This document shows, piece by piece, positions 1 through 64,000 of a DNA stretch of 64,000 nucleotides; position 1 is the first letter of the stretch; every line of letters begins with the position of its first letter. The notes below the pieces were generated by a model, which saw only the letters and a list, made by a program, of their open reading frames with translations, searched no databases and was not told the DNA's origin. The stretch is from assembly GCA_900314355.1 (NCBI GenBank), contig OMUY01000096.1, positions 50,242 through 114,241 on the forward strand, given 5' to 3'. The position numbers were made by a program, and so were the translations under genes. This stretch comes from an uncultured Eubacteriales bacterium (GTDB lineage Bacteria; Bacillota; Clostridia; Oscillospirales; Acutalibacteraceae).

Positions 1-786
1 AAAATGAAAGCAATTAAACTTCATAAGTACAGTTTTATCCCCGACGGCAAAGTGGTCGGGAAATCGCTCTTTATGGGACTTACAAGTTTTCTGTCTCAGT
101 TTTCGCTCGTCGTGTCTATGGCTGCTGTTCAGACAATGATAACAAAGTACGGCGCGCTTGACCCCGTATTCGGCATTGAGCAGTACAAGCAGATTCCTCT
201 CGCCGTTTTGGGTATTGTCATGAAATATTTCGGCATTGCGATAGCAGTCGCGGTAGGACTCGCCGCCGGATGTATTCCAGTTGTTTCTTACAATATGGGA
301 GCCGGAAGGAAAGACAGGGCATCAGAAATTTTGACAAAGATGATAATTTCCGAATTAATAGTAGGTTTTATAGGTTTAATCGGAGCGGAGATTTTCCCTC
401 AGCAGATTGCCGACCTCTTCGGCGCGGCAAACGAGAGCGAGTACTATTCGGAATTTGCAGTAAAATGTTTCAGAATATATCTGTGCATGATGCCTCTCGC
501 CACTCTTAACAAGGGCACTTTTATCTACCTTCAGGGACTTGGCAAACCGGTTCTTTCAACTTCTCTCGCGATGACAAGGGAAATTATCATGGGCGTATCT
601 CTTCCTATTATTCTTCCCGTTTTTTTCGGACTTGACGGCGTTCTTTATTCGTTCCCCGCGGCCGATATACTCACTTTTATCTTCGCCCTTATTTTGATTA
701 TAATTACATACAGACAACTGTCGGGCGCAAAAAAGAAAGCCCGAATTAAAACCGCGGCGGAAAAAAAGAAAATTTTTCCGCGGTAA
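1..786 (+). CDS. MATE family efflux transporter, C-terminal part
   Basis: This is the C-terminal roughly 260 residues of a multidrug and toxin extrusion (MATE) transporter, an integral membrane cation-coupled exporter. The reading frame is open from the first base of the window, so the N-terminal half lies outside. Visible are several hydrophobic segments and the family pattern 'LFMGLTSFLSQFS' at the start of the second half-bundle, followed by 'GCIPVVSYNMGAGRKDRA', which resembles the conserved MATE 'NxGAG' loop. The C-terminus is a basic cytoplasmic tail (Lys/Arg rich). The methionine at base 4 is internal to the family fold and is not the real start. The stop codon lies inside a hairpin that could be its terminator. 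Substrate cannot be told. Confidence 0.85.
   Translation, partial: KMKAIKLHKYSFIPDGKVVGKSLFMGLTSFLSQFSLVVSMAAVQTMITKYGALDPVFGIEQYKQIPLAVLGIVMKYFGIAIAVAVGLAAGCIPVVSYNMGAGRKDRASEILTKMIISELIVGFIGLIGAEIFPQQIADLFGAANESEYYSEFAVKCFRIYLCMMPLATLNKGTFIYLQGLGKPVLSTSLAMTREIIMGVSLPIILPVFFGLDGVLYSFPAADILTFIFALILIIITYRQLSGAKKKARIKTAAEKKKIFPR
751..784 (+). terminator. Hairpin overlapping the end of the MATE gene
   Basis: An inverted repeat (ACCGCGG.GGAAAAA against TTTTTCCGCGGT) covers the last codons and the stop of the transporter gene. The tract after it (TAATCTTGTTT) is only moderately U-rich, so termination is plausible rather than certain. Confidence 0.4.
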
Positions 787-1005
787 TCTTGTTTAAATTA
801 AAAATTCAGAAAAATATCGGTCAAAAAAAATCCCGGACAATAAAATTATCACAAAATTTTTGTTGATTTCTCATTTTGCGCATATTGATTTTAATATTCA
901 AATTATCATAAAAAGACGCAGTATTTAGTGACTTTATCGTATGCTGTTTTCCGATATCGATTTAAATTTCCGCGTATTCAGACTGCCGGAGAAAAATAAT
1001 ACGTC

Positions 1006-1034
1006 TTGACATTGTTATAAATATATTTTATAAT
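1006..1034 (+). promoter_or_regulatory. Sigma-70/SigA-type promoter
   Basis: TTGACA (1006-1011), 17-bp spacer, TATAAT (1029-1034), a perfect consensus match. It would start transcription near 1041 and leave about 134 nt of leader before the secreted-protein gene at 1175. The leader contains a small hairpin (GGACT...AGTCC) near 1083-1110. The rest of the 787-1174 gap is AT-rich with nothing else recognisable. Confidence 0.75.
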
Positions 1035-1174
1035 TATTAACAAATAATGCAAAAATATTATTAAGATAATAAAACGGTTGAGGACTCATATTTTTGAAGT
1101 CCGATATTAAACGGAATTAAATGTTGGATATTTCCGCTGTATGCCGGACATATGTTTAAGGGATTCTGAATTAG

Positions 1175-3244
1175 ATGAAGAAGAGAAAAATTATCGCTTT
1201 AATACTGTCGCTGGTTCTGCTGTTGAGCTCGGCAATACCGGCGGCGGCTTATTCTGTGTTCAATACGCAGTACACTTATGATAAATCGGATTTTTCGTGG
1301 CTGAGAGATCTTATAGTCAAGGAGGATATGACGTCGCTGTCCGGACTTTCCAAACGTTCGCAGCTTAAAGCCGTCACAAATTATCCTTACACCGAAAATA
1401 AAGACACTTTTTCCGAAAAAATAAATAATTACGCGATTTTATATTCTCTTGATTCAACTATGACAGACGCAGCGTATCTTTACGCACTGTCGCTTGCGGA
1501 AAACTTTGCTCAAAATTCCGTAAGCAGCGATAAATCCGACGATTTCATCAAGGCTTACATAATTTCATCCGGGGTTGAATGGCCGGACGGCGAAAACGCC
1601 GATTCGTCTGAGACTAAAATAGCGGCTCGAATAGTATATGCGCTTATGACAGGAGACAGCGGTTTTACAATCGCTCCCGGCACAGGACTTTACGACGCAT
1701 TCGAGGCGTATATATCAAAAATATTCGGCGTCGACAAATCGGTAATACTTAAAATGGCGTCGGGCGGCAGCGTTTCAAATTTGAAGGATTTCGTTTTCGC
1801 CGCGTGCAGATATGCTCTTTACAGAGCGGGATACGACGTTGACGCGAATACCTCCGACGAGGAGACCGCCAGGCTCGTAGCCGTAATGACCGTTAAAACT
1901 CAGGGCATTACGATTAACGAAAAGACCGCGACTGCCGACGAGATAAAATCGAAATACCTTGCGGCTGTGCTTGACAAAATCTACGGCGTGAACGCGGATC
2001 CCGACGAGGTTTGGAAAGCAAAAGAAAACGGGGATCTTCCGCTTTACATGATAAAAGTAATCGGCAAGGAAAACGGCGTGACTGTTTCTTCAAAATCTTC
2101 TTACGAGGACGCTTTCAACACCGTGCTCACCAAGACCGATGTTTTCAAAATTAAGGACGGCGATTTCTATTCTGATATTTTCGAGTACAATATAAGTCTT
2201 GAATATAAACGCTCGTCGATATGGATTAATCCCGAAACCGCATCTTCCGATTCGGTCGTCACTATAAACGGCGAGAGGGTCAATCAGAAAAATTACAGCA
2301 GGATAAGCATAGATCCGAAAAAAGAAAAACAGACTGTAGAAATCAAAGTTGATTACACTGGAACGGACAGCGGTTCAAAGACGTCTGTCTATAAGATAAA
2401 TATCACTCAGGGCAAAAAAGAAGCGCCGGCGGTCAATACGATTTCATCGGCTCTTTCCTCGGTCAGCTCGCTTATAACAAATGTTTCAAACGACCTGACA
2501 GACGGCGGCAAGACAATAACGCCGACGTCAACCACATTCGCGTCTCTCGTGTCGTCAATTCCTTTCGCGCTGCCCGGCAGAGTCATTTCGATAGCGTCTC
2601 TTCTGATACCTAACACCGAAGACGTTCTCGATTTGGGAAGTGATTTTCTTACTACGTTTTTTGGATATTTCAATCAGATTTCTTCCGGAAAAACATCCGT
2701 CTCTTCAAATGTAAATTCAAATTCCATCGGAGGGGTCGGCGGACTTGACGCCTACAATAATTCATCGTCATCAGGCAATGTGCTTTCGGTAAACTTTGAA
2801 AAGAGCGGCATCCCCGGATATTCGGCGACAGTGGCGGCAGCAAACAGCGGCGCCGTGTCGTCTGACGCAAAGACAGCAAATCAGGTAATTATATCAAACG
2901 ACGCGCTTCAGGCCGATGCAAATAAAACTCAAGCTGTACAACAGGCGGCTGCACAGACAAAATCATCGTCTTTGCTCATTTCGGATCCGAAAACCGCTAC
3001 AGTTGTGATATGCTCTCTTATAGTTTTATTCGGAGCTTGCTTCTTTATCTTCTATAAGATAGTAGATATGAAAGCTCAGAACGGAGAGTTCAGGCTCGCT
3101 CCCATAAGAGGAGAGAGAAAAGAAAAACGAATTTCAAATCCACAGAAGCAGGTTGAAAAATACAGAAGATACAGAAAATCCGGCGGAGCGGTCGAGGGGA
3201 AGGTTCGCAAAGCCGCGAAAAAGAAAAAAGGACGGCAAAAATAA
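1175..3244 (+). CDS. Secreted, membrane-anchored protein with cadherin-like beta-sandwich region
   Basis: This is a 689-residue surface protein of unknown function. It has a Sec signal peptide (MKKRKIIALILSLVLLL.., cleavage near AAAYS). An alpha-helical region spans residues ~30-330. Residues ~345-410 resemble a cadherin-like beta-sandwich domain and end in 'YKINITQGKK', the usual last strand of that domain. A long Ser/Thr/Asn-rich segment follows, then one C-terminal transmembrane helix (~residues 610-632) and a strongly basic cytoplasmic tail. The start is supported by AAGGGA upstream and by the signal peptide beginning there. The gene stands alone behind its own consensus promoter and precedes a two-component system. 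The architecture suggests an envelope anchor or adhesion protein, which is inference. Confidence 0.6.
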   Translation: MKKRKIIALILSLVLLLSSAIPAAAYSVFNTQYTYDKSDFSWLRDLIVKEDMTSLSGLSKRSQLKAVTNYPYTENKDTFSEKINNYAILYSLDSTMTDAAYLYALSLAENFAQNSVSSDKSDDFIKAYIISSGVEWPDGENADSSETKIAARIVYALMTGDSGFTIAPGTGLYDAFEAYISKIFGVDKSVILKMASGGSVSNLKDFVFAACRYALYRAGYDVDANTSDEETARLVAVMTVKTQGITINEKTATADEIKSKYLAAVLDKIYGVNADPDEVWKAKENGDLPLYMIKVIGKENGVTVSSKSSYEDAFNTVLTKTDVFKIKDGDFYSDIFEYNISLEYKRSSIWINPETASSDSVVTINGERVNQKNYSRISIDPKKEKQTVEIKVDYTGTDSGSKTSVYKINITQGKKEAPAVNTISSALSSVSSLITNVSNDLTDGGKTITPTSTTFASLVSSIPFALPGRVISIASLLIPNTEDVLDLGSDFLTTFFGYFNQISSGKTSVSSNVNSNSIGGVGGLDAYNNSSSSGNVLSVNFEKSGIPGYSATVAAANSGAVSSDAKTANQVIISNDALQADANKTQAVQQAAAQTKSSSLLISDPKTATVVICSLIVLFGACFFIFYKIVDMKAQNGEFRLAPIRGERKEKRISNPQKQVEKYRRYRKSGGAVEGKVRKAAKKKKGRQK

Positions 3245-3391
3245 TTTCACGCACTGATTTTTTTCTGTAATTTCCATTAAGAACAGTTAATATCAAATTG
3301 CCATTTTCTTTTAAACTTTTGAATATATAATAATTGTATCTTGAAAATATTGGATTTCTCATCTCGTTTCAATTTTGGTGAAAAAAATAAA

Positions 3392-4081
3392 ATGGTTAAG
3401 GAAAAGATTTTAATTGTCGATGACGACGCAAATATTTGCGAGTTGCTCAGACTTTATTTTGAAAAAGAAGGATATGACACGGAGATAATAAACGACGGCA
3501 GAGAGTGCATATCAAAGTTTCAATCCATAAGACCCGATATGATTCTTCTTGACGTAATGCTACCCGGACTTGACGGCTGGCAGGTATGCAGGAAGATTCG
3601 TTCCATGTCAAGTGTACCTATTATAATGATATCCGCAAAAGGAGAGACCTTCGACAAATGTTTAGGTCTTGAACTTGGCGCGGATGATTATATAGTTAAG
3701 CCGTTTGAGACAAAAGAAGTGCTTGCGAGAGTAAAAGCAGTTCTCAGAAGAACAAACGACGGAGATTCCAAAGCGTCAAAAATCCTTACATATGACAAGC
3801 TTGTTATTAATATGACTAATTATGAACTTGTAGTCGACGGCAAAGTTGTAAACACGCCGCCGAAGGAGCTTGAACTTCTTTATTATCTCGCTTCCAACCC
3901 GAATAAAGTCTTTACGAGAGATCAGCTTCTTGATAAAGTATGGGGTTTTGAATATTACGGCGATTCAAGAACCGTTGATGTTCATATCAAAAGACTCAGA
4001 GAAAAATTTGAAGGCGTATCGGATAAATGGGAATTGAAAACAATCTGGTCCGTCGGATATAAATTTGAGACGAAAGATTAA
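3392..4081 (+). CDS. OmpR/PhoB-family response regulator
   Basis: This is a 229-residue DNA-binding response regulator, the output half of a two-component system with the kinase at 4140. The receiver domain (residues ~5-118) shows the acidic pair DDD near residues 10-12, phospho-acceptor Asp54 in 'LLDVMLPG', and the conserved Lys in 'DDYIVKPF'. A linker leads to a winged-helix Trans_reg_C domain (~130-227) with the typical 'DSRTVDVHIKRLREK' recognition helix. The ATG at 3392 is chosen because the protein then begins directly with the receiver strand. An in-frame TTG at 3341 would add 17 unrelated residues and has no better ribosome binding site. Confidence 0.93.
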   Translation: MVKEKILIVDDDANICELLRLYFEKEGYDTEIINDGRECISKFQSIRPDMILLDVMLPGLDGWQVCRKIRSMSSVPIIMISAKGETFDKCLGLELGADDYIVKPFETKEVLARVKAVLRRTNDGDSKASKILTYDKLVINMTNYELVVDGKVVNTPPKELELLYYLASNPNKVFTRDQLLDKVWGFEYYGDSRTVDVHIKRLREKFEGVSDKWELKTIWSVGYKFETKD

Positions 4082-4139
4082 AAATATTATAAGACGGGCA
4101 ATTTTTAATTTATTGTCCGTTTTTTTTGAAAATTAAAAT

Positions 4140-5669
4140 ATGGCAGCTCAGAAAGAAAAAAAAGACAAAAGATATAAAAAACGAACCGCGATAAAAACGT
4201 ACATAACGTCAATCATAATTGTTCAAACTGTTTTATATTTAGTATTTACAGCAGTTATCGCGATTTTATATTATCAGTTCAGGAAAGACACTTATATTAA
4301 TGTTCTCGACACGATTTCCGATGTAGGTTCCGATATTGTTTCGCAGGAACTGTCATCGGAAGGCGGACTAGATGAAAAATTGCTTTACTCCAAATTGGTC
4401 AGAACAGCGATAAATGAAGAACTGATTAATTCTCTTGATATTGTCTTTGTAAAAAACGACGGTAATGTGGTTTATTGCAAGGAAATGATTCAAAACGGAG
4501 AACTTTTTTCGGGAGTATGCACATGCGATATTCATAAAAATTCCGTATATTCGTCCGATTTTATAAAGGACGTTGAAAGCGGAAATCACAACGGAGTAAA
4601 AGTGCTTCCGGGCAGCAAAGAAAGGCAGTTTTATTCCGCGCGCCCCATATATAATGACAGCGCGAAAAAAAGTTCCGCCGGCATAATAATTTTCTCCGCG
4701 CCTGTTACAAAGGGCTATAAGCCGAGCTTTAACAAATTTCTCGCAGTAATAATCGTTTTCACTTTAGTCTATATAACATTTACAATTTCTATAAATACGT
4801 TTTTAGGGTATTACACATACAGACCGCTGAAAAGTATCGTCAAAGGCGTAAGAAAATACACGCAGGGTGATTTTTCGTACAGAATAAAATTCCCGTTTAA
4901 AATGATGGTCGGCGAGGAATATATCTATATGGCGGATCAACTTAACTCCATGGCGCAGTCAATCGAAAATTTGGACAGAGACCACGCCACATTTATTTCA
5001 AATGTCGCCCATGAACTGAAAACGCCAATGCAGACTATTTCGGGTTTTATAGATGGCATACTTGATTATACGATACCTAAAGAACAGACGGAGCATTACC
5101 TTGAAACAGTTTCGTCCGAGATAAAAAGGCTGTCTAAAATGGTAAACGAGATGCTGGCGTCGGCGAGAATGGATTCCGGTCAGGTTAAGATGAATATAGA
5201 AGATCTCAATTTAATTGAGATGATTCTCCGGGTAGTATTCCAATATGAGACGAGGATTGAGAAAAAAGGAATAACAATGATAGGCCTCGACTCGATGTCG
5301 GATATTCATATCAATGCCGATTACGATATGACTGAAAGAATATTTATAAACTTGATAGACAATGCGGTAAAGTACTGCCCCGAACACGGAGTTATCAAAA
5401 TATCGCTTGAAAAGGTAAATGATAATCCCGTATTTTCGATTGCCAATACAGGTCATTTATCGGACGAGGACAAAGACAGAATTTTTGAGCGTTTCTACAA
5501 GGGAGATAAATCAAGGTCTCTCGATCCTCAATCATCCGGTCTCGGACTTTTCATAGTTCAAAAACTTGTCAGATTTCAGAAGGGAATTATCGATGTTGAA
5601 AATACCGATGACGGTCTGATTGAATTTAAAGTCATTTTTAACGGCAACCTTAACGGCGACAGCGAGTGA
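4140..5669 (+). CDS. Membrane sensor histidine kinase
   Basis: This 509-residue sensor kinase is the partner of the regulator just upstream (58-bp gap, same strand). Its order is a short basic N-terminus, TM1 (~22-47), an extracytoplasmic sensing domain of about 150 residues, TM2 (~200-225), HAMP, HisKA with phospho-acceptor His291 in 'NVAHELKTPMQ', and HATPase_c with the N box 'NLIDNAVKY', a G1-like region, and the 'SSGLGLFIVQKLV' G2 box. All catalytic motifs are present, so it should be active. Some cysteines lie in the extracellular domain ('GVCTCDIH'). The signal is unknown. The two genes form a classic OmpR-type pair that may control the neighbouring surface genes, which is inference. 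Confidence 0.9.
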   Translation: MAAQKEKKDKRYKKRTAIKTYITSIIIVQTVLYLVFTAVIAILYYQFRKDTYINVLDTISDVGSDIVSQELSSEGGLDEKLLYSKLVRTAINEELINSLDIVFVKNDGNVVYCKEMIQNGELFSGVCTCDIHKNSVYSSDFIKDVESGNHNGVKVLPGSKERQFYSARPIYNDSAKKSSAGIIIFSAPVTKGYKPSFNKFLAVIIVFTLVYITFTISINTFLGYYTYRPLKSIVKGVRKYTQGDFSYRIKFPFKMMVGEEYIYMADQLNSMAQSIENLDRDHATFISNVAHELKTPMQTISGFIDGILDYTIPKEQTEHYLETVSSEIKRLSKMVNEMLASARMDSGQVKMNIEDLNLIEMILRVVFQYETRIEKKGITMIGLDSMSDIHINADYDMTERIFINLIDNAVKYCPEHGVIKISLEKVNDNPVFSIANTGHLSDEDKDRIFERFYKGDKSRSLDPQSSGLGLFIVQKLVRFQKGIIDVENTDDGLIEFKVIFNGNLNGDSE

Positions 5670-5691
5670 CAACATAATTTATAATAAAAAT

Positions 5692-5720
5692 AAAGCCGGA
5701 TTTATCCGGCTTTATTTTTG
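5692..5720. terminator. Bidirectional terminator between convergent genes
   Basis: The stem AAAGCCGGA / TCCGGCTTT has a 4-nt loop. A U-run follows on the plus strand (ATTTTTG) and also on the minus strand (TTTATTTTTATT). It sits between the kinase gene (+) and the PfkB operon (-), so it serves both. Confidence 0.85.
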
Positions 5721-5730
5721 TCATATACAG

Positions 5731-6624
5731 TTATTTTATGTCATTATACATAAGGTCTATATAATTTTGAATATCCTGCCTTGTCGCCTTTATAGGACCC
5801 GGTGTTTCCATCTTTAAGGATACGGTAGCCGTAGCCCATAGAAGTGATTCGGCTAAATCGTGATCAGTCCTCTCGTTTATGTACGCGGCAAAAGTCGTAT
5901 CGCCTCTGCCTGTTCTTCCGGAAAGATTTCTTGACCTTATAGGACATGTCAGCATTTTATCGCCGTCGTATGCGAGAACTTCTGAATTGTGCGTTATAAG
6001 TATTTCCTTTGAACCCCACGAATAAAGAATTTCGGCGGCTTTTTTTCTGTCGTCTGTTCCGGTAAGTATTTCAGCCTCGGCGGCGTCTGTTTTAAGAAAA
6101 TCTATGTATGGCAGCATTTCCTTTTTGTTCGCCCAGTCTTTGTAGTACATTTCGCCTGTTCCGTCGGTTTTAACATGCCTGAGACATTCCTGAACGTCAA
6201 AAGCGACTTTGGCTTTTTTTGAGGCCTCGATTATCATCTCATCGGGAAAATCGCCGTATACAAGTCCTCCGAAATGAATTATTTCTGCGTCGACGTCGGG
6301 AATATCCGATATTTCAAAAGGAGTTCCTACCGATAAACATTTGGAAATTCTTCTCTCCTTGTCCGGGGTCAGGTATCTGTTGTACATGCTCGTCGAACTT
6401 TCGCAATATACAGCCTTGATGTTCTCTTTAGGCAATGTAAAAGCGTCAAGTCTTTTCGCGTCTTTTATGTTAAGTCTCGTTACCGCCAGAACATTGTATC
6501 CGAGAGCGTATGCCGATGCAGATGAAAAAAGCACGGCACCGCCGGGAATGTGCATTCCGTTGCCGAGATGGTCAATGTTTTCGTCGTCTGAAACGTGTCC
6601 TATAATTATTGATGAATATTTCAT
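5731..6624 (-). CDS. PfkB-family sugar/polyol kinase
   Basis: This 297-residue kinase is of the ribokinase/PfkB fold and phosphorylates a sugar, nucleoside or polyol with ATP. The N-terminal 'PGGAVLFSSASAYALG' corresponds to the substrate-binding PfkB signature. The C-terminal signature reads 'GRTGRGDTTFAAY', where the catalytic-base Asp is kept but the usual DTTGAGD is changed to a GRTGRGD variant. It is the last gene of a minus-strand operon with an oxidoreductase, a PI-PLC-like protein and an MBL-fold hydrolase (19 bp after the MBL gene). A GGAGAG ribosome binding site precedes the ATG. The substrate is not determinable; inositol or a related polyol is suggested by the neighbours only. Confidence 0.8.
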   Translation of the reverse strand: MKYSSIIIGHVSDDENIDHLGNGMHIPGGAVLFSSASAYALGYNVLAVTRLNIKDAKRLDAFTLPKENIKAVYCESSTSMYNRYLTPDKERRISKCLSVGTPFEISDIPDVDAEIIHFGGLVYGDFPDEMIIEASKKAKVAFDVQECLRHVKTDGTGEMYYKDWANKKEMLPYIDFLKTDAAEAEILTGTDDRKKAAEILYSWGSKEILITHNSEVLAYDGDKMLTCPIRSRNLSGRTGRGDTTFAAYINERTDHDLAESLLWATATVSLKMETPGPIKATRQDIQNYIDLMYNDIK

Positions 6625-6643
6625 GTGATTTCTCTCCGTAAAA

Positions 6644-7333
6644 TTAAAATTCGTACGTCTTCATTTCCTGCGCGGTCTCGATTTTGTCAAACCCTTCGTA
6701 GTCGGGAGAAGGATCAAATCCCGGCGACAGATGTGAGGAAAGAAGAAACGCGCCGGAGTCTTTTTGAATTTTTTTGCCGTAATATGTAGTCATATGAGGA
6801 CCTTTGAATGTCTCCGGCTTTGAGCAGTCGGCAATTATGAAATCGGCTTTTTCGATAAGTTTAGGTATGTTGTCGTTGTAAACGGTGTCGCCTGTGTATG
6901 ATAAAACTTTGCTGCCTGTTATTTTTACTCCGAGAGTAGGCACAGTATGAACCATACTGTAAAACCCGAGAATAAATCCGCCTGCCTCGATTTCTTCCCC
7001 GTCGCGCGCGTCTATTACATTAATAAGCTTGTGAGACGTCAACAGCTTGTAATAATCCGAGTCGCTTTTTTCAAGAATAACATTTACTTTGTGGTCTAAA
7101 TCCTCCAGTAAATACCTGAACGCGAGAAAATCTGCTGTGTGGTCGTAGTGAAGGTGCGAAATAAAAATATAATTAATCTCGTTTATGTCAGCTTTCGCGC
7201 TTAAGTGTGCAAGAGAGCCGGGACCCATATCAAGCACTATTTTGTTATCTCCGTCCTCAACGAGATAACAGCTGCAGGCGGTATTGCCTGGAGCTTCGTA
7301 AGGTCCGTATTTGCCGAGAACGGTTACATTCAT
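6644..7333 (-). CDS. Metallo-beta-lactamase-fold hydrolase
   Basis: This is a 229-residue cytoplasmic MBL-fold metal hydrolase. The metal-binding motif HLHYDH lies near residues 60-65, a further metal His is in 'SMVHTVPTLG', an Asp in 'SYTGDTVYND', and a C-terminal His in 'LLSSHLSPG', so the two-metal site looks complete. Its form (short, RNase Z-like with the TGDT loop) fits small phosphodiesterases or lactonases. Its start codon overlaps the stop of the PI-PLC-like gene by 4 bp (ATGA), so the two are translationally coupled. In a catabolic operon it could hydrolyse a cyclic phosphate or a lactone intermediate; that is inference. Confidence 0.8.
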   Translation of the reverse strand: MNVTVLGKYGPYEAPGNTACSCYLVEDGDNKIVLDMGPGSLAHLSAKADINEINYIFISHLHYDHTADFLAFRYLLEDLDHKVNVILEKSDSDYYKLLTSHKLINVIDARDGEEIEAGGFILGFYSMVHTVPTLGVKITGSKVLSYTGDTVYNDNIPKLIEKADFIIADCSKPETFKGPHMTTYYGKKIQKDSGAFLLSSHLSPGFDPSPDYEGFDKIETAQEMKTYEF

Positions 7334-8235
7334 CTCAAGTTCCTCACGACAAGTCCGTCTTTGTACTCGTCCGATTTATCATCCATGACATTGCCCTTGT
7401 CGATGTTGAGTCTGAGAATATCAGATGATTTCTGATAATCCCTCGACATAAAGTCGCCCTCTACTATGTTTACCTTTTGAAGTCTTTCGGGATTTTCTCT
7501 TAATTTGTCGATTATCTGCCCGTAGTAAGGTCTTAGCCTGTCATCCAAAACTTTGGGAGTCACAACGCCTTGTTCCGTCCCTAAATTAGGCGTTTCCTGA
7601 GTTTGAAACCAGTAAAGTCCCTTTGTGGAATTTTCGTCAAATATTTTTATTGTTGCGTCAACGAATTTTTCCGGACTTAATCCGAATGATTTACTGTCCC
7701 ACGGCAATATAGTCTCAACCGCCTTAGAACCCGAGTACGCCTGTTCGGAATTTACTATTAAATACCTTTTGCCCGATTTTCTGATGTCGCCCATTGTGAC
7801 GTTTGAGATGTCTGTGAAATCGACAAACGCATATTTGACAGGGTCAATGTAGGATTTAAGCAGGGCGTTCACCTTAATCGGGTCGGCTTTGTATTTAAGA
7901 GTTATCGGTCCGAATTTCTGAGGATAATACTCTCTCATGTCGAGGATGAGAAATTCAGAATCGTTGTGTTTTATCATTCTCGAAATCTGACCGAGAACTT
8001 CCTCCAAAGGTCTGCCGAAACTCATGCCGTGCGCGAGGTAAACGACGCCTTTTTTCTCGTTAAGTCTTATGCAGAAATGTCTGACCCCGTGCATATACTG
8101 CTCATAAAGGTCATCCGATTGACATTTGGCAAGCGCGTTCATCGTATAGCTGCCTGCGTTGTGTGAACCGGGAATTACAAGTTCTGTAAGCTTCACGTCG
8201 TCCTTAATAAAGGACATCCATTTATCGTAAATCAT
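7330..8235 (-). CDS. PI-PLC X-domain-like phosphodiesterase, cytoplasmic
   Basis: This is a 301-residue protein resembling the catalytic X domain of bacterial phosphatidylinositol-specific phospholipase C. Candidate catalytic residues are His25 in 'IPGSHNAG', Arg57 in 'VRHFCIR' and His69 in 'YLAHG', matching the His-Arg-His set of the family. Two oddities stand out. The residue after the first His is Asn instead of Asp, and the family Asp two residues before Arg57 appears as Cys55. No signal peptide is visible, whereas known bacterial PI-PLCs are exported, so an intracellular substrate is likely. It is coupled to the MBL gene by a 4-bp overlap and follows the oxidoreductase gene by 23 bp. The specific substrate is unknown. 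Confidence 0.72.
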   Translation of the reverse strand: MIYDKWMSFIKDDVKLTELVIPGSHNAGSYTMNALAKCQSDDLYEQYMHGVRHFCIRLNEKKGVVYLAHGMSFGRPLEEVLGQISRMIKHNDSEFLILDMREYYPQKFGPITLKYKADPIKVNALLKSYIDPVKYAFVDFTDISNVTMGDIRKSGKRYLIVNSEQAYSGSKAVETILPWDSKSFGLSPEKFVDATIKIFDENSTKGLYWFQTQETPNLGTEQGVVTPKVLDDRLRPYYGQIIDKLRENPERLQKVNIVEGDFMSRDYQKSSDILRLNIDKGNVMDDKSDEYKDGLVVRNLR

Positions 8236-8258
8236 TTTATTTTTCTCTTTCTAAAAAA

Positions 8259-9410
8259 TTAAATTTCAGGAATATTAATTTCTATTTCTTTTCCGGCTTT
8301 TGCCGATTTCGCTATTCCATCGATAATAGCCTGATTTATTATAATCTCGCTTGACGGAACAGGCGCAGGAAGATCGTTTTCAACAGCGTCTACGAAAGAC
8401 CTGATTTTCGCCTCGAAATTGTCCATATCGTTGTCCTGAATAGGTATCTTTGTCTCAACCTGTTCGCCTGCGACTTCGTGGTAAATAGTCATAGGTCCGC
8501 CTATAGAGCCGTTCCAACATTCTGTGGAAGGTATTCTCAGTCCGGCCTTGTCGCCGAGAATAAGAGTATCACCGGCGGTGTCCATGTTCATCGCCCATGA
8601 AATTCTGAAATCGAGAGTTATGCCGCCCTCGAGTCTTATGAACGCGGCAGCGAAATCGTCAACCGAGAACACGTCGGCATATTCCGGATGACCGGGATAA
8701 TATGAAGGTCTTTTGCCGAAAATATCAGATGTATAGCCCGAAACCGTGAGCGGTTTGGGGTATCCGACGGCGTTTAAAACCATATCAAGCGAATAGCATC
8801 CGATGTCCGCAAGGGCGCCGAGTCCTGCCGTTTTGTCGTCTATGAAAGACGTGCCGTAAGGGGTCGGTATTCCTCTTCTTCTTCCGCCGCCTGTCTGAAT
8901 GTAATAGACCTTGCCGAGCTCGCCAGACCGTACTATCTTCTTTATCATTTTCATATTGTTGTCGCATCTGGGCTGAAAACCGATGGAAAGAATTCTGCCG
9001 CTTTTTTTCTCGGCTCTGACTATTTCTTCTGCTTCCTCCAAAGTGACGCACATCGGCTTTTCAAGAAGAACGTTTACGCCGTGTTCAAGGGCGTAAATCG
9101 CGCACGGAGCGTGCTGACGGTTGTAAGTGCAGATTGATACCGCATCTATGTCCGGCTCGTTGTCAATAAGCTCCGCTCCCGAAGAATAAAATCTCACGTT
9201 TTTGACGTCATGATCTTTAGCAAATTTTTCCGCCTTGCCGGGAATAAGGTCGGCGAGAGCGACTACTTCGACGTCGTCAAATTTTTTGTAGCATCTAATG
9301 TGCTCTTCGGCTATCCATCCGGTGCCGATTATTCCGACTTTTATATGCTTTCCGGTCGAATCGGGTTTTTCTTCTATTATCGTTTTGAACCTGTCAAGAA
9401 TTTCAGACAT
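8259..9410 (-). CDS. Gfo/Idh/MocA-family NAD(P)-dependent oxidoreductase
   Basis: This 383-residue dehydrogenase belongs to the glucose-fructose oxidoreductase / inositol dehydrogenase family. The N-terminal Rossmann motif 'VGIIGTGWIAEEHIRCY' lies at about residues 24-40, the family 'EKP' signature is in 'VNVLLEKPMCVT', and the C-terminal alpha/beta domain carries 'ALADIGCYSLDM', including the catalytic-type Asp-x-x-x-His/Tyr helix region. It is the first gene of the minus-strand operon and has a strong site (ACGGAGG) before its ATG. The family oxidises sugars and cyclitols such as myo-inositol. With the PI-PLC-like and PfkB genes, a cyclitol route is a reasonable guess, but the family is too broad to fix the substrate. 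Confidence 0.85.
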   Translation of the reverse strand: MSEILDRFKTIIEEKPDSTGKHIKVGIIGTGWIAEEHIRCYKKFDDVEVVALADLIPGKAEKFAKDHDVKNVRFYSSGAELIDNEPDIDAVSICTYNRQHAPCAIYALEHGVNVLLEKPMCVTLEEAEEIVRAEKKSGRILSIGFQPRCDNNMKMIKKIVRSGELGKVYYIQTGGGRRRGIPTPYGTSFIDDKTAGLGALADIGCYSLDMVLNAVGYPKPLTVSGYTSDIFGKRPSYYPGHPEYADVFSVDDFAAAFIRLEGGITLDFRISWAMNMDTAGDTLILGDKAGLRIPSTECWNGSIGGPMTIYHEVAGEQVETKIPIQDNDMDNFEAKIRSFVDAVENDLPAPVPSSEIIINQAIIDGIAKSAKAGKEIEINIPEI

Positions 9411-9676
9411 GAATTTTTCCTCCGTTTAAATGACTTTCTATAATTAAAAATTAAATTTTTTTGAACGATTTGAGTTAAAACAATAAACAACAATATTGAT
9501 ATTTTGTCTGTTTTTGATCAAAATTTATCTATTCATTAGTATATCAACAATTTTATCCGCGGTCAAGAAAAATAAAAAATAAGATGAGAATGAATAATTT
9601 TCAAAATGTTGAGTTTGTTTTTTCGCTTCGTAAAAACAGATGAAAAATAAAGCAAAAATTTTTTTGGACAAAAAAA
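9411..9676 (-). other. AT-rich upstream region of the oxidoreductase operon
   Basis: This very AT-rich gap lies between two minus-strand units and must hold the promoter of the four-gene operon. No clean -35/-10 pair with 17-bp spacing stood out, and no riboswitch was recognised. A ribosome binding site (ACGGAGG) lies at its gene-proximal end. Confidence 0.4.
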
Positions 9677-9700
9677 TCCGCCGTCGGAAGCGGCGGCGGA
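9671..9700 (-). terminator. Terminator of the 9.7-kb dockerin gene
   Basis: TCCGCCG...CGGCGGA hairpin just past the stop codon, followed on the minus strand by a T7 tract. Confidence 0.85.
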
Positions 9701-9718
9701 CATATTCAATTATTAAAG

Positions 9719-10714
9719 TCAGTTGTCATCTGATGTAGCGCCCATAAGCTGAGCAAGCTGTAAGAGCGTCACTTTATTTTTTGAGAAGTTTGACGCATCG
9801 AAAAGCTTTGCAGTCACTTTGCTGCCGTAGAGGTATTCGCTGATTTCGATTTCGGAGTTTTCGTTTCCCTCTTTATCAACTGAAACAATGCTTGTCAAAG
9901 TGTCGTTTTTAAGGTTGAAAACAACTTCGCTACCGTCATCGGTTGTCATTATATATTTATAGTATACGTCGCCGTTTTCTTCTTTCTTGTAAGCTTTGTC
10001 CGGGTCTTTTTCAAGAGTCGGAATTGAAAGATCGCCCGTGAAATCCGAAATATTTATTCCGGAAGACGTTAATAGGGATTGCTGAATGTCGCAGTAAACT
10101 ACCGAACCGTCATTGGCGGTCAAAATAACCTGAATTATCTTGTCGGACGATTTTGTTACAAATCCCATAGTCTGATTGTTTGTCTGGGCTACCATAATCG
10201 AGTCTTTGTTTCTTGCGCCGAAAACGAAGCTCATTTTTTCATCGTCTGTTTTCATAGAGCCTACGATGTAATATTTTCCGTCTTTGAGATATTTGAGCGC
10301 ATCGGGGAGGGGAGTCGGATCTATTTCGGTCCACTCGGAAGCAGGCTCTTCAGATGACGGCTCTTCTGTTGCAGGTTCTTCTGTTGCAGGCTCTTCAGAT
10401 GACGGTTCTTCCGATGTATCCTCCTCGGAAGATGGTTCTTCCGTAACTTCTACTTTTTCTACGAGTCCGGCTGCCATTCTCAAAATTGTTCTCGCATCTG
10501 TTGCGGTTATTTTTCCGTTGCCGTCGATATCGGCTCTTATTAACTGATCTTTGTCGAGCGTGATAAGGCTCGCGGCGCATCTTAAAACCGTTCTCGCGTC
10601 TATCGCTGTAACTTTGTCGTTTTTGTCGACGTCTCCCATGAAATATGCGAAAGAAGATACGGATAAAATTACCGCGACAATAACGGACAAAACCGCTGTC
10701 AATTTTTTCTTCAT
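9719..10714 (-). CDS. Secreted protein with N-terminal dockerin
   Basis: This is a 331-residue exported protein. A signal peptide (first ~24 residues) is followed at once by a type I-like dockerin with two calcium-loop repeats (near residues 28-40 'GDVDKNDKVTAIDAR' and 62-74 'ADIDGNGKITATDAR'). A Glu/Ser/Pro linker of repeated 'EEPSSEE'/'EEPATEE' follows, then a C-terminal domain of about 190 residues rich in predicted beta strands with no recognised family. Placing the dockerin directly after the signal peptide is unusual, as dockerins are normally C-terminal. The paralogue at 10865 has the same architecture and an alignable C-terminal pattern ('SEYLYGSKV' against 'SDFIYGGNL'). It should attach to a cohesin such as the one at 54798; the function of the C-terminal domain is unknown. 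Confidence 0.82.
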   Translation of the reverse strand: MKKKLTAVLSVIVAVILSVSSFAYFMGDVDKNDKVTAIDARTVLRCAASLITLDKDQLIRADIDGNGKITATDARTILRMAAGLVEKVEVTEEPSSEEDTSEEPSSEEPATEEPATEEPSSEEPASEWTEIDPTPLPDALKYLKDGKYYIVGSMKTDDEKMSFVFGARNKDSIMVAQTNNQTMGFVTKSSDKIIQVILTANDGSVVYCDIQQSLLTSSGINISDFTGDLSIPTLEKDPDKAYKKEENGDVYYKYIMTTDDGSEVVFNLKNDTLTSIVSVDKEGNENSEIEISEYLYGSKVTAKLFDASNFSKNKVTLLQLAQLMGATSDDN

Positions 10715-10806
10715 ACTTTTTTCTCCTTGTTATTTTTTTATCTTTCTAATCTAATAATAATTATTTAACCTTGCAAATAACTTAAAACAACTGAAAAATT
10801 ATATAT

Positions 10807-10842
10807 AAAAAACCAAGCTTGAATCATTAAAATCCAAGCTTG
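10807..10842 (-). terminator. Terminator of the 10.9-kb dockerin gene
   Basis: Two copies of the palindrome CAAGCTTG (10814-10821 and 10835-10842) can pair with each other. On the minus strand a GGTTTTTTATAT tract follows. Confidence 0.75.
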
Positions 10843-10864
10843 AATAAAGAAAAAAACCATTTTA

Positions 10865-11908
10865 TTATTCGGTATCTATTCCGAGATCCGAGAAAAAGCT
10901 GATTATTCCTTCCTTTTCGTAGCCGTCTACTGAAAAATATGAATCGGGAAGATTGCCGCCGTAAATAAAATCGCTTATATATACTATTTCCTGACAGTTG
11001 CCGTACGCATCGTAAACTTCAATTCTTTTAAGATTGCCGTCCGAAGCCTTGAATAAAGCGTAGCTTTTGTCAACCGAACTTACGTATTTGTAAACTCTAT
11101 GAATTTTTCCGTTTGACGCAGCCTCTGTTTCAACAGAATCATATGTCATTGAAGTTACTCCGCCGATAGAGCTTACCGATTCTGTCAGCTCGCTTAAATC
11201 TATTCCGGCTGCCTTTGCGATTGTTTCGCTCACTTCAAAATATATCTTTTTGCCACCGGAAGATATGCCGCGCATATAAAGTTTAGCAGTAGTTTTTTCC
11301 TTGCCGAGGATTTTTGAAGTTGTGGATTTAATCAATACAGTAACAGGTTTGCCGCTCATCTCTGTTTCGAGTACGAGGTCTTTTCCGTTTAACGCGTAAT
11401 CAATGGCGTTGTTCGCGTTTGAATCTGTAATACTTCCTTTAAGTCTGTATCTCGATGAAAGGAACGCCTCAATCTGTTCTTTTTCCTTCTCCTCGTCTGT
11501 TTTTTCAGATTTTGTTGTTTCTTCTGTCGTTTTTTCCTCTGTTGAAGGTTCTTCAGTGACGGGTTCTTCTGTCGTGCTTTCTTCGGTTGTCGGCTGTTTT
11601 GTCGTATTTTCCTCGGACGAAGTTTCTTCGCCTACTTCTATAAAATCTTCGAGGTGAGCCGACATTCTCAAAGCTTTTCTCGCATCGCCCGCAGTTATTT
11701 TTCCGTTGCCGTCTACGTCAGCTCTTTTCATCTGCTCTTCGTTGTCAAACGTGCTCAGCTTCGCCGACACTCTGAGTATCGCCCTCGCGTCTACAGCGGT
11801 GACTTTTCCGTCGATATTTACGTCCCCCAAAAGATAAGCGTACGACGAAAACGCCGTAACCGCGGCAAGAATTAAAGATAAAGCAATCGCCGGTATTCTC
11901 TTTTTCAT
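10865..11908 (-). CDS. Secreted protein with N-terminal dockerin (paralogue)
   Basis: This 347-residue protein shares the architecture of its downstream neighbour: signal peptide, two dockerin calcium loops ('GDVNIDGKVTAVDAR' and 'ADVDGNGKITAGDAR'), a Thr/Glu-rich linker built of 'TTEEPS/VTEEP' units, and a C-terminal domain of about 190 residues. The C-terminal domain is Lys/Ser/beta-rich and weakly recalls LolA-like lipoprotein-carrier sheets, but I do not claim that family. The pair most likely arose by tandem duplication, and each has its own terminator. There is no catalytic motif, so these may be structural or carbohydrate-binding partners in a cohesin-dockerin assembly. Confidence 0.82.
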   Translation of the reverse strand: MKKRIPAIALSLILAAVTAFSSYAYLLGDVNIDGKVTAVDARAILRVSAKLSTFDNEEQMKRADVDGNGKITAGDARKALRMSAHLEDFIEVGEETSSEENTTKQPTTEESTTEEPVTEEPSTEEKTTEETTKSEKTDEEKEKEQIEAFLSSRYRLKGSITDSNANNAIDYALNGKDLVLETEMSGKPVTVLIKSTTSKILGKEKTTAKLYMRGISSGGKKIYFEVSETIAKAAGIDLSELTESVSSIGGVTSMTYDSVETEAASNGKIHRVYKYVSSVDKSYALFKASDGNLKRIEVYDAYGNCQEIVYISDFIYGGNLPDSYFSVDGYEKEGIISFFSDLGIDTE

Positions 11909-12155
11909 TTTTTTATCTCCTATTATTAAATTAAGTAATTTTATTTATTTTATTCATATTCTATCACTACTTGAATTTTATATCAAGCGTAATATTATGA
12001 GATTTCAGAAAATCAATTTGCGTGATTAAACTGAAAAATTTATAATAAAAAGAATTTTAATTTAAATTAAATATAATTTAAATCATATTTAAGTTTTCAA
12101 TATTAATATTTGTCTTACAAAAAAATAAAGCAAAACGCTTAGGAGGAAAAAATAT

Positions 12156-13946
12156 ATGGATGACGATAAGTTCGCTAATGAAAATAACGAAATAAATAAT
12201 AATCCTGATAACAATTCCGGAAATGGAAAACCTGCCGCTTCGGACGGCTCGGATACTGCAGAATTCAACGCTTATTCTTCATCAGACAATGAGCAGAATA
12301 ACACAACGGCTGAAGAAAACGCAGAAAATGACAATCGTTCGCAAAATTACGGACAGACCGCGGACGAAAACAATAACGTACAATCGGAACAGCCGAATTA
12401 CGGTCAGCCTCCTGTTGACGGCTCTTACAATTATCCGCCACAGAACAACAATCAGTATGGCGGCGAGTTCAGAAATCCCTACAGCAATAATCAATATCCG
12501 GGCAGCAGCGGCGCAAACGGCGGCGAGTTCAGAAATTCCTACAGCAATAATCCGTATTCGGGAAATAACGGCGGAAACGGCAATAACGGATATTATCCTC
12601 AAAACGGCAATAACGGAGACCCGAATAAACCCAAGACTAAAAAAAAGAATACCGGATTAAAAGTATTTATTATAGTAATTGCTGTTATCGCTGTCGCGGC
12701 AATAATTGCAATGGTCGCTCTTTTCAACGGCAATGACAAATCCGGGAAAGATAATTCAAATTCCACGGAGGTTGTTTCATCCGAAGACAACGGAGGAAAT
12801 TCGAGCGAGAAAAAAGGCACAGGCGACGGCGTCGGAATTTCGGCGAAATCTTCATCTTCAAATTCGACGGATGCGACAGGCGTTTATGAGAAAGCCTCAA
12901 AATACAACGTAGGCATTATGGTTTACCAGAACGGACAGCTCGGCGGAGAAGGCTCCGGCGTTCTTGCGGCGGAGAAAAACGGCAAGACATACGTTATCAC
13001 CTGCGCGCATGTAATCAATTATTCAAATGTCTCTATAAAGGTTTTGATGTCGGACGGAACAGAGTACGATACAAAGACAGTCGGTCTTGATTCTAAGACT
13101 GATATCGGCGTGCTTTCAATAGAAAAGACAGGCCTTACAATAGCCGATTTTGCAGACTCCGATGACCTTGTCGTTGGACAAAAGGTTTATGCGATAGGCA
13201 ACCCAGGAGGCTCTGAATTTTACGGCTCTTTCACAGACGGAATGATTTCCGCCATAGGAAGACCGATAAGCTCGGACTCGGGATATGTCAGAGAATGTAT
13301 TCAGCACACTGCGGCTATCAACCCCGGAAACTCAGGCGGCGCTCTTGTAAATGAAAAAGGCGAGGTAATCGGAATTAATTCTGCTAAGATTGCCAGCACA
13401 GAATACGAAGGAATGGGTTTTGCGGTTCCGTCTAACGTAGTAATCGAAGTATTCAATTCCATAGTTAAAAACGGATATGTCACAGGCAGAGCAAAACTCG
13501 GCATAAGCTACACGACTCCTGCACAGTACAGCCAGTATTACTCAATGTACGTTCAGATGTCCGGACTTCCGTCGGGATCTATCGTAATCGCTGCCATCAA
13601 TGACGATTCGGATCTTAAAAATTATGATGTACAGGTCGGCGACCTCATCACTCAGGTAAACGGAAAAGATCTTGACAATACGGACGCGTTGGCGGAAGCT
13701 ATCGAGAAAGCATCGGTAGGCGACGAGATGGAGCTTACAATAGTCAGGATAAAACAGTCTGGCAACAAACTCACCCACTCTACAAATAAGATTAAAGTAA
13801 AGTTGGTTGAGGATACGTCAACAGGCGCTGCCGACGAAACAACGACAAAACAGCAGAGCGACGAGGAAGATTTCTACAATTATTTCAACCGTTACTTCAA
13901 TCAGCAGGGCGGCTCTTCAGACTCGGGTTCCGGAACACTCGGATAA
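12156..13946 (+). CDS. HtrA/DegP-like membrane serine protease with N/Q-rich cytoplasmic tail
   Basis: This is a 596-residue envelope quality-control protease. Residues 1-~165 are a low-complexity Asn/Gln/Gly/Tyr-rich cytoplasmic tail with internal repeats ('GGEFRN.YSNN'). A single membrane helix (~170-192) follows, then a Ser/Asn-rich spacer. The trypsin-like domain has the complete triad His285 ('ITCAHV'), Asp316 ('KTDIGVL') and Ser393 ('NPGNSGGAL'). One PDZ domain (~455-550) and an acidic Ser/Gly-rich end complete it. Start ATG is fixed by AGGAGG 12 bp upstream. The gene is monocistronic, ended by a strong terminator. Clostridial HtrA proteins share the TM-protease-PDZ plan; the long N/Q-rich tail is larger than usual and resembles low-complexity segments elsewhere in this window. 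Confidence 0.93.
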   Translation: MDDDKFANENNEINNNPDNNSGNGKPAASDGSDTAEFNAYSSSDNEQNNTTAEENAENDNRSQNYGQTADENNNVQSEQPNYGQPPVDGSYNYPPQNNNQYGGEFRNPYSNNQYPGSSGANGGEFRNSYSNNPYSGNNGGNGNNGYYPQNGNNGDPNKPKTKKKNTGLKVFIIVIAVIAVAAIIAMVALFNGNDKSGKDNSNSTEVVSSEDNGGNSSEKKGTGDGVGISAKSSSSNSTDATGVYEKASKYNVGIMVYQNGQLGGEGSGVLAAEKNGKTYVITCAHVINYSNVSIKVLMSDGTEYDTKTVGLDSKTDIGVLSIEKTGLTIADFADSDDLVVGQKVYAIGNPGGSEFYGSFTDGMISAIGRPISSDSGYVRECIQHTAAINPGNSGGALVNEKGEVIGINSAKIASTEYEGMGFAVPSNVVIEVFNSIVKNGYVTGRAKLGISYTTPAQYSQYYSMYVQMSGLPSGSIVIAAINDDSDLKNYDVQVGDLITQVNGKDLDNTDALAEAIEKASVGDEMELTIVRIKQSGNKLTHSTNKIKVKLVEDTSTGAADETTTKQQSDEEDFYNYFNRYFNQQGGSSDSGSGTLG

Positions 13947-14006
13947 GTTGACGCTAAAGTACGGCTTGAAGATTAATTAATTTCAAATCACGCTTAAAAA
14001 ATGAAG

Positions 14007-14040
14007 GCAGACAGGCTAATTGCCGGTCTGCTTTTTTTTT
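14007..14040 (+). terminator. Terminator of the HtrA-like gene
   Basis: GCAGACAGGC / GCCGGTCTGC stem (one mismatch) with a T9 tract. Confidence 0.92.
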
Positions 14041-14062
14041 AAATTAATTCAAGATGAAAAAT

Positions 14063-14099
14063 CGGGACTTCGGAAAGATAATCTTTTTCCGAAATCCCG
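14063..14099. terminator. Second hairpin between HtrA-like gene and hpf
   Basis: The 14-bp stem CGGGACTTCGGAAA / TTTCCGAAATCCCG has one wobble. On the minus strand it is followed by ATTTTTC and can end hpf transcription; on the plus strand by TTATTTTATTT. The 90 bp from here to the hpf stop hold nothing recognisable. Confidence 0.7.
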
Positions 14100-14189
14100 T
14101 TATTTTATTTATTCGGCTTATTTATCGGATTGTAAACGCCTGTGAATTATCTGTTGTAAAGTCAAAGCGCGTTTTAATCCTTATGCTGA

Positions 14190-14732
14190 TTACTCGTTTG
14201 TGGGTTCAAGAAGACCGTAGCCTCCGTTCGAGCGTTTGTAGACTACCGAAATCTCATCCGTCGCCGAATTTCTGAACATGTAAAACTCGTGTCCGAGCAG
14301 ATTCATCTGAAGAATTGCTTCATCAACCGACTGCGGTTTGACCGCAATGTTTTTAGTTCTGACTACTTCGTAATCCGTCTCGTCAACTACGTTGTCCGGT
14401 GCGCCCTGCTCCGGCGTGATAAGATCGTCGATAGATCCGGATTTAAGTCTTTTTTCGAGCTTTGTCTTGTTCTTTCTGATCTGACGGATAAGCGTGTCAA
14501 CGCATTTGTCAAGAGCTTCGGAGAGATCGTCGGCTTTTTCCTGAGCTCTGAAAATCATTCCCTTGTTGCTGATTGTAATCTCAACTTCTTTGAATTTTTT
14601 TTCAGCAGTGGCGACAATTTTCGCCGAAGCGTCAGGTCCGAAGAAACGCTCTATTTTTTTGAGCTTTTTCTCCGCTCTCTGCTTGAAATCTTCTCTTGGT
14701 GAACATTTTCTGCCGGTAATTGTAATATTCAT
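14190..14732 (-). CDS. hpf: Ribosome hibernation promoting factor, long form
   Basis: This is a 180-residue long-form HPF/RaiA. The N-terminal S30AE domain (~1-100) begins 'MNITITGRK' and binds in the decoding region of the 30S subunit. The C-terminal domain (~122-178, 'VRTKNIAVKPQSVDEAILQMNLLGH') drives ribosome dimerisation to 100S. The length matches the long form typical of Firmicutes. A promoter with 17-bp spacing and a GGAAAGGCGG site precede it. It lies directly downstream of, and on the same strand as, the capsid cassette, but a terminator at 14827 and its own promoter separate the two. Confidence 0.95.
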   Translation of the reverse strand: MNITITGRKCSPREDFKQRAEKKLKKIERFFGPDASAKIVATAEKKFKEVEITISNKGMIFRAQEKADDLSEALDKCVDTLIRQIRKNKTKLEKRLKSGSIDDLITPEQGAPDNVVDETDYEVVRTKNIAVKPQSVDEAILQMNLLGHEFYMFRNSATDEISVVYKRSNGGYGLLEPTNE

Positions 14733-14765
14733 ACGTAAACCGCCTTTCCTTTTAGATTCAATTAA

Positions 14766-14794
14766 ATTATACCACTAATTACCTTAAAAGTAAA
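14766..14794 (-). promoter_or_regulatory. hpf promoter
   Basis: On the minus strand: TTTACT, 17 bp, TATAAT, about 35 bp upstream of the hpf start. Confidence 0.65.
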
Positions 14795-14813
14795 TAAAAA
14801 ATTGGTAAAAATG

Positions 14814-14850
14814 TAAAAAATATCTCATGCGGATAAGCAGTTCTCCGCAT
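14814..14850 (-). terminator. Terminator of the capsid cassette
   Basis: TGCGGA / TCCGCA stem with a 10-nt loop, followed on the minus strand by GAGATATTTTTTAC, 40 bp beyond the last cassette gene. Confidence 0.7.
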
Positions 14851-14888
14851 CAAACATTCACTGTAAATTACAGCCCGGCAGGACTTTT

Positions 14889-15251
14889 TTATATCTTGAC
14901 TTTAAATTTGGCGGATATTGATTTGCAGTTTAATTCGGATGAATATTTCATTCTGCCGGACGTAAAATTATCCGCTTTTATCTCATCTGAAAAAATTTTG
15001 TTTTTTACTGATTCCAGCGTTTTGAGCGCATCTGTTTCGGAATTTGCCATAGGTTCCAATAAATCTATTTTTATAACGGCGAAACTTTCTTCACTGGCGA
15101 ACTCCGCGGAATAAAGCGTGAAAACGAGCGTTTCATTATCGATAAAATCGGATTTGCCGCCGGGGTAGCCTTCAATTATGACTTTGCCTGAAAATTGTTC
15201 GTCTGATTTGAAAACTGATATGTAATTTTGAATTAAATTCGATAAGTTCAT
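14889..15251 (-). CDS. Small phage neck/tail-completion-like protein
   Basis: This is a 120-residue soluble protein, the last gene of the capsid cassette. The sequence starts 'MNLSNLIQNYISVF' and continues as mixed alpha/beta. Size, position after a connector and a head-closure-like gene, and the pattern of a short N-terminal helix then strands resemble tail-terminator or minor tail proteins of siphoviruses, but I recognise no specific family. A good site (AGAAAGGA) precedes the ATG and the gap to the upstream gene is 19 bp, so it is cotranscribed. No tail tube, tape-measure or baseplate gene follows. Confidence 0.5.
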   Translation of the reverse strand: MNLSNLIQNYISVFKSDEQFSGKVIIEGYPGGKSDFIDNETLVFTLYSAEFASEESFAVIKIDLLEPMANSETDALKTLESVKNKIFSDEIKADNFTSGRMKYSSELNCKSISAKFKVKI

Positions 15252-15270
15252 TTTGTCCTTTCTAAAAAAA

Positions 15271-15603
15271 TCAGAATTTTCTTATTACAGACCTGAAATA
15301 TACCGCCTCTTGCCCGAAATACACGTTTTCGGTCTTGATAATTCTGTATTTTTCTCCGCCTGTAATAAGTGTTCCGTTTTCCGCCAGATTAATCGGAAGC
15401 GACGAAGGAGAGCGAACCTCTAAATATTTTTCTCCGTCAAGTCCGTTAATCAGGGCATTGGTTTTTACATACATCTTGTTTTTGTATCTGAGCGGTGAAA
15501 TAATCGCTTTCCCTTCTCCGATTTTTTCGCCGCCGGAGACATATATTTCAACAGTTCTACCGTACTTTGTTGTCTCGATTTCAATAATTTTTTTTAAATC
15601 CAT
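15271..15603 (-). CDS. Small phage head-closure-like protein
   Basis: This is a 110-residue protein if translation begins at the ATG at 15603 ('MDLKKIIEIETT'). An in-frame TTG at 15657 would add 18 residues. Neither start has a convincing ribosome binding site. The sequence is beta-rich ('GRTVEIYVSGGEKIGEG', 'GGEKYRIIKTENV', 'AVYFRSVIRKF') and resembles phage head-closure/neck proteins such as the SPP1 gp16 type, which are beta-barrels of similar length with a strand ending in a basic C-terminus. The call relies mainly on size, fold impression and position between a connector-like and a tail-completion-like gene. Confidence 0.5.
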   Translation of the reverse strand: MDLKKIIEIETTKYGRTVEIYVSGGEKIGEGKAIISPLRYKNKMYVKTNALINGLDGEKYLEVRSPSSLPINLAENGTLITGGEKYRIIKTENVYFGQEAVYFRSVIRKF

Positions 15604-15664
15604 TGTAATGTGATTGTTTTTTTTAATGAAAGAGTTTTCCGACTGCCCGTAAATCAATAAATCA

Positions 15665-15697
15665 AGCCGTCCGAAATTTTACGTTTGACGGACGGCT
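15665..15697 (-). other. Internal hairpin in the capsid cassette
   Basis: A perfect 9-bp inverted repeat (AGCCGTCCG / CGGACGGCT) lies between the connector-like and head-closure-like genes. On the minus strand it is followed by TTGATTTATTGATTT, a weak U tract. It may lower expression of the last two genes relative to the capsid genes. Confidence 0.5.
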
Positions 15698-15732
15698 CGA
15701 AATTAAAAAAACGGAAATAAATTATATTTTCG

Positions 15733-16080
15733 TCATACCGTTTTTATTTCAAATGAGTTTTTCATATATACGGCGGTTCTTTTGAAAGACTCGTTTTTTA
15801 TTGATTCAAAATTTTTCAACTGCGCATTAATGTCTTTTTCTGCCGATACGTCGCCCGATTTGAATTTTACAACGCAGTCATCTTTTTCAGACTTCAAATA
15901 AAGACATACGGCGTCTGCGGCGGCTGCGAAAACAACCGGTTCGAGAGAAGAATATTCATCTTTAATAAGTTCTTCCGATAAAAACGCCGCGCTGAGCTCG
16001 CAGAAATTCATAAGTTTTGCGTTGTCATCAGCTGTGAAAAACGTCTGCGCCTTTGAAAATACTTTTTTACTGTCTATCAT
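15733..16080 (-). CDS. Phage head-tail connector-like protein
   Basis: This is a 115-residue, mostly alpha-helical protein. Its start overlaps the stop of the major capsid gene by 4 bp (ATGA), which indicates coupled translation. The pattern of a helical N-terminal half with many Ala ('VVFAAAADAVCLYL') and a loop with Lys/Asp resembles head-tail connector / head-completion proteins (HK97 gp6 type), which are about 100 residues, helical and encoded immediately after the major capsid protein. The family call rests on this gene order and fold impression, not on a diagnostic motif. Confidence 0.55.
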   Translation of the reverse strand: MIDSKKVFSKAQTFFTADDNAKLMNFCELSAAFLSEELIKDEYSSLEPVVFAAAADAVCLYLKSEKDDCVVKFKSGDVSAEKDINAQLKNFESIKNESFKRTAVYMKNSFEIKTV

Positions 16081-17078
16081 GCCAAAAGCAGTTTGACGGC
16101 CGCTCCTGAGAAAAGCTTTGAAAATCCGTACGTCGCCGTTATAGCCGTTCTCTCGAGCTGCCTTGAAATCAGTTTGTCATATTCCGTAGTTATTGAACCG
16201 GAGTCGACCTCTTCAAGCGCGCATGACGAGTCTATTCCGAGTATAACGTTATCGGAAACAGATGACGAGATGATCATTTTCGCTCCGAAAGGAGTTATCA
16301 TTTTTCCCGTAGAAGTGAAATCAAACCCGGAGTGAGCATCCTTAAATTCATCAATATTCAGTACAGCCGCCGCAGTTGACGGGGAGACAATAATGGATGT
16401 GAGTTTGTATGGTCTCATATGAGTAAAAAGATTTATTAAATCAGAATATTTGAAATCATTTTCCGCGTAAATATCGGGTGCCGGATTTTCGTTTCCGTCG
16501 CCGAAAATAAGCGTATTTACGGCGCTCTTAGCCTTTGACACGGCAATGTATGCGCCTATTTGCCTGAGCATTACCGAAAATACGTCAAGGCGCTGTGTTC
16601 TGACAGCTTCGTAAGACGATACAAGCATTCTGCCGGATTTCTGAAGTTTTACAAGATTTTCCTTTGTTGTAATTTTCGTTTCAGGTATGAAAGAACCCTC
16701 CGTCACGGTTTTAAGCTCCATATCGCTGTCCGACGGCTCGGATGTTAGCGAACGGTAGTCAAGGCCGTTTATATCGGTTCTGACTGCGACGATATCGGGA
16801 AGAATATCATTTTCCTCGACCCCGGCTCTGACAGCGTTTGCGATAAATTCCGGAAAAAGGGCGGACGACTCGGATGTCTGAAAGAATTTTTCCACAAGAT
16901 CCGAATTTCTTCCGGCGACTTTGATGTCAAATCTTTTCAGCTGTCTTTGAAAAGCCGTCGTGTTTTCAAGACTTGTGCCCTTGTAATTTTCATCCGGGTC
17001 AAGCTTGTTTAAAGTCTTTAAAAATCCGTCGTTTGACGAATAGAATGATTTATCGAGTTTTAAATTATCGTAAGACAT
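16077..17078 (-). CDS. HK97-fold-like phage major capsid protein
   Basis: This is a 333-residue protein in the position and with the features of an HK97-type major capsid protein. The N-terminal ~60 residues are polar. The middle pattern 'LKTVTEGSFIPETKITTKENLVKL', followed by 'LVSSYEAVR', is the strand pair plus spine-helix entry typical of these proteins. The spine helix ends in 'AYIAVSKAKSAVNTLIFGDG', the A-domain has 'SIIVSPSTAAAVLN', and the C-terminal strand is 'TAITATYGFSKL'. AAGGAGGT, a perfect ribosome binding site, implies high expression. It follows a small decoration-like gene (19 bp) and a prohead protease gene. No encapsulin-type cargo enzyme is adjacent. Confidence 0.75.
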   Translation of the reverse strand: MSYDNLKLDKSFYSSNDGFLKTLNKLDPDENYKGTSLENTTAFQRQLKRFDIKVAGRNSDLVEKFFQTSESSALFPEFIANAVRAGVEENDILPDIVAVRTDINGLDYRSLTSEPSDSDMELKTVTEGSFIPETKITTKENLVKLQKSGRMLVSSYEAVRTQRLDVFSVMLRQIGAYIAVSKAKSAVNTLIFGDGNENPAPDIYAENDFKYSDLINLFTHMRPYKLTSIIVSPSTAAAVLNIDEFKDAHSGFDFTSTGKMITPFGAKMIISSSVSDNVILGIDSSCALEEVDSGSITTEYDKLISRQLERTAITATYGFSKLFSGAAVKLLLA

Positions 17079-17097
17079 CTTAAACCTCCTTATTATT

Positions 17098-17448
17098 TTA
17101 CATTAATATGTCGGACATTTCTCCGCCGGCGCCTAAATTTAACACAAAGCACGGTCTGCCGTTTTCGTCGGCTTTTACTTTGCCGTCGGATGAAATACTC
17201 AGTTTGTAATATCCCGGCGATTTTATTGAAGACGTATCTAAATCTACTTTTATTGCGCCTGCGGTCTGTACAGAACAACAGCCCGAGTTTTTGTCTATAT
17301 AAATAGCTGTGCCGAATAAAGGTCCTGCCGAATTTGAAACCGTATCGGCAGCCGTGAGCGACAGCGGACATCCCACGCTCAGAGAACCCGAATATCTCAT
17401 TGTGACCGCGTTTTCGCCGTAGCCCGAATAATCTAAATTAACTGACAT
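17098..17448 (-). CDS. Small beta-rich capsid decoration-like protein
   Basis: This is a 116-residue protein beginning 'MSVNLDYSGYGENAVTMR', with Gly/Ser/Ala-rich strands and no signal peptide. Placement between the prohead protease and the major capsid gene is that of phage head-decoration or capsid-stabilising proteins (lambda gpD-like or DUF2190-like in many phages), which are 110-150 residues and beta-rich. I see no diagnostic motif. Two adjacent Cys ('GCCSV') are unusual for a cytoplasmic particle protein. A strong site (AGAGGAGG) precedes the ATG. Confidence 0.5.
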   Translation of the reverse strand: MSVNLDYSGYGENAVTMRYSGSLSVGCPLSLTAADTVSNSAGPLFGTAIYIDKNSGCCSVQTAGAIKVDLDTSSIKSPGYYKLSISSDGKVKADENGRPCFVLNLGAGGEMSDILM

Positions 17449-17526
17449 TTTTTCCTCCTCTGATTTTCCGTAAATTAACGATTAAAAATAATTTCCTTAC
17501 GGCTTTATTTGCCGGCGTCTTTTTTG

Positions 17527-18474
17527 TCATATTTTGTAGTCCGAAAGACTTGCGCCGCTGTCGGGTGATGTTTCCTTTTGAGGATAACATGATAAATTTT
17601 TCTTTTCATATTCTTCGGTCAAGAACTTTACGGAATTGCAGTCAAGATTTGATATAAAATCTTTTGTCTTGTCTAAATCGAATTCCGGCTCGAAAAACAT
17701 CATGTACCTGAAAAGCTTTTTCCTGTCGGCGCTCGAATTACGGGCTTTTTCAAATCTCAGCTTTTCTATCTCTCTTTCGGCATTTTCAAGTTTTAAAAGA
17801 AGTTCCGGATATTCCGAGTCAGCCGTTTTTTCCTCGTACAAAACGGAATTTATGTTTTTCCCGTTTTTTTGTCTGCCTATGCTTTTGGTAACGCCTGCGT
17901 TTTTCTGCGCCGGCACAGCGACAAAAGAAAATTCATACGCATCCATCGGGTTTTTCATAATACCGGCCGAGTAGACGCCTTTGTAGATTTTGCCCGGGAT
18001 ATGGGAACATTCTCCGAAATTTTTTCCGCAGACGGAACACTCTATTTTTTCTACCGACAGTCCTACGCTGACCTCTTTTTTAATCCCTCCGTCGATATCC
18101 GAAATCAGGTTTTTATTCTCGTCTGTTCTGAGCATGTATGCCCACGCCTTCAGATATCGGTAATCCCTGCCGAATTTGTTCTTTTTCTCGGGAACCGTTA
18201 CGACCTCTGTCTTGTAAATCCTGCAGAATTGATCTTCCGAAAGTCCCGAATGATTTTTTATCCCCGTGACGCCGAGAAAAAGATTTTTCATTTTTTCGAG
18301 CGCGCCGTCGTCGAACGCCTCAAAATCTCTGTCAACGTCGTTGTCGCAGAGTACAACCGAAAAAGTGTACACTTCGTTTTCATCAAGCTTTTTCTTTGAG
18401 TATTTGTTGATAAGCTCGATGTCTCCGCCGTCTTCTCTGCTGATGCTTAAATTTTTGCTTATCTGGAATTCCAT
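17527..18474 (-). CDS. Phage prohead protease-like protein with C-terminal coiled coil
   Basis: This is a 315-residue protein resembling HK97-type prohead maturation proteases fused to a scaffold-like tail. The N-terminal domain (~30-200) has 'YTFSVVLCDNDVDRDFE', then 'GVTGIKNHSG' with the candidate catalytic His, then 'KKEVSVGLSVEKIEC' with the candidate Ser, and ends in 'AYEFSFVAVPAQKNAGV', a pattern I associate with these proteases. Four Cys/His residues ('CSVCGKNFGECSH') could bind zinc. Residues ~235-265 form a heptad-like coiled coil that may act as scaffold. GGGAGGG precedes the ATG. It is the first gene of the cassette; no portal or terminase lies upstream. Confidence 0.68.
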   Translation of the reverse strand: MEFQISKNLSISREDGGDIELINKYSKKKLDENEVYTFSVVLCDNDVDRDFEAFDDGALEKMKNLFLGVTGIKNHSGLSEDQFCRIYKTEVVTVPEKKNKFGRDYRYLKAWAYMLRTDENKNLISDIDGGIKKEVSVGLSVEKIECSVCGKNFGECSHIPGKIYKGVYSAGIMKNPMDAYEFSFVAVPAQKNAGVTKSIGRQKNGKNINSVLYEEKTADSEYPELLLKLENAEREIEKLRFEKARNSSADRKKLFRYMMFFEPEFDLDKTKDFISNLDCNSVKFLTEEYEKKNLSCYPQKETSPDSGASLSDYKI

Positions 18475-18582
18475 TTCAACCCTCCCTGCAATTAAAGGCG
18501 GTACTGTATTTTAAATTTCCGTTTTTTGCGTCAATTTGAAACATTTTTTGAAAAATATTTCAAAAATTAAGATAAAAAGAAA

Positions 18583-18608
18583 ACTGTCGGATTAAAGAAT
18601 CTGACAGT
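18583..18608. terminator. Hairpin upstream of the capsid cassette
   Basis: ACTGTCGGATT / AATCTGACAGT stem (one wobble). It is followed on the minus strand by TTCTTTTTATC and on the plus strand by CGAATTTTTTATTT. Together with the next terminator it insulates the cassette from the dockerin gene, so the cassette must have its own promoter in the about 100 bp before 18474; none was clear. Confidence 0.65.
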
Positions 18609-18633
18609 CGAATTTTTTATTTGGACGAAACAT

Positions 18634-18666
18634 AAAAAAAGCCGGGCGCCCTTTCGGACGTCCGAC
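18634..18666 (-). terminator. Terminator of the 18.7-kb dockerin gene
   Basis: GC-rich stem GTCGGACGTCC / GGGCGCCCGGC with GAAA loop, followed on the minus strand by T7. Confidence 0.85.
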
Positions 18667-18697
18667 CTTTGTATTCTGTTTTTGCTTCGTTTAAAAC

Positions 18698-21199
18698 TTA
18701 TTTATTTTCTATTGGTAAGGACGAAATAAGTTTTGCGGATAATCTGAGGACTAATCTCGCGTCTACGGCATTTACTTTGCCGTCTCCGTTTACATCGCAG
18801 CGAACGATCTGATCCGCGTCAAATGTTACGAGTTTTGCAGAACATCTGAGCACAAGTCTCGCGTCTACGGCATTCACTTTGCCGTCGCCATTCGCGTCGC
18901 CGTAAAGTATATTGACAGGCTTATCCGAAGAGGGTTCTTCTTTTGAAGTCGGCTCTTTTTTGGAAGTGGGCTCATCTTTGGAAGTGGGCTCTTTTTTGGA
19001 AGTGGGCTCTTCTTTGGAATCTATAGCAAGAGGATCGCTTGTCTTTGTAGCGCTGAGATATTTGCCTGACTTAGCGTCGTAAGAAGATATTTTGTATCCT
19101 GCCGACCAGTAAGTAGCCTTATGCTCCGCGTTTGACTTAGTATTGTCTGTGTGCTCCAACAGAGCGAAGAGAAGAGAATCTACAGTCTTTATTGTGGAAG
19201 ATACGAGAGGATTGTTGAACGGATTGTCCGCATTTGTATTTGTGTAGAATACCTTGAGGAGATCTTCCGACTTTACATCTGTGATAGCAGGGAAGAGCTT
19301 GTTCATGAAGAAGTTTTCGGTGTCGAATGTGAATGTAGCGTCATCGCCTGCGCCGTTGAGGAATGAGAGCGAGAAGAGTTCATTGAGAACTACGTCAAGT
19401 TTGTAGAACGGGCCGTAAGAAGAATCCGCAAGACCGTCGGCTACAGCGGGAACGCCTTTGATGTAGTTGAGAGCCCAGTTGACAATGTCATCAAGTTCTT
19501 CCGTCCATTCGGATTTGTACGAAGCCGTGTAGTTTGTGGATTTGTCAAGCCAGTATTCGGCAACTTTCATTCCGATGGAAGCTATCTCGTCATAATACTT
19601 CGCCTGACTTAAGTTCTTGACCACTCCGTTGTTCATTGTGGCTTTTTCAAAATCGGAAAGCTTAACTGTAGCAGCCTGATCGGGCATCCATTTTGATACC
19701 GCGGCGTCAACTGCGAGAACCGCCATTTTTTCAAGAGAATCCGCAGCCTTGAGTCCGTCGTTTGAGACATATGAGCCGAACCATCCGGGGTAGAACATCT
19801 TGAGAACTTCTACCGCCATCTGCTCGGATGTCATAGCGTTTACAGTAGCGTCATTTGCAAATTTGGAGAAATCATAGCCGTAGAATTTTCCGCCGTTTGT
19901 TGTGGCGAATGTCTTAAGGGCGTATCCCAATAATTTTCTGATGTTTGAGTCAAGCTTTGAGTTGTCGCCTTTTTCAAGAGCTGTAGCTTTCTTAGCGTCT
20001 GATGTGAGAAGAGTATTTACGAGGTCTACAAGTATGTTGTTGATTGACTCCGCTATGCCGGCGGACGCGTATGACGAGAAGTCAATGGTGCTGTTTGTGA
20101 ATTTGTATCCTTTAACGTCTACTATCTTTTCAACGACAGCCTTTACCTCGGGAGCTTTTTCGAGAGCTTTTGTAAGAGTATCTTTTAAGTTTACGTTGAG
20201 AGCGTCAACTGCATATGTCTCGTAAGCTGCCTGACCGTATTTGCCGATGAGCTGAGCGAGATTCATTTTGAGAGCCGCATCGCACTCGTCTTTGGAAACA
20301 GTGAGAACTTTCTTGTTCGCTCCGCCCTTTGTGTAGTCCTTGTTGGTTGCAACGTTTACAAGAGCTGCGGCAAGAAGCTCGTCTGCTGTGTAAGAAGCGT
20401 AATCGGAATCCGCATAAGCCGTTTTAATAACGTACTTCGTCTTTCCGTCGTCCTGAACCTGAGCCGTCTTTTCAGCGAGAAGTCCCTCGTAGATAGCTTT
20501 CTTGATTAATGAACCGAGATTTGCGATCTGCTCGTTTACTTTTTTGATATCTACGGCTTTATCAATGGTTGATCCCATTGTAAAGTTGCCCGAAAGAGCA
20601 TGCTCTACCAACGTCTTTGTTTTGCTTGAGCCGAGGAATTTGAACACGTCCATGATTATCGTGTAATCATTTGAACTGCTTCTCTGGATTGCGTTCTTTC
20701 CCGATTTGAACATTGTTACGTCGAGATACTGAAGGTCGCCGTATGTCTTTTTGCCTGAAACAAGGTTTCCTGCCAAGACAAGAGTGTTGAGTATTCCGTT
20801 TACGCTGTTGAGATCGATTTTCGGAATGAGTGTTCTTACGATGCTCGGAATCTTGGAGTTCAGATTTGCGTCAGCTAAAGCCTTGTCGGCGTAGTTGAGA
20901 AGCGAGGTGGCGAGCTGCTGGGAAGTGGCCGTGTTGTAGTCAATTCCGTCAGCTTTCGCCTGCTCCTGAAGAGCTTTGACGAATGTGAACGAGAGATTGA
21001 GAGCGGTGGGAGTTATTTCGTCGCCTCTGTCTGAAATATCGGTAAGAAGCTGTGTCGCGACAACTTGTAAGTTGTCGAGCGAAAGGTAAGCTTCAACCGA
21101 TTCGGTGTTTCTGTCAGCCGCCATTGAACTCATCGGTACAGATGCTAACATCAAAACGACAGACATGATTACCGCAATGATTTTTGTGGATCTTTTCAT
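18698..21199 (-). CDS. Large secreted protein with C-terminal dockerin
   Basis: This is an 833-residue exported protein. A signal peptide (cleavage near 'SSMAADRN') leads into a ~680-residue helical region of unknown family with many Ala/Leu/Lys and short repeats of the type 'LADA.L..KIP' and 'DSLLFALLEHTDN'. A linker of tandem 'EPTSK(K/D/E)' units follows, then a C-terminal dockerin with two near-identical loops ('GDANGDGKVNAVDAR', 'CDVNGDGKVNAVDAR'). No glycosidase motif was recognised. The gene is preceded by a ~200-nt leader with its own promoter at 21415-21443 and ended by a strong terminator. Cohesin binding is a firm expectation from the dockerin; the role of the large domain is unknown. 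Confidence 0.82.
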   Translation of the reverse strand: MKRSTKIIAVIMSVVLMLASVPMSSMAADRNTESVEAYLSLDNLQVVATQLLTDISDRGDEITPTALNLSFTFVKALQEQAKADGIDYNTATSQQLATSLLNYADKALADANLNSKIPSIVRTLIPKIDLNSVNGILNTLVLAGNLVSGKKTYGDLQYLDVTMFKSGKNAIQRSSSNDYTIIMDVFKFLGSSKTKTLVEHALSGNFTMGSTIDKAVDIKKVNEQIANLGSLIKKAIYEGLLAEKTAQVQDDGKTKYVIKTAYADSDYASYTADELLAAALVNVATNKDYTKGGANKKVLTVSKDECDAALKMNLAQLIGKYGQAAYETYAVDALNVNLKDTLTKALEKAPEVKAVVEKIVDVKGYKFTNSTIDFSSYASAGIAESINNILVDLVNTLLTSDAKKATALEKGDNSKLDSNIRKLLGYALKTFATTNGGKFYGYDFSKFANDATVNAMTSEQMAVEVLKMFYPGWFGSYVSNDGLKAADSLEKMAVLAVDAAVSKWMPDQAATVKLSDFEKATMNNGVVKNLSQAKYYDEIASIGMKVAEYWLDKSTNYTASYKSEWTEELDDIVNWALNYIKGVPAVADGLADSSYGPFYKLDVVLNELFSLSFLNGAGDDATFTFDTENFFMNKLFPAITDVKSEDLLKVFYTNTNADNPFNNPLVSSTIKTVDSLLFALLEHTDNTKSNAEHKATYWSAGYKISSYDAKSGKYLSATKTSDPLAIDSKEEPTSKKEPTSKDEPTSKKEPTSKEEPSSDKPVNILYGDANGDGKVNAVDARLVLRCSAKLVTFDADQIVRCDVNGDGKVNAVDARLVLRLSAKLISSLPIENK

Positions 21200-21414
21200 G
21201 ATTTAGTAGATCTTCCTTTCCCGGGCAAATGCCCAAAATATTATTTTTTTGTTTCCGTCCGTTTTTCTTCGGTGTGAAACCCGAGGCATAAAGCCTTTCC
21301 GAATTATATTTTCGTTCAGCAAACTTGATTTAATATTTAATCAAATCGGGAAAAATCCAAACGGACAAGCGAGACGGACAAGCGAGGCGATTTTTTCGCT
21401 CCGTCTTAATTACA
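21200..21414 (-). promoter_or_regulatory. Long structured leader of the dockerin gene
   Basis: About 200 nt of 5' leader. It contains a 13-bp tandem direct repeat (ACGGACAAGCGAG twice, 21361-21386), an element with outer pairs TTCGG/CCGAA and inner AGGC-TTTAT-GCCT (about 21270-21302), and a short GGGC-ATTT-GCCC hairpin just before the AAAGGAAG ribosome binding site. No known riboswitch class was recognised. Confidence 0.4.
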
Positions 21415-21443
21415 ATTTTAATATAAAATCTGTCCTGTGTCAA
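21415..21443 (-). promoter_or_regulatory. Promoter of the dockerin gene
   Basis: On the minus strand: TTGACA, 17-bp spacer, TAAAAT. Confidence 0.7.
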
Positions 21444-21581
21444 TACTTCCAATTTGTTGAAAATGAGCCTTTTATTTTGGCTATTTTGACGAAAGTTCAG
21501 TACGGTGAGAAATCCTCTTGAAAAAACCTCATGAAAAATTTATAATTGCCTTAAATATAAAAAGGAAAGAGTGGAACTTTG

Positions 21582-22166
21582 ATGAACTCGCTTGAACAGA
21601 GAATATTAAAGGACGGAATAGTCCTCGATTCGGATATATTGAAAGTCGATTCTTTTTTAAATCATCAGGTTGACGTAAAACTGCTCAAAGCGATGGGCTC
21701 GGAATTTCTTGAGCTTTTCAGCGATAAAAAAGATGAAATAAATAAAATTTTAACCATAGAAGCTTCCGGAATAGCCATTGCGGCTTTTGTTGCGGAGGCT
21801 TTTAATGTTCCCATGGTTTTCGCAAAAAAAGGCGAGCATAAAAATGTGGGAAACGACGTCTATACCGCCGATGTATATTCGTTCACAAAGGGCAGAACAT
21901 ACGAAATAGCAGTATCGAAAAAATATATCAACAAAGTCGATAAAATTTTAGTGATAGATGATTTTCTCGCAAACGGACAGGCTGTATTGGGGCTTAAATC
22001 CCTTATTGAGCAGGGAGGCGCTGAAATGGTCGGCGCAGGCATCGCAATCGAAAAAGCTTTTCAGCCCGGCAGACAGAAACTTAAAGAGGCGGGAATAGAT
22101 CTGCGCGCACTCGCCGTAATAGAGTCTATGAGCCCCGAAACCGGTGTAAAATTCGGAACAAACTGA
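21582..22166 (+). CDS. xpt: Xanthine phosphoribosyltransferase
   Basis: This is a 194-residue purine-salvage enzyme making XMP from xanthine and PRPP. The phosphoribosyltransferase signature 'ILVIDDFLANGQA' is characteristic of Xpt, with 'FAKKGEHKNVG' upstream and 'GAGIAIEKAFQPGR' downstream. Length equals the family norm. The ATG at 21582 is chosen over a TTG one codon earlier; AAAGGAAAG lies upstream. In many Firmicutes xpt is behind a purine riboswitch, but no such aptamer is visible in the 380 bp before it. It is followed by the BMP-type nucleoside transporter genes, consistent with a purine-salvage neighbourhood. Confidence 0.95.
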   Translation: MNSLEQRILKDGIVLDSDILKVDSFLNHQVDVKLLKAMGSEFLELFSDKKDEINKILTIEASGIAIAAFVAEAFNVPMVFAKKGEHKNVGNDVYTADVYSFTKGRTYEIAVSKKYINKVDKILVIDDFLANGQAVLGLKSLIEQGGAEMVGAGIAIEKAFQPGRQKLKEAGIDLRALAVIESMSPETGVKFGTN

Positions 22167-22240
22167 AATTTTTTGCCCCGCTTTGATTTGATAATATAAA
22201 ATAATTAAAAAATTACAGTTTTGAAATATATTTGAAATGA

Positions 22241-22309
22241 CTTGATTTAAGGTTCGTTTATGAATATAATTTCATTCGTAGCTGTGAAATTCGTTGAATC
22301 AAGCTTTTT
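22241..22309 (+). promoter_or_regulatory. Structured RNA element before the nucleoside-binding lipoprotein gene
   Basis: The outer stem CTTGATTTAA / TTGAATCAAG (22241-22250 with 22294-22303) encloses two smaller pairings (for example ATGAA...TTCAT) and is followed by CTTTTT. It could be an attenuator or an unrecognised riboswitch; it does not match the purine-riboswitch core. The rest of the 22167-22462 gap is AT-rich without other signals. Confidence 0.35.
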
Positions 22310-22462
22310 ACGGCGCTTTTGAAAGTTTTTTCATCATCGGCATTAAAAATAAATTAAACCGCGTTTTACTCAAGATATTTTTTGCCGGATTCATTTTCGT
22401 ATATAAAGGTTTTGCGCCTGTTATATAAAATTTTGTTTACCGTCTTAGGAGGAAAAACGGTT

Positions 22463-23740
22463 ATGAAAAAATCAGTCAAAATTATCAGCCTGATTCTCGC
22501 TGTCTGCATGGTTATTTTCGCATTTGCGTCATGCGGCAAGGGAGGCAAAGAGGAAGAGTCGTCTTCGGAAGCTGCTTCTGAAGGAGTATCTCAGTCTGCC
22601 GCAGCACTCAAACCCATTGCCAAAGAGAATCTTAAAATCGGATTCATCACTCTTCACGACAACAACTCCACCTACGACAAAAACTTCATCGATTCAATAG
22701 ATGAGGTCAAGAAGTCCCTCGGACTTTCCGACGACCAGGTTCTTCTCAGAACAAACGTAGACGAATCAGACGCATGCCTTACGACTGCCGAGGAACTCGT
22801 AGATGCAGGCTGCAACCTTATATTTGCGGATTCATTCGGTCACGAGCCCTATCTTAAACAGTGCGCGGAAGAAAACCCCACGGTTCAGTTCTGCCACGCG
22901 TCGGGCGATCTCGCTCATACATCGGGACTTGCCAACTTCCACAACGCTTTCGCCGCTATCTACGAAGGCAGATATCTTGCAGGCGTTGCAGCAGGAATGA
23001 AACTCAACGAGATGATCTCCGAAGGAAAAATCACAGCCGACAAGGCTAAGATGGGCTATGTAGGCGCTTATCCCTACGCAGAGGTTAAATCCGGCTACAC
23101 ATCTTTCTATCTCGGAGCCAAGAGCCAGTGCCCGACAGTTACTATGGAGGTTAAATTCACAAACTCCTGGTATGACGAGGCTCTTGAGAAAGAGACGGCA
23201 AACGCTCTTATTTCCGACGGCTGCGTACTTATTTCCCAGCATGCCGACTCAATGGGCGCTCCCACGGCTTGCGAGGAAGCGGGCGTTCCGAATGTATCTT
23301 ACAACGGTTCCACCATTGAAGCATGCCCCAACACATTTATCATCTCTTCAAGAATCAACTGGACACCTTACTATGAGTATATGATTAACTGCCTTATAAA
23401 GGGTCAGGCTATAGACACCGACTGGACAGGCACAATTTCTACCGGTTCCGTTGAAATCACGGCTTTGAACGACAAGGTTGCCGCTAAGGGCACGCAGGAA
23501 AAACTTGACGAGGTCAAGAAAGAACTTGAGGCGGGCACTCTTCACGTATTCGACACATCCACATTCACAGTAGACGGCAAGGCTCTTCCCGACGGCTACA
23601 AGGCTGATGTTGATTACGATGACAAATATACTCCGGATACGGCTGTTGTATCCGACGGCTACTTCCATGAGTCAGAGTACAGATCTGCTCCTTACTTCTT
23701 CGTAGACATCGACGGAATCGATGTTCCCGATCAGGCTTGA
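22463..23740 (+). CDS. BMP-family nucleoside-binding lipoprotein of an ABC transporter
   Basis: This is a 425-residue extracytoplasmic substrate-binding lipoprotein of the BMP/PnrA-Med family, which captures purine nucleosides. The signal peptide ends in a lipobox at Cys24 ('FAFASCGKGG'), followed by a Glu/Ser linker and the BMP domain starting 'LKIGFITLHDNNS'. 'NLIFADSFGHEP' and 'GMGFVGAYPYAEV'-like strands are present, and the pattern 'EGRYLAGVAAGM' is a family hallmark. The ATG at 22463 has AGGAGG upstream; longer in-frame extensions lack one. It is followed, after a partial terminator, by the ATPase and two permeases. This is the order of Bacillus nupNOPQ, so a guanosine/nucleoside uptake system is likely. 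Confidence 0.92.
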   Translation: MKKSVKIISLILAVCMVIFAFASCGKGGKEEESSSEAASEGVSQSAAALKPIAKENLKIGFITLHDNNSTYDKNFIDSIDEVKKSLGLSDDQVLLRTNVDESDACLTTAEELVDAGCNLIFADSFGHEPYLKQCAEENPTVQFCHASGDLAHTSGLANFHNAFAAIYEGRYLAGVAAGMKLNEMISEGKITADKAKMGYVGAYPYAEVKSGYTSFYLGAKSQCPTVTMEVKFTNSWYDEALEKETANALISDGCVLISQHADSMGAPTACEEAGVPNVSYNGSTIEACPNTFIISSRINWTPYYEYMINCLIKGQAIDTDWTGTISTGSVEITALNDKVAAKGTQEKLDEVKKELEAGTLHVFDTSTFTVDGKALPDGYKADVDYDDKYTPDTAVVSDGYFHESEYRSAPYFFVDIDGIDVPDQA

Positions 23741-23770
23741 CAACTTGACAGCATATAATTTAACTTGACG

Positions 23771-23802
23771 CAGGCGGGGCAGCAGTCCCGCCTGTTTTTT
23801 TT
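23771..23802 (+). terminator. Terminator/attenuator within the transporter operon
   Basis: CAGGCGGGG / TCCCGCCTG stem and a T-rich tail. It probably lets the binding protein be made in excess over the ATPase and permeases. Confidence 0.88.
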
Positions 23803-24023
23803 CGCGGAAAAATATTATCCGTAAAACCTTCCGGCGGAAAATTTCCGATTAAAAAAACCTTTTATGTTATATCTTAGAGCAATTTGAAAAATATCAATAT
23901 TTAATTAATAAAAATTGTTTTATATTCCTTTTATGAATAATAATTTATATATATTCATTATATAATTAATAAATGAATTTTCTCGTATTAATTCAAATCG
24001 GCTTGTAAACAGGGGGTCAGGAT

Positions 24024-25601
24024 TTGGAAAAAGAAGTTCCCGTATTGGAATTGAGGCATGTCACAAAAACTTTCGGCAAAGTTGTCGCAAACAGGGATGT
24101 GAGCATGTCTGTCAGGAAAGGCGAGATTTTGTCGGTTCTCGGCGAAAACGGGTCGGGCAAAACCACACTTATGAATATGATAGCCGGAATATATTATCCG
24201 GACGAAGGTCAGATTTTCATCAACGGCAGAGAAGTCTCGATAACGTCGCCAAAGGTGGCGTTTGACAACGGAATAGGCATGATACATCAGCATTTCAAGC
24301 TTGTAGATGTGTTCAACGCCACGGAAAATATAATTCTCGGTCTTAAAGGAAAGGGCAGATACAATCTTAAGGCGGCGGAAAAAAAGGTTTCCGAAATTAC
24401 CGCAAAGTACGGTTTTGACTTGGATCCCAAAAAGAAAATATACAACATGTCCGTTTCCGAAAAGCAGACCGTTGAAATAGTAAAGGTGCTTTACAGGGGA
24501 GCGGAAATATTCATTCTCGACGAGCCGACCGCCGTTTTGACGCCTCAGGAGACGGAAAAGCTTTTCGCCGTGCTCAGAAAAATGAGAGACGACGGAAAGA
24601 CAATTATCATAATAACCCATAAGCTTCGTGAGGTTATGGAAATTTCCGACAGAGTAACTATTCTCAGAAAAGGCGAATATATCGACACGGTAAATACAAA
24701 AGACGCTACCGAAAAACTTCTGACCGATATGATGGTAGGTCAGTCTACCGATTTGAATATAGACCGCCCCGAACCCAAGAATGTCTGCGACAGACTGATT
24801 GTCAAAGACCTGAACGTCACGTCGTCTGACGGAGTCAAAAAGGTTGACGGAGTTTCTTTTGTCGCTAAGAGCGGAGAAATTCTCGGCATTGCCGGAATCG
24901 CGAATTCCGGTCAGAGGGAGCTTCTCGAGGCTATTGCCGGACTTCAGAAAATCGACTCCGGTGAAATTATCTACGTAGATCCGAAGACAAATGAAGAAAT
25001 TGATCTGAGGGACAAAAACGTAGAACAAATCAGAAATCTCGGCGTCAGGCTTTCATTCGTTCCGGAGGACAGACTCGGAATGGGTCTTGTGGGCGATATG
25101 AATATCCCTTACAACATGATGCTCAGATCTTATAATAAAGGCAAATCGGAATTTCTTCATACCTCCGAACCGAAAAAGCTTGCGAAGGACGTCGTCGAAC
25201 AGCTAAATGTCGTAACTCCGGGACTTGATACGCCCGTAAGAGAACTGTCCGGAGGAAATGTTCAGAAAGTTTTAGTCGGAAGAGAGATAGCGTCGTCCCC
25301 GACAGTTATGATGGCGGCGTATCCGGCGAGAGGACTTGATATTAATTCATCTTATCTTATCTACGATCTTTTGAATAAACAGAAGAAATCCGGCGCAGCT
25401 GTGATTTTCGTAGGCGAGGATCTCGATGTTCTTATAGCTTTATGCGACAGAATACTTGTACTCTGCGGCGGAAAGATAAGCGGTGTTGTAGACGGAAGAA
25501 AAGCCGACAAAAATGAGATAGGACTTCTTATGACAAATCTTCCGGAAAAAGAAAAAATCGAATCCGATTCGGGAAAGGACGTAAGCGGCAATGGCAGATA
25601 A
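24024..25601 (+). CDS. Nucleoside ABC transporter ATP-binding protein (double ABC)
   Basis: This is a 525-residue ATPase with two fused ABC domains, as in sugar and BMP-type nucleoside importers. Domain 1 has Walker A 'GENGSGKTT' (40-48), signature-like 'NMSVSEKQTVEI' and Walker B 'IFILDEPTAVL'. Domain 2 has a degenerate Walker A ('GIANSGQRE'), the canonical signature 'LSGGNVQKVLVGREI' and 'TVMMAAYPARGLD' in place of Walker B. That asymmetry is normal for this family. The TTG start at 24024 follows AGGGGGT and gives the usual N-terminus. It overlaps the first permease gene by 11 bp. Confidence 0.93.
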   Translation: MEKEVPVLELRHVTKTFGKVVANRDVSMSVRKGEILSVLGENGSGKTTLMNMIAGIYYPDEGQIFINGREVSITSPKVAFDNGIGMIHQHFKLVDVFNATENIILGLKGKGRYNLKAAEKKVSEITAKYGFDLDPKKKIYNMSVSEKQTVEIVKVLYRGAEIFILDEPTAVLTPQETEKLFAVLRKMRDDGKTIIIITHKLREVMEISDRVTILRKGEYIDTVNTKDATEKLLTDMMVGQSTDLNIDRPEPKNVCDRLIVKDLNVTSSDGVKKVDGVSFVAKSGEILGIAGIANSGQRELLEAIAGLQKIDSGEIIYVDPKTNEEIDLRDKNVEQIRNLGVRLSFVPEDRLGMGLVGDMNIPYNMMLRSYNKGKSEFLHTSEPKKLAKDVVEQLNVVTPGLDTPVRELSGGNVQKVLVGREIASSPTVMMAAYPARGLDINSSYLIYDLLNKQKKSGAAVIFVGEDLDVLIALCDRILVLCGGKISGVVDGRKADKNEIGLLMTNLPEKEKIESDSGKDVSGNGR

Positions 25602-26757
25602 ATCTTTATCCGGCGAGAAAAAATTTCACGTTGTAAAAAGAACGGGCATACCTGTCTGGAGAGCTTGGCTTATAAGAATAATAGCCGTCTTTTTGGCTTT
25701 AATAGTAGCAGGCATATTCGTAATGGTCGTAACAAAACTCAACCCTATCGACGTGTACAAAACCATGTTTGACGGAGCGTTCGGAACAGGCAGAAAATTG
25801 TGGTCTCTCGCTCAAAATACGGCTATACTCCTCTGTATTTCACTTGCGGTGACGCCCGCGTTTAAAATGAAATTCTGGAATATCGGCGCCGAAGGTCAGG
25901 TAATGGCCGGATGCATCGCCACGGCGACGGTAATGATTCTTTTAGGCGGAAAGATGCCGACATGGGCGCTGATGATTGTGATGATTGTTTCGTCTGTTCT
26001 CGCAGGCGTTGTCTGGGGAATAATTCCGGCGTTTTTCAAAGCATACTGGAATACGAACGAGACGCTTTTTACCCTTATGATGAACTATATAGCCATTCAG
26101 CTCGCGTCTTATCTTTCAACTGTTTGGGAAAATCCCGCCGGTTCGGCTCATATCGGTATTATCAATTCGGCGTCCAAGGCCGGATGGCTCCCGACGCTTT
26201 TCGGTAAAAAATACCTTCTCAACATAATTATTGTAGCTGTAATCACGGTAGCTTTATACCTCTATTTTAAATTTTCAAAGCACGGATATGAAATAGCAGT
26301 CGTTGGCGAAAGCCAAAATACGGCGAGATACGTCGGAATGAACGTAAAAAAAATAATTATCAGGACTATGGCTCTGTCAGGCGCGCTCTGCGGAATCGCG
26401 GGACTTTTAATAGTAGCCGGAACAGATCACACTCTTTCTTCCTCATCTGTAGGCGGTCAGGGATTTACCGCCGTTATGGTATCGTGGCTCGCTAAATTCA
26501 ATCCGTTTACCATGATTCTCACGTCGGGACTTATAGCGGCTCTCGGCAAGGGAGCGTCGGAAATAGCTCAGGAATTCAATCTGAACGACTCGATAGCGGA
26601 CATAATAACGGGAATAATAATTTTCTTTATTATCGGCTGCGAATTTTTCATAAACTACAAGATAGTAAGATCTAACAGGGTGAATTCCAAAATAGTCAAA
26701 ATTCAGCCGGAAAATGAAACGGCTCAATCTAATATTACGGAAGGAGAGAAGGCTTAA
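25591..26757 (+). CDS. Nucleoside ABC transporter permease 1
   Basis: This is a 388-residue BPD_transp_2-family membrane permease (NupP/YufP-like) with about eight to nine transmembrane helices and the family motif region 'FWNIGAEGQVMAGCIA', which in these permeases lines the cytoplasmic coupling helix. 'LSGALCGIAGLL' and 'GQGFTAVMVSWLAKFNP' are also typical. The start overlaps the ATPase gene by 11 bp and the stop abuts the second permease start, so all are one transcript. The N-terminal 'KFHVVKRTG' is a short cytoplasmic tail and the C-terminus is hydrophilic. Confidence 0.92.
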   Translation: MADKSLSGEKKFHVVKRTGIPVWRAWLIRIIAVFLALIVAGIFVMVVTKLNPIDVYKTMFDGAFGTGRKLWSLAQNTAILLCISLAVTPAFKMKFWNIGAEGQVMAGCIATATVMILLGGKMPTWALMIVMIVSSVLAGVVWGIIPAFFKAYWNTNETLFTLMMNYIAIQLASYLSTVWENPAGSAHIGIINSASKAGWLPTLFGKKYLLNIIIVAVITVALYLYFKFSKHGYEIAVVGESQNTARYVGMNVKKIIIRTMALSGALCGIAGLLIVAGTDHTLSSSSVGGQGFTAVMVSWLAKFNPFTMILTSGLIAALGKGASEIAQEFNLNDSIADIITGIIIFFIIGCEFFINYKIVRSNRVNSKIVKIQPENETAQSNITEGEKA

Positions 26758-27741
26758 ATGAACACAATAGCTCTTTTCATATCAAGGGCGGTAGTGCAGG
26801 GCATTCCTCTCGTCTACGGTTCTACCGGCGAAATTATCACCGAAAAAGCCGGACATCTTAACCTTGGAATCCCCGGCGTCATGTATGTCGGAGCCGTATC
26901 CGGGGTAATAGGCTCGTTCTTCTATGAGAAAAACAACCCCGGCGCGCTCAATCCGTTTCTCGCTATAATAATTCCTTTAATATGTTCGCTCTTCGGCTCT
27001 CTTGTTATGTCTCTTATATACGCGTTTCTTACGGTCACGCTCAGGGCGAATCAGAATGTTACGGGTCTTGCACTCACCACATTCGGCGTCGGATTTGGAA
27101 ATTTCTTCGGCGGATCTCTCGCGACAATATACGGCTCGGGCGGATCTCTCGCTCTCAGAAGGACAAGTATAATTTTCAAAACTGCTCTGCCTTTTGCGTC
27201 AAAGCTCGGCAATTTCGGAACGATATTTTTCTCGTACAGCTTTCTTGCGTATCTCGCGATAATAATCGCGATACTCGCTCAGGTATTTTTGACAAAGACG
27301 AGAGCAGGACTTAATCTCAGAGCCGTCGGCGAAAGTCCCGCCACGGCGGACGCGGCAGGAATAAACGTCACAAAATACAAATACCTCGCAATAATAATCG
27401 GCGGAATGATCGCGGGTCTCGGCGGACTATACTTCACTATGGATTATACGTCAGGAGTATGGTCAAACGGCGGATTCGGCGACAGAGGATGGCTCGCTAT
27501 CGCACTTGTAATATTCGCCATTTGGAATCCCGACATCGGAATATTGGGCTCTATTCTTTTCGGCGGACTTTATGTAATTTACATCTTCATCCCCGGACTT
27601 TCGAGAAGTTCGCAGGAGCTTATCATGATGCTTCCGTATGTCGTAACGCTCATTGTTCTTGTAATCACTTCAATGAGAAAGAAAAGAGAAAATCAGCCGC
27701 CCGCATCGCTCGGTCTTTCCTATTTCAGAGAGGAAAGGTAA
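26758..27741 (+). CDS. Nucleoside ABC transporter permease 2
   Basis: This is a 327-residue BPD_transp_2-family permease (NupQ/YufQ-like) with about eight helices. 'ITEKAGHLNLGIPGVMYVGAVSG' and 'ADAAGINVTKYKYLAIIIGGMIAG' are strong family signatures. The start codon directly follows the stop of permease 1. With the lipoprotein, double ATPase and first permease this completes a four-component importer, presumably for nucleosides given the BMP binding protein and nearby xpt. A terminator lies 35 bp after the stop. Confidence 0.93.
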   Translation: MNTIALFISRAVVQGIPLVYGSTGEIITEKAGHLNLGIPGVMYVGAVSGVIGSFFYEKNNPGALNPFLAIIIPLICSLFGSLVMSLIYAFLTVTLRANQNVTGLALTTFGVGFGNFFGGSLATIYGSGGSLALRRTSIIFKTALPFASKLGNFGTIFFSYSFLAYLAIIIAILAQVFLTKTRAGLNLRAVGESPATADAAGINVTKYKYLAIIIGGMIAGLGGLYFTMDYTSGVWSNGGFGDRGWLAIALVIFAIWNPDIGILGSILFGGLYVIYIFIPGLSRSSQELIMMLPYVVTLIVLVITSMRKKRENQPPASLGLSYFREER

Positions 27742-27775
27742 CGTTTAATATCGGGCAATCTTGCAGTCAAAAAAT

Positions 27776-27943
27776 TCAGACCGGTTTCAGCCGGTCTGTT
27801 TTTGTTTCGTATATTTCAAAAAATACCCTTGCCTCTGCCACAGAATACTCGGAGCCGAGATAGTGATTGCCGAGAAGTTTCATTGTCGGCATATACAATC
27901 TGTTAAATTCCCGCACCTTTGAAATCAAATTAATCTGTTCCAT
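27776..27943 (-). pseudogene. Truncated MarR-family regulator, N-terminal fragment
   Basis: A 55-codon open frame reads 'MEQINLISKVREFNRLYM', then 'KLLGNHYLGSEYSVAEAR'. That is the N-terminal helix pair and the start of the winged helix of MarR (or MarR-GNAT fusion) regulators, in which 'FNR.Y...L...L..S.YS..EARVL.E' is usual. It stops after 'VFFEIYETKTDRLKPV', inside the neighbouring operon's terminator, so the DNA-recognition helix and dimerisation parts are missing. A good site (GAGAGGG) precedes the ATG. It is most likely a remnant cut off when the transporter operon and its terminator were joined here; a functional 55-residue protein is less likely. Confidence 0.55.
27777..27803 (+). terminator. 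Terminator of the nucleoside transporter operon
   Basis: CAGACCGG / CCGGTCTG stem with a TTTTTG tail. It overlaps the 3' end of the MarR-like fragment on the other strand. Confidence 0.88.
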
Positions 27944-27983
27944 TTTATCCCTCTCGATTTAGTGGAATTTGTCAACTTTTTTT

Positions 27984-28020
27984 GCAAAAAAAAACGGCAA
28001 AGATGTTATTCCCTGCCGTT
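27984..28020 (-). terminator. Terminator downstream of cysS
   Basis: AACGGCA / TGCCGTT stem followed on the minus strand by a long T run. A second, larger inverted repeat (CGGAAAT...ATTTCCG) lies closer to the gene at about 28031-28072. Confidence 0.75.
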
Positions 28021-28137
28021 ATTTTATTTATCGGAAATCCGGCTGTTGTCAGAAAAATTCGGTATTTCCGGTTTATTGCAAAACATGACGGAAAAAATTG
28101 CTTTTTTCCCTCTCCGTTTCGTACGGTCTTTTTTATA

Positions 28138-29556
28138 TCAGACTCTTTTCCATTTCGCGCCGTCTTTTGTATCTATTATCTCAATGCCTTTTGCCTTCAG
28201 CTCATCTCTGATTCTGTCGGCCTCGGCCCAGTTTTTATTTTTTCTCGCCTCTGCGCGCTCAAGAACGAGATTGTCTATTTCTTTGTCCTCTTCGGATTTG
28301 CCGCTTTCGTCAGTTTCCTTATGTTTTGATTTTTCGGCTTCTTCAATCAACCCGAGAGAAAGAACGGAGTCAAATTTCTTTATAAGCTCAAGCTTTGTAT
28401 GTCCGTTCGTGTCGAATTTCAATACGTCATAAATCGTTGTAAGTCCCAAAGATGTGTTCAGGTCGTTTCCGAGAGCGTCGTCAAACTCCATTTCAAGAGC
28501 CGTTGCCGCTTTTTCGTCATATCCGCCCTCGTCTTTTATCGCCGCTATTCTTGAAACTAATTTGTCGTAAGCCGCCTGTGCGTTGTCGAGATTGTCGTAA
28601 GAAAATTCCTGTGTTTTTCTGTAATGAGACTGAAGGATGAACATTCTGTATGCGAGCGGATTGTAACCCTTGTTTTCGAGAGTAGATACGGTCAGAAATT
28701 CGCCTTTTGATTTTGACATCTTTCCCTCTGATGTGTTGAGGTGAAGGACGTGCATCCAGTAATTGCACCATTTGTGACCGAGATACGACTCGCTTTGAGC
28801 TATCTCGTTTGTGTGGTGCGGAAACTGATTGTCTATTCCGCCGCAGTGTATGTCGAGCTTTTCGCCGTTATATTTCATCGATATTGTAGAACACTCGATA
28901 TGCCATCCGGGATAGCCCAAACCCCACGGACTTTCCCATTTGAGTTCCTGATCCTCAAATTTTGACTTTGTGAACCACAAGACGAAATCTGTCTTGTTCT
29001 TTTTGTTTTTGTCTACGCCAACCGAATCTCTTACGCCTTCCTGAAGGTCGTCCGCTTCGAAATTGTTGAAAACATAGTAATCGTCAAGTTTTGATGTGTC
29101 AAAATAGACGTTCCCTCCGGCGATGTACGCGTAACCCGAGTCGAGAAGTTTTTCGATTACTTTTATCATATCATTGACGCATCCTGTGGCAGGCTGAATT
29201 ACCTCGGGTTTTTTGATGTTAAGTTTTTCGCAGTCCGAGAAAAACGCGTCTGTGTAATATTTCGCGATTTGCAGAACTGTCTTGTGCTCTCTTTTAGCGC
29301 CTTTCAGCATCTTGTCCTCGCCGGTGTCGCCGTCCGATGTGAGGTGACCGACGTCTGTAATATTCATTACTCTGTGAACTTCAAGTCCCGTATAATTTAA
29401 ATATTTTTCGAGTATGTCCTCGAAAATATAAGTTCTGAGATTGCCTATGTGTGCAAAGTGGTATACTGTCGGACCGCATGTGTACATTTCGACATGACCC
29501 GGTCTGTTCGGTATAAATTCCTCTTTTGTATGACTTGCAGAATTGTAAATTATCAT
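28138..29556 (-). CDS. cysS: Cysteinyl-tRNA synthetase
   Basis: This is a 472-residue class I aminoacyl-tRNA synthetase charging tRNA-Cys. The N-terminal 'MYTCGPTVYHFAHIGNLRTY' contains the zinc Cys and the HIGH-equivalent HIGN. Zinc ligands recur in 'GWHIECSTIS' and 'HTNEIAQSES', and the KMSKS motif is exact ('GKMSKSKGEF'). The C-terminal DALR-like and anticodon-binding parts are present and the length is normal. A gap of 103 bp separates it from cysE on the same strand, the cysE-cysS order common in Firmicutes. Confidence 0.97.
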   Translation of the reverse strand: MIIYNSASHTKEEFIPNRPGHVEMYTCGPTVYHFAHIGNLRTYIFEDILEKYLNYTGLEVHRVMNITDVGHLTSDGDTGEDKMLKGAKREHKTVLQIAKYYTDAFFSDCEKLNIKKPEVIQPATGCVNDMIKVIEKLLDSGYAYIAGGNVYFDTSKLDDYYVFNNFEADDLQEGVRDSVGVDKNKKNKTDFVLWFTKSKFEDQELKWESPWGLGYPGWHIECSTISMKYNGEKLDIHCGGIDNQFPHHTNEIAQSESYLGHKWCNYWMHVLHLNTSEGKMSKSKGEFLTVSTLENKGYNPLAYRMFILQSHYRKTQEFSYDNLDNAQAAYDKLVSRIAAIKDEGGYDEKAATALEMEFDDALGNDLNTSLGLTTIYDVLKFDTNGHTKLELIKKFDSVLSLGLIEEAEKSKHKETDESGKSEEDKEIDNLVLERAEARKNKNWAEADRIRDELKAKGIEIIDTKDGAKWKRV

Positions 29557-29659
29557 AAATATTGTCCCTCTTGTTTGCTTTTTCTGATTAATGACGCGCG
29601 CGATAATTTTTGACCGTTTGACAAAAAAGCGCGGTTAAAAATATTTTCGTCTATTTATC

Positions 29660-30346
29660 CTAACGCTTATTATTTTGTTTTTCAAGTTCGGCATTTCTTT
29701 TTTCGAGTTTGTCAACTTTTTTGTTCAGCTCTTTAATTTCCGTGCTCAGCCTCTCTATTTCGTTCCAAACCGGGTCGGGAATGTCGTTTTGATTCATGTA
29801 ATCTATCCTGACTCCGTCGAGTTTTACTACCTTTGCCGGAACTCCGACCGCGGTTGAATTAGATGGTATGTCCTTTAAAACTACAGAGCCTGCGGCGATT
29901 TTTGTGTTGTCGCCTATTTTTACCGGTCCTAAAATTTTTGCTCCTGCGCCTATCATCACGTTTGAACCGACTGTGGGGTGTCTTTTTCCCGTGTCTTTTC
30001 CTGTGCCGCCCAAAGTGGCATTCTGATACATCGTGACGTCGTCGCCTATTTCGGACGTCTCTCCAATAACTATGCCGTGACCGTGGTCAATAAAAAATCT
30101 TTTTCCGATTTTTGCGCCGGGATGAATTTCGATTCCGGTCACCTTTGCGGAATGTTGGCTGATAGCCCTCGCGGCGTATTCCATGTCGTGGGTGTAGAAC
30201 CAGTGCGCCACTCTGTGAGACGCGACGGCTCTGAGACCGGGATAAAGCGTCAATATCTCGAACGTCGTTTTAGCGGCGGGGTCTCGGGCTTTTACGCTTT
30301 CAATCTCTTTATTTAATTCGTCTTTTAGCTTTTTTAGCTTCTCCAT
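29660..30346 (-). CDS. cysE: Serine O-acetyltransferase
   Basis: This enzyme activates serine to O-acetylserine for cysteine synthesis. It has an N-terminal helical region, then the left-handed beta-helix hexapeptide repeats ('[26 protein letters not shown]', with the catalytic His in 'DHGHG'), the acetyl-CoA loop '[18 protein letters not shown]', and a C-terminal coiled-coil tail rich in Lys/Glu ('[18 protein letters not shown]') beyond the usual end. The feedback-sensitive C-terminal segment is replaced by this tail. Two starts are possible, ATG 30346 or GTG 30358; neither has a clear ribosome binding site. No T-box was seen upstream. It pairs with cysS for cysteine supply and charging. Confidence 0.93.
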
Positions 30347-30444
30347 ATTTATTTTCACTTATAATTATATAATTATTTTTTTGTTATACATTAAAACAAT
30401 AACGTTTATTTTTTCTTTTGTCAACCTGTTTTTTAAAATAGCTA

Positions 30445-30473
30445 TTGCATTTTTTCTTAAGATCGGTTATAAT
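30445..30473 (+). promoter_or_regulatory. Likely tRNA-Val promoter
   Basis: TTGCAT, 17-bp spacer, TATAAT. Start near 30480 would leave an 80-nt leader before the tRNA. Confidence 0.6.
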
Positions 30474-30560
30474 GTTTTTCGTTACGGAAAGAATAGTGTG
30501 TTTTGCCGTTGGTCGGGTGAAAATTTTTTCTGTTCCGATTGCATAAGACATTTATTTTCC

Positions 30561-30636
30561 GGACGCTTAGCTCAGTTGGTAGAGCATTCGCTTGACGTGC
30601 GAAGGGTCAGCGGTTCGAGTCCGTTAGCGTCCACCA
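30561..30636 (+). tRNA. tRNA-Val (anticodon GAC)
   Basis: Full cloverleaf: acceptor GGACGCT/AGCGTCC, D-arm GCTC..GAGC, anticodon stem TTCGC/GCGAA with loop TTGACGT, T-arm AGCGG-TTCGAGT-CCGTT, encoded CCA. The last six bases are also the left end of the long direct repeat. Confidence 0.96.
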
Positions 30637-30768
30637 TTTTCTTTCTGTAATTTTTTTTTGCAAAAAAATATAAGGACGTCAAAAAGCCGACGTCCTTTTT
30701 TTGACGGATATTTTTCCGTCAATATGCTTTAGGTTTGATTATTTTCTAAAACTCAGAACGCTGTCCGG

Positions 30769-31281
30769 TCAGTGGAGAGCATCATCCGATTTTAAGACTT
30801 TAATAATTTCGCCTATATAAATCTCGTGGTAATCTCCGTTATACCATCTTTCAATTATATCTTTATCAACGAAGTCGTTTTCCTCCATTGGACATCGAAA
30901 AGCTTTTTTGCATATGAACACATACTTCGCCTCGTCAAAATATACTGTTTCGTCTGAATAAACGGGGGTAAGCCCGCATTTTTTTATTTTGTCTTCATTC
31001 GCGCCTGTCGCCGAACCGAGATATCCCATTTCTTTTCTGAACTTTTTGCCCATTACAGATACCGAGAAGATATCGTTTTCGTCCATGAGACGCTTTGTAA
31101 ATCTCTGAGGTCTCACGTAGACAGTTGCCACAGGACCGCCCCAGAGCGTACCGAGACCTCCCCATGAAACAGTCATGGAGTTAAACCCAGTTTTTTCATT
31201 GCCGGAATTTAAGGCGCACCAATCCTCGTCAAAAACTTTGAAAGGAAACAGCTCAACCGATTTTACGTCAATTTCTGTCAT
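30769..31281 (-). CDS. Flavin reductase family protein (copy 1)
   Basis: This is a 170-residue FMN-binding flavin reductase-like protein. 'FNSMTVSWGGLGTLWGGPVATVYVRPQRFT' is the typical flavin-binding core ('N.MT.SW...' and 'YVRP.R.T'), followed by 'FSVSVMG'. The ATG at 31281 is chosen because a perfect GGAGG lies 5 bp upstream; an upstream in-frame extension to 31341 has no site. Such proteins reduce FMN or act as redox partners. Here it is divergent from desulfoferrodoxin, so a role in oxygen/superoxide defence is plausible. It is encoded identically in repeat copy 2. Confidence 0.85.
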   Translation of the reverse strand: MTEIDVKSVELFPFKVFDEDWCALNSGNEKTGFNSMTVSWGGLGTLWGGPVATVYVRPQRFTKRLMDENDIFSVSVMGKKFRKEMGYLGSATGANEDKIKKCGLTPVYSDETVYFDEAKYVFICKKAFRCPMEENDFVDKDIIERWYNGDYHEIYIGEIIKVLKSDDALH

Positions 31282-31364
31282 AATGTCCTCCGGAAAAACT
31301 TTTTTCATTGATAATTGTATCATAAAATCGTGTATTTGCAAATTGTTTTTTAACGTGAATAAAA

Positions 31365-31412
31365 AAAATTATTCAAACAGAAACCTCGGATAGCCCGAGG
31401 TCTCTGTTTGAA
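31365..31412 (-). terminator. Terminator between tiny leader ORF and flavin reductase gene (copy 1)
   Basis: Long imperfect stem (TTCAAACAGA..CCTCGG / CCGAGG..TCTGTTTGAA, 31372-31412) followed on the minus strand by a T8 tract. It lies between the 9-codon ORF and the flavin reductase gene, where an attenuator would be. Confidence 0.75.
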
Positions 31413-31452
31413 AGGAATTTGTGTTTTTATGAAGGATTCATTTATGAAAAAA

Positions 31453-31482
31453 TCATTTTTTGACGCTTATCTTTGTCTTCAT
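31453..31482 (-). CDS. Nine-residue leader-like ORF (copy 1)
   Basis: ATG preceded by AAGGAGAT at ideal spacing (7 nt), coding MKTKISVKK and a TGA. A strong terminator follows 40 nt later and then the flavin reductase gene. The ideal ribosome binding site on so short a frame argues for a translated leader peptide or a small peptide-coding RNA. There is no codon run that points to a specific amino-acid signal. Confidence 0.4.
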   Translation of the reverse strand: MKTKISVKK

Positions 31483-31607
31483 GTACCATCTCCTTGATTG
31501 CAATTAAATAATAACCTGTCACGCTTGAAGAAAACTAAAGTAAACTTTAAATTTAATTAAAATTTTTTTACGAAGACACTAAACGTTCTCAAGCAATGAA
31601 AAGCGTC

Positions 31608-31638
31608 GCCGCCGCCTGATTCGGCGGTTCATTTTTTT
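31608..31638 (+). terminator. Hairpin with T tract upstream of desulfoferrodoxin (copy 1)
   Basis: CCGCC/GGCGG stem followed by TTCATTTTTTTG on the plus strand. No plus-strand gene ends just before it, so it may be an attenuator of a leader or end an unseen small RNA. The same element is in copy 2 at 34511-34541. Confidence 0.45.
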
Positions 31639-31741
31639 GAATATAAAAAATTTTCGCAGCCTATTTCTTTTTTATTTATTTTATGATATGATATCTTTGA
31701 AATGAATTGATTTTCATAATAAATAAAAGGAGCGATAATAA

Positions 31742-32116
31742 ATGGAAATGAAATTTTATCAATGCGCCCACTGCGGACAAATCATTGCGAAAGTCAAAGA
31801 CACGGGCGTTCCGGTTATCTGCTGCGGTGAACCTATGAAGGAGATTATCCCGTGTTCTACGGACGCGTCCGTTGAGAAACACGTCCCAGTTGTCAAAGTT
31901 GAAGGCGATACCGTAATTGTTACAGTCGGCTCGGTGGAGCACCCGATGCTGCCGGAACACTATATTGAGTGGATATCTCTTCAGACAAAACAGGGAAATC
32001 AGAGAAAAGAACTCAAGCCCGGCGGCGAACCGAAAGCTTGTTTTAAAATCTGCGAGGGCGACGAGGTAGAGGCTGTATACGCTTATTGCAATCTCCACAG
32101 CCTTTGGAAAGCATAA
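31742..32116 (+). CDS. dfx: Desulfoferrodoxin (superoxide reductase, two-iron type), copy 1
   Basis: This is a 124-residue superoxide reductase that reduces superoxide to peroxide in anaerobes without releasing oxygen. The N-terminal desulforedoxin-type iron site is Cys8, Cys11, Cys27, Cys28. The catalytic square-pyramidal iron site is His47 ('EKHVP'), His67 ('EHPM'), His73 ('PEHYIEW'), Cys116 and His119 ('CNLHSLW'). All ligands are present. AGGAGCG precedes the ATG. It is divergent from the flavin reductase gene and upstream of tRNA-Pro. A second identical copy lies at 34645, so the cell would have doubled dosage if the duplication is real. Confidence 0.96.
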   Translation: MEMKFYQCAHCGQIIAKVKDTGVPVICCGEPMKEIIPCSTDASVEKHVPVVKVEGDTVIVTVGSVEHPMLPEHYIEWISLQTKQGNQRKELKPGGEPKACFKICEGDEVEAVYAYCNLHSLWKA

Positions 32117-32129
32117 TTAAAATTTTTCG

Positions 32130-32217
32130 TATGCGGAATATGATTATTCCGTATACAATGAAAAATCCGTCGGTTCCGTTCGGCATGTTAAGAAAGCCGG
32201 CGGAGCCGATTTTTATT
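32130..32217 (+). terminator. Hairpin pair after desulfoferrodoxin (copy 1)
   Basis: A first stem GTATGCGGAATA / TATTCCGTATAC (32130-32157) lacks a T run. A second stem TCGGTTCCG / CGGAGCCGA with inner TTCGGC/GCCGGC (32170-32209) is followed by TTTTTATTTT and is the terminator proper. Confidence 0.75.
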
Positions 32218-32304
32218 TTACGTTTTTTTAAAAACAATAAATTCCGCTTCCCGTGACGCCAAGGACGAACCGACAAAAAATTTCGGCGTTTTCAAAATAA
32301 AAGC

Positions 32305-32333
32305 TTGCAATTACACAAAGACTGTGATAATAT
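32305..32333 (+). promoter_or_regulatory. tRNA-Pro promoter (copy 1)
   Basis: TTGCAA, 17 bp, TAATAT, about 50 bp upstream of the tRNA. Present identically in copy 2 (32305 + 2903). Confidence 0.55.
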
Positions 32334-32380
32334 ATTCAAGCAAGATAAATTTCCTGATTAGGGTTTACCGAAATTCAATT

Positions 32381-32448
32381 CCGGGTGTGGCGCAGTTGGG
32401 AGCGCGCTTGACTGGGGGTCAAGAGGCCGTGAGTTCAAGTCTCGCCAC
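32381..32448 (+). pseudogene. tRNA-Pro (GGG) copy 1, 3' end replaced
   Basis: The D-arm, anticodon arm (loop CTGGGGG) and T-arm match the intact copy at 35284. After CGCCAC, however, the sequence changes from TCGGACCA to GTGGAAAT. The acceptor stem would then pair only partly and no CCA is encoded. It is therefore probably not a functional tRNA. The change is exactly the right end of repeat R. Confidence 0.7.
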
Positions 32449-32479
32449 GTGGAAATATTGTGGGCGCGGAGGTCAAACA

Positions 32480-33049
32480 ATGAGCGATAAAAACGCTAAC
32501 AAATCCGAGAAGAAACCTATTTTTAAGAAGTGGTGGTTCTGGGTAATCATAGTTATTGTACTAGTTGGAATTGCGGGCGCTGCTGGTGGCAACAATAATG
32601 AACCGACAAAAGTTGATTCGAATACATCTTCATCTGAGCAGAAAAGCGAAGAAAAGACCGACTTCGCCGTGGGCGACGTTATTGCTTATGATGGCAAAGA
32701 GATAACCGTGGTTTCCGTACAGAGAAACTATGATTCAGGCAACGAGTATTATAAGCCTGAGTCCGGCAAAGAATTCGTCAAGATTAGTATAAAAATTGAA
32801 AATAAATCCGATTCCAAGATGTCTTATAATACCTATGACTGGGAAATTCAGGACAGTGATGGGGATATCCAGAGCGCAGACGGCGGCCTTCAGTTCACTG
32901 TTGATGGTGCCCTAAATAGTGGCGACTTGGCTCCTGGCGGCAAAAAGAGTGCTGATTTATATTTCCAGGTCCCTAGTGGCGATTCGAATCTTGTATTACA
33001 CTACAAATCGTCACTTTGGTCCGACAAGACTGTTAATATCAAGCTTTAA
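32480..33049 (+). CDS. DUF4352-type membrane-anchored protein in the foreign segment
   Basis: This is a 189-residue protein with a short Lys-rich N-terminus, one membrane helix ('KWWFWVIIVIVLVGIAGAAGG'-type, ~16-36), a Ser/Glu/Lys linker and a C-terminal immunoglobulin-like beta-sandwich. The latter contains 'SGKEFVKISIKIENKS' and 'LAPGGKKSADLYFQVP', the pattern of telokin-like DUF4352 domains. The ATG at 32480 has GGAGG 8 bp upstream; extension upstream would run into the broken tRNA. These proteins are common on mobile elements and surface loci of Firmicutes and Actinobacteria. Third-position codon use looks less biased than the flanks, which suggests import. Function unknown. Confidence 0.8.
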   Translation: MSDKNANKSEKKPIFKKWWFWVIIVIVLVGIAGAAGGNNNEPTKVDSNTSSSEQKSEEKTDFAVGDVIAYDGKEITVVSVQRNYDSGNEYYKPESGKEFVKISIKIENKSDSKMSYNTYDWEIQDSDGDIQSADGGLQFTVDGALNSGDLAPGGKKSADLYFQVPSGDSNLVLHYKSSLWSDKTVNIKL

Positions 33050-33053
33050 GCTC

Positions 33054-33081
33054 AAAAGAGTGCCAATGGCACTCTTTTTTG
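33054..33081. terminator. Bidirectional terminator in the foreign segment
   Basis: AAAGAGTGCC / GGCACTCTTT stem with T6 on the plus strand and A-rich symmetry for the convergent HTH gene. Confidence 0.88.
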
Positions 33082-33087
33082 TTTACC

Positions 33088-33540
33088 TCAATAATCCCAT
33101 CTAGTGCGCATTTTGACGCCAGCTTTCTTGAGCCTGCGACTGACGGCATTATCTGAAATATGATACCTCTCAGCTAGCTGTTTGGTAGTCCAGCCAGACT
33201 CATAAAGTTTGATGGCTTCGTTTAGTTCAATCTTCTCAATGGAGACTTTGACGCCCTGCTTTCTGAGATTATTGGCAATAGTGCTGCGATGGCAGTTGAA
33301 GGCTTCAGCGAGCTCATATGTCGACTCACCATTCTGGTATCTCTGAATAATTTGTTCTATTTCTTCGGGTTTTAGATGTTTTTGTTGCTGAGTGATGCCT
33401 TTTACGATAGAATTGGGGTCGTAGGAAGAATCGACAAGCACTTGATCCGATTCGGACTTCACGGGGATAGACACCTTGATTGCCTTGACTTTTTCAGAAA
33501 GCATTTTATAGTTCGAATTGAGCCCCGTTAGTCCCACCAT
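33088..33540 (-). CDS. Double helix-turn-helix protein, probably C-terminal fragment of a recombinase
   Basis: This open frame codes two tandem HTH segments: 'RYQNGESTYELAEAFNCHRSTIANNLRKQGV' and 'LYESGWTTKQLAERYHISDNAVSRRLKKAGV' (each read here as motif summary). They resemble the resolvase-type HTH repeats at the C-terminus of serine recombinases from Actinobacteria and Firmicutes. No catalytic recombinase domain precedes them: the frame runs into the left end of repeat copy 2 at 33534. The ATG at 33540 (150 residues) lies in the junction and has no good ribosome binding site; ATG 33504 (138 residues) is an alternative. It is best explained as a gene cut by the junction, though a stand-alone small DNA-binding protein cannot be excluded. 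Confidence 0.55.
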   Translation of the reverse strand: MVGLTGLNSNYKMLSEKVKAIKVSIPVKSESDQVLVDSSYDPNSIVKGITQQQKHLKPEEIEQIIQRYQNGESTYELAEAFNCHRSTIANNLRKQGVKVSIEKIELNEAIKLYESGWTTKQLAERYHISDNAVSRRLKKAGVKMRTRWDY

Positions 33541-33671
33541 TTTCTTTCTGTAATTTTTTTTTGCAAAAAAATATAAGGACGTCAAAAAGCCGACGTCCTT
33601 TTTTTGACGGATATTTTTCCGTCAATATGCTTTAGGTTTGATTATTTTCTAAAACTCAGAACGCTGTCCGG

Positions 33672-34184
33672 TCAGTGGAGAGCATCATCCGATTTTAAGA
33701 CTTTAATAATTTCGCCTATATAAATCTCGTGGTAATCTCCGTTATACCATCTTTCAATTATATCTTTATCAACGAAGTCGTTTTCCTCCATTGGACATCG
33801 AAAAGCTTTTTTGCATATGAACACATACTTCGCCTCGTCAAAATATACTGTTTCGTCTGAATAAACGGGGGTAAGCCCGCATTTTTTTATTTTGTCTTCA
33901 TTCGCGCCTGTCGCCGAACCGAGATATCCCATTTCTTTTCTGAACTTTTTGCCCATTACAGATACCGAGAAGATATCGTTTTCGTCCATGAGACGCTTTG
34001 TAAATCTCTGAGGTCTCACGTAGACAGTTGCCACAGGACCGCCCCAGAGCGTACCGAGACCTCCCCATGAAACAGTCATGGAGTTAAACCCAGTTTTTTC
34101 ATTGCCGGAATTTAAGGCGCACCAATCCTCGTCAAAAACTTTGAAAGGAAACAGCTCAACCGATTTTACGTCAATTTCTGTCAT
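33672..34184 (-). CDS. Flavin reductase family protein (copy 2)
   Basis: Identical 170-residue protein to that at 30769-31281, with the same GGAGG site and start. No difference was seen between the copies, which means the duplication is very recent or artificial. Confidence 0.85.
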   Translation of the reverse strand: MTEIDVKSVELFPFKVFDEDWCALNSGNEKTGFNSMTVSWGGLGTLWGGPVATVYVRPQRFTKRLMDENDIFSVSVMGKKFRKEMGYLGSATGANEDKIKKCGLTPVYSDETVYFDEAKYVFICKKAFRCPMEENDFVDKDIIERWYNGDYHEIYIGEIIKVLKSDDALH

Positions 34185-34267
34185 AATGTCCTCCGGAAAA
34201 ACTTTTTTCATTGATAATTGTATCATAAAATCGTGTATTTGCAAATTGTTTTTTAACGTGAATAAAA

Positions 34268-34315
34268 AAAATTATTCAAACAGAAACCTCGGATAGCCCG
34301 AGGTCTCTGTTTGAA
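34268..34315 (-). terminator. Terminator between tiny leader ORF and flavin reductase gene (copy 2)
   Basis: Same long stem and minus-strand T8 tract as at 31365-31412. Confidence 0.75.
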
Positions 34316-34355
34316 AGGAATTTGTGTTTTTATGAAGGATTCATTTATGAAAAAA

Positions 34356-34385
34356 TCATTTTTTGACGCTTATCTTTGTCTTCAT
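34356..34385 (-). CDS. Nine-residue leader-like ORF (copy 2)
   Basis: Same MKTKISVKK frame with AAGGAGAT site as at 31453-31482. Confidence 0.4.
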   Translation of the reverse strand: MKTKISVKK

Positions 34386-34644
34386 GTACCATCTCCTTGA
34401 TTGCAATTAAATAATAACCTGTCACGCTTGAAGAAAACTAAAGTAAACTTTAAATTTAATTAAAATTTTTTTACGAAGACACTAAACGTTCTCAAGCAAT
34501 GAAAAGCGTCGCCGCCGCCTGATTCGGCGGTTCATTTTTTTGAATATAAAAAATTTTCGCAGCCTATTTCTTTTTTATTTATTTTATGATATGATATCTT
34601 TGAAATGAATTGATTTTCATAATAAATAAAAGGAGCGATAATAA

Positions 34645-35019
34645 ATGGAAATGAAATTTTATCAATGCGCCCACTGCGGACAAATCATTGCGAAAGTCAA
34701 AGACACGGGCGTTCCGGTTATCTGCTGCGGTGAACCTATGAAGGAGATTATCCCGTGTTCTACGGACGCGTCCGTTGAGAAACACGTCCCAGTTGTCAAA
34801 GTTGAAGGCGATACCGTAATTGTTACAGTCGGCTCGGTGGAGCACCCGATGCTGCCGGAACACTATATTGAGTGGATATCTCTTCAGACAAAACAGGGAA
34901 ATCAGAGAAAAGAACTCAAGCCCGGCGGCGAACCGAAAGCTTGTTTTAAAATCTGCGAGGGCGACGAGGTAGAGGCTGTATACGCTTATTGCAATCTCCA
35001 CAGCCTTTGGAAAGCATAA
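34645..35019 (+). CDS. dfx: Desulfoferrodoxin, copy 2
   Basis: Identical 124-residue superoxide reductase to that at 31742-32116, with all nine iron ligands. Its upstream sequence, including the AGGAGCG site and the CCGCC/GGCGG hairpin, is also identical, so both copies should be expressed alike. It precedes the intact tRNA-Pro. Confidence 0.96.
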   Translation: MEMKFYQCAHCGQIIAKVKDTGVPVICCGEPMKEIIPCSTDASVEKHVPVVKVEGDTVIVTVGSVEHPMLPEHYIEWISLQTKQGNQRKELKPGGEPKACFKICEGDEVEAVYAYCNLHSLWKA

Positions 35020-35032
35020 TTAAAATTTTTCG

Positions 35033-35120
35033 TATGCGGAATATGATTATTCCGTATACAATGAAAAATCCGTCGGTTCCGTTCGGCATGTTAAGAAAGC
35101 CGGCGGAGCCGATTTTTATT
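35033..35120 (+). terminator. Hairpin pair after desulfoferrodoxin (copy 2)
   Basis: Same two stems as at 32130-32217; the second is followed by TTTTTATTTT. Confidence 0.75.
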
Positions 35121-35283
35121 TTACGTTTTTTTAAAAACAATAAATTCCGCTTCCCGTGACGCCAAGGACGAACCGACAAAAAATTTCGGCGTTTTCAAAA
35201 TAAAAGCTTGCAATTACACAAAGACTGTGATAATATATTCAAGCAAGATAAATTTCCTGATTAGGGTTTACCGAAATTCAATT

Positions 35284-35359
35284 CCGGGTGTGGCGCAGTT
35301 GGGAGCGCGCTTGACTGGGGGTCAAGAGGCCGTGAGTTCAAGTCTCGCCACTCGGACCA
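35284..35359 (+). tRNA. tRNA-Pro (anticodon GGG), intact copy
   Basis: Acceptor CCGGGTG/CACTCGG (one G-U), D-arm GCGC..GCGC, anticodon stem CTTGA/TCAAG with loop CTGGGGG, T-arm with TTCAAGT, encoded CCA. It is probably the only functional one of the two copies. Two tandem terminators follow. Confidence 0.93.
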
Positions 35360-35364
35360 GTCGA

Positions 35365-35407
35365 GGACCTCGACACGCAATTCAAGCGGTTGAGGTTCTT
35401 TTTTTAT
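35365..35407 (+). terminator. tRNA-Pro terminator 1
   Basis: GGACCTCGAC / GGTTGAGGTTC stem (with G-U pairs) and a T7 tract. The near-identical second copy is listed next. Confidence 0.82.
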
Positions 35408-35457
35408 GGGGTTTTTTCTCGTAATTCAAGCCTATTATAAACACTCGAACCGGTCGA

Positions 35458-35499
35458 GAACCTTAACACGCGATTCAAGCGGTTGAGGTTCTTTTTTAT
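35458..35499 (+). terminator. tRNA-Pro terminator 2
   Basis: GAACCTTAAC / GGTTGAGGTTC stem and a T6 tract; duplicate of terminator 1. The 35560-35719 stretch beyond it is AT-rich leader to the next gene with an AGGAGG site at its end. Confidence 0.82.
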
Positions 35500-35719
35500 G
35501 GGGTTTTTTCTCGTAATTCAAGCCTGTTATATACACTCGATTCGATTGAAGTCTCGACATGTTTCGAACATTGTCGTTTTTTTTGTTTATTAGATTCCGA
35601 AAAAGTTTTTTACAAAAAAATCATTTCGGTTTTTTGCCGTTCATTTTATTTTTTTATTGATAAAATTATTTTTTTCTGATAATATGAAAAATGAACATAA
35701 TAACAGGAGGAGAATGTGT

Positions 35720-37390
35720 ATGGTAAAGTTGAGCAAAAACGGGAAAATTCTTTTATTTGCCGCAGTTGTGCTGATACTTATTGCGTCTGTCTTCAGGGAG
35801 ATTTCCAAAATCGCGCCGGGACGCATGATATTCGGCGTCATTCGTTCTGCTGTTTATATTTTGGTTTTTTCCGTTTGGGGATATCTTCTTTCAAAAAGAA
35901 TAATCCGTCCGCAGCTGAAAAGGTTTATGACTGAAATCGCCGCCTGTCTTTCATTATGGTTTATTTTCCGCACGCTGAAATATCAATTTCTGACTTTAGA
36001 AAAAACGCTGACGGCAAACAGATACTGCTGGTACGCTTTTTATATACCGATAATTCTTCTTCCTCTTCTGTCGCTTTTTGCGGCGTTTTCGATAGGAAAA
36101 CCGGAATCATATAAAATTCCCGGTATTATCAGGCTTCTCAACCTTCCTGCCGTCATTCTTATAGCACTTGTATTTACAAATGATTTTCATCAGAAGGTGT
36201 TTTATTTTCCCGACGGCGTCTCCTCTTACGATAACGGCGTAAGCTACGAGTACGGCGTCGTATACTGGATAATACTTGCTTATGTCGTCATTCTCGGAGT
36301 TTCCGCATTTGTAATGATTTTCATAAAATGCCGAATACCCGGCAGTGGAAAATTTCTCGTGCTTCCTTTAATTCCGGCGGCGGTAGTCGTAGTCTACAGC
36401 GTGCTTTTTCACGCCGCCAATTCGTTTATCATCAATATCGCCGGTGATATGACGGCCGTTTACTGCGTCTGGACAGCGCTTTTGTTTGAATGTCTTATAC
36501 AGTGCGGTCTTATTCAATCAAATACCCATTACACCGAGCTATTTATGGCGTCGGATATTTCAGCGCTAATAACGGATGACGATTTGAATATCTGTTATGC
36601 TTCCGAAAATTCCGAGTCAATAGACAGTCAGACAATGACCTCCGCTTTGCACGAGCCTGTAATATCTTCGGGCGGAATCAGGCTTCGTTCCGCAAAGATT
36701 GGCGGCGGATACATATTTTGGCAGGAGGATATTTCGGATCTTCTTCTTGTTTTAAAAGTTCTGAAAGAGACAAGCGAAGAGCTTGAAAGCTACGGCGGCC
36801 TTCTTGAAGAAGAAAACAAAAAGAAGAGGCGGAGTACTGCGCTTGAAGAGAGAAAAAGGCTTTACGAGCTTATACAAGATACCGTAAGACCTCACATAGA
36901 ACCGCTGAGACGGATTTCCGACGAATTGAAAAAATCGGATAATCTGGAGGAATCGAAACATATGCTCGGCAGAATCGCCGTCATAGGCGCGTATATCAAA
37001 AGGCGTACAAATTTGATAATACTTGCCGACAGACAGGGAAAGGTTAATTCGTCGGAGCTTGAGCTGTGCCTTATGGAATCTATAAATTATATCAAAGTCT
37101 ACGGAGCGGCGGCGGCTTTAAATTACAGTATTACCGGCGATTTGTCTTCTTATTTCGCCGGGGAAATTTTTGACTTCTTTGAATTTGCCGCAGAAATTTC
37201 TCTTGACAGTCTATCCGGCATGGCTGTTTTCGCATCGGGAGACGAAAATAATGCTGAAATACGGATAGAACTCGCCTGTTCGGAGGATATGACCGAAATA
37301 AAAAAATATTTCGGCTCGTCTAAGGTTATAAACGATGACGGCGTATGGTACCTCACTTTGGATTTGCCCGAAAAAGGAGAATCTGCATGA
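35720..37390 (+). CDS. 7TM sensor protein with degenerate kinase-like C-terminus
   Basis: This is a 556-residue membrane protein. About seven to eight helices in residues 1-~275 resemble the histidine-kinase N-terminal 7TM region. A short PAS-like part ('ISALITDDDLNICYASE') follows, then a long charged coiled coil ('ELESYGGLLEEENKKKRR') and a C-terminal region that aligns in position with an HATPase domain but lacks the N box and glycine boxes. The ATG at 35720 lies 9 bp after AGGAGG; other in-frame ATGs are too near or too far. Its stop overlaps the next gene's start by 4 bp. It probably senses a signal and partners the downstream kinase rather than phosphorylating itself. Confidence 0.75.
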   Translation: MVKLSKNGKILLFAAVVLILIASVFREISKIAPGRMIFGVIRSAVYILVFSVWGYLLSKRIIRPQLKRFMTEIAACLSLWFIFRTLKYQFLTLEKTLTANRYCWYAFYIPIILLPLLSLFAAFSIGKPESYKIPGIIRLLNLPAVILIALVFTNDFHQKVFYFPDGVSSYDNGVSYEYGVVYWIILAYVVILGVSAFVMIFIKCRIPGSGKFLVLPLIPAAVVVVYSVLFHAANSFIINIAGDMTAVYCVWTALLFECLIQCGLIQSNTHYTELFMASDISALITDDDLNICYASENSESIDSQTMTSALHEPVISSGGIRLRSAKIGGGYIFWQEDISDLLLVLKVLKETSEELESYGGLLEEENKKKRRSTALEERKRLYELIQDTVRPHIEPLRRISDELKKSDNLEESKHMLGRIAVIGAYIKRRTNLIILADRQGKVNSSELELCLMESINYIKVYGAAAALNYSITGDLSSYFAGEIFDFFEFAAEISLDSLSGMAVFASGDENNAEIRIELACSEDMTEIKKYFGSSKVINDDGVWYLTLDLPEKGESA

Positions 37391-38382
37391 AAAGAAAAAG
37401 GATAGGTACGCAGTCGATAAGGGAAAGCCTTGACAATCTGCCGAACGGTATTTGTTTTTCCGACAGAAACGGCTATATCATACTTTGCAACAGGACTATG
37501 AACAACATATGCCTTGAACTGCTGGAAAACGATTTAAAACATATTTCGGAGCTTGAAAGAGCACTGACAAATCCAAAAAACGCCGTACCGCTCGATATGG
37601 ATTTATCCGAAAACGAAAAAATCATAATGATGAAAACAGGCGTAATATGGAAATTCACGCGAAGAGAAATACAAGATAAAGAGAATAACACATATATTCA
37701 ATACCACGCCGTCGACGTAACAGAGCTTTATCTGAAAAAGAAAGAGTTTGAAAGAGAGAACGAACGCCTTCAGAACGTAATCGAAAGGGCGAAAAAACTT
37801 TACTCCGAGCTTGACGACATTGTGAAAGAAGAGGAAAATTTAGCAATTAAAACAAAAGTCCACGACGATATGGGTCAGCTTCTTCTGCTTACGAGGAAAA
37901 TAATGTCTCAGGACAACGCGGAGGCGGATGATATCAAAAAAACCGCAAAACAATGGGAAATTATGATTTCGGCTCTCGGCAAAATTTCGGAGGAAAACGA
38001 CGACGGCAAGTCATCCGTAAGACCGGCGGATCTTGAAAAAGATCTTTCCGTCATAGGAGTAAAACTTGTAATAACCGGTGATTTCCCCGAGGACAGAAAA
38101 ACTGCTTCTCTTATGTCCGCCGCCATCAGAGAATCCGCCGTAAACGCCGTGCGTCATGCCAACGGAAAAGATCTGTATGTTTCGTTTTCACATTTCGGTT
38201 CAAAATTAATAGCGGAGATTACAAATTCCGGCGAAAGACCGAAAGGAAAGATCAAAGAGGGCGGAGGTCTCGGATCTCTAAGGGCAAAAACTGAAAAAGC
38301 AGGCGGAACGATGATAACGGAGAGCGAACCGGTATTCAGGCTTGTGATAACCGTTCCGGAAAAGGAGGAGAACAAATTATGA
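37387..38382 (+). CDS. PAS-domain NarL-type sensor kinase (cytoplasmic)
   Basis: This is a 331-residue soluble kinase with no membrane helix. A PAS-like domain lies at residues ~12-115 ('LPNGICFSDRNGYIILCNRTM'), then a coiled coil, then a HisKA_3-like phosphotransfer helix with candidate His159 in 'KVHDDMGQLLL'. The HATPase_c domain has 'AIRESAVNAVRHA' (N box) and 'GGGLGSLRAKTEKAGG' (G box). Those motifs are complete, unlike in the upstream 7TM protein. Overlaps of 4 bp at both ends (with the 7TM gene and with the regulator gene) mark a coupled three-gene system. The start is supported by AAGGAGA at 37374. Confidence 0.85.
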   Translation: MKRKRIGTQSIRESLDNLPNGICFSDRNGYIILCNRTMNNICLELLENDLKHISELERALTNPKNAVPLDMDLSENEKIIMMKTGVIWKFTRREIQDKENNTYIQYHAVDVTELYLKKKEFERENERLQNVIERAKKLYSELDDIVKEEENLAIKTKVHDDMGQLLLLTRKIMSQDNAEADDIKKTAKQWEIMISALGKISEENDDGKSSVRPADLEKDLSVIGVKLVITGDFPEDRKTASLMSAAIRESAVNAVRHANGKDLYVSFSHFGSKLIAEITNSGERPKGKIKEGGGLGSLRAKTEKAGGTMITESEPVFRLVITVPEKEENKL

Positions 38383-38999
38383 ATGTGCTTCTTGTAGAGG
38401 ACAGAAAAATGGCGCGCGACTGTATGACAGGGTATATAAACGCGTCCGAAAATTTTGTTCTTGCGGCTCAGACTCCGTCAGCGTCAATGGCGGAGATAAT
38501 TTGCATGAAAAATAAAATAGATCTTATTTTAATGGACGTCTGTACGGCGGACAACGACGACGGCATAAATGCAGCCGCGCGGATAAAGAAAAAATTTCCG
38601 TCAATCAAGATAATAATAGTCACCGGCATGACAACTGTCGATCTCATCGAGAGAGCGAAAAAAGCCGGAGCCGACAGCTTCTGGTACAAGGAGACGGAGG
38701 GAGACGAGCTTATTGACGTAATGAACCGCACGGTTAATGGAGAAAACGTTTACCCAAAAAGTGCGCCTGTCGTTAAAATAGGAAATATGAACACATCTGA
38801 AATTTCTGAAAGAGAACTTGAAGTTTTAAGACTTATGGCGGAAGGTTATACCGATTCCGCCATAGCGAAAAAACTTTGCGTTTCGGTTCCTGCCGTCAGA
38901 TACCATGTGACACAGCTTCTTCAAAAAACAGGATACGAAAACAGGGTAAAGCTTATTGCGGATCTCATCAACAAAGATTTCATCGTTCCGGATTTTTGA
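38379..38999 (+). CDS. NarL/LuxR-family response regulator
   Basis: This is a 206-residue regulator. The receiver domain has an N-terminal acidic 'VEDRKMARD', phospho-acceptor Asp53 in 'LILMDVCTADNDD', Thr in 'IIIVTGMT' and Lys in 'FWYKETEG'. The C-terminal LuxR HTH starts at 'ISERELEVLRLMAEGYTDSAIAKKL' with recognition helix 'SVPAVRYHVTQLLQKTG'. The start overlaps the kinase stop by 4 bp. It is ended by a strong terminator 23 bp downstream. It is the output of the 7TM/PAS kinase pair; targets could include the adjacent pseudo-receiver and dockerin genes, which is inference. Confidence 0.93.
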   Translation: MNVLLVEDRKMARDCMTGYINASENFVLAAQTPSASMAEIICMKNKIDLILMDVCTADNDDGINAAARIKKKFPSIKIIIVTGMTTVDLIERAKKAGADSFWYKETEGDELIDVMNRTVNGENVYPKSAPVVKIGNMNTSEISERELEVLRLMAEGYTDSAIAKKLCVSVPAVRYHVTQLLQKTGYENRVKLIADLINKDFIVPDF

Positions 39000-39021
39000 A
39001 AAAACAATTTAATATGCGCCG

Positions 39022-39054
39022 CGCTTTCGGATTTCAATCCGAAAGCGTTTTTTT
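39022..39054 (+). terminator. Terminator of the 7TM/kinase/regulator operon
   Basis: CGCTTTCGGA / TCCGAAAGCG perfect 10-bp stem with T7. Confidence 0.93.
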
Positions 39055-39151
39055 GGTAAAAACTATCATTTCTGATAGGGAGTTTCCGTTCGGGGCGTTT
39101 TATAATAATATCGTACAAAGTTTAAAACGGCGAAAGGCGGGCCGCTTTGAA

Positions 39152-39538
39152 ATGAGAACTGTAATAGTAAATATGAAGGACTATATATTTTCCGACGCCG
39201 TATCGAAGGCGCTGCGGTCTGATCCGTCGTGTGATTTTAACGTTTTAAGGGCGTCGTCCTCGTCGGAGCTTCTGAACTGCGTAGCGCAGTCGGATCCGTT
39301 CGCGGTGCTTATGGAGGTAAACGAAATGCCTCCGTATACGTTTGACGAGAGGTTGAAAACAGTAGATTTAATTAAGGGAAATTGTCCTAAATGCAAAGTA
39401 GTGTTTGTCGTCGATGAAAATTCCGAAAAGGGAGTTGCTGCAAACGTAAGGGAGGCGAAGAAAGCGGGAATAATCGATCAGTTTATCTACGGCTCGGTCA
39501 GCGCGGATTATTTGATTGCACTGACGGATACATTGTGA
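39152..39538 (+). CDS. Stand-alone pseudo-receiver protein
   Basis: This is a 128-residue protein with the length and strand order of a CheY-like receiver but without its active site. At the acidic pair it has Met8-Lys9. The phospho-acceptor position is Glu55 ('LMEVNEMPP') instead of Asp. The Thr/Ser position reads 'VFVVDEN' and the Lys region 'QFIYGSV' lacks Lys. The Glu could act as a constitutive phosphomimic. It has no output domain, no TM, and a poor ribosome binding site (AGGCGGG lies 12 or more bp upstream). It lies between the NarL-type system's terminator and a dockerin gene. I infer a signalling adaptor or anti-partner; the family call is by fold pattern. Confidence 0.6.
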   Translation: MRTVIVNMKDYIFSDAVSKALRSDPSCDFNVLRASSSSELLNCVAQSDPFAVLMEVNEMPPYTFDERLKTVDLIKGNCPKCKVVFVVDENSEKGVAANVREAKKAGIIDQFIYGSVSADYLIALTDTL

Positions 39539-39559
39539 AAAGAAAAAAAGAGGTTAATT

Positions 39560-42166
39560 ATGAAATCAACAAAATGTATTTTTTATAAAACGATAATATT
39601 CCTGCTGTGCGCGGTTTTGTCGTCTTCGGTTTTTACGTTCTCGGTTTTTGCCGACGCAAATTATACGGGAACGGGATCTAAAGATGACCCGTACATAGTA
39701 AAAGATTACGAATCGTTAAAAGACAGAATGTTTTGCTCCGAAAAGACTTCTGGAAACGTATATGTAAAACTCGGAAAAGACATTACATTGCCGGCGGACA
39801 AAAAAAACGAGAATTACCTTGTTGCGAATTTCAACTCGAATGTAACAGTTTATCTTGATCTTGCAGGATATGTTATTACAAGAAGATATGACGGCATCGA
39901 TGCGGCTCAGATAATCGTCAACAAAGGCAATCTTATTGTAGACGATAGCGTAGGCGGCGGAAAAATAAATCTTGTAATGAATTCGGGAAAACGAAATACA
40001 GCCATGTTTCTCATATATGACGGCAGTCTGACGATAAACGGCGGAGAGTACATGATTTACCATGCCGGAGACGAAAATTACAGCTGTTCCGCAATAGCCT
40101 CCCAGGGCGGAAAAACAGTCGTCAACGACGGATTATTCAAAACAAACGGCCATCTGATTTATTTTAACGGTCAAGTCGTTGTAAACGGCGGCACGTTCGC
40201 AAGCAGTTATGACGGCAAGTTCAGCTCCTACAAAGCTTTGATGAAAAACACCGGAGAAAAAGGATCGCTTGAAATACATAATATCATAATAAATAATAAT
40301 TCTAAAATGAATTATACATTTACTCCGGAAAGTGTTTATAACAAACGCGTAGTGTTGCCCTCTTCATCCGACGCGGTAATATGCAACTATTTGCAAAACG
40401 GAACGTATACTGAAAACGCATTCGACATAAAATCTAAAGTGCTTGAAATCTACGACTTTTCCGGAGAAAATTTAATAACGTCAAATCCGGATTCCGAGCA
40501 TATATTAGCATCAAAATCCTCCGAAAAGACTTTTACTTTCAGCGTGTCTGATAACTACGGCGTAAAAAAAGGCGGTCTCAAATATGTGATAAAGGCTGAT
40601 GTGTATAAAGATAAGTCGATTGTCAAAAGCAAATCGATAAAGAGCAATCCGCTGGAAGTTGACCAAAAGTTCACAGAGGTCGGAGAGTACGAACTCGATA
40701 TCAATGCGTACTTTTACAGTAAGGTAAACGCGTCTAAACCTGCCGCACAAAAAAATATGAAAGTCAATGTAATATGCGGTGAAGCGATAATAGAATCATC
40801 ATTCGTAAATTCGCCGACGCAGATAAAATTTTCTGAAAATCTGCAGGAAATATATGATTTCTATAATAAAAATCAGAATAAACAAGCGCTTGAATTTCAA
40901 TGGCAGAGATATATTAAGACGGGCATGAGATCGAGATGGGTTAATATAGAAGGAGCCGATGACCCGACATTTACTCCTCCCGACAACTACAAGGGCAAGA
41001 TAATCAGGGCGGCGGTTACATCAAAGTATTATAGCGGAACGATATATACAAATACCGTAATCGTCGGCAAGGCTTTAAACACATCTTCTCCGACGCTTCC
41101 GACTCTCAGCTTTAACCCCGGTGATTATTCTCACATAATACTTTCGGGAACGAAAGCCGACCAGGAATATTTAGCCGCCTCGACAGACAGCGCGCCTTCG
41201 GATTGGACCGGCGCAAAAACTGTCGAAAAAGACGGAGACAGTCTGATATTGGACTGCGCAGAAGGGAAAAACGTCTTTGTCCATACACGGATAAAAGAGA
41301 CGGCAAAACAAAAAGCGAGCGAGAGCAAATTCGGAATAATTTACGCGGGAAGACCGACTAAGGCGACCGGAATAATAATCCAGTCGGGCGGAAAAACCGT
41401 TGAAAAACTGAATATCTCGACAGGTCAAATCGTAAAACTTACATCACTTCCAGAACCTTCAGATTTGGACGTATGGAACGGCTGCAGATGGTATGTTCTT
41501 GACGGAGCCGGTCTTTACGAGGACAAAGAATGTAAAACTCCGATTGAAATGGGCAAAGTTTATAAAGAAGTCTACCTCAAGGCAGGCGACTCGGCTAAAG
41601 AAAACATCAAATTGGGAACAGAGTTAACTGTCGGATACAACGAGATAATCAGCAAAAATATTATGCTGAATATTTCATCTTCTCATTCACACGTCTTCTC
41701 CGAAAATTGGAAATACGACAATAATAATCATTGGCACGAATGCGATTGCGGAGAAAAATCTGATTTGTCGGCACATTCATTTGTAGAAAAAATCGACAAG
41801 GCGGCTACTAAAACCCAAAGCGGCCTTAAACATGAGGAATGTAAAATCTGCGGATTTAAAAAAGACGCCGTAATAATTCCCGTGATTGCGGAAGATACGA
41901 CGAAAGACCAAAACACAAAACCGTCGGAGGAGAAGACAACAGATACCCCTGTAGTAAAGTTTACTTTGGGCGACGTAAATTTCGACGGCAAGGTAAACGC
42001 AACCGACGCGAGAATAGCGCTCAGAATTTCGGCGAAACTTGAATCTGTTGAGAAATACAAAACGGGAGCTTTTAACGCCGCAGATATAGATAAAAACGGA
42101 AAAATATCCGCTCTTGACGCGAGAAAAATTCTGAGAGTGGCGGCGAAATTAGATAAATTTGAATAA
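39560..42166 (+). CDS. Large secreted dockerin protein with beta-solenoid-like and zinc-knuckle-like regions
   Basis: This is an 868-residue exported protein. The signal peptide ends near 'VFADANY'. The first ~220 residues look like a parallel beta-helix ('GSLTINGGEYMIYHAGDENYS', 'VVVNGGTF'), the type used as polysaccharide-binding or adhesin modules. Middle regions are Ig-like. Around residue 720-770 is a 'HWHECDCGEKSD...C.IC' segment with His/Cys pairs, a repeat found in many gut Firmicute surface proteins. A Thr/Glu linker leads to a C-terminal dockerin (loops 'GDVNFDGKVNATDAR' and 'ADIDKNGKISALDAR'). AGAGG precedes the ATG. No catalytic motif was identified. It likely docks to a cohesin. 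Confidence 0.8.
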   Translation: MKSTKCIFYKTIIFLLCAVLSSSVFTFSVFADANYTGTGSKDDPYIVKDYESLKDRMFCSEKTSGNVYVKLGKDITLPADKKNENYLVANFNSNVTVYLDLAGYVITRRYDGIDAAQIIVNKGNLIVDDSVGGGKINLVMNSGKRNTAMFLIYDGSLTINGGEYMIYHAGDENYSCSAIASQGGKTVVNDGLFKTNGHLIYFNGQVVVNGGTFASSYDGKFSSYKALMKNTGEKGSLEIHNIIINNNSKMNYTFTPESVYNKRVVLPSSSDAVICNYLQNGTYTENAFDIKSKVLEIYDFSGENLITSNPDSEHILASKSSEKTFTFSVSDNYGVKKGGLKYVIKADVYKDKSIVKSKSIKSNPLEVDQKFTEVGEYELDINAYFYSKVNASKPAAQKNMKVNVICGEAIIESSFVNSPTQIKFSENLQEIYDFYNKNQNKQALEFQWQRYIKTGMRSRWVNIEGADDPTFTPPDNYKGKIIRAAVTSKYYSGTIYTNTVIVGKALNTSSPTLPTLSFNPGDYSHIILSGTKADQEYLAASTDSAPSDWTGAKTVEKDGDSLILDCAEGKNVFVHTRIKETAKQKASESKFGIIYAGRPTKATGIIIQSGGKTVEKLNISTGQIVKLTSLPEPSDLDVWNGCRWYVLDGAGLYEDKECKTPIEMGKVYKEVYLKAGDSAKENIKLGTELTVGYNEIISKNIMLNISSSHSHVFSENWKYDNNNHWHECDCGEKSDLSAHSFVEKIDKAATKTQSGLKHEECKICGFKKDAVIIPVIAEDTTKDQNTKPSEEKTTDTPVVKFTLGDVNFDGKVNATDARIALRISAKLESVEKYKTGAFNAADIDKNGKISALDARKILRVAAKLDKFE

Positions 42167-42184
42167 GTAAGGGAGAAGAAAAAA

Positions 42185-43567
42185 ATGGGACTTATCAAGG
42201 CCGGAATAGGCGCCGTTGGAGGCGTGCTTGCCGACCAGTGGAAAGAATTTTTCTACTGCGAGTCATTGCCTAACAACGTACTTATGCGCAAAGGCGAAAA
42301 ACAGACAGGCAGACGTTCAACCAACACAAAAGGAAGCGACAATATCATAACAAACGGATCGGGCATCGCGGTGGCGGACGGTCAGTGTATGATAATAGTC
42401 GAACAGGGAAGGGTAGTGGATTTCTGCGCCGAACCAGGACAGTACACATATGACAAATCATCCGAACCTTCGGTTTTTTCCGGAAAGCTCAGCGAAAGCG
42501 TAAAACAGACATTTAAAACGATAGGATCGCGTTTCGCCTACGGCGGAGATACCGGAAAAGATCAGAGAGTCTACTATTTTAACACTAAAGAGATACTGAA
42601 CAACAAATTCGGAACGCCCAACCCTATAATGTTCGAGGTAGTAAACAACAGAATAGGTATGAGCAGAACGGTTCAGGTCAGGTGCAACGGCACTTACACT
42701 TATATTATGTCCGATCCTCTTATGTTTTATACTAAGCTCTGCGGAAATCAGGATGAGGAATATACGACCGATCTTTTAAACGAACAGCTTAAAGAGGAAT
42801 TTGTGGACGCCCTCCAGCCTGCTCTCGCCGTTCTTTCGGCGGAAGGATTGAAACCTTCTCAGATTCCGGCGAAATCAAAAGAGCTTAAAGAGGCGATGAA
42901 CGACGCTCTAAAAGCGGAATGGGCAGAAAACAGAGGTCTTTCTGTAGCGAAAATAACGTTGAATCCGATAACGCTTACCGAAGCGGACATGAAGAAGATA
43001 AACGAACTCGAAGACGCGGCGACCGTCGGTTCAAATCCGTTTATGATGGCGGGAAGACAGACGGAAGGCACTCTCAAGAGTATGGAAGCCGCGGCAAACA
43101 ATCCCAGCGGAGCCATGACCGGATTTATGGGAATGGGAATGGTAGGAATGGGCGCTCAGTCTGGATTTTCTCAGGCGAACGAGATGTATAAAATGGGTGT
43201 CATGCAGCAACAGCAGAATCAGCAGCAGGCTCAGAGCCAGCAGGCTCCTCCACAGCAGACTTCGCCGCAGCCTTCCGCCGGTTCATTTTCTCAGGACAAG
43301 TGGAAATGTCCAAAGTGCGGAGCAGAAGTAAGCGGAAAATTCTGTCCCGAGTGCGGAACTCCAAAACCTGAAGCGCAGGAAGGATGGACATGTTCGTGCG
43401 GAGCCGTAAATAAAGGTAAATTCTGTCAAAACTGCGGAAAGCCAAAGCCTGCGGGCGCGCCTTTGTACAGGTGCGACAAGTGCGGATGGGAACCCGAAGA
43501 TCCCTACAATCCGCCTAAATTCTGCCCCAACTGCGGCGATCCTTTCGATGACAATGATAAGAGGTAA
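42185..43567 (+). CDS. SPFH-domain protein with three C-terminal zinc ribbons (YdjI-like)
   Basis: This 460-residue protein begins 'MGLIKAGIGAVGGVLADQWKEFFYC'. Residues ~30-290 form an SPFH/virion-core-protein-like domain as in Bacillus YdjI ('VLMRKGEKQTGRRSTNTKG', 'GIAVADGQCMIIVEQG'). A Met/Gly- and Gln-rich low-complexity segment follows, then three zinc ribbons: 'WKCPKCG...FCPECG', 'WTCSCGAVN...FCQNCG' and 'YRCDKCG...FCPNCG'. It is followed 3 bp later by a DUF4428-like zinc-ribbon gene. YdjI is a membrane-stress scaffold recruited with YdjG/YdjH and a PspA-type protein. The extra ribbons are more than usual. Confidence 0.78.
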   Translation: MGLIKAGIGAVGGVLADQWKEFFYCESLPNNVLMRKGEKQTGRRSTNTKGSDNIITNGSGIAVADGQCMIIVEQGRVVDFCAEPGQYTYDKSSEPSVFSGKLSESVKQTFKTIGSRFAYGGDTGKDQRVYYFNTKEILNNKFGTPNPIMFEVVNNRIGMSRTVQVRCNGTYTYIMSDPLMFYTKLCGNQDEEYTTDLLNEQLKEEFVDALQPALAVLSAEGLKPSQIPAKSKELKEAMNDALKAEWAENRGLSVAKITLNPITLTEADMKKINELEDAATVGSNPFMMAGRQTEGTLKSMEAAANNPSGAMTGFMGMGMVGMGAQSGFSQANEMYKMGVMQQQQNQQQAQSQQAPPQQTSPQPSAGSFSQDKWKCPKCGAEVSGKFCPECGTPKPEAQEGWTCSCGAVNKGKFCQNCGKPKPAGAPLYRCDKCGWEPEDPYNPPKFCPNCGDPFDDNDKR

Positions 43568-43570
43568 AAT

Positions 43571-44536
43571 ATGGGATTATTTGATAAAAAATATTGCGAT
43601 GTGTGCGGAGAAAAAATAGGAGTTCTCGGGAACAGAAAACTTGAGGACGGAAATCTCTGCAAAGACTGCGCCAAAAAACTTTCTCCGTTTTTCAGCGAAA
43701 GAAAAAGCTCCACGGTAGACGAGATTAAACAGCAGCTTAAATACCGTGAGGAAAACGAAAACCTGTTGCGTAATTTCCGCCCCAATGTGACAATCGGCGA
43801 TGTCCGCATTGACACTAATGCCGGGACGTTTATAGTCTGCAAATCATCCGACTTCAGAAAATTCAACCCCGATCTGATTTCATTTTCTCAGGTGACGGAC
43901 GTCAATACGGATATAAGCGAGGACAGGGACGAAATATATTATAAAGACGAACAGGGAAACAACAGGAGTTATGACCCGCCCCGTTATGAGTATAAATATT
44001 CGTTTTTTATCTCTATTTATGTAAACTCTCCTTGGTTCAGCGAAATAAAATTTGAGCTCACCGACTTTAACAGCCGACCTGATTCGAGATATACGGATCT
44101 TTATCGCGAATATGAACGTCAGGCATATGATTTGACGAATATTCTTACCGGAAGAGGGCTCGGCGGAATGAATAACGGCTACGGCAATTACAACGGAAAC
44201 GCTTACACAATGCCGCAGAACGGAAATATGGGTTTCGGCGCGGCTTTCGGCGCGGCTCAGTACAATATGCCGCAGAATATGAATCAAGGCGGATTCTCCT
44301 CTCAAAATATGAATCAGGGCGGCTATACTCCTCAAAATGTTCAGAATATGAATCAGGGCGGCTACACTCCTCAAAATGTTCAGAATATGAATCAGGGCGG
44401 CTACGCTCCCCAAAATGTTCAGAATATGAATCAGGGCGGAGAAATAAACGCTGCCGGAGGAGTATGGTATTGCCCGAATTGCGGAGCCGAAAATACTTCC
44501 GGCTTCTGCCAGAACTGCGGAACAAAGAAACCGTAA
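43571..44536 (+). CDS. DUF4428-like protein with repeat linker and zinc ribbon
   Basis: This 321-residue protein begins with a four-Cys zinc knuckle ('YCDVCGEKIG...LCKDCAKKL') typical of DUF4428, followed by a ~170-residue domain ('VTIGDVRIDTNAGTFIVCKSSDF', PH/SHOCT-like in style). A Met/Asn/Gln/Gly repeat region follows (13-residue units 'MNQGGYTPQNVQN'), then a C-terminal zinc ribbon ('WYCPNCGAENTSGFCQNCG'). The repeat units are 39-bp DNA repeats. It starts 3 bp after the SPFH gene, so it is translationally linked. Ribbon-type ends recur in three neighbouring proteins and could mediate shared contacts. Confidence 0.75.
   Translation: MGLFDKKYCDVCGEKIGVLGNRKLEDGNLCKDCAKKLSPFFSERKSSTVDEIKQQLKYREENENLLRNFRPNVTIGDVRIDTNAGTFIVCKSSDFRKFNPDLISFSQVTDVNTDISEDRDEIYYKDEQGNNRSYDPPRYEYKYSFFISIYVNSPWFSEIKFELTDFNSRPDSRYTDLYREYERQAYDLTNILTGRGLGGMNNGYGNYNGNAYTMPQNGNMGFGAAFGAAQYNMPQNMNQGGFSSQNMNQGGYTPQNVQNMNQGGYTPQNVQNMNQGGYAPQNVQNMNQGGEINAAGGVWYCPNCGAENTSGFCQNCGTKKP
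44279..44440 (+). repeat. 39-bp tandem repeats inside the DUF4428-like gene
   Basis: Copies start at 44309, 44348, 44387 and 44426 (partial), with a shorter 30-bp first unit at 44279. They encode 13-residue MNQGGYTPQNVQN units and are prone to slippage. Confidence 0.9.
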
Positions 44537-44984
44537 TAAAAAACATGCTGTTTTCTTGAAAAAACGCCGCATTACAAATATCAACTATATCAATATGACG
44601 CCTTAAAACGGCTCGCCGATGCTCCGAAAATCGGTTTTTGATAAAAAGCATCTTGCGAAAATTGACATTACGGCGTCTGAAAACTGTTTTTCTTAATAAT
44701 TACGTTGATTTTATCCGTTTTTTTGCTTTGTTTGTTCGGCTGCGGCGAAAATAATTAATTTTCGCCCGCCGAACATTCCGGTGACGTTTCGATTTATTCT
44801 GTCGAAAAAATATTTACGAGTATTGTGAAAAAATTTAAAAAAAAGTGCGTGTCCGGCGCGGTTTGATTTTGAAAATATTTGCCTTTAATTGATTTGACAT
44901 AAAAATATTGCGAAACCGGTCGGATAATTCATTTATTAATCGGACGGCTTAATTGTTGAGCCGGGAAAAATAAGGAAAAAAATT
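44537..44984 (+). other. Gap between the two halves of the SPFH/YdjG-like cluster
   Basis: 448 bp without a gene. It contains a long inverted repeat (TTCGGC..GCGGCGAAAAT / ATTTTCGCC..GCCGAA, 44735-44772) with no T tract on either side, so it is not an evident terminator. A clean promoter was not found. Confidence 0.4.
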
Positions 44985-46076
44985 ATGACTTCACCAATAG
45001 AATATAAATGCCCGTCGTGCGGCGGAGGAATAACTTTCGACTCCTCCCAGCAGAGAATGAAATGTCCGTATTGCGGAAAATTATTCGACATTCAGACATT
45101 AGAAGATTTTAACAGCCAGCTGTCAAATGAATTAGGCGACGATATGAATTGGGAAAACTCGGCAGGTTCGGAATGGACCGAAGAAGAGACCGACGGACTT
45201 AAATCATACGTCTGCAAATCGTGCGGCGGCGAAATTGTGTCGGACGAAAATACCGCGGCTACTTCATGCCCGTTCTGCGGCAATCCTGTCGTCATGTCGG
45301 ATAAATTTTCAGGCTCGCTAAAACCCGACCTTATCATACCGTTTAAATTAAATAAGGAAGACGCGAAGAAGGCTCTCAACAAACATTACATGAATAAAAA
45401 ACTTCTTCCGAAAGTTTTCAAATCAAAAAATCATATAGATGAGGTAAAAGGAGTGTACGTTCCTTTTTGGCTTTTCGATTCGGGAGCTTACGCAAATATA
45501 AGATATAAGGCGTCCAAGGTCAGAACGTGGAGCGATTCAAAATACGAATACACCGAAACGTCGTTTTTCTCGTGTTTCAGATCGGGTTCTCTTCGTTTTG
45601 AAAATGTTCCGGTAGACGGTTCTTCCAAAATGCCGGACGATTTGATGGAATCCATAGAACCTTTCAATATGTCGGATGCGGTCGGCTTTAATACGGCTTA
45701 TCTCTCGGGTTATCTCGCGGATAAATACGATGTGGACGAAACACAGAGTATCGGAAGGGCGAATAAAAGAATAAAGAAAAGCGTGGAGAGCGCGTTTGAA
45801 GACTCGGTCATAGGATATACCACTGTAAACCCGGAAAGTTCCAATGTCCGTCTTTCCGAGTCAAGAGTTAAATACGCTCTTTATCCCGTATGGATACTTA
45901 ACACAACGTACAAAAAAAAGAAATATACGTTCGCAATGAACGGTCAGACCGGTAAAATAGTCGGTGATCTGCCGCTTGACAAAGCCGCATACAACAGGTG
46001 GTTTTGGCTTCTCACCGCCTTTTCCGGCGCCGCGGCTTATCTCGCGACGTATCTAATATGGCTTTGGCTTTTGTAA
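44985..46076 (+). CDS. YdjG-like zinc-ribbon membrane protein
   Basis: This 363-residue protein has two N-terminal TFIIB-like zinc ribbons ('YKCPSCGGGITFDSSQQRMKCPYCG' pattern and 'YVCKSCGGEIVSDENTAATSCPFCG'), then a conserved domain containing 'PDLIIPFKLNKEDAKKALNKHYMNKKLLPKVF', 'GVYVPFWLFDS', and 'YALYPVWILNTTYKKKKYTFAMNGQTGKIVGDLP', then a C-terminal membrane helix. This is the architecture of Bacillus YdjG. Its stop is 2 bp from the start of the TPM-domain gene, an operon coupling. Likely role: membrane-surface partner of the SPFH and PspA-like stress proteins; no PspA homologue was seen here. Confidence 0.8.
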   Translation: MTSPIEYKCPSCGGGITFDSSQQRMKCPYCGKLFDIQTLEDFNSQLSNELGDDMNWENSAGSEWTEEETDGLKSYVCKSCGGEIVSDENTAATSCPFCGNPVVMSDKFSGSLKPDLIIPFKLNKEDAKKALNKHYMNKKLLPKVFKSKNHIDEVKGVYVPFWLFDSGAYANIRYKASKVRTWSDSKYEYTETSFFSCFRSGSLRFENVPVDGSSKMPDDLMESIEPFNMSDAVGFNTAYLSGYLADKYDVDETQSIGRANKRIKKSVESAFEDSVIGYTTVNPESSNVRLSESRVKYALYPVWILNTTYKKKKYTFAMNGQTGKIVGDLPLDKAAYNRWFWLLTAFSGAAAYLATYLIWLWLL

Positions 46077-46078
46077 AT

Positions 46079-46903
46079 ATGACTATGAAAAATATAAAAA
46101 AATTATCGGCAGCCGTCTGCCTTTGTATAATTGTTTTTTTGTCGGTCTCTTTAACGTCTTTCGCTCAAAGCGAAATGCCGAGACTTGTCGACGGAGCGGA
46201 TTTGATTGCCGAAAGCAGTGAGAATGTTCTTTTGGCTAAACTTGACGAAATAAGCGAAAGACAAAAAGTGGACGTCGTAATAGTTACGACAGACTCGCTC
46301 GACGGTAAAACAGCCGAAGCTTACGCGGATGACTTTTTTGATTACAACGGCTACGGATTCGGCGAAAATTACGACGGAATTCTTCTTCTTGTCTCGATGG
46401 AGAACAGAGACTGGCATATCTCAACATGCGGGTACGGAATTAAAGCGTTCACCGACGCCGGGATCAAATATATTTCCGGAAAATTTCTTCCGTCTTTAAG
46501 CGACGGCGATTATTATGACGCGTTCAACACGTTCGCCGGACTTTGCGACGAGTTTATTACACAGGCAAAAACCGGAAAACCTTATGATGTGGGAAATTTG
46601 CCTAAAGAGCCTTATAACGCACTGCTGTCTCTCGTCATAGCCGTCGTAGCAGGATTCGCGGTCGCCGCTATCGTTACGGGAATGATGAAAAAACAGTTGA
46701 AATCCGTGAAATCGCAGTACGCCGCCGATTCGTATGTATTAAAAGGAAGTATGGTTATAAACGACAGTAAAGATATTTTCCTATACACTCAGCGTTCAAG
46801 GCGTGAAAAAGTTAAAGACGACGATTCCGGCGGTTCGGGCGGTTCTTCCACTCACACATCGTCATCCGGCAGAACTCACGGCGGAGACGGCGGAAAATTC
46901 TGA
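46079..46903 (+). CDS. TPM-domain membrane protein (YdjH-like)
   Basis: This is a 274-residue protein with a signal peptide or N-terminal anchor ('LSAAVCLCIIVFLSVSLTSFAQS'). It has a TPM domain at ~35-175 ('RLVDGADLIAESSE', 'VVIVTTDSLDGK', 'GILLLVSMENRDWHISTCGYG'), a membrane helix (~185-210) and a C-terminus ending in Gly/Ser/His-rich 'GRTHGGDGGKF', as in YgcG/YdjH-type proteins. The start at 46079 lies 2 bp past the YdjG-like stop; an in-frame ATG two codons later (46085) is the alternative. Longer extensions overlap the upstream gene and lose the signal peptide. It is part of the same cluster as YdjG- and YdjI-like genes. Confidence 0.82.
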   Translation: MTMKNIKKLSAAVCLCIIVFLSVSLTSFAQSEMPRLVDGADLIAESSENVLLAKLDEISERQKVDVVIVTTDSLDGKTAEAYADDFFDYNGYGFGENYDGILLLVSMENRDWHISTCGYGIKAFTDAGIKYISGKFLPSLSDGDYYDAFNTFAGLCDEFITQAKTGKPYDVGNLPKEPYNALLSLVIAVVAGFAVAAIVTGMMKKQLKSVKSQYAADSYVLKGSMVINDSKDIFLYTQRSRREKVKDDDSGGSGGSSTHTSSSGRTHGGDGGKF

Positions 46904-46998
46904 CGTAAAATTAATCGTCTTGTTCCGGAAAATAATGAAAATCGGGCATATTCGATTTGAGAAAAACGTCCGTCATTTGATAAGAAAGGATAAAATCA

Positions 46999-47559
46999 AT
47001 GGGATTTTTTGATAAAATAAAAAGCGGCACAGATATCGGGAAGCCGTTTCAAAACGAAAAATCAAATGAGGTAAAAAAAATAGTTTTTGCCGATATACCC
47101 GGCAATATTGAGGCGTTCAAATCTCTTGAACAGGCAGATTTATCCGATCCGTTCAAAACGGCGGCGCTGACAGTAGCCGCGCTGTGCGTTTACCCGGAAA
47201 ACAAAGAACTTTGTTTTGAGATGCTCGATTATCTGAAAGGACCTTCAAAATTGAGCGGTATGGATAAACAGTTTATCGCAGACCGTTTCCGTGATAAAGA
47301 TTATGTTCCGCGCTCGTATTTTGAAGGCGCAGTTCCTTCAAACAACTATATGCCGTCATCACCGTACACGGTTTGTGTTTCGTCAAATTCTTATTCGTTT
47401 TTAACTGCCGGCATGGCCAAACTTTTTATCAAATCGGGAGGAGCCGATTCTCCGAGACCTGTCGAATTAAGGCTTGCGAAGGACGGGAAATGGTACCTTT
47501 GGCAGCAGCTTCTTCTATCTGGAATAAGACAGCCGGAAAGCGAAAATCCGTGGGCGTAA
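46999..47559 (+). CDS. Conserved protein of the zinc-ribbon/SPFH cluster (DUF6935-like)
   Basis: This is a 186-residue soluble protein beginning 'MGFFDKIKSG'. The central helices ('PFKTAALTVAALCVYPENKELCFEMLDYLKGP') and the C-terminal segment 'SPYTVCVSSNSYSFL', 'IKSGGADSPRPVELRLA' and 'WYLWQQLLLSGIRQPESENPWA' match a conserved small family I associate with DUF6935 from memory; treat the number as uncertain. GAAAGGA precedes the ATG. It follows the TPM gene by 95 bp on the same strand and is ended by a terminator at 47688. Function unknown; co-location suggests the same envelope-stress task. Confidence 0.65.
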   Translation: MGFFDKIKSGTDIGKPFQNEKSNEVKKIVFADIPGNIEAFKSLEQADLSDPFKTAALTVAALCVYPENKELCFEMLDYLKGPSKLSGMDKQFIADRFRDKDYVPRSYFEGAVPSNNYMPSSPYTVCVSSNSYSFLTAGMAKLFIKSGGADSPRPVELRLAKDGKWYLWQQLLLSGIRQPESENPWA

Positions 47560-47687
47560 AAAGAAAAAATATTTCTTTGCCGCGCGGACGGCGGATAGGA
47601 CTCCGGATTAATGAAGACAGACTTATTTGAATTAAGGCGTTTTCGTCAGTTCGACACTGTTTGGAAATGAATTTTTATTGTTACAAA

Positions 47688-47717
47688 AGGCGCGGTATTT
47701 TTCCGCGTCTTTTTTTG
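47688..47717 (+). terminator. Terminator of the SPFH/YdjG-like cluster
   Basis: AGGCGCGG / CCGCGTCT stem (one G-U) with T7. Confidence 0.85.
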
Positions 47718-47800
47718 TCACTGTTTACAGGAGACAAAAGCGAAAAGTTGAGATATAATAATAAACCTAAGTGAAAAATTTTACGGAGAAAATCAACCGA

Positions 47801-49831
47801 ATGAAAAAAGTACATGTCGTGTCAAAGACTCATCTCGATCTCGGATTCACCGATTTTGGAGAAAATATCAGAAGAAAATATATAGAAGAGTTTATTCCGT
47901 CGGCAATATCGCTTGCGGAAAAAGTAAACGCGCCGGACGAAAAAAAATTTATTTGGACTACAGGCTCATGGATTTTGAAAGAGGCTCTTTCCGATTCCGA
48001 CGAAACAAGGAAAAACAATCTTATTAAAGCCTTAAAAGATGGGAATATTGTTCCGCACGGACTTCCTTTTACGACTCATTCGGAGCTTTTTGACGAAGAT
48101 ACTTTTGATTACGGACTTTCAATAGTAGAAGAGCTTGATGAAATAAGAAAAAAAAAGACGGTCGCGGCAAAAATGACCGACGTTCCCGGTCATACCGTTT
48201 CTTTGGTTCCGATACTTGCCAAACACGGCATTAAACTTCTTCATATCGGCGTAAACGGATTTTCCGCAGTGCCGAAAGTGCCGGAATGTTTTTTGTGGAA
48301 AAACGGTGAAAGCGAGATTGTTGTGATTTACTCCGGCGGATACGGCGGCGCTTTTAAATCCGAATATATCGATGATGTGCTTTATATCGACCACACGGTG
48401 GATAACAGAGGAGCACCGTCCGCCGAAAAAGTTGACGAAAAACTGAATAAACTGAAAAAAGAATATCCGGGGTACGATGTATGCGCGTCTACTCTCGACG
48501 ATTACGCCGAGGCTTTATGGACTGTCAGAAACAAATTGCCCGTGATTGAAAACGAGATAGGCGACACTTGGATTCACGGCGCGGCGTCCGATCCGTTTAA
48601 AACAGCGTCTCTGCGTGAGCTTATGGCGCTGAAAATCGGGTGGCTTGAAGACGGTTCGATGAAAAAGGGCGGCGAAGAATATAATAATTTTTCCGATGCC
48701 CTGTTATGTCTCGGAGAGCATACGTGGGGAGTGGATTCAAAAATCTATCTCGGCGATTATGAAAATTATCTCAAACATGACTTTGAAAGAGCTTACAAGG
48801 CAGATAAAGTCGAGGTTAAACATCCGCTCAGAGATTTTCCAAAAGGTTTTATTTACCGCACTGTCGGTAAAGGCGCCGAGAGAAGATACAGCGTGATGGA
48901 AAATAGCTGGAACGAGAAAAGAGAATATATAAATAAAGCGGTAAATTCCCTCGGACAGGAGCGTAAAACCGCCGCCGTTTCGGTTCTGAAAAGTCTCAGA
49001 CCCGAAAAAAAAGAAGATGTTTCATCTCTTGAAAAATTCCGCGGAAAAGCCGAATTTAAATTATCTTCGTTTGAATTAAACGAGTTCGGAGGAATATCAG
49101 GTTTGAATATCGGCGGAAGGCAGTTATTCAGAATAAACAACCGTCCCGTTTTTGAATACCGGTCATATTCATCCGAAGACTACGATTTCTTTTTCTCTCA
49201 TTACGCGCGGAACAAAAAAGAAAACGGAGTCTGGGGATATCCGGATTTCGGCAAGCCTCTTCTTGAAAAAGTCGACAAAAAATATCCTACGGGCAGATTT
49301 TTCTATAAAATGACCTGCGCTAATATATATAAAGATAACGACTTTTTAAAAGTTTACGCCGAGCTTGAAACGGAAAAAATTCTTTCCGAATCTCTGGGCG
49401 CTCCGAGAAGCGTTCAGATAATATATACCCTTTCGCAAAATAATCTTTTAATCAATGTTTCATGGTTCGACAAAGACGCAAACCGTTCGCCCGAAGCGCT
49501 TTTTGTTCATTTTTATCCTAAGTGCGAAGATGTTGAACTTCAAAAGACAGGAAAAAATATCAACTACAAATCGACAGTATTCGACGGAGGCAGAAATCTG
49601 CACGCTGTTGAAAAGTTAAAGGCTATCCGGGGAGACTTTTCGTTTGATATAATTAATTCGGACAGCCCGCTGATTTCTGTAGGAAACGGCAAAATACTGG
49701 AATTTGACAACAAGATTGAAAATCCCTCATCAGACGGAATTTCATACCTTCTGTACGATAATATATGGGGCACAAACTTTCCGCTCTGGTACAGAGATAA
49801 CGCATCGTTTAAATTTACTGTGAAAATTTGA
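47801..49831 (+). CDS. GH38-like / DUF5054 glycosidase-family protein
   Basis: This is a 676-residue cytoplasmic protein beginning 'MKKVHVVSKTHLDLGFTDFGENIRRKY', the N-terminal TIM-like fold start of GH38-type alpha-mannosidase relatives (DUF5054), where 'H.D.G.T' is the usual metal-site motif. Further features are 'HGLPFTTHSELFD' and 'KMTDVPGHTVSLVPIL', which carry likely catalytic Asp and His, and 'LGEHTWGVDSKIYL'. The C-terminal beta-sandwich half is present. No signal peptide, so it acts on imported or intracellular glycans. An in-frame GTG at 47771 could add ten residues. The next two genes encode right-handed beta-helix proteins, consistent with a glycan-processing locus. Confidence 0.78.
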   Translation: MKKVHVVSKTHLDLGFTDFGENIRRKYIEEFIPSAISLAEKVNAPDEKKFIWTTGSWILKEALSDSDETRKNNLIKALKDGNIVPHGLPFTTHSELFDEDTFDYGLSIVEELDEIRKKKTVAAKMTDVPGHTVSLVPILAKHGIKLLHIGVNGFSAVPKVPECFLWKNGESEIVVIYSGGYGGAFKSEYIDDVLYIDHTVDNRGAPSAEKVDEKLNKLKKEYPGYDVCASTLDDYAEALWTVRNKLPVIENEIGDTWIHGAASDPFKTASLRELMALKIGWLEDGSMKKGGEEYNNFSDALLCLGEHTWGVDSKIYLGDYENYLKHDFERAYKADKVEVKHPLRDFPKGFIYRTVGKGAERRYSVMENSWNEKREYINKAVNSLGQERKTAAVSVLKSLRPEKKEDVSSLEKFRGKAEFKLSSFELNEFGGISGLNIGGRQLFRINNRPVFEYRSYSSEDYDFFFSHYARNKKENGVWGYPDFGKPLLEKVDKKYPTGRFFYKMTCANIYKDNDFLKVYAELETEKILSESLGAPRSVQIIYTLSQNNLLINVSWFDKDANRSPEALFVHFYPKCEDVELQKTGKNINYKSTVFDGGRNLHAVEKLKAIRGDFSFDIINSDSPLISVGNGKILEFDNKIENPSSDGISYLLYDNIWGTNFPLWYRDNASFKFTVKI

Positions 49832-49882
49832 TGGTAATCCGACCGTACATTGCGGATTTAAATAAAGTTTTTCTTTATTATA

Positions 49883-49910
49883 TTGAATTATATTTTTTAA
49901 AGATTATAAT
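49883..49910 (+). promoter_or_regulatory. Promoter of the first beta-helix gene
   Basis: TTGAAT, 16-bp spacer, TATAAT. Confidence 0.55.
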
Positions 49911-49943
49911 TTAGGTAATAATATTTTCAGAAGGTGTTTATTT

Positions 49944-51080
49944 TTGAAAAAAGGATTATTGCCTGTTGTATCACTTGTTTTATCGTTTATTTTATTGCCG
50001 GGGTTTTCCCCATCTGCCGTATCGGAAAATTGCGCTCAAATAAATGCAGGCGTGTATTCTGTGTCGGCGGCGGATTCCGGGAAGACCTTCTTGGAAAAAA
50101 TCAGAGAATTTTTTTATAAAATTATGAAATTATTTAATAAGCTTTTTAAGTCGTTTTCAGTTCCGAAAAGAGAAAATGACCAAACATGGGATAATTCGGG
50201 AAAGTTCAACGTAATCAACCCGATAAGTCCTCTCAGAAACAATTCAATCGACGTCAGGAAAAATTTCGGCGCCAAGGGAGACGGCGTGACAGACGACACG
50301 ACGGCGATTCAGAGCGCTTTGAATTTCTTTCATTCAACAGGCGGAACAATAGTTATTCCGGACGGCGTTTACATAGTTTCAAAATGCCTTGTGTTTTATT
50401 CGAACCAGAAAATTCAGCTGTCTGACGGAGCCGTTTTGAAGAGATCGTCATCTGCCCCCTCGCTCAGATATCTGATGGCGTCTTATACATCGTCAAATGA
50501 AAAATACGGCGGATATAACGGAGTTCACGACACTGTAATTTCCGGAGGCACGATGGACGGAAATGCGGAAATCAATCAGAAAATTACAATATTGAATTTA
50601 TGCCACACGAAAAATGTCACGGTTGAAAACGTCCATTTTATCCACGGCTGTTTCTGGCACTGTATTGAGGTCAATTCTTCTCTTGACGCGACAGTGAAAA
50701 ACTGTGTGTTCGACGGTTCATCCTACACCGCTTTAAGAACAGATTCCGTGCTCAACGAACTTCTCCAGATAGACGGAGCAGAAAAAGGCTTGTACGGACC
50801 AGTATATTATCACGACGGTACTGAGATGACGTTTGTCTCCGACAAGACGCCCTGCAGAAATGTGAATATACTTAACAATAAATTTATATGCAACACTTTC
50901 TCCGCGATAGGCGACCATGTGGATTTTCCTCATGACGGCATTATTATCAGAGGCAATGAATTTTCGGGCAATCCGGGGCGTGGTCGTTACTGCCACTTTA
51001 CAAAATCCGTTTCCAATGTTGTCGATGAAGATAATATAAGGGAATTTGCCGAGGACTATTCATACGATCTTTTTGAATAA
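49944..51080 (+). CDS. Secreted right-handed beta-helix (pectate lyase 3-like) protein
   Basis: This is a 378-residue exported protein. The signal peptide ends near 'GFSPSAVSE'. Residues ~85-130 carry 'IDVRKNFGAKGDGVTDDTTAIQSAL', the hallmark start of Pectate_lyase_3/GH28-like beta-helices, followed by coil repeats such as 'NILNNKFICNTFSAIGDHVDFPHDGIIIRGNEF'. His/Asp-rich turns ('GDHVDFPHDG') could form an active site. TTG at 49944 follows AGAAGGTG. The frame ends at a TAA, but the same frame continues for 37 sense codons of Ser/Thr/Glu-rich sequence (see the separate entry), so a tail may have been lost. It is a paralogue of the protein at 51452. Confidence 0.8.
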   Translation: MKKGLLPVVSLVLSFILLPGFSPSAVSENCAQINAGVYSVSAADSGKTFLEKIREFFYKIMKLFNKLFKSFSVPKRENDQTWDNSGKFNVINPISPLRNNSIDVRKNFGAKGDGVTDDTTAIQSALNFFHSTGGTIVIPDGVYIVSKCLVFYSNQKIQLSDGAVLKRSSSAPSLRYLMASYTSSNEKYGGYNGVHDTVISGGTMDGNAEINQKITILNLCHTKNVTVENVHFIHGCFWHCIEVNSSLDATVKNCVFDGSSYTALRTDSVLNELLQIDGAEKGLYGPVYYHDGTEMTFVSDKTPCRNVNILNNKFICNTFSAIGDHVDFPHDGIIIRGNEFSGNPGRGRYCHFTKSVSNVVDEDNIREFAEDYSYDLFE

Positions 51081-51194
51081 GAAACAACGGAAATAAGTAC
51101 GGGCGAAATTAAAGAAAACGCCTCGAAGCCGTCATCGGAACAGTCATCTTCAGGTACAGAAGAAAGTAAGGATTTTTCCGAACATACGAATTGA
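51081..51194 (+). pseudogene. In-frame tail after the TAA of the beta-helix gene
   Basis: After the stop at 51078-51080 the same frame stays open for 37 codons, reading ETTEISTGEIKENASKPSS.. with Ser, Thr, Glu and Lys dominating, then TGA. That is the composition of surface-protein linkers in this window, and in particular of the linker in the next paralogue. The simplest reading is a point nonsense mutation that removed a C-terminal tail. No anchor or dockerin follows within it. Confidence 0.45.
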
Positions 51195-51221
51195 TGCTGC
51201 AAAAAAAATAATAATTTATCA

Positions 51222-51250
51222 GGCGCCGCATTTTTTGCGGCGTCTGTTTT
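51222..51250 (+). terminator. Terminator after the first beta-helix gene
   Basis: GCGCCGCA / TGCGGCGT stem with a T-rich loop and a CTGTTTTATT tail. Confidence 0.7.
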
Positions 51251-51451
51251 ATTAAAAAATAATAAAGGTTTGAATGTAATAATATAAAATAAAGTGTATA
51301 ACATTTCTGATATCGTAATTTAACATTGTTTATGATATAATAAAACCAAAAATATCAGAAAAATACTAAAAATAAAAAATTTGATCGTCAATATTTTTTC
51401 AGTTGAATTGATCGAAAAAATTATTGTTAATCTTAATCCGAACGCGTAATT

Positions 51452-52789
51452 ATGAATAAGAAGCTTTTGTTCGCTATAACGGCTGTGGTATTCGCCGCGG
51501 CAGTAATTGTGTGCGTGTTCGTTTTTAAGCCGGGAGCAAAATCCGGCGACGAAACATCAACCAGTACAGCCGAAACTTCTACCTATTCAGAGACGACTGA
51601 AATCGGCACTGAAGAGAAAACAACAGAGAGGGAAACTTATTCCGAAACAGAGACTGAAACCGACTCAAAAAAGACCGAAACGACAACAAAAGCGCAAATC
51701 TCAAAAAAAATCGAGACGACGGCAAAAAAGAAAGAGGAGACGACCGCCGGCAATCGGAATACAACCGAAGAAAACAGCCCTTATATTTTCAAGCTTAAAA
51801 ACGTATATTATTACAGGGTTACCGATTTCGGAGCAAAGCCGGGCGACGATAAAGACGATACCGAGGCTATTCAGAACTGTATCGACAAAGCTCACAGCGA
51901 CAATGTGAATGTATATCTTCCTGCCGGAACATATTTATTGTCGACAAATCTTTATAATAAAGACAATCCGTCTGTGGCGCACAGCCTCAGAATATATTCG
52001 AATGAAAAAATAGTCGGAGACGACGGCGCGAAGCTGATGACAGGTTCTCCCGACGTGACACATATTATTTTTACGTCAAACGACGACGGAGCGACCGGCT
52101 ATAACGGAGCGAGGAATATTGAAATATCAAATATTATTTTCGACGGCAACAAAAATTTGACCGATAATAAAATTACGGCGGTAAATATTTCTCATGCGGA
52201 CAATATCGGGGTGGATAACTGCACTTTTATCAACGGCAATATTTGGCACAATATTGAAATAAATTCGTCAAGAAACGTAACGGTAAATTCCTGCACATTC
52301 TATGAAAATAAAAAAGCTATTCCGACAGCTGAAAATATTCAGCTCGACGGAGCGTTCGGCAAAGGCAATCTCGGCAAAAACGACGGCACGGTATGCGATA
52401 ATATAATTATACAGGATTCGGTATTCAGAACTAAGGGCAATCCCGCCATAGGCAATCATTTTGCCTGCGGCAATAAAAATATCGTAATCAGAAGAAACAG
52501 AATTTTGTCGCCGGATAAAATAGGCGGTTATAACGGTGCGAAAATAGATTTTACGGATTCCGGCGGCAGTGCGGACAACGCTTTATTCAAAACAGACGAA
52601 TCTCTCGCCGCCGGCGCCGAGAATGTAAAAGTGGAATTCAATTACATCGAGTGCGAAGGCTCGGGACTCGCCGTCAGAATTTTCAACAACAAGCCCGGCT
52701 CGGCGAGGTCAACTGTAGTAAACAATATTTTTATGAACTGCTCGGAAATTTCAAAATCACCGTCCGTGGACGTCTTCGGCGCAAGCTGA
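51452..52789 (+). CDS. Membrane-anchored right-handed beta-helix protein
   Basis: This is a 445-residue protein with an N-terminal membrane helix (~5-27, 'LLFAITAVVFAAAVIVCVFVF') that probably stays as an uncleaved anchor. A ~85-residue Thr/Glu/Lys-rich extracellular stalk follows, then a Pectate_lyase_3-like beta-helix starting 'YYRVTDFGAKPGDDKDDTEAIQN'. Coil repeats include 'NIEISNIIFDGNKNLT' and 'NIIIQDSVFRTKGNPAIGNHFACG'. It aligns with the preceding protein through its beta-helix but carries the stalk N-terminally rather than C-terminally. No signal-peptidase site is obvious. The ribosome binding site is poor. Likely substrate: plant or host polysaccharide; no catalytic assignment is safe. 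Confidence 0.78.
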   Translation: MNKKLLFAITAVVFAAAVIVCVFVFKPGAKSGDETSTSTAETSTYSETTEIGTEEKTTERETYSETETETDSKKTETTTKAQISKKIETTAKKKEETTAGNRNTTEENSPYIFKLKNVYYYRVTDFGAKPGDDKDDTEAIQNCIDKAHSDNVNVYLPAGTYLLSTNLYNKDNPSVAHSLRIYSNEKIVGDDGAKLMTGSPDVTHIIFTSNDDGATGYNGARNIEISNIIFDGNKNLTDNKITAVNISHADNIGVDNCTFINGNIWHNIEINSSRNVTVNSCTFYENKKAIPTAENIQLDGAFGKGNLGKNDGTVCDNIIIQDSVFRTKGNPAIGNHFACGNKNIVIRRNRILSPDKIGGYNGAKIDFTDSGGSADNALFKTDESLAAGAENVKVEFNYIECEGSGLAVRIFNNKPGSARSTVVNNIFMNCSEISKSPSVDVFGAS

Positions 52790-53190
52790 AAAAACGAAGT
52801 GCAAAACTTTTTTTGTATATTAAAAAGCTGTGCGTTTTAGTTTTTCCTAAATAGTACAAGGATGTCAAAAACGGCATCCTTGCTGAAATTATTATTTGTA
52901 TATATGTATATAGGTTCCATTGCCGTACTATATATAATCGACATATAAGCGGTGCTAAAATCCAAATAATAAATATAATTATCTCATTAAAAATTTTTTT
53001 GGAAAACGTAAATTATTAAGCAAATAATCTTATTTAAACCATATTAAAAAAGCGTCGCATTTAGATTTGTCAATTTGCCTTTACTGAAAACAGGGTTGAA
53101 TAAATAGCCGCGTTGTTATATAATTTAAATTAATATAAATAAATATATTTTTTTTGTTCCTGTTAATTCGGGACTTTACTCGGACAATAT
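52790..53190 (+). other. AT-rich intergenic region
   Basis: 401 bp. One hairpin (CAAGGATG / CATCCTTG, about 52857-52882) lies just after the beta-helix gene, with only a weak U tract downstream. No gene, known RNA or clear promoter elsewhere in the gap. Confidence 0.4.
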
Positions 53191-54633
53191 ATGAAAAAAA
53201 TTAAGACCGTACTGCCGGCAGTATTTATATTTTTTGTACTGTTTGGCATTTCATTTGTATGTTGCGCGGATTATGACGTGGCGAAATTCGATTTTTCCGC
53301 CGCGGCGTCCGAGGATGGGTCGGTGTCGGTAAATGAGGATTGGACTGTGGATTTTGCCGACGGGAATGATTCCTTTGATTATCAGATAGATATTTCCGAC
53401 GATTACGGCAGCGAGGATATTAGCGATGTCTCCGTGGGACTTGATTCAACCGTTTTGGAGGAGGAAAGTTCCGGCGGGGCGCCGAATACATTCACGTCTT
53501 ATAAAAGGGGAAGTTCTTTTTTTATAACGGTATATTCCGAGTCTCTTTCGGGACGGCATAATATTTCTATACGCTATACCGTGAACAACGCCGCCGTAAA
53601 TTATGACGGAGACGCTGTTTTAAGGCTTTATATCGGGAGCGTCAACTCCTCGAGAGTTATCAGAAACATTACGGGAGAGCTTAAATTTCCATCAGAAGTG
53701 AACGAAAGACTTGTAACCGTTATTGACGCCGGAAATCTGACTTCAAAGAAAAGCGGAAGCGGCATGGAATTTTCTTCGGACAACGACGCGGGCAGAATAC
53801 CTGTCGTAATAAAAACGCCTTTGTCTCTTTTCCCGTCCGTATCTGCGGCGAAAAACAGCGGCAAGTCCGACGCAGCAACTGTTTTGCTTGCAATATCAGC
53901 CGCTTTGGTGCTGATTTTTCTGATATATCTTATATTTTCAAAAAAAATATTTGTGGCGAGATATAAAAAACTTGCAAACCGCATTGCCGCGCCGTCTTAC
54001 GAGTCTCTTGACGAAACTTTTCATAAATACAGCCCGTCGGAAGTTATAAAATTTGTTTCTGATGATTGTCTCCCGGCAGACGCCGTAATCGCGTCATTGC
54101 TTGATTTAATCATGAGAGGCCACCTTGCGATGACGGACTCAAAACTTTGCGTAAGTTCCGGCAGGAAGGATAAATACGAAAGAAACATATCGCGTTTTGA
54201 ACGTGATGTGATAGAATTTTTCACCCGCCCGGACATAGATAAAATAATCATGCGGCCTGAAAAGTTCGCCGATGAAATAAACCGGCTTTATTACGAAATT
54301 CCGGACGCAGGCGTATTTTCCGCGGTAAATCCTGTAAATAAAGATTACGTCAGATTTTTCTTCATATATCTTGAATCTTTCTCGAGAAATCTCCCCGACC
54401 CCGGTTTTGTGTCGGACGAGATATTTAAAAACGACAGATTCAACGCCACAGATATTGTCATGAGCGTTATTTCTTCTTTTTCTAAGAATAAAAACGAATA
54501 TTACCGACCGAAAAAGGAATACGAAAACGATATGTTCCTGTTGAGAAACGCCTACCTTAACGGCGAGAAAAAGAGAAAAACCGTTGGCGCGCAAAATCGA
54601 AGAAAAAATAAGACAAGAGTCGGTAAAAAGTAA
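53191..54633 (+). CDS. DUF2207-like membrane protein
   Basis: This is a 480-residue protein with a signal peptide (cleavage near 'FVCCAD'). A ~200-residue extracellular beta domain ('YDVAKFDFSAAASEDGSVSVNEDWTVDF', 'RRHNISIRYTVNNA'-like strands) resembles the N-terminal part of DUF2207 proteins. One membrane helix lies at ~230-252. A ~230-residue cytoplasmic region with basic and Tyr-rich patches ends in an Arg/Lys tail. The start lies in a long AT-rich leader without a strong ribosome binding site. It is the first of five membrane or surface protein genes on the same strand up to 58729. Function unknown. Confidence 0.62.
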   Translation: MKKIKTVLPAVFIFFVLFGISFVCCADYDVAKFDFSAAASEDGSVSVNEDWTVDFADGNDSFDYQIDISDDYGSEDISDVSVGLDSTVLEEESSGGAPNTFTSYKRGSSFFITVYSESLSGRHNISIRYTVNNAAVNYDGDAVLRLYIGSVNSSRVIRNITGELKFPSEVNERLVTVIDAGNLTSKKSGSGMEFSSDNDAGRIPVVIKTPLSLFPSVSAAKNSGKSDAATVLLAISAALVLIFLIYLIFSKKIFVARYKKLANRIAAPSYESLDETFHKYSPSEVIKFVSDDCLPADAVIASLLDLIMRGHLAMTDSKLCVSSGRKDKYERNISRFERDVIEFFTRPDIDKIIMRPEKFADEINRLYYEIPDAGVFSAVNPVNKDYVRFFFIYLESFSRNLPDPGFVSDEIFKNDRFNATDIVMSVISSFSKNKNEYYRPKKEYENDMFLLRNAYLNGEKKRKTVGAQNRRKNKTRVGKK

Positions 54634-54797
54634 AATAAATATCCTGTTTCAATTTTAATCAAGCTTTATATGATTAAATTGACCATATAAATCGGAATAA
54701 TAGTGAAATAAAATATATAATTCTCTGAGTCGGCGATCAATGCGCCGGCGCTGTCGGAGTTTGATATAAAATACCATTCTATTCGCAGGTGTTTTTT

Positions 54798-55631
54798 ATG
54801 AAAAACAGAAAAACGTTATTTATCAGATTTATTGTTTTAACTCTTATTTTGTCGCTGTTCGCGTCTTTTGCTGTGACGTCGTCGGCATATGAAAAGGGAG
54901 TTAAACTCGATACCGAACTTTCATCGGACAAAAAAACGTTGACCGCAACCATAATTCTTGAAAATGCTGTCGGCGTTGCCGGGGCGGATTTAAGGCTCGC
55001 GTTCGATTCCGATATAATGACATACGAGTCTTATAAGCAGCTTTGCCCGTCGGATATTCAGATAGCCGCCGGTCAGTCGGTAGACGTCGATAATCTTATC
55101 ACGTGCTCTTTTATGCTATTAGATTCAATCCCCGCGTCTATGGTTGACGCGGACGGTTCTCTTCAGATTATTTCCTGCACGTTCAAATTGAAAAACCCCG
55201 ACAAGTTTGACAAGGCGAAGGTAAATGAATATTTCTTCCTCTACGCCGATTCAATCGGGGACGCCGATGAAACAAATTACGATGTGGCCGGAGTGGGGAA
55301 TGACAAACTTATAGATGAAAAAGACACAGGACTTGTATTAGTTAAATCGCCTATAAATTCGTCTTCTTCAAAAAGTTCGGGAGATTCAAGAAAAAAAATA
55401 GTAATTGCAATCGTTATTATTTTTGCCGCTGCCGTAATAGTCGCCGTAATCATCAACGTCAGAAAAGGCAACATTGAGGAAAACGGCGAAAAGAATACTG
55501 ATGAAAAGAATACGGAGAAAAATAATTCGGAATCAGTCAAGTCGGACGACAAAAAGCCGGAAAATGAAGACGGCGCCGAAAAGGTTGAAAATACCGGGAA
55601 GACCGGAGACGGCGGCAAAGGTGAAAGCTGA
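54798..55631 (+). CDS. Membrane-anchored cohesin-like protein
   Basis: This is a 277-residue protein. A signal peptide (to about 'VTSSAYEK') leads to one cohesin-like beta-sandwich (~30-170). 'LENAVGVAGADLRLAFDSDIMTYES' matches the early cohesin strands in which 'G..GADF.L.YD...L' is typical, and 'DADGSLQIISCTFKLKNP' matches a later strand. A Ser-rich segment follows, then a membrane helix (~205-227) and an acidic/Lys cytoplasmic tail. The ATG at 54798 is preferred over the in-frame GTG at 54789, as AGGTG then sits at proper spacing. It is the only cohesin candidate in a window with five dockerin proteins, so it may hold them at the cell membrane. A single module with a TM anchor is atypical for scaffoldins. 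Confidence 0.65.
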   Translation: MKNRKTLFIRFIVLTLILSLFASFAVTSSAYEKGVKLDTELSSDKKTLTATIILENAVGVAGADLRLAFDSDIMTYESYKQLCPSDIQIAAGQSVDVDNLITCSFMLLDSIPASMVDADGSLQIISCTFKLKNPDKFDKAKVNEYFFLYADSIGDADETNYDVAGVGNDKLIDEKDTGLVLVKSPINSSSSKSSGDSRKKIVIAIVIIFAAAVIVAVIINVRKGNIEENGEKNTDEKNTEKNNSESVKSDDKKPENEDGAEKVENTGKTGDGGKGES

Positions 55632-55698
55632 CGGGAGGTTTTTTGATCCGTCTGTCTGTATTTTCGGTTAGTTAATTAATTTTTCACTTTTTAAAAAT

Positions 55699-56766
55699 AT
55701 GAACAAAAAACTGCTGGCGGCCGTTGCCGTGATAATAATAACGTGTATGTCTTTGACATATGCGTTTTCAGCCTATAATATTGTCGACGACCAAGACAGT
55801 TATGACCCGAGACTCACAACCCAGACTACCGCCGCCGCATCGACATCGACTACAAAAGCGAACACGAAAGATTCGGAGACGACAAAAAATTATCAGGAAG
55901 ATTTCAGAAGCGCTATAGACGGCGCTATTCAGAGGATAGACTCGGGTCTTTCATCGTTTATTTCAAATATTTCCGGCGGCAGAAACAATAACGCCGCTGC
56001 GACAACCGCAGCTCAGACTACCAGGCAGGTCATTGCCGAAACCACAACCATGAGCGCGCAGTATTACGGGCTTAATACTTACCCCACTCAGGCGGCGCAG
56101 GCCTCTCAGACCGAAATAAATACGGAGGAGGAGACTACCGCCCCTTCTCAGATAAACGTCCAGCCAGTTGCAGGCAGCACTCAGACATATGTTACTACAA
56201 CAGAGGCCGGTACGGTGGCTGCAGTTGAGGACACCGGCGACAAAATTTCAGGCGGAACGCTTACAGTTATAGTTTTTGCCGCATGTATTATCATACTTAT
56301 TCTTGTCATAATTCTTGTTCTTGTGCTTTTGACAAGAAAGACCTCGTTTGATTCCAAGGTGTTGAAACGTTCCACACTTCCCGGCGCCAAAAAGCCCGAC
56401 GAGATAGATATAAGCGAGCCGGACGACGGTGAATACAGCGATTTCAACGTTTTGGACAATAAAAACAAAGAAAATAAAATTCCTGTATTAAGGGATGAAT
56501 CTTCTCATAAGGATAAAAAGCGCGAGTACCGTGAAGCGCCCGACAACAGCCCTTATGCGAGAAGAGCGCCGGAAGGTTTTGTCAGCGGCTATGGAGAAAG
56601 GCGCGAAAACTCAAATCCGAACGAAAACGACACGGACAAACTTATAAGGCAGTACGGTCTTGATGAAGAGCCGAGCGAAATATCCGACGACGATTTGAGC
56701 GACATCAGAGATCTTTTGAATAAATACGGACAGTCCGGAGACGGAGAAAAAAATGAAAAACAGTAA
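55699..56766 (+). CDS. Thr/Gln-rich membrane protein
   Basis: This is a 355-residue protein with an N-terminal signal or anchor helix ('LLAAVAVIIITCMSLTYAFS'). A ~180-residue Thr/Ala/Ser/Gln-rich extracellular region has 'TTAAQTTRQ'-type runs. A strong internal TM helix ('LTVIVFAACIIILILVIILVLVLL', ~188-211, given here as summary) is followed by a charged cytoplasmic part ending in helical 'DKLIRQYGLDEEPSEISDDDLSDIRDLLNKYG'-like sequence. It shares this plan with the protein at 57581. It overlaps the next gene by 14 bp, so they are cotranscribed. No known family recognised; likely a cell-surface scaffold or signal protein. Confidence 0.6.
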   Translation: MNKKLLAAVAVIIITCMSLTYAFSAYNIVDDQDSYDPRLTTQTTAAASTSTTKANTKDSETTKNYQEDFRSAIDGAIQRIDSGLSSFISNISGGRNNNAAATTAAQTTRQVIAETTTMSAQYYGLNTYPTQAAQASQTEINTEEETTAPSQINVQPVAGSTQTYVTTTEAGTVAAVEDTGDKISGGTLTVIVFAACIIILILVIILVLVLLTRKTSFDSKVLKRSTLPGAKKPDEIDISEPDDGEYSDFNVLDNKNKENKIPVLRDESSHKDKKREYREAPDNSPYARRAPEGFVSGYGERRENSNPNENDTDKLIRQYGLDEEPSEISDDDLSDIRDLLNKYGQSGDGEKNEKQ

Positions 56767-57520
56767 TCTTAAAAGAATATTGGCGTTGTCTCTCGTGATT
56801 GTTCTTCTGTCGGGAATTATCGCTGCGGCAGCTAAAGAAAAATCATATACTGGACTCAGCCCCGAAGAATTTTTTGAAAGCGCAGAAAATTCCGAAAATC
56901 AGGAGACGGAAGAATCCGTAACATCTCAGACCGAGAAAATTTCCGACAGCGAACCTCACACTCTCGACAGCACGACGCAGGCCATAATTAATTTCTTTAA
57001 AAGCAACTACGGTATAGATCTCACCGACGAAACCGTCAACGATTTGGTAAATTATATTCAGGAAGGCGGTCACCTTGATGACTGGCTCAAGGAAAATTAT
57101 AATTTATCGGTCGGCGGTCTTATTATGGATATAGGTCTGATAGGGCTCAGAAAACTCTTGGACGATTATGTTAAAAAACAAGAATCGCAGGAAAACAGCT
57201 CGACTACCGACAGATTTGTGTTTTCCACAAAAAAAGAAGAGACGGAGCCGTCTTCATCTAAGACAGTTTCAGAGTCCTCAAGGAGCGACGATAATACTTC
57301 GGAAACCGAGAAATATCCGGACGTGCTTTTGGGCGATGTTGATTTGAACGGAAAAATAAATGCGTCAGACGCGAGGCTCTGTTTAAGAAAATCTGCTAAA
57401 CTTGTAAATTTGACCGACAGGCAGTTTTATGCGGCAGATGTAAACAAAGACGGTTTAGTCACGTCAAGAGACGCGAGAAAGATATTAAGATATTCGGCAA
57501 AACTTGTATCGGCTTTTTAA
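56753..57520 (+). CDS. Secreted protein with C-terminal dockerin
   Basis: This is a 255-residue exported protein. The signal peptide (~1-26, ending 'IIAAAAKE') is followed by a Glu/Ser-rich stretch, a small helical domain ('IINFFKSNYGIDLTDETVNDLVNYIQEGGH'), a Ser/Thr linker and a dockerin with loops 'GDVDLNGKINASDARLCLR' and 'ADVNKDGLVTSRDARKILR'. The start lies inside the upstream gene and GGAGA precedes it. It is cotranscribed with two TM proteins and close to the cohesin-like gene, so dockerin and cohesin are encoded in one surface cluster. The helical domain has no recognised family. Confidence 0.78.
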   Translation: MKNSNLKRILALSLVIVLLSGIIAAAAKEKSYTGLSPEEFFESAENSENQETEESVTSQTEKISDSEPHTLDSTTQAIINFFKSNYGIDLTDETVNDLVNYIQEGGHLDDWLKENYNLSVGGLIMDIGLIGLRKLLDDYVKKQESQENSSTTDRFVFSTKKEETEPSSSKTVSESSRSDDNTSETEKYPDVLLGDVDLNGKINASDARLCLRKSAKLVNLTDRQFYAADVNKDGLVTSRDARKILRYSAKLVSAF

Positions 57521-57580
57521 GTTGACAATAATTTTTAAAAAAGATTCAGTATTATTTTTTATTTCGGGTGATTGTTTCTG

Positions 57581-58729
57581 ATGAAGAAGATAAAGACAGT
57601 AATTATGAGTTCGATGATAATAATATTATCGTCAATCTATGTCTTTGCGGCAAACAGTTCGTCATCCAACTGGTTTGATGACTGGTGGAATAATACGACG
57701 TCCACTACAGAAACTACGACAGAGTCTACTACTCAGTCCGGTTCAACGACTACGACGCCGGTAGTAACTACCGGGAGCGGAAATATTAATACCGTCACAC
57801 AGGCTCAGAGAACTTATTATTATACTCAGACTTATGTCTACACAACGGTCAGCGTTCCGACTGTGACAATTCCGGAATCTTCATCTGTTGTCCCGACAGA
57901 AGAGGAGACCTCGACTTCTTTTGAAGCGTCGCTTTCAGACCTTTTTGAGGAAGATTCCGCGAATATGGTTGTAGTTCAGACGACAACCGAACCTTACACT
58001 CTGAACGCCGGTATCACCGAGACAGGAAAAAATCATAATTTTACATGGAGAACAGCGGCTTTGATAGCGTCAGCCGTTCTTTTTGTTGTTCTCTCGTCGC
58101 TTATAATTGTTCTTCTTCTGCAGAAAAAGAAGATGGCGTCCGGCGGCAATCCGAAAATGAACAGACATTCAAATACTGTTTATGACAGCCCGGACGCGCA
58201 GAAAAGACCGGAGCAGGACGATATGGACGACGGACTTGTCGAAAAATATACCGACCCGTTCGATATGTCGTCCGACGATATTGCCGAAAAAATTAAAGTG
58301 GCCGCCATGTCGGGACAGGTTTATTCCCAGTATCCTGACAGCGGAAATTACGACGGCTTGAACTTCGACAGCTCGATGTCAACGGCAGATATCCTCAAGG
58401 CTACCGATAAACTCGAAGAGGAAATAAGCGATACATACGGTCTCGAAGACGGAAATCAAAAGGGAAACGACGATACAGTTGAAAATCCGTCTGAAAATAA
58501 AACGGAAAACAAGCCGGAAGACGGACATGATATCCCGGACTTTTCCGATGATGAAAATAAAAATAAAAACGAAAACGGCGGCAGTCCCGAGAGAGTCGTA
58601 GTGTATTCAAACGACGGTTCCGACGAAGATAACAAGGAAAAAATCAAGACAAGAAAATGTCCGAAGTGCGGAGCGGAGGTTGACGAACGCCTGCTGTACT
58701 GCCCCGAATGCGGAAACTTTATCGGATGA
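57581..58729 (+). CDS. Ser/Thr-rich membrane protein with C-terminal zinc ribbon
   Basis: This is a 382-residue protein. An N-terminal signal/anchor helix ('TVIMSSMIIILSSIYVFAANS') is followed by a ~120-residue Ser/Thr/Tyr-rich extracellular region, a TM helix (~155-177) and an acidic cytoplasmic domain. It ends with a four-Cys zinc ribbon ('KCPKCGAEVDERLLYCPECGNFIG'). The ribbon matches the ends of the SPFH and DUF4428-like proteins at 42-44 kb, a shared cytoplasmic module. ATG at 57581 is chosen over TTG 57572. It follows the dockerin gene by 60 bp. Confidence 0.62.
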   Translation: MKKIKTVIMSSMIIILSSIYVFAANSSSSNWFDDWWNNTTSTTETTTESTTQSGSTTTTPVVTTGSGNINTVTQAQRTYYYTQTYVYTTVSVPTVTIPESSSVVPTEEETSTSFEASLSDLFEEDSANMVVVQTTTEPYTLNAGITETGKNHNFTWRTAALIASAVLFVVLSSLIIVLLLQKKKMASGGNPKMNRHSNTVYDSPDAQKRPEQDDMDDGLVEKYTDPFDMSSDDIAEKIKVAAMSGQVYSQYPDSGNYDGLNFDSSMSTADILKATDKLEEEISDTYGLEDGNQKGNDDTVENPSENKTENKPEDGHDIPDFSDDENKNKNENGGSPERVVVYSNDGSDEDNKEKIKTRKCPKCGAEVDERLLYCPECGNFIG

Positions 58730-58745
58730 TAAATTCATTTACGTA

Positions 58746-58774
58746 TTGACAATTTAAATCAATTTGATTAAAAT
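58746..58774 (+). promoter_or_regulatory. pheST promoter
   Basis: TTGACA, 17-bp spacer, TAAAAT. It would start transcription near 58781, just before the T-box leader. Confidence 0.8.
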
Positions 58775-58792
58775 AATCAAGTAAGAAAAAAA

Positions 58793-59079
58793 ATATATTT
58801 CGGCTGTGAAAGAAGCGTAAGTAGTTTTCGTCATACGCCCGACAGAGAAAATTCCGTAAAATGCTGAGAGGAATTGGGATAAGTCGGCGAAAATCGAATT
58901 TCAGCTTCCGGAGCCGTCCGTGAAAAGCAAACAGCTTTTTCATTGCGTTAAGCGGACGAGTCAGGGCGCGTCAGACCCTGTAAAGAGCGTCTTAATAAGG
59001 CGAACGGCGGGTGGTACCGCGGAATTTGCAAGTTAAATTTCGTCCCGGATAAAATTAATTTTTTATCCGGAATTTTTTT
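58793..59079 (+). promoter_or_regulatory. T-box leader controlling pheST (Phe)
   Basis: The leader holds the T-box sequence AACGGCGGGTGGTACCGCGG (59003-59022), a UUC candidate specifier codon at 58900-58902 in 'GAATTTCAGC', and an intrinsic terminator (CCGGATAAAA / TTTTATCCGG, 59045-59070, then a T7 run). Uncharged tRNA-Phe would favour the antiterminator. The specifier position is inferred by pattern, the T-box and terminator are unambiguous. Confidence 0.95.
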
Positions 59080-59102
59080 ATATTTTAATGGAGGAAAATA
59101 AA

Positions 59103-60131
59103 TTGAGCGACAAGACCGATGAAATTATTGAAGAATTTAAACGAAAATTGACAGGCGTCAAGACGGGCGAAGATGTCGAAAATTTGAGAGTCGAGTTCCT
59201 CGGAAGAAAAGGAAAAATTTCCGAACTTATGAGCGGACTTAAAAACGTGCCGAAGGAAAATAAAAAATCTTTCGGTCAGAGAGTAAACTCAATTAAAAAC
59301 GATATGGAGGAATCCATACGCACCGCTAAGGAGAAAATGGCGGCGGAGGCTGTCGAGGCCGAGATTAAAGCGAGCGAGGATTACGACGTGACAATGCCGA
59401 AATCCATCGAGACAGGCTCTTATCATCCGATTACGCTTGTTCAGAGAGAACTTGAAGATATTTTTTCCTCAATGGGTTTTACAATCGAGGATTACAAGGA
59501 AGTCGTAGACGATTACGAGTGCTTTGAAAGCCTTAACATACCTAAATATCACCCTGCGAGAGATATGCAGGACACTTATTACCTTGACAACGGACAGCTT
59601 CTCAAAACTCAGACGTCCGCCGCACAGAACGCTATAATGAAAAAATACGGGCCGCCTCTCAGGGCGATTTTCCCCGGCAGATGCTTCAGAAACGAGGCTA
59701 CCGACGCGAGCCATGAAAACACGTTCTTCCAGATGGAAGGTCTTATGATAGATAAGGATATTTCCATTTCAAACCTTATCTATTTTATGAAAACAATGCT
59801 GTCTGAGGTATTCGGTCAGGAGGTCACCGTAAGACTTCGCCCGGGATTTTTCCCGTTCACGGAACCGGGATTCGAGCTTGATATCAAGTGCCTTATATGC
59901 GGAGGCAAGGGATGCCCTTCGTGTAAAAATTCCGGCTGGCTTGAGCTTTGCCCCTGCGGAATGGTTCATCCGAATGTTTTAAAAGAAGGCGGCATTGATC
60001 CGGAGGAGTACACGGGATTTGCTTTCGGTCTCGGACTTACGAGACTTGCAATGATGAAATACGGCGTAAAAGATATACGCACGTTCAATTCCGGAAAGCT
60101 TCAGGCTCTCTGCCAGTTCAACGACAGATAA
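59103..60131 (+). CDS. pheS: Phenylalanyl-tRNA synthetase alpha subunit
   Basis: This class II synthetase subunit forms an alpha2-beta2 enzyme with PheT. It has an N-terminal coiled coil (~1-90), class II motif 2 'FPGRCFRNEATDASHENTFFQMEG' (read as summary) and motif 3 'GFAFGLGLTRLAMMKYG' near the C-terminus. The zinc-like 'CLICGGKGCPSCKNSGWLELCPCG' insertion in the catalytic domain is normal for PheS. Two starts exist. ATG 59088 has no ribosome binding site because it abuts the terminator, while TTG 59103 has GGAGG 8 bp before it, located inside the codons after that ATG. TTG (342 residues) is therefore preferred. Confidence 0.95.
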   Translation: MSDKTDEIIEEFKRKLTGVKTGEDVENLRVEFLGRKGKISELMSGLKNVPKENKKSFGQRVNSIKNDMEESIRTAKEKMAAEAVEAEIKASEDYDVTMPKSIETGSYHPITLVQRELEDIFSSMGFTIEDYKEVVDDYECFESLNIPKYHPARDMQDTYYLDNGQLLKTQTSAAQNAIMKKYGPPLRAIFPGRCFRNEATDASHENTFFQMEGLMIDKDISISNLIYFMKTMLSEVFGQEVTVRLRPGFFPFTEPGFELDIKCLICGGKGCPSCKNSGWLELCPCGMVHPNVLKEGGIDPEEYTGFAFGLGLTRLAMMKYGVKDIRTFNSGKLQALCQFNDR

Positions 60132-60153
60132 AATCGGGAGGAGGAAAAAAATA

Positions 60154-62520
60154 ATGTTTGTTTCAATGAATTGGATACAGGATTACGTCGATCTTTCGGG
60201 ACTTGACATTCCTGCTCTCATACACCGCTTTACGCTTTCAACGGCCGAGGTCGAGGATGTTTATTACAAGGGAAACGACGTGAAAAACGTCGTCGCCGGA
60301 CAGATAGTTTCAATAGAAAATCATCCTAATTCAAAAAAACTTCATCTTCTGAAGGTTGACGTCGGCTCAGAGGTTCTCGACATAGTATGCGGCGCTCCCA
60401 ATGTTCAGCTCGGAATGGTCGTGCCTGTCGCTCTTGAAGGAGGCAGAGTTCCCGCAGGCGAAATCAAAACCGCCACTATTGCCGGATACGAGTCTCACGG
60501 AATGTGCTGCGCGGCGGACGAGCTCGGGATATCCGACGATCATTCGGGACTTTGGGAAATTCCCGACGACGTAAAGCTCGGCGCGGATATAACCGAAATA
60601 TACCCAATTAAAGATATTATTTTCGAGGTTGACAACAAATCTCTTACAAACAGGCCGGATCTCTGGGGTCATTACGGAATAGCGAGAGAATTTGCCGCGA
60701 TGACAGACAGACCTTTAAAGCCTCTTGATATCGATAACACGGATTGGCAGTCGGGCGGCGAAATAAACGTAGATGTAAAAAGACCCGACTTGGTCTACAG
60801 ATATTCTGCACTCAGAGTCGCGAACATTACGAAAAACGTAAGCCCTGTCACAATGCAGATAAGACTTTACTACTGCGGAATGAGAGCCATAAATCTTCTT
60901 GCGGACCTCACAAACTACCTAATGCTTGAAATGGGTCAGCCAATGCACGCGTTTGACGGTTCAAAAGTTCACTCCATAGCAATCGGCACGCCTGATAAAA
61001 AAGGCAAATTCATAACGCTCGACTCTCAGGAAAGAGATGTGGACGAGAACACTCTTCTTATCTACAACAACGATTTCCCTGTAGCTATTGCCGGAATTAT
61101 GGGTGGTCTAAACTCTGAAATAGAAAATACAACAGATTCTCTCGTCCTTGAATCGGCTACTTTTGACGGCGTTTCCGTAAGAAAATCGAGCGCAAGACTC
61201 GGGCTCAGAACTGATGCGAGCATGCGTTATGAAAAATTCCTTGACCCCGAGATGACGGTCACGGCTATCAGAAGATTTGTAAAACTTCTTGAAACAATCG
61301 ATCCCGGAGTTAAAGTCGTATCTAAACTTACGGACAAATACGTAAAGCATTACGACAAAATAACAATTAAGCTCACAAAAGCTTATGTAGACAGATACAC
61401 CGGAATAGATATTTCATCCGACAGAATAATCAAGACCCTCAAGTCTCTCGGATTCGGAGTCGATTATAAGGACGATGAGTTCACTGTTTCCGTCCCGTCG
61501 TGGAGAGCGACAAAGGATGTATCAATAAAGCCCGACATCATCGAGGAAATTACGAGAATTTACGGCTATGACAATTTCGAGATAAAGTCAACAAGATCAC
61601 TTCTCCGCCCGGTTCTCAAATCCGTAAATAAGACCGACGATGCGAAAATTCAGGATATACTCGTAAGAACTTTCGGTCTTCACGAGGTAATGTCTTATAT
61701 TTGGGCGGACTCCAAAAAATTCAAAAAACTCGGCATAGAAGTTGAGAACAATATCAGAATAGTAAACGGCACATCGCCCGACAATGAAGTTCTGAGAAAT
61801 TCAATGATTCCGACTCTTCTTTCAATGGTCTATGAAAATAAGTCTTTTGCGGATACATTCGGCATTTTCGAGATAGGCAGAGTTATTGTAGGCAAACTTG
61901 AAAACGGATATGCGGACGAGAGAAAGCGTCTCGGCGTCGTTCTTTATTCAAAGACCAAATCCGAAAAACAGCTTTACAGTGAAGCGGTAGATATAGTAAG
62001 GGTTATTTTTGAAAACGTGAAACACGTCGAGCCCGAAGCTGAAAAGACGGCGGCCGTTCATCCTTACGAACATCCGAAGAACACGGCCGAGGTTACATTC
62101 TCGGGCGAAAAGCTCGGCAGAATTTTCACACTGTACCCGACAGTCAGAAAAAATCTTGACAAAACAGCTAACGCCGTCTGCATAGAATTAAACCTCAACG
62201 AGTTTTACGGCATCAAAAAACACGAGATTTCATTTATCGAGCCTTCAAAGTTCCCGTCAATCGATTTTGACCTTTCTCTTGTTCTTAAAGAAGGTCAGAC
62301 TTACGGCGATGTGAAACAAACCGTAGAAAGCCTTGATATACCCGAGATCGCCGCGATGAATGTTATAGACACGTTCGATATGCCCGGCAAGAGTCGTTCT
62401 GTCACTGTAAGACTTACATTCTCATCTCAGGAGAGAACACTTGAAACGGACGAGGTTCAGTCAAAGGTTGATTCAATTTTGAAAGAGCTTGAAAATAAGG
62501 ATATTTACCTTAAAAATTGA
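60154..62520 (+). CDS. pheT: Phenylalanyl-tRNA synthetase beta subunit
   Basis: This 788-residue partner of PheS has an N-terminal EMAP/tRNA-binding domain (~40-150, 'VVAGQIVSIENHPNSKKLHLLKV'), the B3/B4 editing domain (~200-370), the B5 domain (~395-470), a catalytic-like core and a C-terminal FDX-ACB anticodon-binding domain ('FPSIDFDLSLVLKEGQTYGDVKQ'). Length is normal. AGGAGG precedes the ATG. It is cotranscribed with pheS after a 22-bp gap, under T-box control. Confidence 0.97.
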   Translation: MFVSMNWIQDYVDLSGLDIPALIHRFTLSTAEVEDVYYKGNDVKNVVAGQIVSIENHPNSKKLHLLKVDVGSEVLDIVCGAPNVQLGMVVPVALEGGRVPAGEIKTATIAGYESHGMCCAADELGISDDHSGLWEIPDDVKLGADITEIYPIKDIIFEVDNKSLTNRPDLWGHYGIAREFAAMTDRPLKPLDIDNTDWQSGGEINVDVKRPDLVYRYSALRVANITKNVSPVTMQIRLYYCGMRAINLLADLTNYLMLEMGQPMHAFDGSKVHSIAIGTPDKKGKFITLDSQERDVDENTLLIYNNDFPVAIAGIMGGLNSEIENTTDSLVLESATFDGVSVRKSSARLGLRTDASMRYEKFLDPEMTVTAIRRFVKLLETIDPGVKVVSKLTDKYVKHYDKITIKLTKAYVDRYTGIDISSDRIIKTLKSLGFGVDYKDDEFTVSVPSWRATKDVSIKPDIIEEITRIYGYDNFEIKSTRSLLRPVLKSVNKTDDAKIQDILVRTFGLHEVMSYIWADSKKFKKLGIEVENNIRIVNGTSPDNEVLRNSMIPTLLSMVYENKSFADTFGIFEIGRVIVGKLENGYADERKRLGVVLYSKTKSEKQLYSEAVDIVRVIFENVKHVEPEAEKTAAVHPYEHPKNTAEVTFSGEKLGRIFTLYPTVRKNLDKTANAVCIELNLNEFYGIKKHEISFIEPSKFPSIDFDLSLVLKEGQTYGDVKQTVESLDIPEIAAMNVIDTFDMPGKSRSVTVRLTFSSQERTLETDEVQSKVDSILKELENKDIYLKN

Positions 62521-62545
62521 TTCTTTTTATTTTCCTTTTTATAAA

Positions 62546-62588
62546 TATGCCCTGTTGTCCCCCAATAAGGCGCAGGGCGTATTTTTTT
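62546..62588 (+). terminator. Terminator of pheST
   Basis: ATATGCCCTG / CAGGGCGTAT stem with T7. Confidence 0.85.
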
Positions 62589-62654
62589 CTTTAGTTTTTT
62601 ATGAATATATGATAAAATAAATAATGAAAATTTGTCGGGAAGGAAAAATTCATT

Positions 62655-63566
62655 ATGAAGATTTTTAAAAAAATACTTAAAGCTGTAATCTGCATAATTC
62701 TTGCGGCTGTTTTTGTTTTTCTCGCCGTTTTCTTTTTCTATTATCCTCATTACAGAAAAAATAAACGGAAAATCAATATATCGGTCGAAAATGCAAACTC
62801 AAACGCGATAACGGTTATGAGCAGCAACGCCCGCTGTCTCAATCCTTTGGACAAAGGAAAAAGAAGCTGGTTTTTCAGAGCGGATCTTCTCGTTAAAAAT
62901 ATCGAAAATGAAAAACCTTCGATAATCGGTTTTCAGGAAGTCACAAAATTTCAATATAAGTATTTGACCGACTGCCTTCCTCAATTCGATTCCGTAATCA
63001 AATACAGAGACAACTCTATGATGTCGGAGGGATGCCCCGTATTTTACAGGAAAGATATGTATAAACTCGAGGACAAAGGTTCGTTCTGGCTGTCCGAAAC
63101 GCCGGACGTTATGAGCAAAGATTGGAACTCAGCCTGTTACAGAATTTGCAGTTATGTTATTCTGCGTGAAAAAAATTCAGACAAAAAATTTGTGGTTTTC
63201 AATACTCACCTCGACCATGTAAGCGATGAGGCGAGAATAAAAGGAATAGGCGTAGTCCTCGACAAGATAAAGCAGTTCGGTTCTCTTCCAAGTATAATTA
63301 TGGGAGATTTCAACGCCGAGGAGGGCAGCGAAACTTATAAAAAAGTCACCGAAAATTTCTTAGACGCCAAATATCAGACAAAGAACACCATGAAAAGCTG
63401 CACATATCAAAATTTCGGCACGGAACTCGATAGAAACTGCATTGATTACTTTATGATATCCAAAACAGGCATTATAGTAGACTCCTACAAAGTCGTGACA
63501 AAAACGTATGACGGCGTCTATCCGAGCGATCATTTCCCGATAAAAATGGAATTTGAACTGACATAA
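62655..63566 (+). CDS. Membrane-anchored endonuclease/exonuclease/phosphatase-family protein
   Basis: This is a 303-residue protein with an N-terminal membrane helix (~10-33). The EEP domain carries 'IIGFQEVTKFQ' (metal Glu), 'VFNTHLDHVSD', 'SIIMGDFNAEEGSE' (catalytic Asp/Asn) and 'YPSDHFPIKMEF' (Asp-His pair). All catalytic motifs are present. Anchored EEP proteins of this size act on extracellular phosphodiesters such as DNA or lipids (sphingomyelinase-like). The ATG follows GGGAAGGAAAA. It stands alone between the pheST terminator and tRNA-Ala. Substrate is not decidable from sequence. Confidence 0.85.
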   Translation: MKIFKKILKAVICIILAAVFVFLAVFFFYYPHYRKNKRKINISVENANSNAITVMSSNARCLNPLDKGKRSWFFRADLLVKNIENEKPSIIGFQEVTKFQYKYLTDCLPQFDSVIKYRDNSMMSEGCPVFYRKDMYKLEDKGSFWLSETPDVMSKDWNSACYRICSYVILREKNSDKKFVVFNTHLDHVSDEARIKGIGVVLDKIKQFGSLPSIIMGDFNAEEGSETYKKVTENFLDAKYQTKNTMKSCTYQNFGTELDRNCIDYFMISKTGIIVDSYKVVTKTYDGVYPSDHFPIKMEFELT

Positions 63567-63621
63567 AAACAGTTCGTTTTTTACTGATTTTGAGATTATA
63601 TTTTTTGATAAAACGAAAAAT

Positions 63622-63653
63622 AAAAAGCCGAACCTGATTTTTTCAGATTCGGC
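63622..63653 (-). terminator. Terminator of tRNA-Ala
   Basis: GCCGAATCTG / CAGGTTCGGC stem (read on the minus strand) followed by TTTTTATTTTT. Confidence 0.85.
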
Positions 63654-63663
63654 AAAAAATTAT

Positions 63664-63739
63664 TGGTGGAGACGGACGGGATCGAACCGTTGACCTTCTG
63701 ACTGCCAGTCAGACACTCTCCCAGCTGAGCTACGCCCCC
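63664..63739 (-). tRNA. tRNA-Ala (anticodon GGC)
   Basis: Full cloverleaf with acceptor GGGGGCG/CGTCTCC including the G3-U70 wobble that is the alanine identity element, anticodon stem TCTGA/TCAGA with loop CTGGCAG, T-arm with TTCGATC, encoded CCA. Confidence 0.96.
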
Positions 63740-63832
63740 GCAAGACTGATTTATAATAACACATCCAAAAAATAAAATCAATAGTTAAATAGTTAAATAT
63801 GTTTTGATGTCTGTTCATATTGCAAATATCGG

Positions 63833-63861
63833 TTGACAATAACGCCCGATTATGATATATT
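63833..63861 (+). promoter_or_regulatory. tRNA-Gln promoter
   Basis: TTGACA, 17-bp spacer, TATATT, ending 12 bp before the tRNA. Confidence 0.75.
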
Positions 63862-63873
63862 TTCTACTGTTAT

Positions 63874-63948
63874 TGAGGTGTCGCCAAGGGGTAAGGCACA
63901 GCACTTTGACTGCTGTATTCGTGGGTTCGAATCCCGCCACCTCAGCCA
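63874..63948 (+). tRNA. tRNA-Gln (anticodon TTG)
   Basis: Acceptor TGAGGTG/CACCTCA, anticodon stem CAGCA/TGCTG with loop CTTTGAC, T-arm with TTCGAAT, encoded CCA. Confidence 0.96.
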
Positions 63949-63951
63949 TAA

Positions 63952-63993
63952 AAGGACGCTTATTTTGATACAATAGGCGTCCTTCTTTTTTTT
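63952..63993 (+). terminator. Terminator of tRNA-Gln
   Basis: AAGGACGC / GCGTCCTT stem and a T8 tract. Confidence 0.9.
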
Positions 63994-64000
63994 GCACTCC

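Follow-up and report, generated by a model that had tools for sequence, protein, structure and literature searches.

A six-gene capsid cassette in an uncultured Acutalibacteraceae bacterium as the probable shell half of a split, tailless, gene-transfer-agent-like phage head

The window analysed here is a stretch of 64,000 nucleotides from an uncultured gut-type Clostridia bacterium of the Acutalibacteraceae (order Oscillospirales), and positions 14889–18474 of it hold a cassette of six minus-strand genes, all of which are intact reading frames without an internal stop. In order, these encode a prohead protease-scaffold of 315 amino acids (17527–18474), a head decoration or virion structural protein of 116 amino acids (17098–17448), an HK97-fold major capsid protein (MCP) of 333 amino acids (16077–17078) and three proteins assigned by position, namely D, a head-tail connector of 115 amino acids (15733–16080), E, a head-closure protein of at most 128 amino acids counted from a TTG codon (15271–15657), and F, a tail-completion or neck protein of 120 amino acids (14889–15251). 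An initial annotation had described six open genes in the order of a phage head module, most with ribosome-binding sites and one pair with a 4-bp coupling, lying between hpf and a dockerin gene, and all of this was borne out. Ribosome-binding sites precede four of the six genes (protease, decoration, MCP and F); the start of D lies on the stop of the MCP gene in a 4-bp overlap (16077–16080), and D is translationally coupled; and E has no visible ribosome-binding site ahead of its TTG, its true start perhaps being an ATG near 15603 instead. The flanking genes match Pfam S30AE (hpf, 14190–14732) and Dockerin_1 (the dockerin gene, 18698–21199).

The cassette had also been credited with its own terminator. 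A 7-bp stem followed by a T-rich tail can be spotted by eye 3′ of F, giving a possible terminator hairpin at 14820–14855, but a terminator scan, which found 8 terminator-like sites against 5.2 expected, reported none at this position; the claim is supported in part. The intergenic region upstream of the cassette (18475–18697) contains a terminator-like hairpin on the plus strand (18583–18608). The LexA-type box GAACN4GTTC is absent from the 300 bases upstream of the cassette, and of 61 upstream regions searched 1 contains it; control by the SOS response is unsupported.

Library searches gave matches far above chance level for three of the proteins. The MCP matched phrog_3922, ‘major head protein’ (E=1.2e-86), and Pfam PF25209 (E=4.9e-12), the protease matched phrog_16951, a family without a named function (E=1.2e-80), and the decoration protein matched phrog_4588, ‘virion structural protein’ (E=3.9e-8). 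F matched phrog_23114 (E=2.2e-4), D had no match in Pfam or PHROGs and E had none of significance in either. HMMs built from relatives, with the window sequences left out, scored 484 bits for the MCP, 320 for the protease, 75 for E (HC profile), 56 for the decoration protein and 52 for D (HTC profile); the corresponding TC profile did not match F, which aligned weakly with its positional counterpart in relatives (hhalign E=9.8e-5, probability 58%). The HK97 fold that had been proposed for the 333-residue protein was confirmed by fold matches, among them encapsulins and 6tb9/6tsu, the capsid of RcGTA. The protease folds like gp21, which processes the capsid during T4 assembly, and has in addition a helical C-terminal part; its H75, S136 and C146/C149/C156/H158 motif are invariant across 41 aligned proteins, the window included; the H and S are presumably catalytic, as in such proteases. 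A sequence search of the PDB gave a single chance-level match for the MCP (E=0.43) and none for the protease.

The cassette had been considered to stand alone, without terminase or portal. It can be seen that this holds at the locus but not across the genome, as an isolated and intact TerS-TerL-portal trio is present on another contig of the same genome (G000), which excludes a stand-alone capsid. Contig geometry places this motor half at least about 72 kb from the shell half, both lie deep within long contigs (58.5 and 114.2 kb), and nine of nine genes across the two halves are open. The sister genome G002 keeps genes of both halves, also apart, on short contigs of 3.7 and 7.2 kb. In both genomes the TerL ATPase and nuclease motifs are intact; the portal is shortened. 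TerS is without the N-terminal domain present in longer homologues, in a domain count that left out L086 and L087 (copies of L088), L167 and L170 (other terminase loci) and L155 (G182, a weak match), and that retained some near-duplicate loci. Among relatives, whose gene content was taken from HMM maps, the two halves are joined at 52 of 55 loci, and congeners have a nine-gene head module without tail genes. The split of the head in G000 and G002 is derived from a joined ancestor, which we count in favour of the decay explanation considered below. We put at roughly two in three the probability that the host maintains a domesticated phage head of which the cassette is the shell half, the motor half (TerS, TerL and portal) being at a second locus.

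The same gene content bears on whether the capsid could have been domesticated for another job, as an encapsulin-like or DNA-storing intracellular compartment that forms no transfer particle; a protein compartment was among the options listed initially. Encapsulins, which are not known to have a portal or terminase, share the HK97 shell with the MCP, but the sequence family here is that of a phage head, and terminase, portal and connectors are kept in the genome and conserved in relatives although a compartment would need no DNA motor. On this gene content an encapsulin was rejected, and we regard a compartment of another kind as improbable too.

With regard to tail genes, sheath-bearing relatives carry contractile-tail genes, and in many other genera the head module is accompanied by a baseplate, no ORF of tape-measure size being seen in the baseplate-bearing relatives. 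Cultured members of the family, Anaeromassilibacillus sp. An250 and A. senegalensis (loci L039 and L041), have both head and baseplate genes. In the genus of the window, two baseplate profiles revealed no credible tail: the baseplate J profile matched in one of 11 genomes (G001, five matches, best E 9.5e-44, perhaps prophages), and the hub profile matched in none of the 11 in a search that had no positive control of its own. Tail states were assigned from strong matches, weak ones (G001, G013) being scored as tail-less, and the tail count dropped loci that failed a strand or distance filter, for example L264. At L264 itself a sheath and a second LysM match lie on the opposite strand. A tail may be encoded at an unassembled or diverged locus of G000, which is conceivable because the draft is incomplete (86.2%, 106 contigs). 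The genome also carries a separate siphoprophage on contig C82.

In G000, host genes lie on each side of both halves: the 10 flank proteins searched against Pfam and the 10, partly the same, searched against PHROGs belonged to host families, and no integrase was found among them. Across eight same-genus loci (56 flank proteins), the 25 of 30 families listed included one integrase-family match and single matches to DNA invertase, ParB-like and MazF-like families; the integrase is probably a large serine recombinase at locus L055 of G005, beyond a MatE gene. At 17 tail-bearing loci, for which 111 of the 135 listed flank proteins were scanned, the best 25 of 105 Pfam families were all of host type, and the best 25 of 55 in the phage library included endolysin (2 members), metallo-endopeptidase (2) and protease (4). 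The flanks of the two G000 halves argue against a capsid-forming satellite of the cf-PICI type, which would make its own head and borrow tails from a helper phage, the siphoprophage on C82 being a conceivable supplier. Capsid-forming PICIs differ from the window element in that the latter is carried by all 11 genomes of the genus with a marker-like history, shows no integrase among the flank proteins searched beside either half and is split over two loci, so that it could not move as one unit. A satellite's helper set, which had been proposed initially, is thus disfavoured, and we consider a satellite very improbable.

All 11 genomes of the genus have the MCP, as do 72 of 198 genomes searched nearby with a single-sequence query and 71 of 394 genomes of the order searched with a profile, almost always as a single copy; the 126 and 323 genomes without a match require losses or patchy gain. 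The histories of the head genes broadly track that of the host marker Pnp in Mantel tests and trees, weakly so for the protease (r=0.19, a value reached by 27 of 500 shuffles). In the Pnp tree the genus forms one clade (11 of 11 tips), whereas in the head-gene trees it does not: the smallest clade containing it has 12 tips for the MCP (11 from the genus), 12 for the protease and 13 for the portal (10 from the genus in each), and in the TerL tree G000 and G002 are basal, far from their congeners. Long branches may explain this, and replacement is also possible. For the congeners G004 and G007, a TerL dS of 1.37 against a Pnp dS of 0.13 hints at recombination or transfer.

In 11 of 12 close-pair comparisons, those with estimable dS, dN/dS was between 0.05 and 0.21, and the head family is under purifying selection. 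That open frames argue against simple decay, as had been suggested, agrees with these values. A full prophage in close relatives together with a dN/dS near 1 had been named as evidence that would count against the initial interpretation; congeners have the nine-gene tailless module instead, and the ratios are low. A decayed prophage is disfavoured on the same grounds, there being no broken genes and no close-pair ratio near 1, although on the lineage of the window itself the ratio is poorly measured, dS being near saturation. An ordinary prophage remnant, or an assembly or binning artefact, might be suspected from the draft state of the assembly and the short contigs of G002, but the depth of the G000 halves within their contigs, the single MCP family across the whole genus and the purifying selection leave it hardly credible.

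We did note that all four head genes tested evolve much faster in G000 and G002 than in congeners, Pnp being hardly faster. As synonymous sites on the G000/G002 branch are at or close to saturation, the branch's own dN/dS is poorly measured, and the faster evolution together with the shorter portal makes relaxed selection or early decay possible. The element could then be a relic of a joined, once functional GTA-like cluster that in the lineage of these two genomes has come apart, is tail-less and is on its way to loss while its frames are still whole. The rate difference, the shortened portal and TerS, the origin of the split from a joined ancestor and the failure to find a tail all favour such a relic. 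However, all nine genes are open in G000 although synonymous sites are near saturation, the TerL motifs are whole in both genomes, the protease residues are invariant with the window in the alignment, G002 likewise retains genes of both halves, and slower-evolving congeners also keep tail-free modules. On balance we consider early decay unlikely, though less so than the compartment, satellite and artefact explanations.

By the definition in PMC9662315, the proteins of gene transfer agents (GTAs) are of caudoviricete ancestry, and GTAs are fully endogenized, often at several loci of the host genome; they are inherited mostly vertically and co-diversify with the host, package mostly random host DNA and deliver it to other cells, and are unable to package their own genome fully. 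The head proteins described here derive from a caudoviricete ancestor; endogenization extends over two loci in G000 and likewise in G002; and inheritance is mostly vertical with co-diversification, subject to the caveats of the protease, the non-clade trees and the G004/G007 pair. A gene-transfer-agent part was among the options listed by the initial annotation and is the one that we judge right, its overall interpretation being partly supported. In the best reading, which is drawn from sequence, the element would be a split, tailless, GTA-like head that is still under selection.

In January 2026, PMC12946183 reported FpGTA I and II of Faecalibacterium prausnitzii as the first GTA of the human gut microbiome and, among Gram-positives, the second GTA-like system. 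The capsids measure ~40 nm and have no identifiable tail, and replication genes are absent. The genes lie at two loci: a head operon, which encodes TerL, portal, scaffold and MCP together with a TerS that has no evident DNA-binding domain and which in FpGTA I is a single operon of 10.5 kb whose ten ORFs run from TerS through to MCP, and another operon that carries genes for baseplate, fibre and lysis (PMC12946183). For F. prausnitzii ATCC 27766, PMC12946183 names RCH50849.1 as the MCP and RCH50851.1 as the portal. By that description the two systems resemble each other in a TerS without a DNA-binding domain, in their two loci, in their head genes and in that no tail was identified, whereas in the window element the head module is itself split and the search revealed no baseplate operon. 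The two hosts belong to the same order. The protease-scaffold and MCP would assemble a procapsid with the portal as its base. TerL, together with the shortened TerS, would thread host DNA into the head without sequence preference, and D, E and F would plug the portal. The outcome would be a tailless, DNA-filled, GTA-like capsid that can be compared with the FpGTA particles, which are likewise tailless and roughly 40 nm in size. The loss of the TerS N-terminal domain is suggestive of packaging of random host DNA.

RcGTA also has a TerS without a DNA-binding domain and, in contrast to the window element, for which no tail was found, it is tailed. The RcGTA-like GTAs of Alphaproteobacteria (PMC9662315) resemble the window element in that their head genes are domesticated from a caudoviricete, are inherited vertically and are spread over several loci. 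The MCP also matches the capsid fold of 6tb9/6tsu. PBSX is named in PMC12946183. The contractile-tail genes of the sheath-bearing relatives recall PBSX, whereas the relatives show no tape-measure-sized ORF and the genus of the window no baseplate. PBSX, from the Gram-positive Bacillus subtilis, packages host DNA without self-transmission and has a full contractile tail. Few GTAs are known outside Alphaproteobacteria, and in the open PMC literature ‘gene transfer agent’ was not found together with Acutalibacteraceae or Oscillospirales.

More tentatively, with perhaps less than even odds, the heads could be vertically inherited across the order with graded tail loss, from sheath plus baseplate through baseplate alone and no tail to a split head, and the end state, seen in the window, would then be a tailless capsid for gene transfer or DNA export that packs random host DNA and passes it on by way of natural competence or a borrowed prophage tail. 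If true, DNA transfer by tailless capsids would be a mode undescribed for tailed GTAs. The family spans the order, is mostly single-copy and has joined, tail-less and split members, which form a natural series for studying the change from phage to host organ. In this series the order of gene loss, the relation of packaging specificity to loss of the TerS domain and the usefulness of a head without a tail can be addressed. The family also carries a warning that records filed as viral can be bacterial chromosome bearing a head module, as is the case for a 46.7 kb record filed as phage; other short contigs filed as viral (82 sequences, median about 10 kb) may often be bacterial chromosome too.

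Among relatives of the window's genome the module runs in the order TerS-TerL-portal-protease-decoration-MCP-HTC-HC-TC (MCP being the HK97-fold major capsid protein and HTC, HC and TC the connector, head-closure and tail-completion genes). In 52 of 55 loci, a count that includes some near-duplicates, TerL and portal share the strand of MCP and are no more than 8 kb from it; the exceptions were two contig-end cases and G002, the sister of the window's genome. MCP was found in 72 of 198 genomes, with a single match apiece and in all 11 genomes of the window's genus. Across the order it was present in 71 of 394 genomes, covering 43 of 169 genera and six family codes, with 69 of these 71 having one match each; in a sample of the class it was present in 11 of 391, of which three belong to other orders and matched more weakly (E 8e-56 to 1e-26). 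In nine loci (L037, L039, L041, L043, L069, L072, L076, L077 and L083), most of them from different genera, the module is followed on its 3' side by the same GTPase, which is HflX-like in its sequence and its Pfam GTP-bdg domains; these loci share this chromosomal site.

When the window's genome was searched with profiles from relatives, TerL and portal each gave one match, adjoining one another on contig C25. The TerS-TerL-portal trio (~2.6 kb) is flanked by a sugar transporter and a nitroreductase, and the further flank proteins scanned belong to host families. It lies ~26.5 kb from one end of C25 (58.5 kb) and 29 kb from the other, and on its own contig, C74 (114.2 kb), the window cassette (14889-18474) is separated from the two ends by ~65 and 45.5 kb, so that the two halves are at least ~72 kb apart. 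The halves are also separate in G002, which is sister to the window's genome in the Pnp (host marker), MCP, TerL, portal and protease trees. There, the genes from protease to TC are on C242, where the 3.7 kb upstream of them contains no portal; a TerS-like ORF, TerL and portal sit on C48, which stops within the portal gene. This motor half adjoins a 74-residue gene of the type that precedes the joined cluster in congeners. The two splits may represent one event with moves afterwards. In both genomes TerL retains its Walker A and Walker B motifs as well as three nuclease motifs. The N-terminal domain of long-form TerS, which matches Pfam Terminase_2, is lacking in 22 of 61 TerS proteins, including those of both split genomes; frames upstream of annotated starts were also searched, so a misjudged start should not conceal it.

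Distances for MCP (r 0.70, n=32, 0/500 shuffles), TerL (r 0.47, n=31, 0/500) and portal (r 0.41, n=31, 2/500) followed those of Pnp, and those for the protease did so weakly (r 0.19, n=31, 27/500); the genus was monophyletic in the Pnp tree only. Of 12 comparisons (four head genes in three close pairs), 11 gave a dN/dS of 0.05-0.21 and one was saturated. The branch leading to the two split genomes showed an excess distance of 0.26-1.34 in the four head genes, against 0.05-0.08 in Pnp. This fast branch, seen in all four genes, is the strongest support for the alternative that the cassette is a relic in early decay in this lineage, its reading frames still unbroken. Separately, G004 and G007 (L051 and L047) have near-identical Pnp (dS 0.13) and dS of 1.37 for TerL and 1.26 for portal, a contrast in sequence that hints at head-gene recombination inside the genus.

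To assess tail genes, we retained the 63 loci with MCP, LysM, hub and baseplate J all on one strand. Sheath was present in 14 and absent from 49, using an HMM from two sequences only, and the longest ORF between MCP and LysM was 398 residues, indicating that no tape measure of usual size lies there. In the window's genus, the hub profile matched none of 11 genomes and baseplate J matched one (G001, five matches, E 9.5e-44). Mapped onto the 32-genome Pnp tree, 13 genomes have a tail and 19 lack one, a pattern requiring ~5 changes, with several nodes weakly supported. We conclude that the window cassette is the shell part of a domesticated phage head, split in two and apparently lacking a tail, which is most likely a packaging device resembling a gene transfer agent (GTA). 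The split head agrees with three of the six GTA criteria of PMC9662315, and the evidence speaks more strongly for its way of working than for its identity. Prophage-type genes also occur in the window's genome on contig C82 (L188:1-8000), where by reading we recognised a protease resembling ClpP, a 401-aa MCP of HK97 type that weakly matched phrog_3922, and an 846-residue tape-measure-like protein; this prophage is a possible tail donor.

Eight records of a phage collection matched MCP: five fecal contigs with 45-54% identity, and three records representing two named phages with ~26%. The fecal record MT835508.1 (L149, 46.7 kb), deposited as 'Bacteriophage sp.', carries SecY, S5 and L6 genes around the module and is bacterial chromosome despite its label. 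L236 (IMG/VR 3300032038_000365, 34.5 kb), a genuine-looking siphophage equipped with an MCP of its own as well as replication and tail genes, additionally bears at 9992-10972 an isolated copy of the module's GTA-type MCP gene, at a distance from the phage's head genes; its protease belongs to phrog_16951, the family of the window's protease. The lone copy could be a captured host capsid gene, possibly interfering, or an assembly chimera. Near the window cassette lie three proteins with dockerin-like repeats: one at 18698-21199 has a Pfam Dockerin_1 match, and those at 9719-10714 and 10865-11908, whose repeats were judged by eye, are adjoining paralogues of one cluster.
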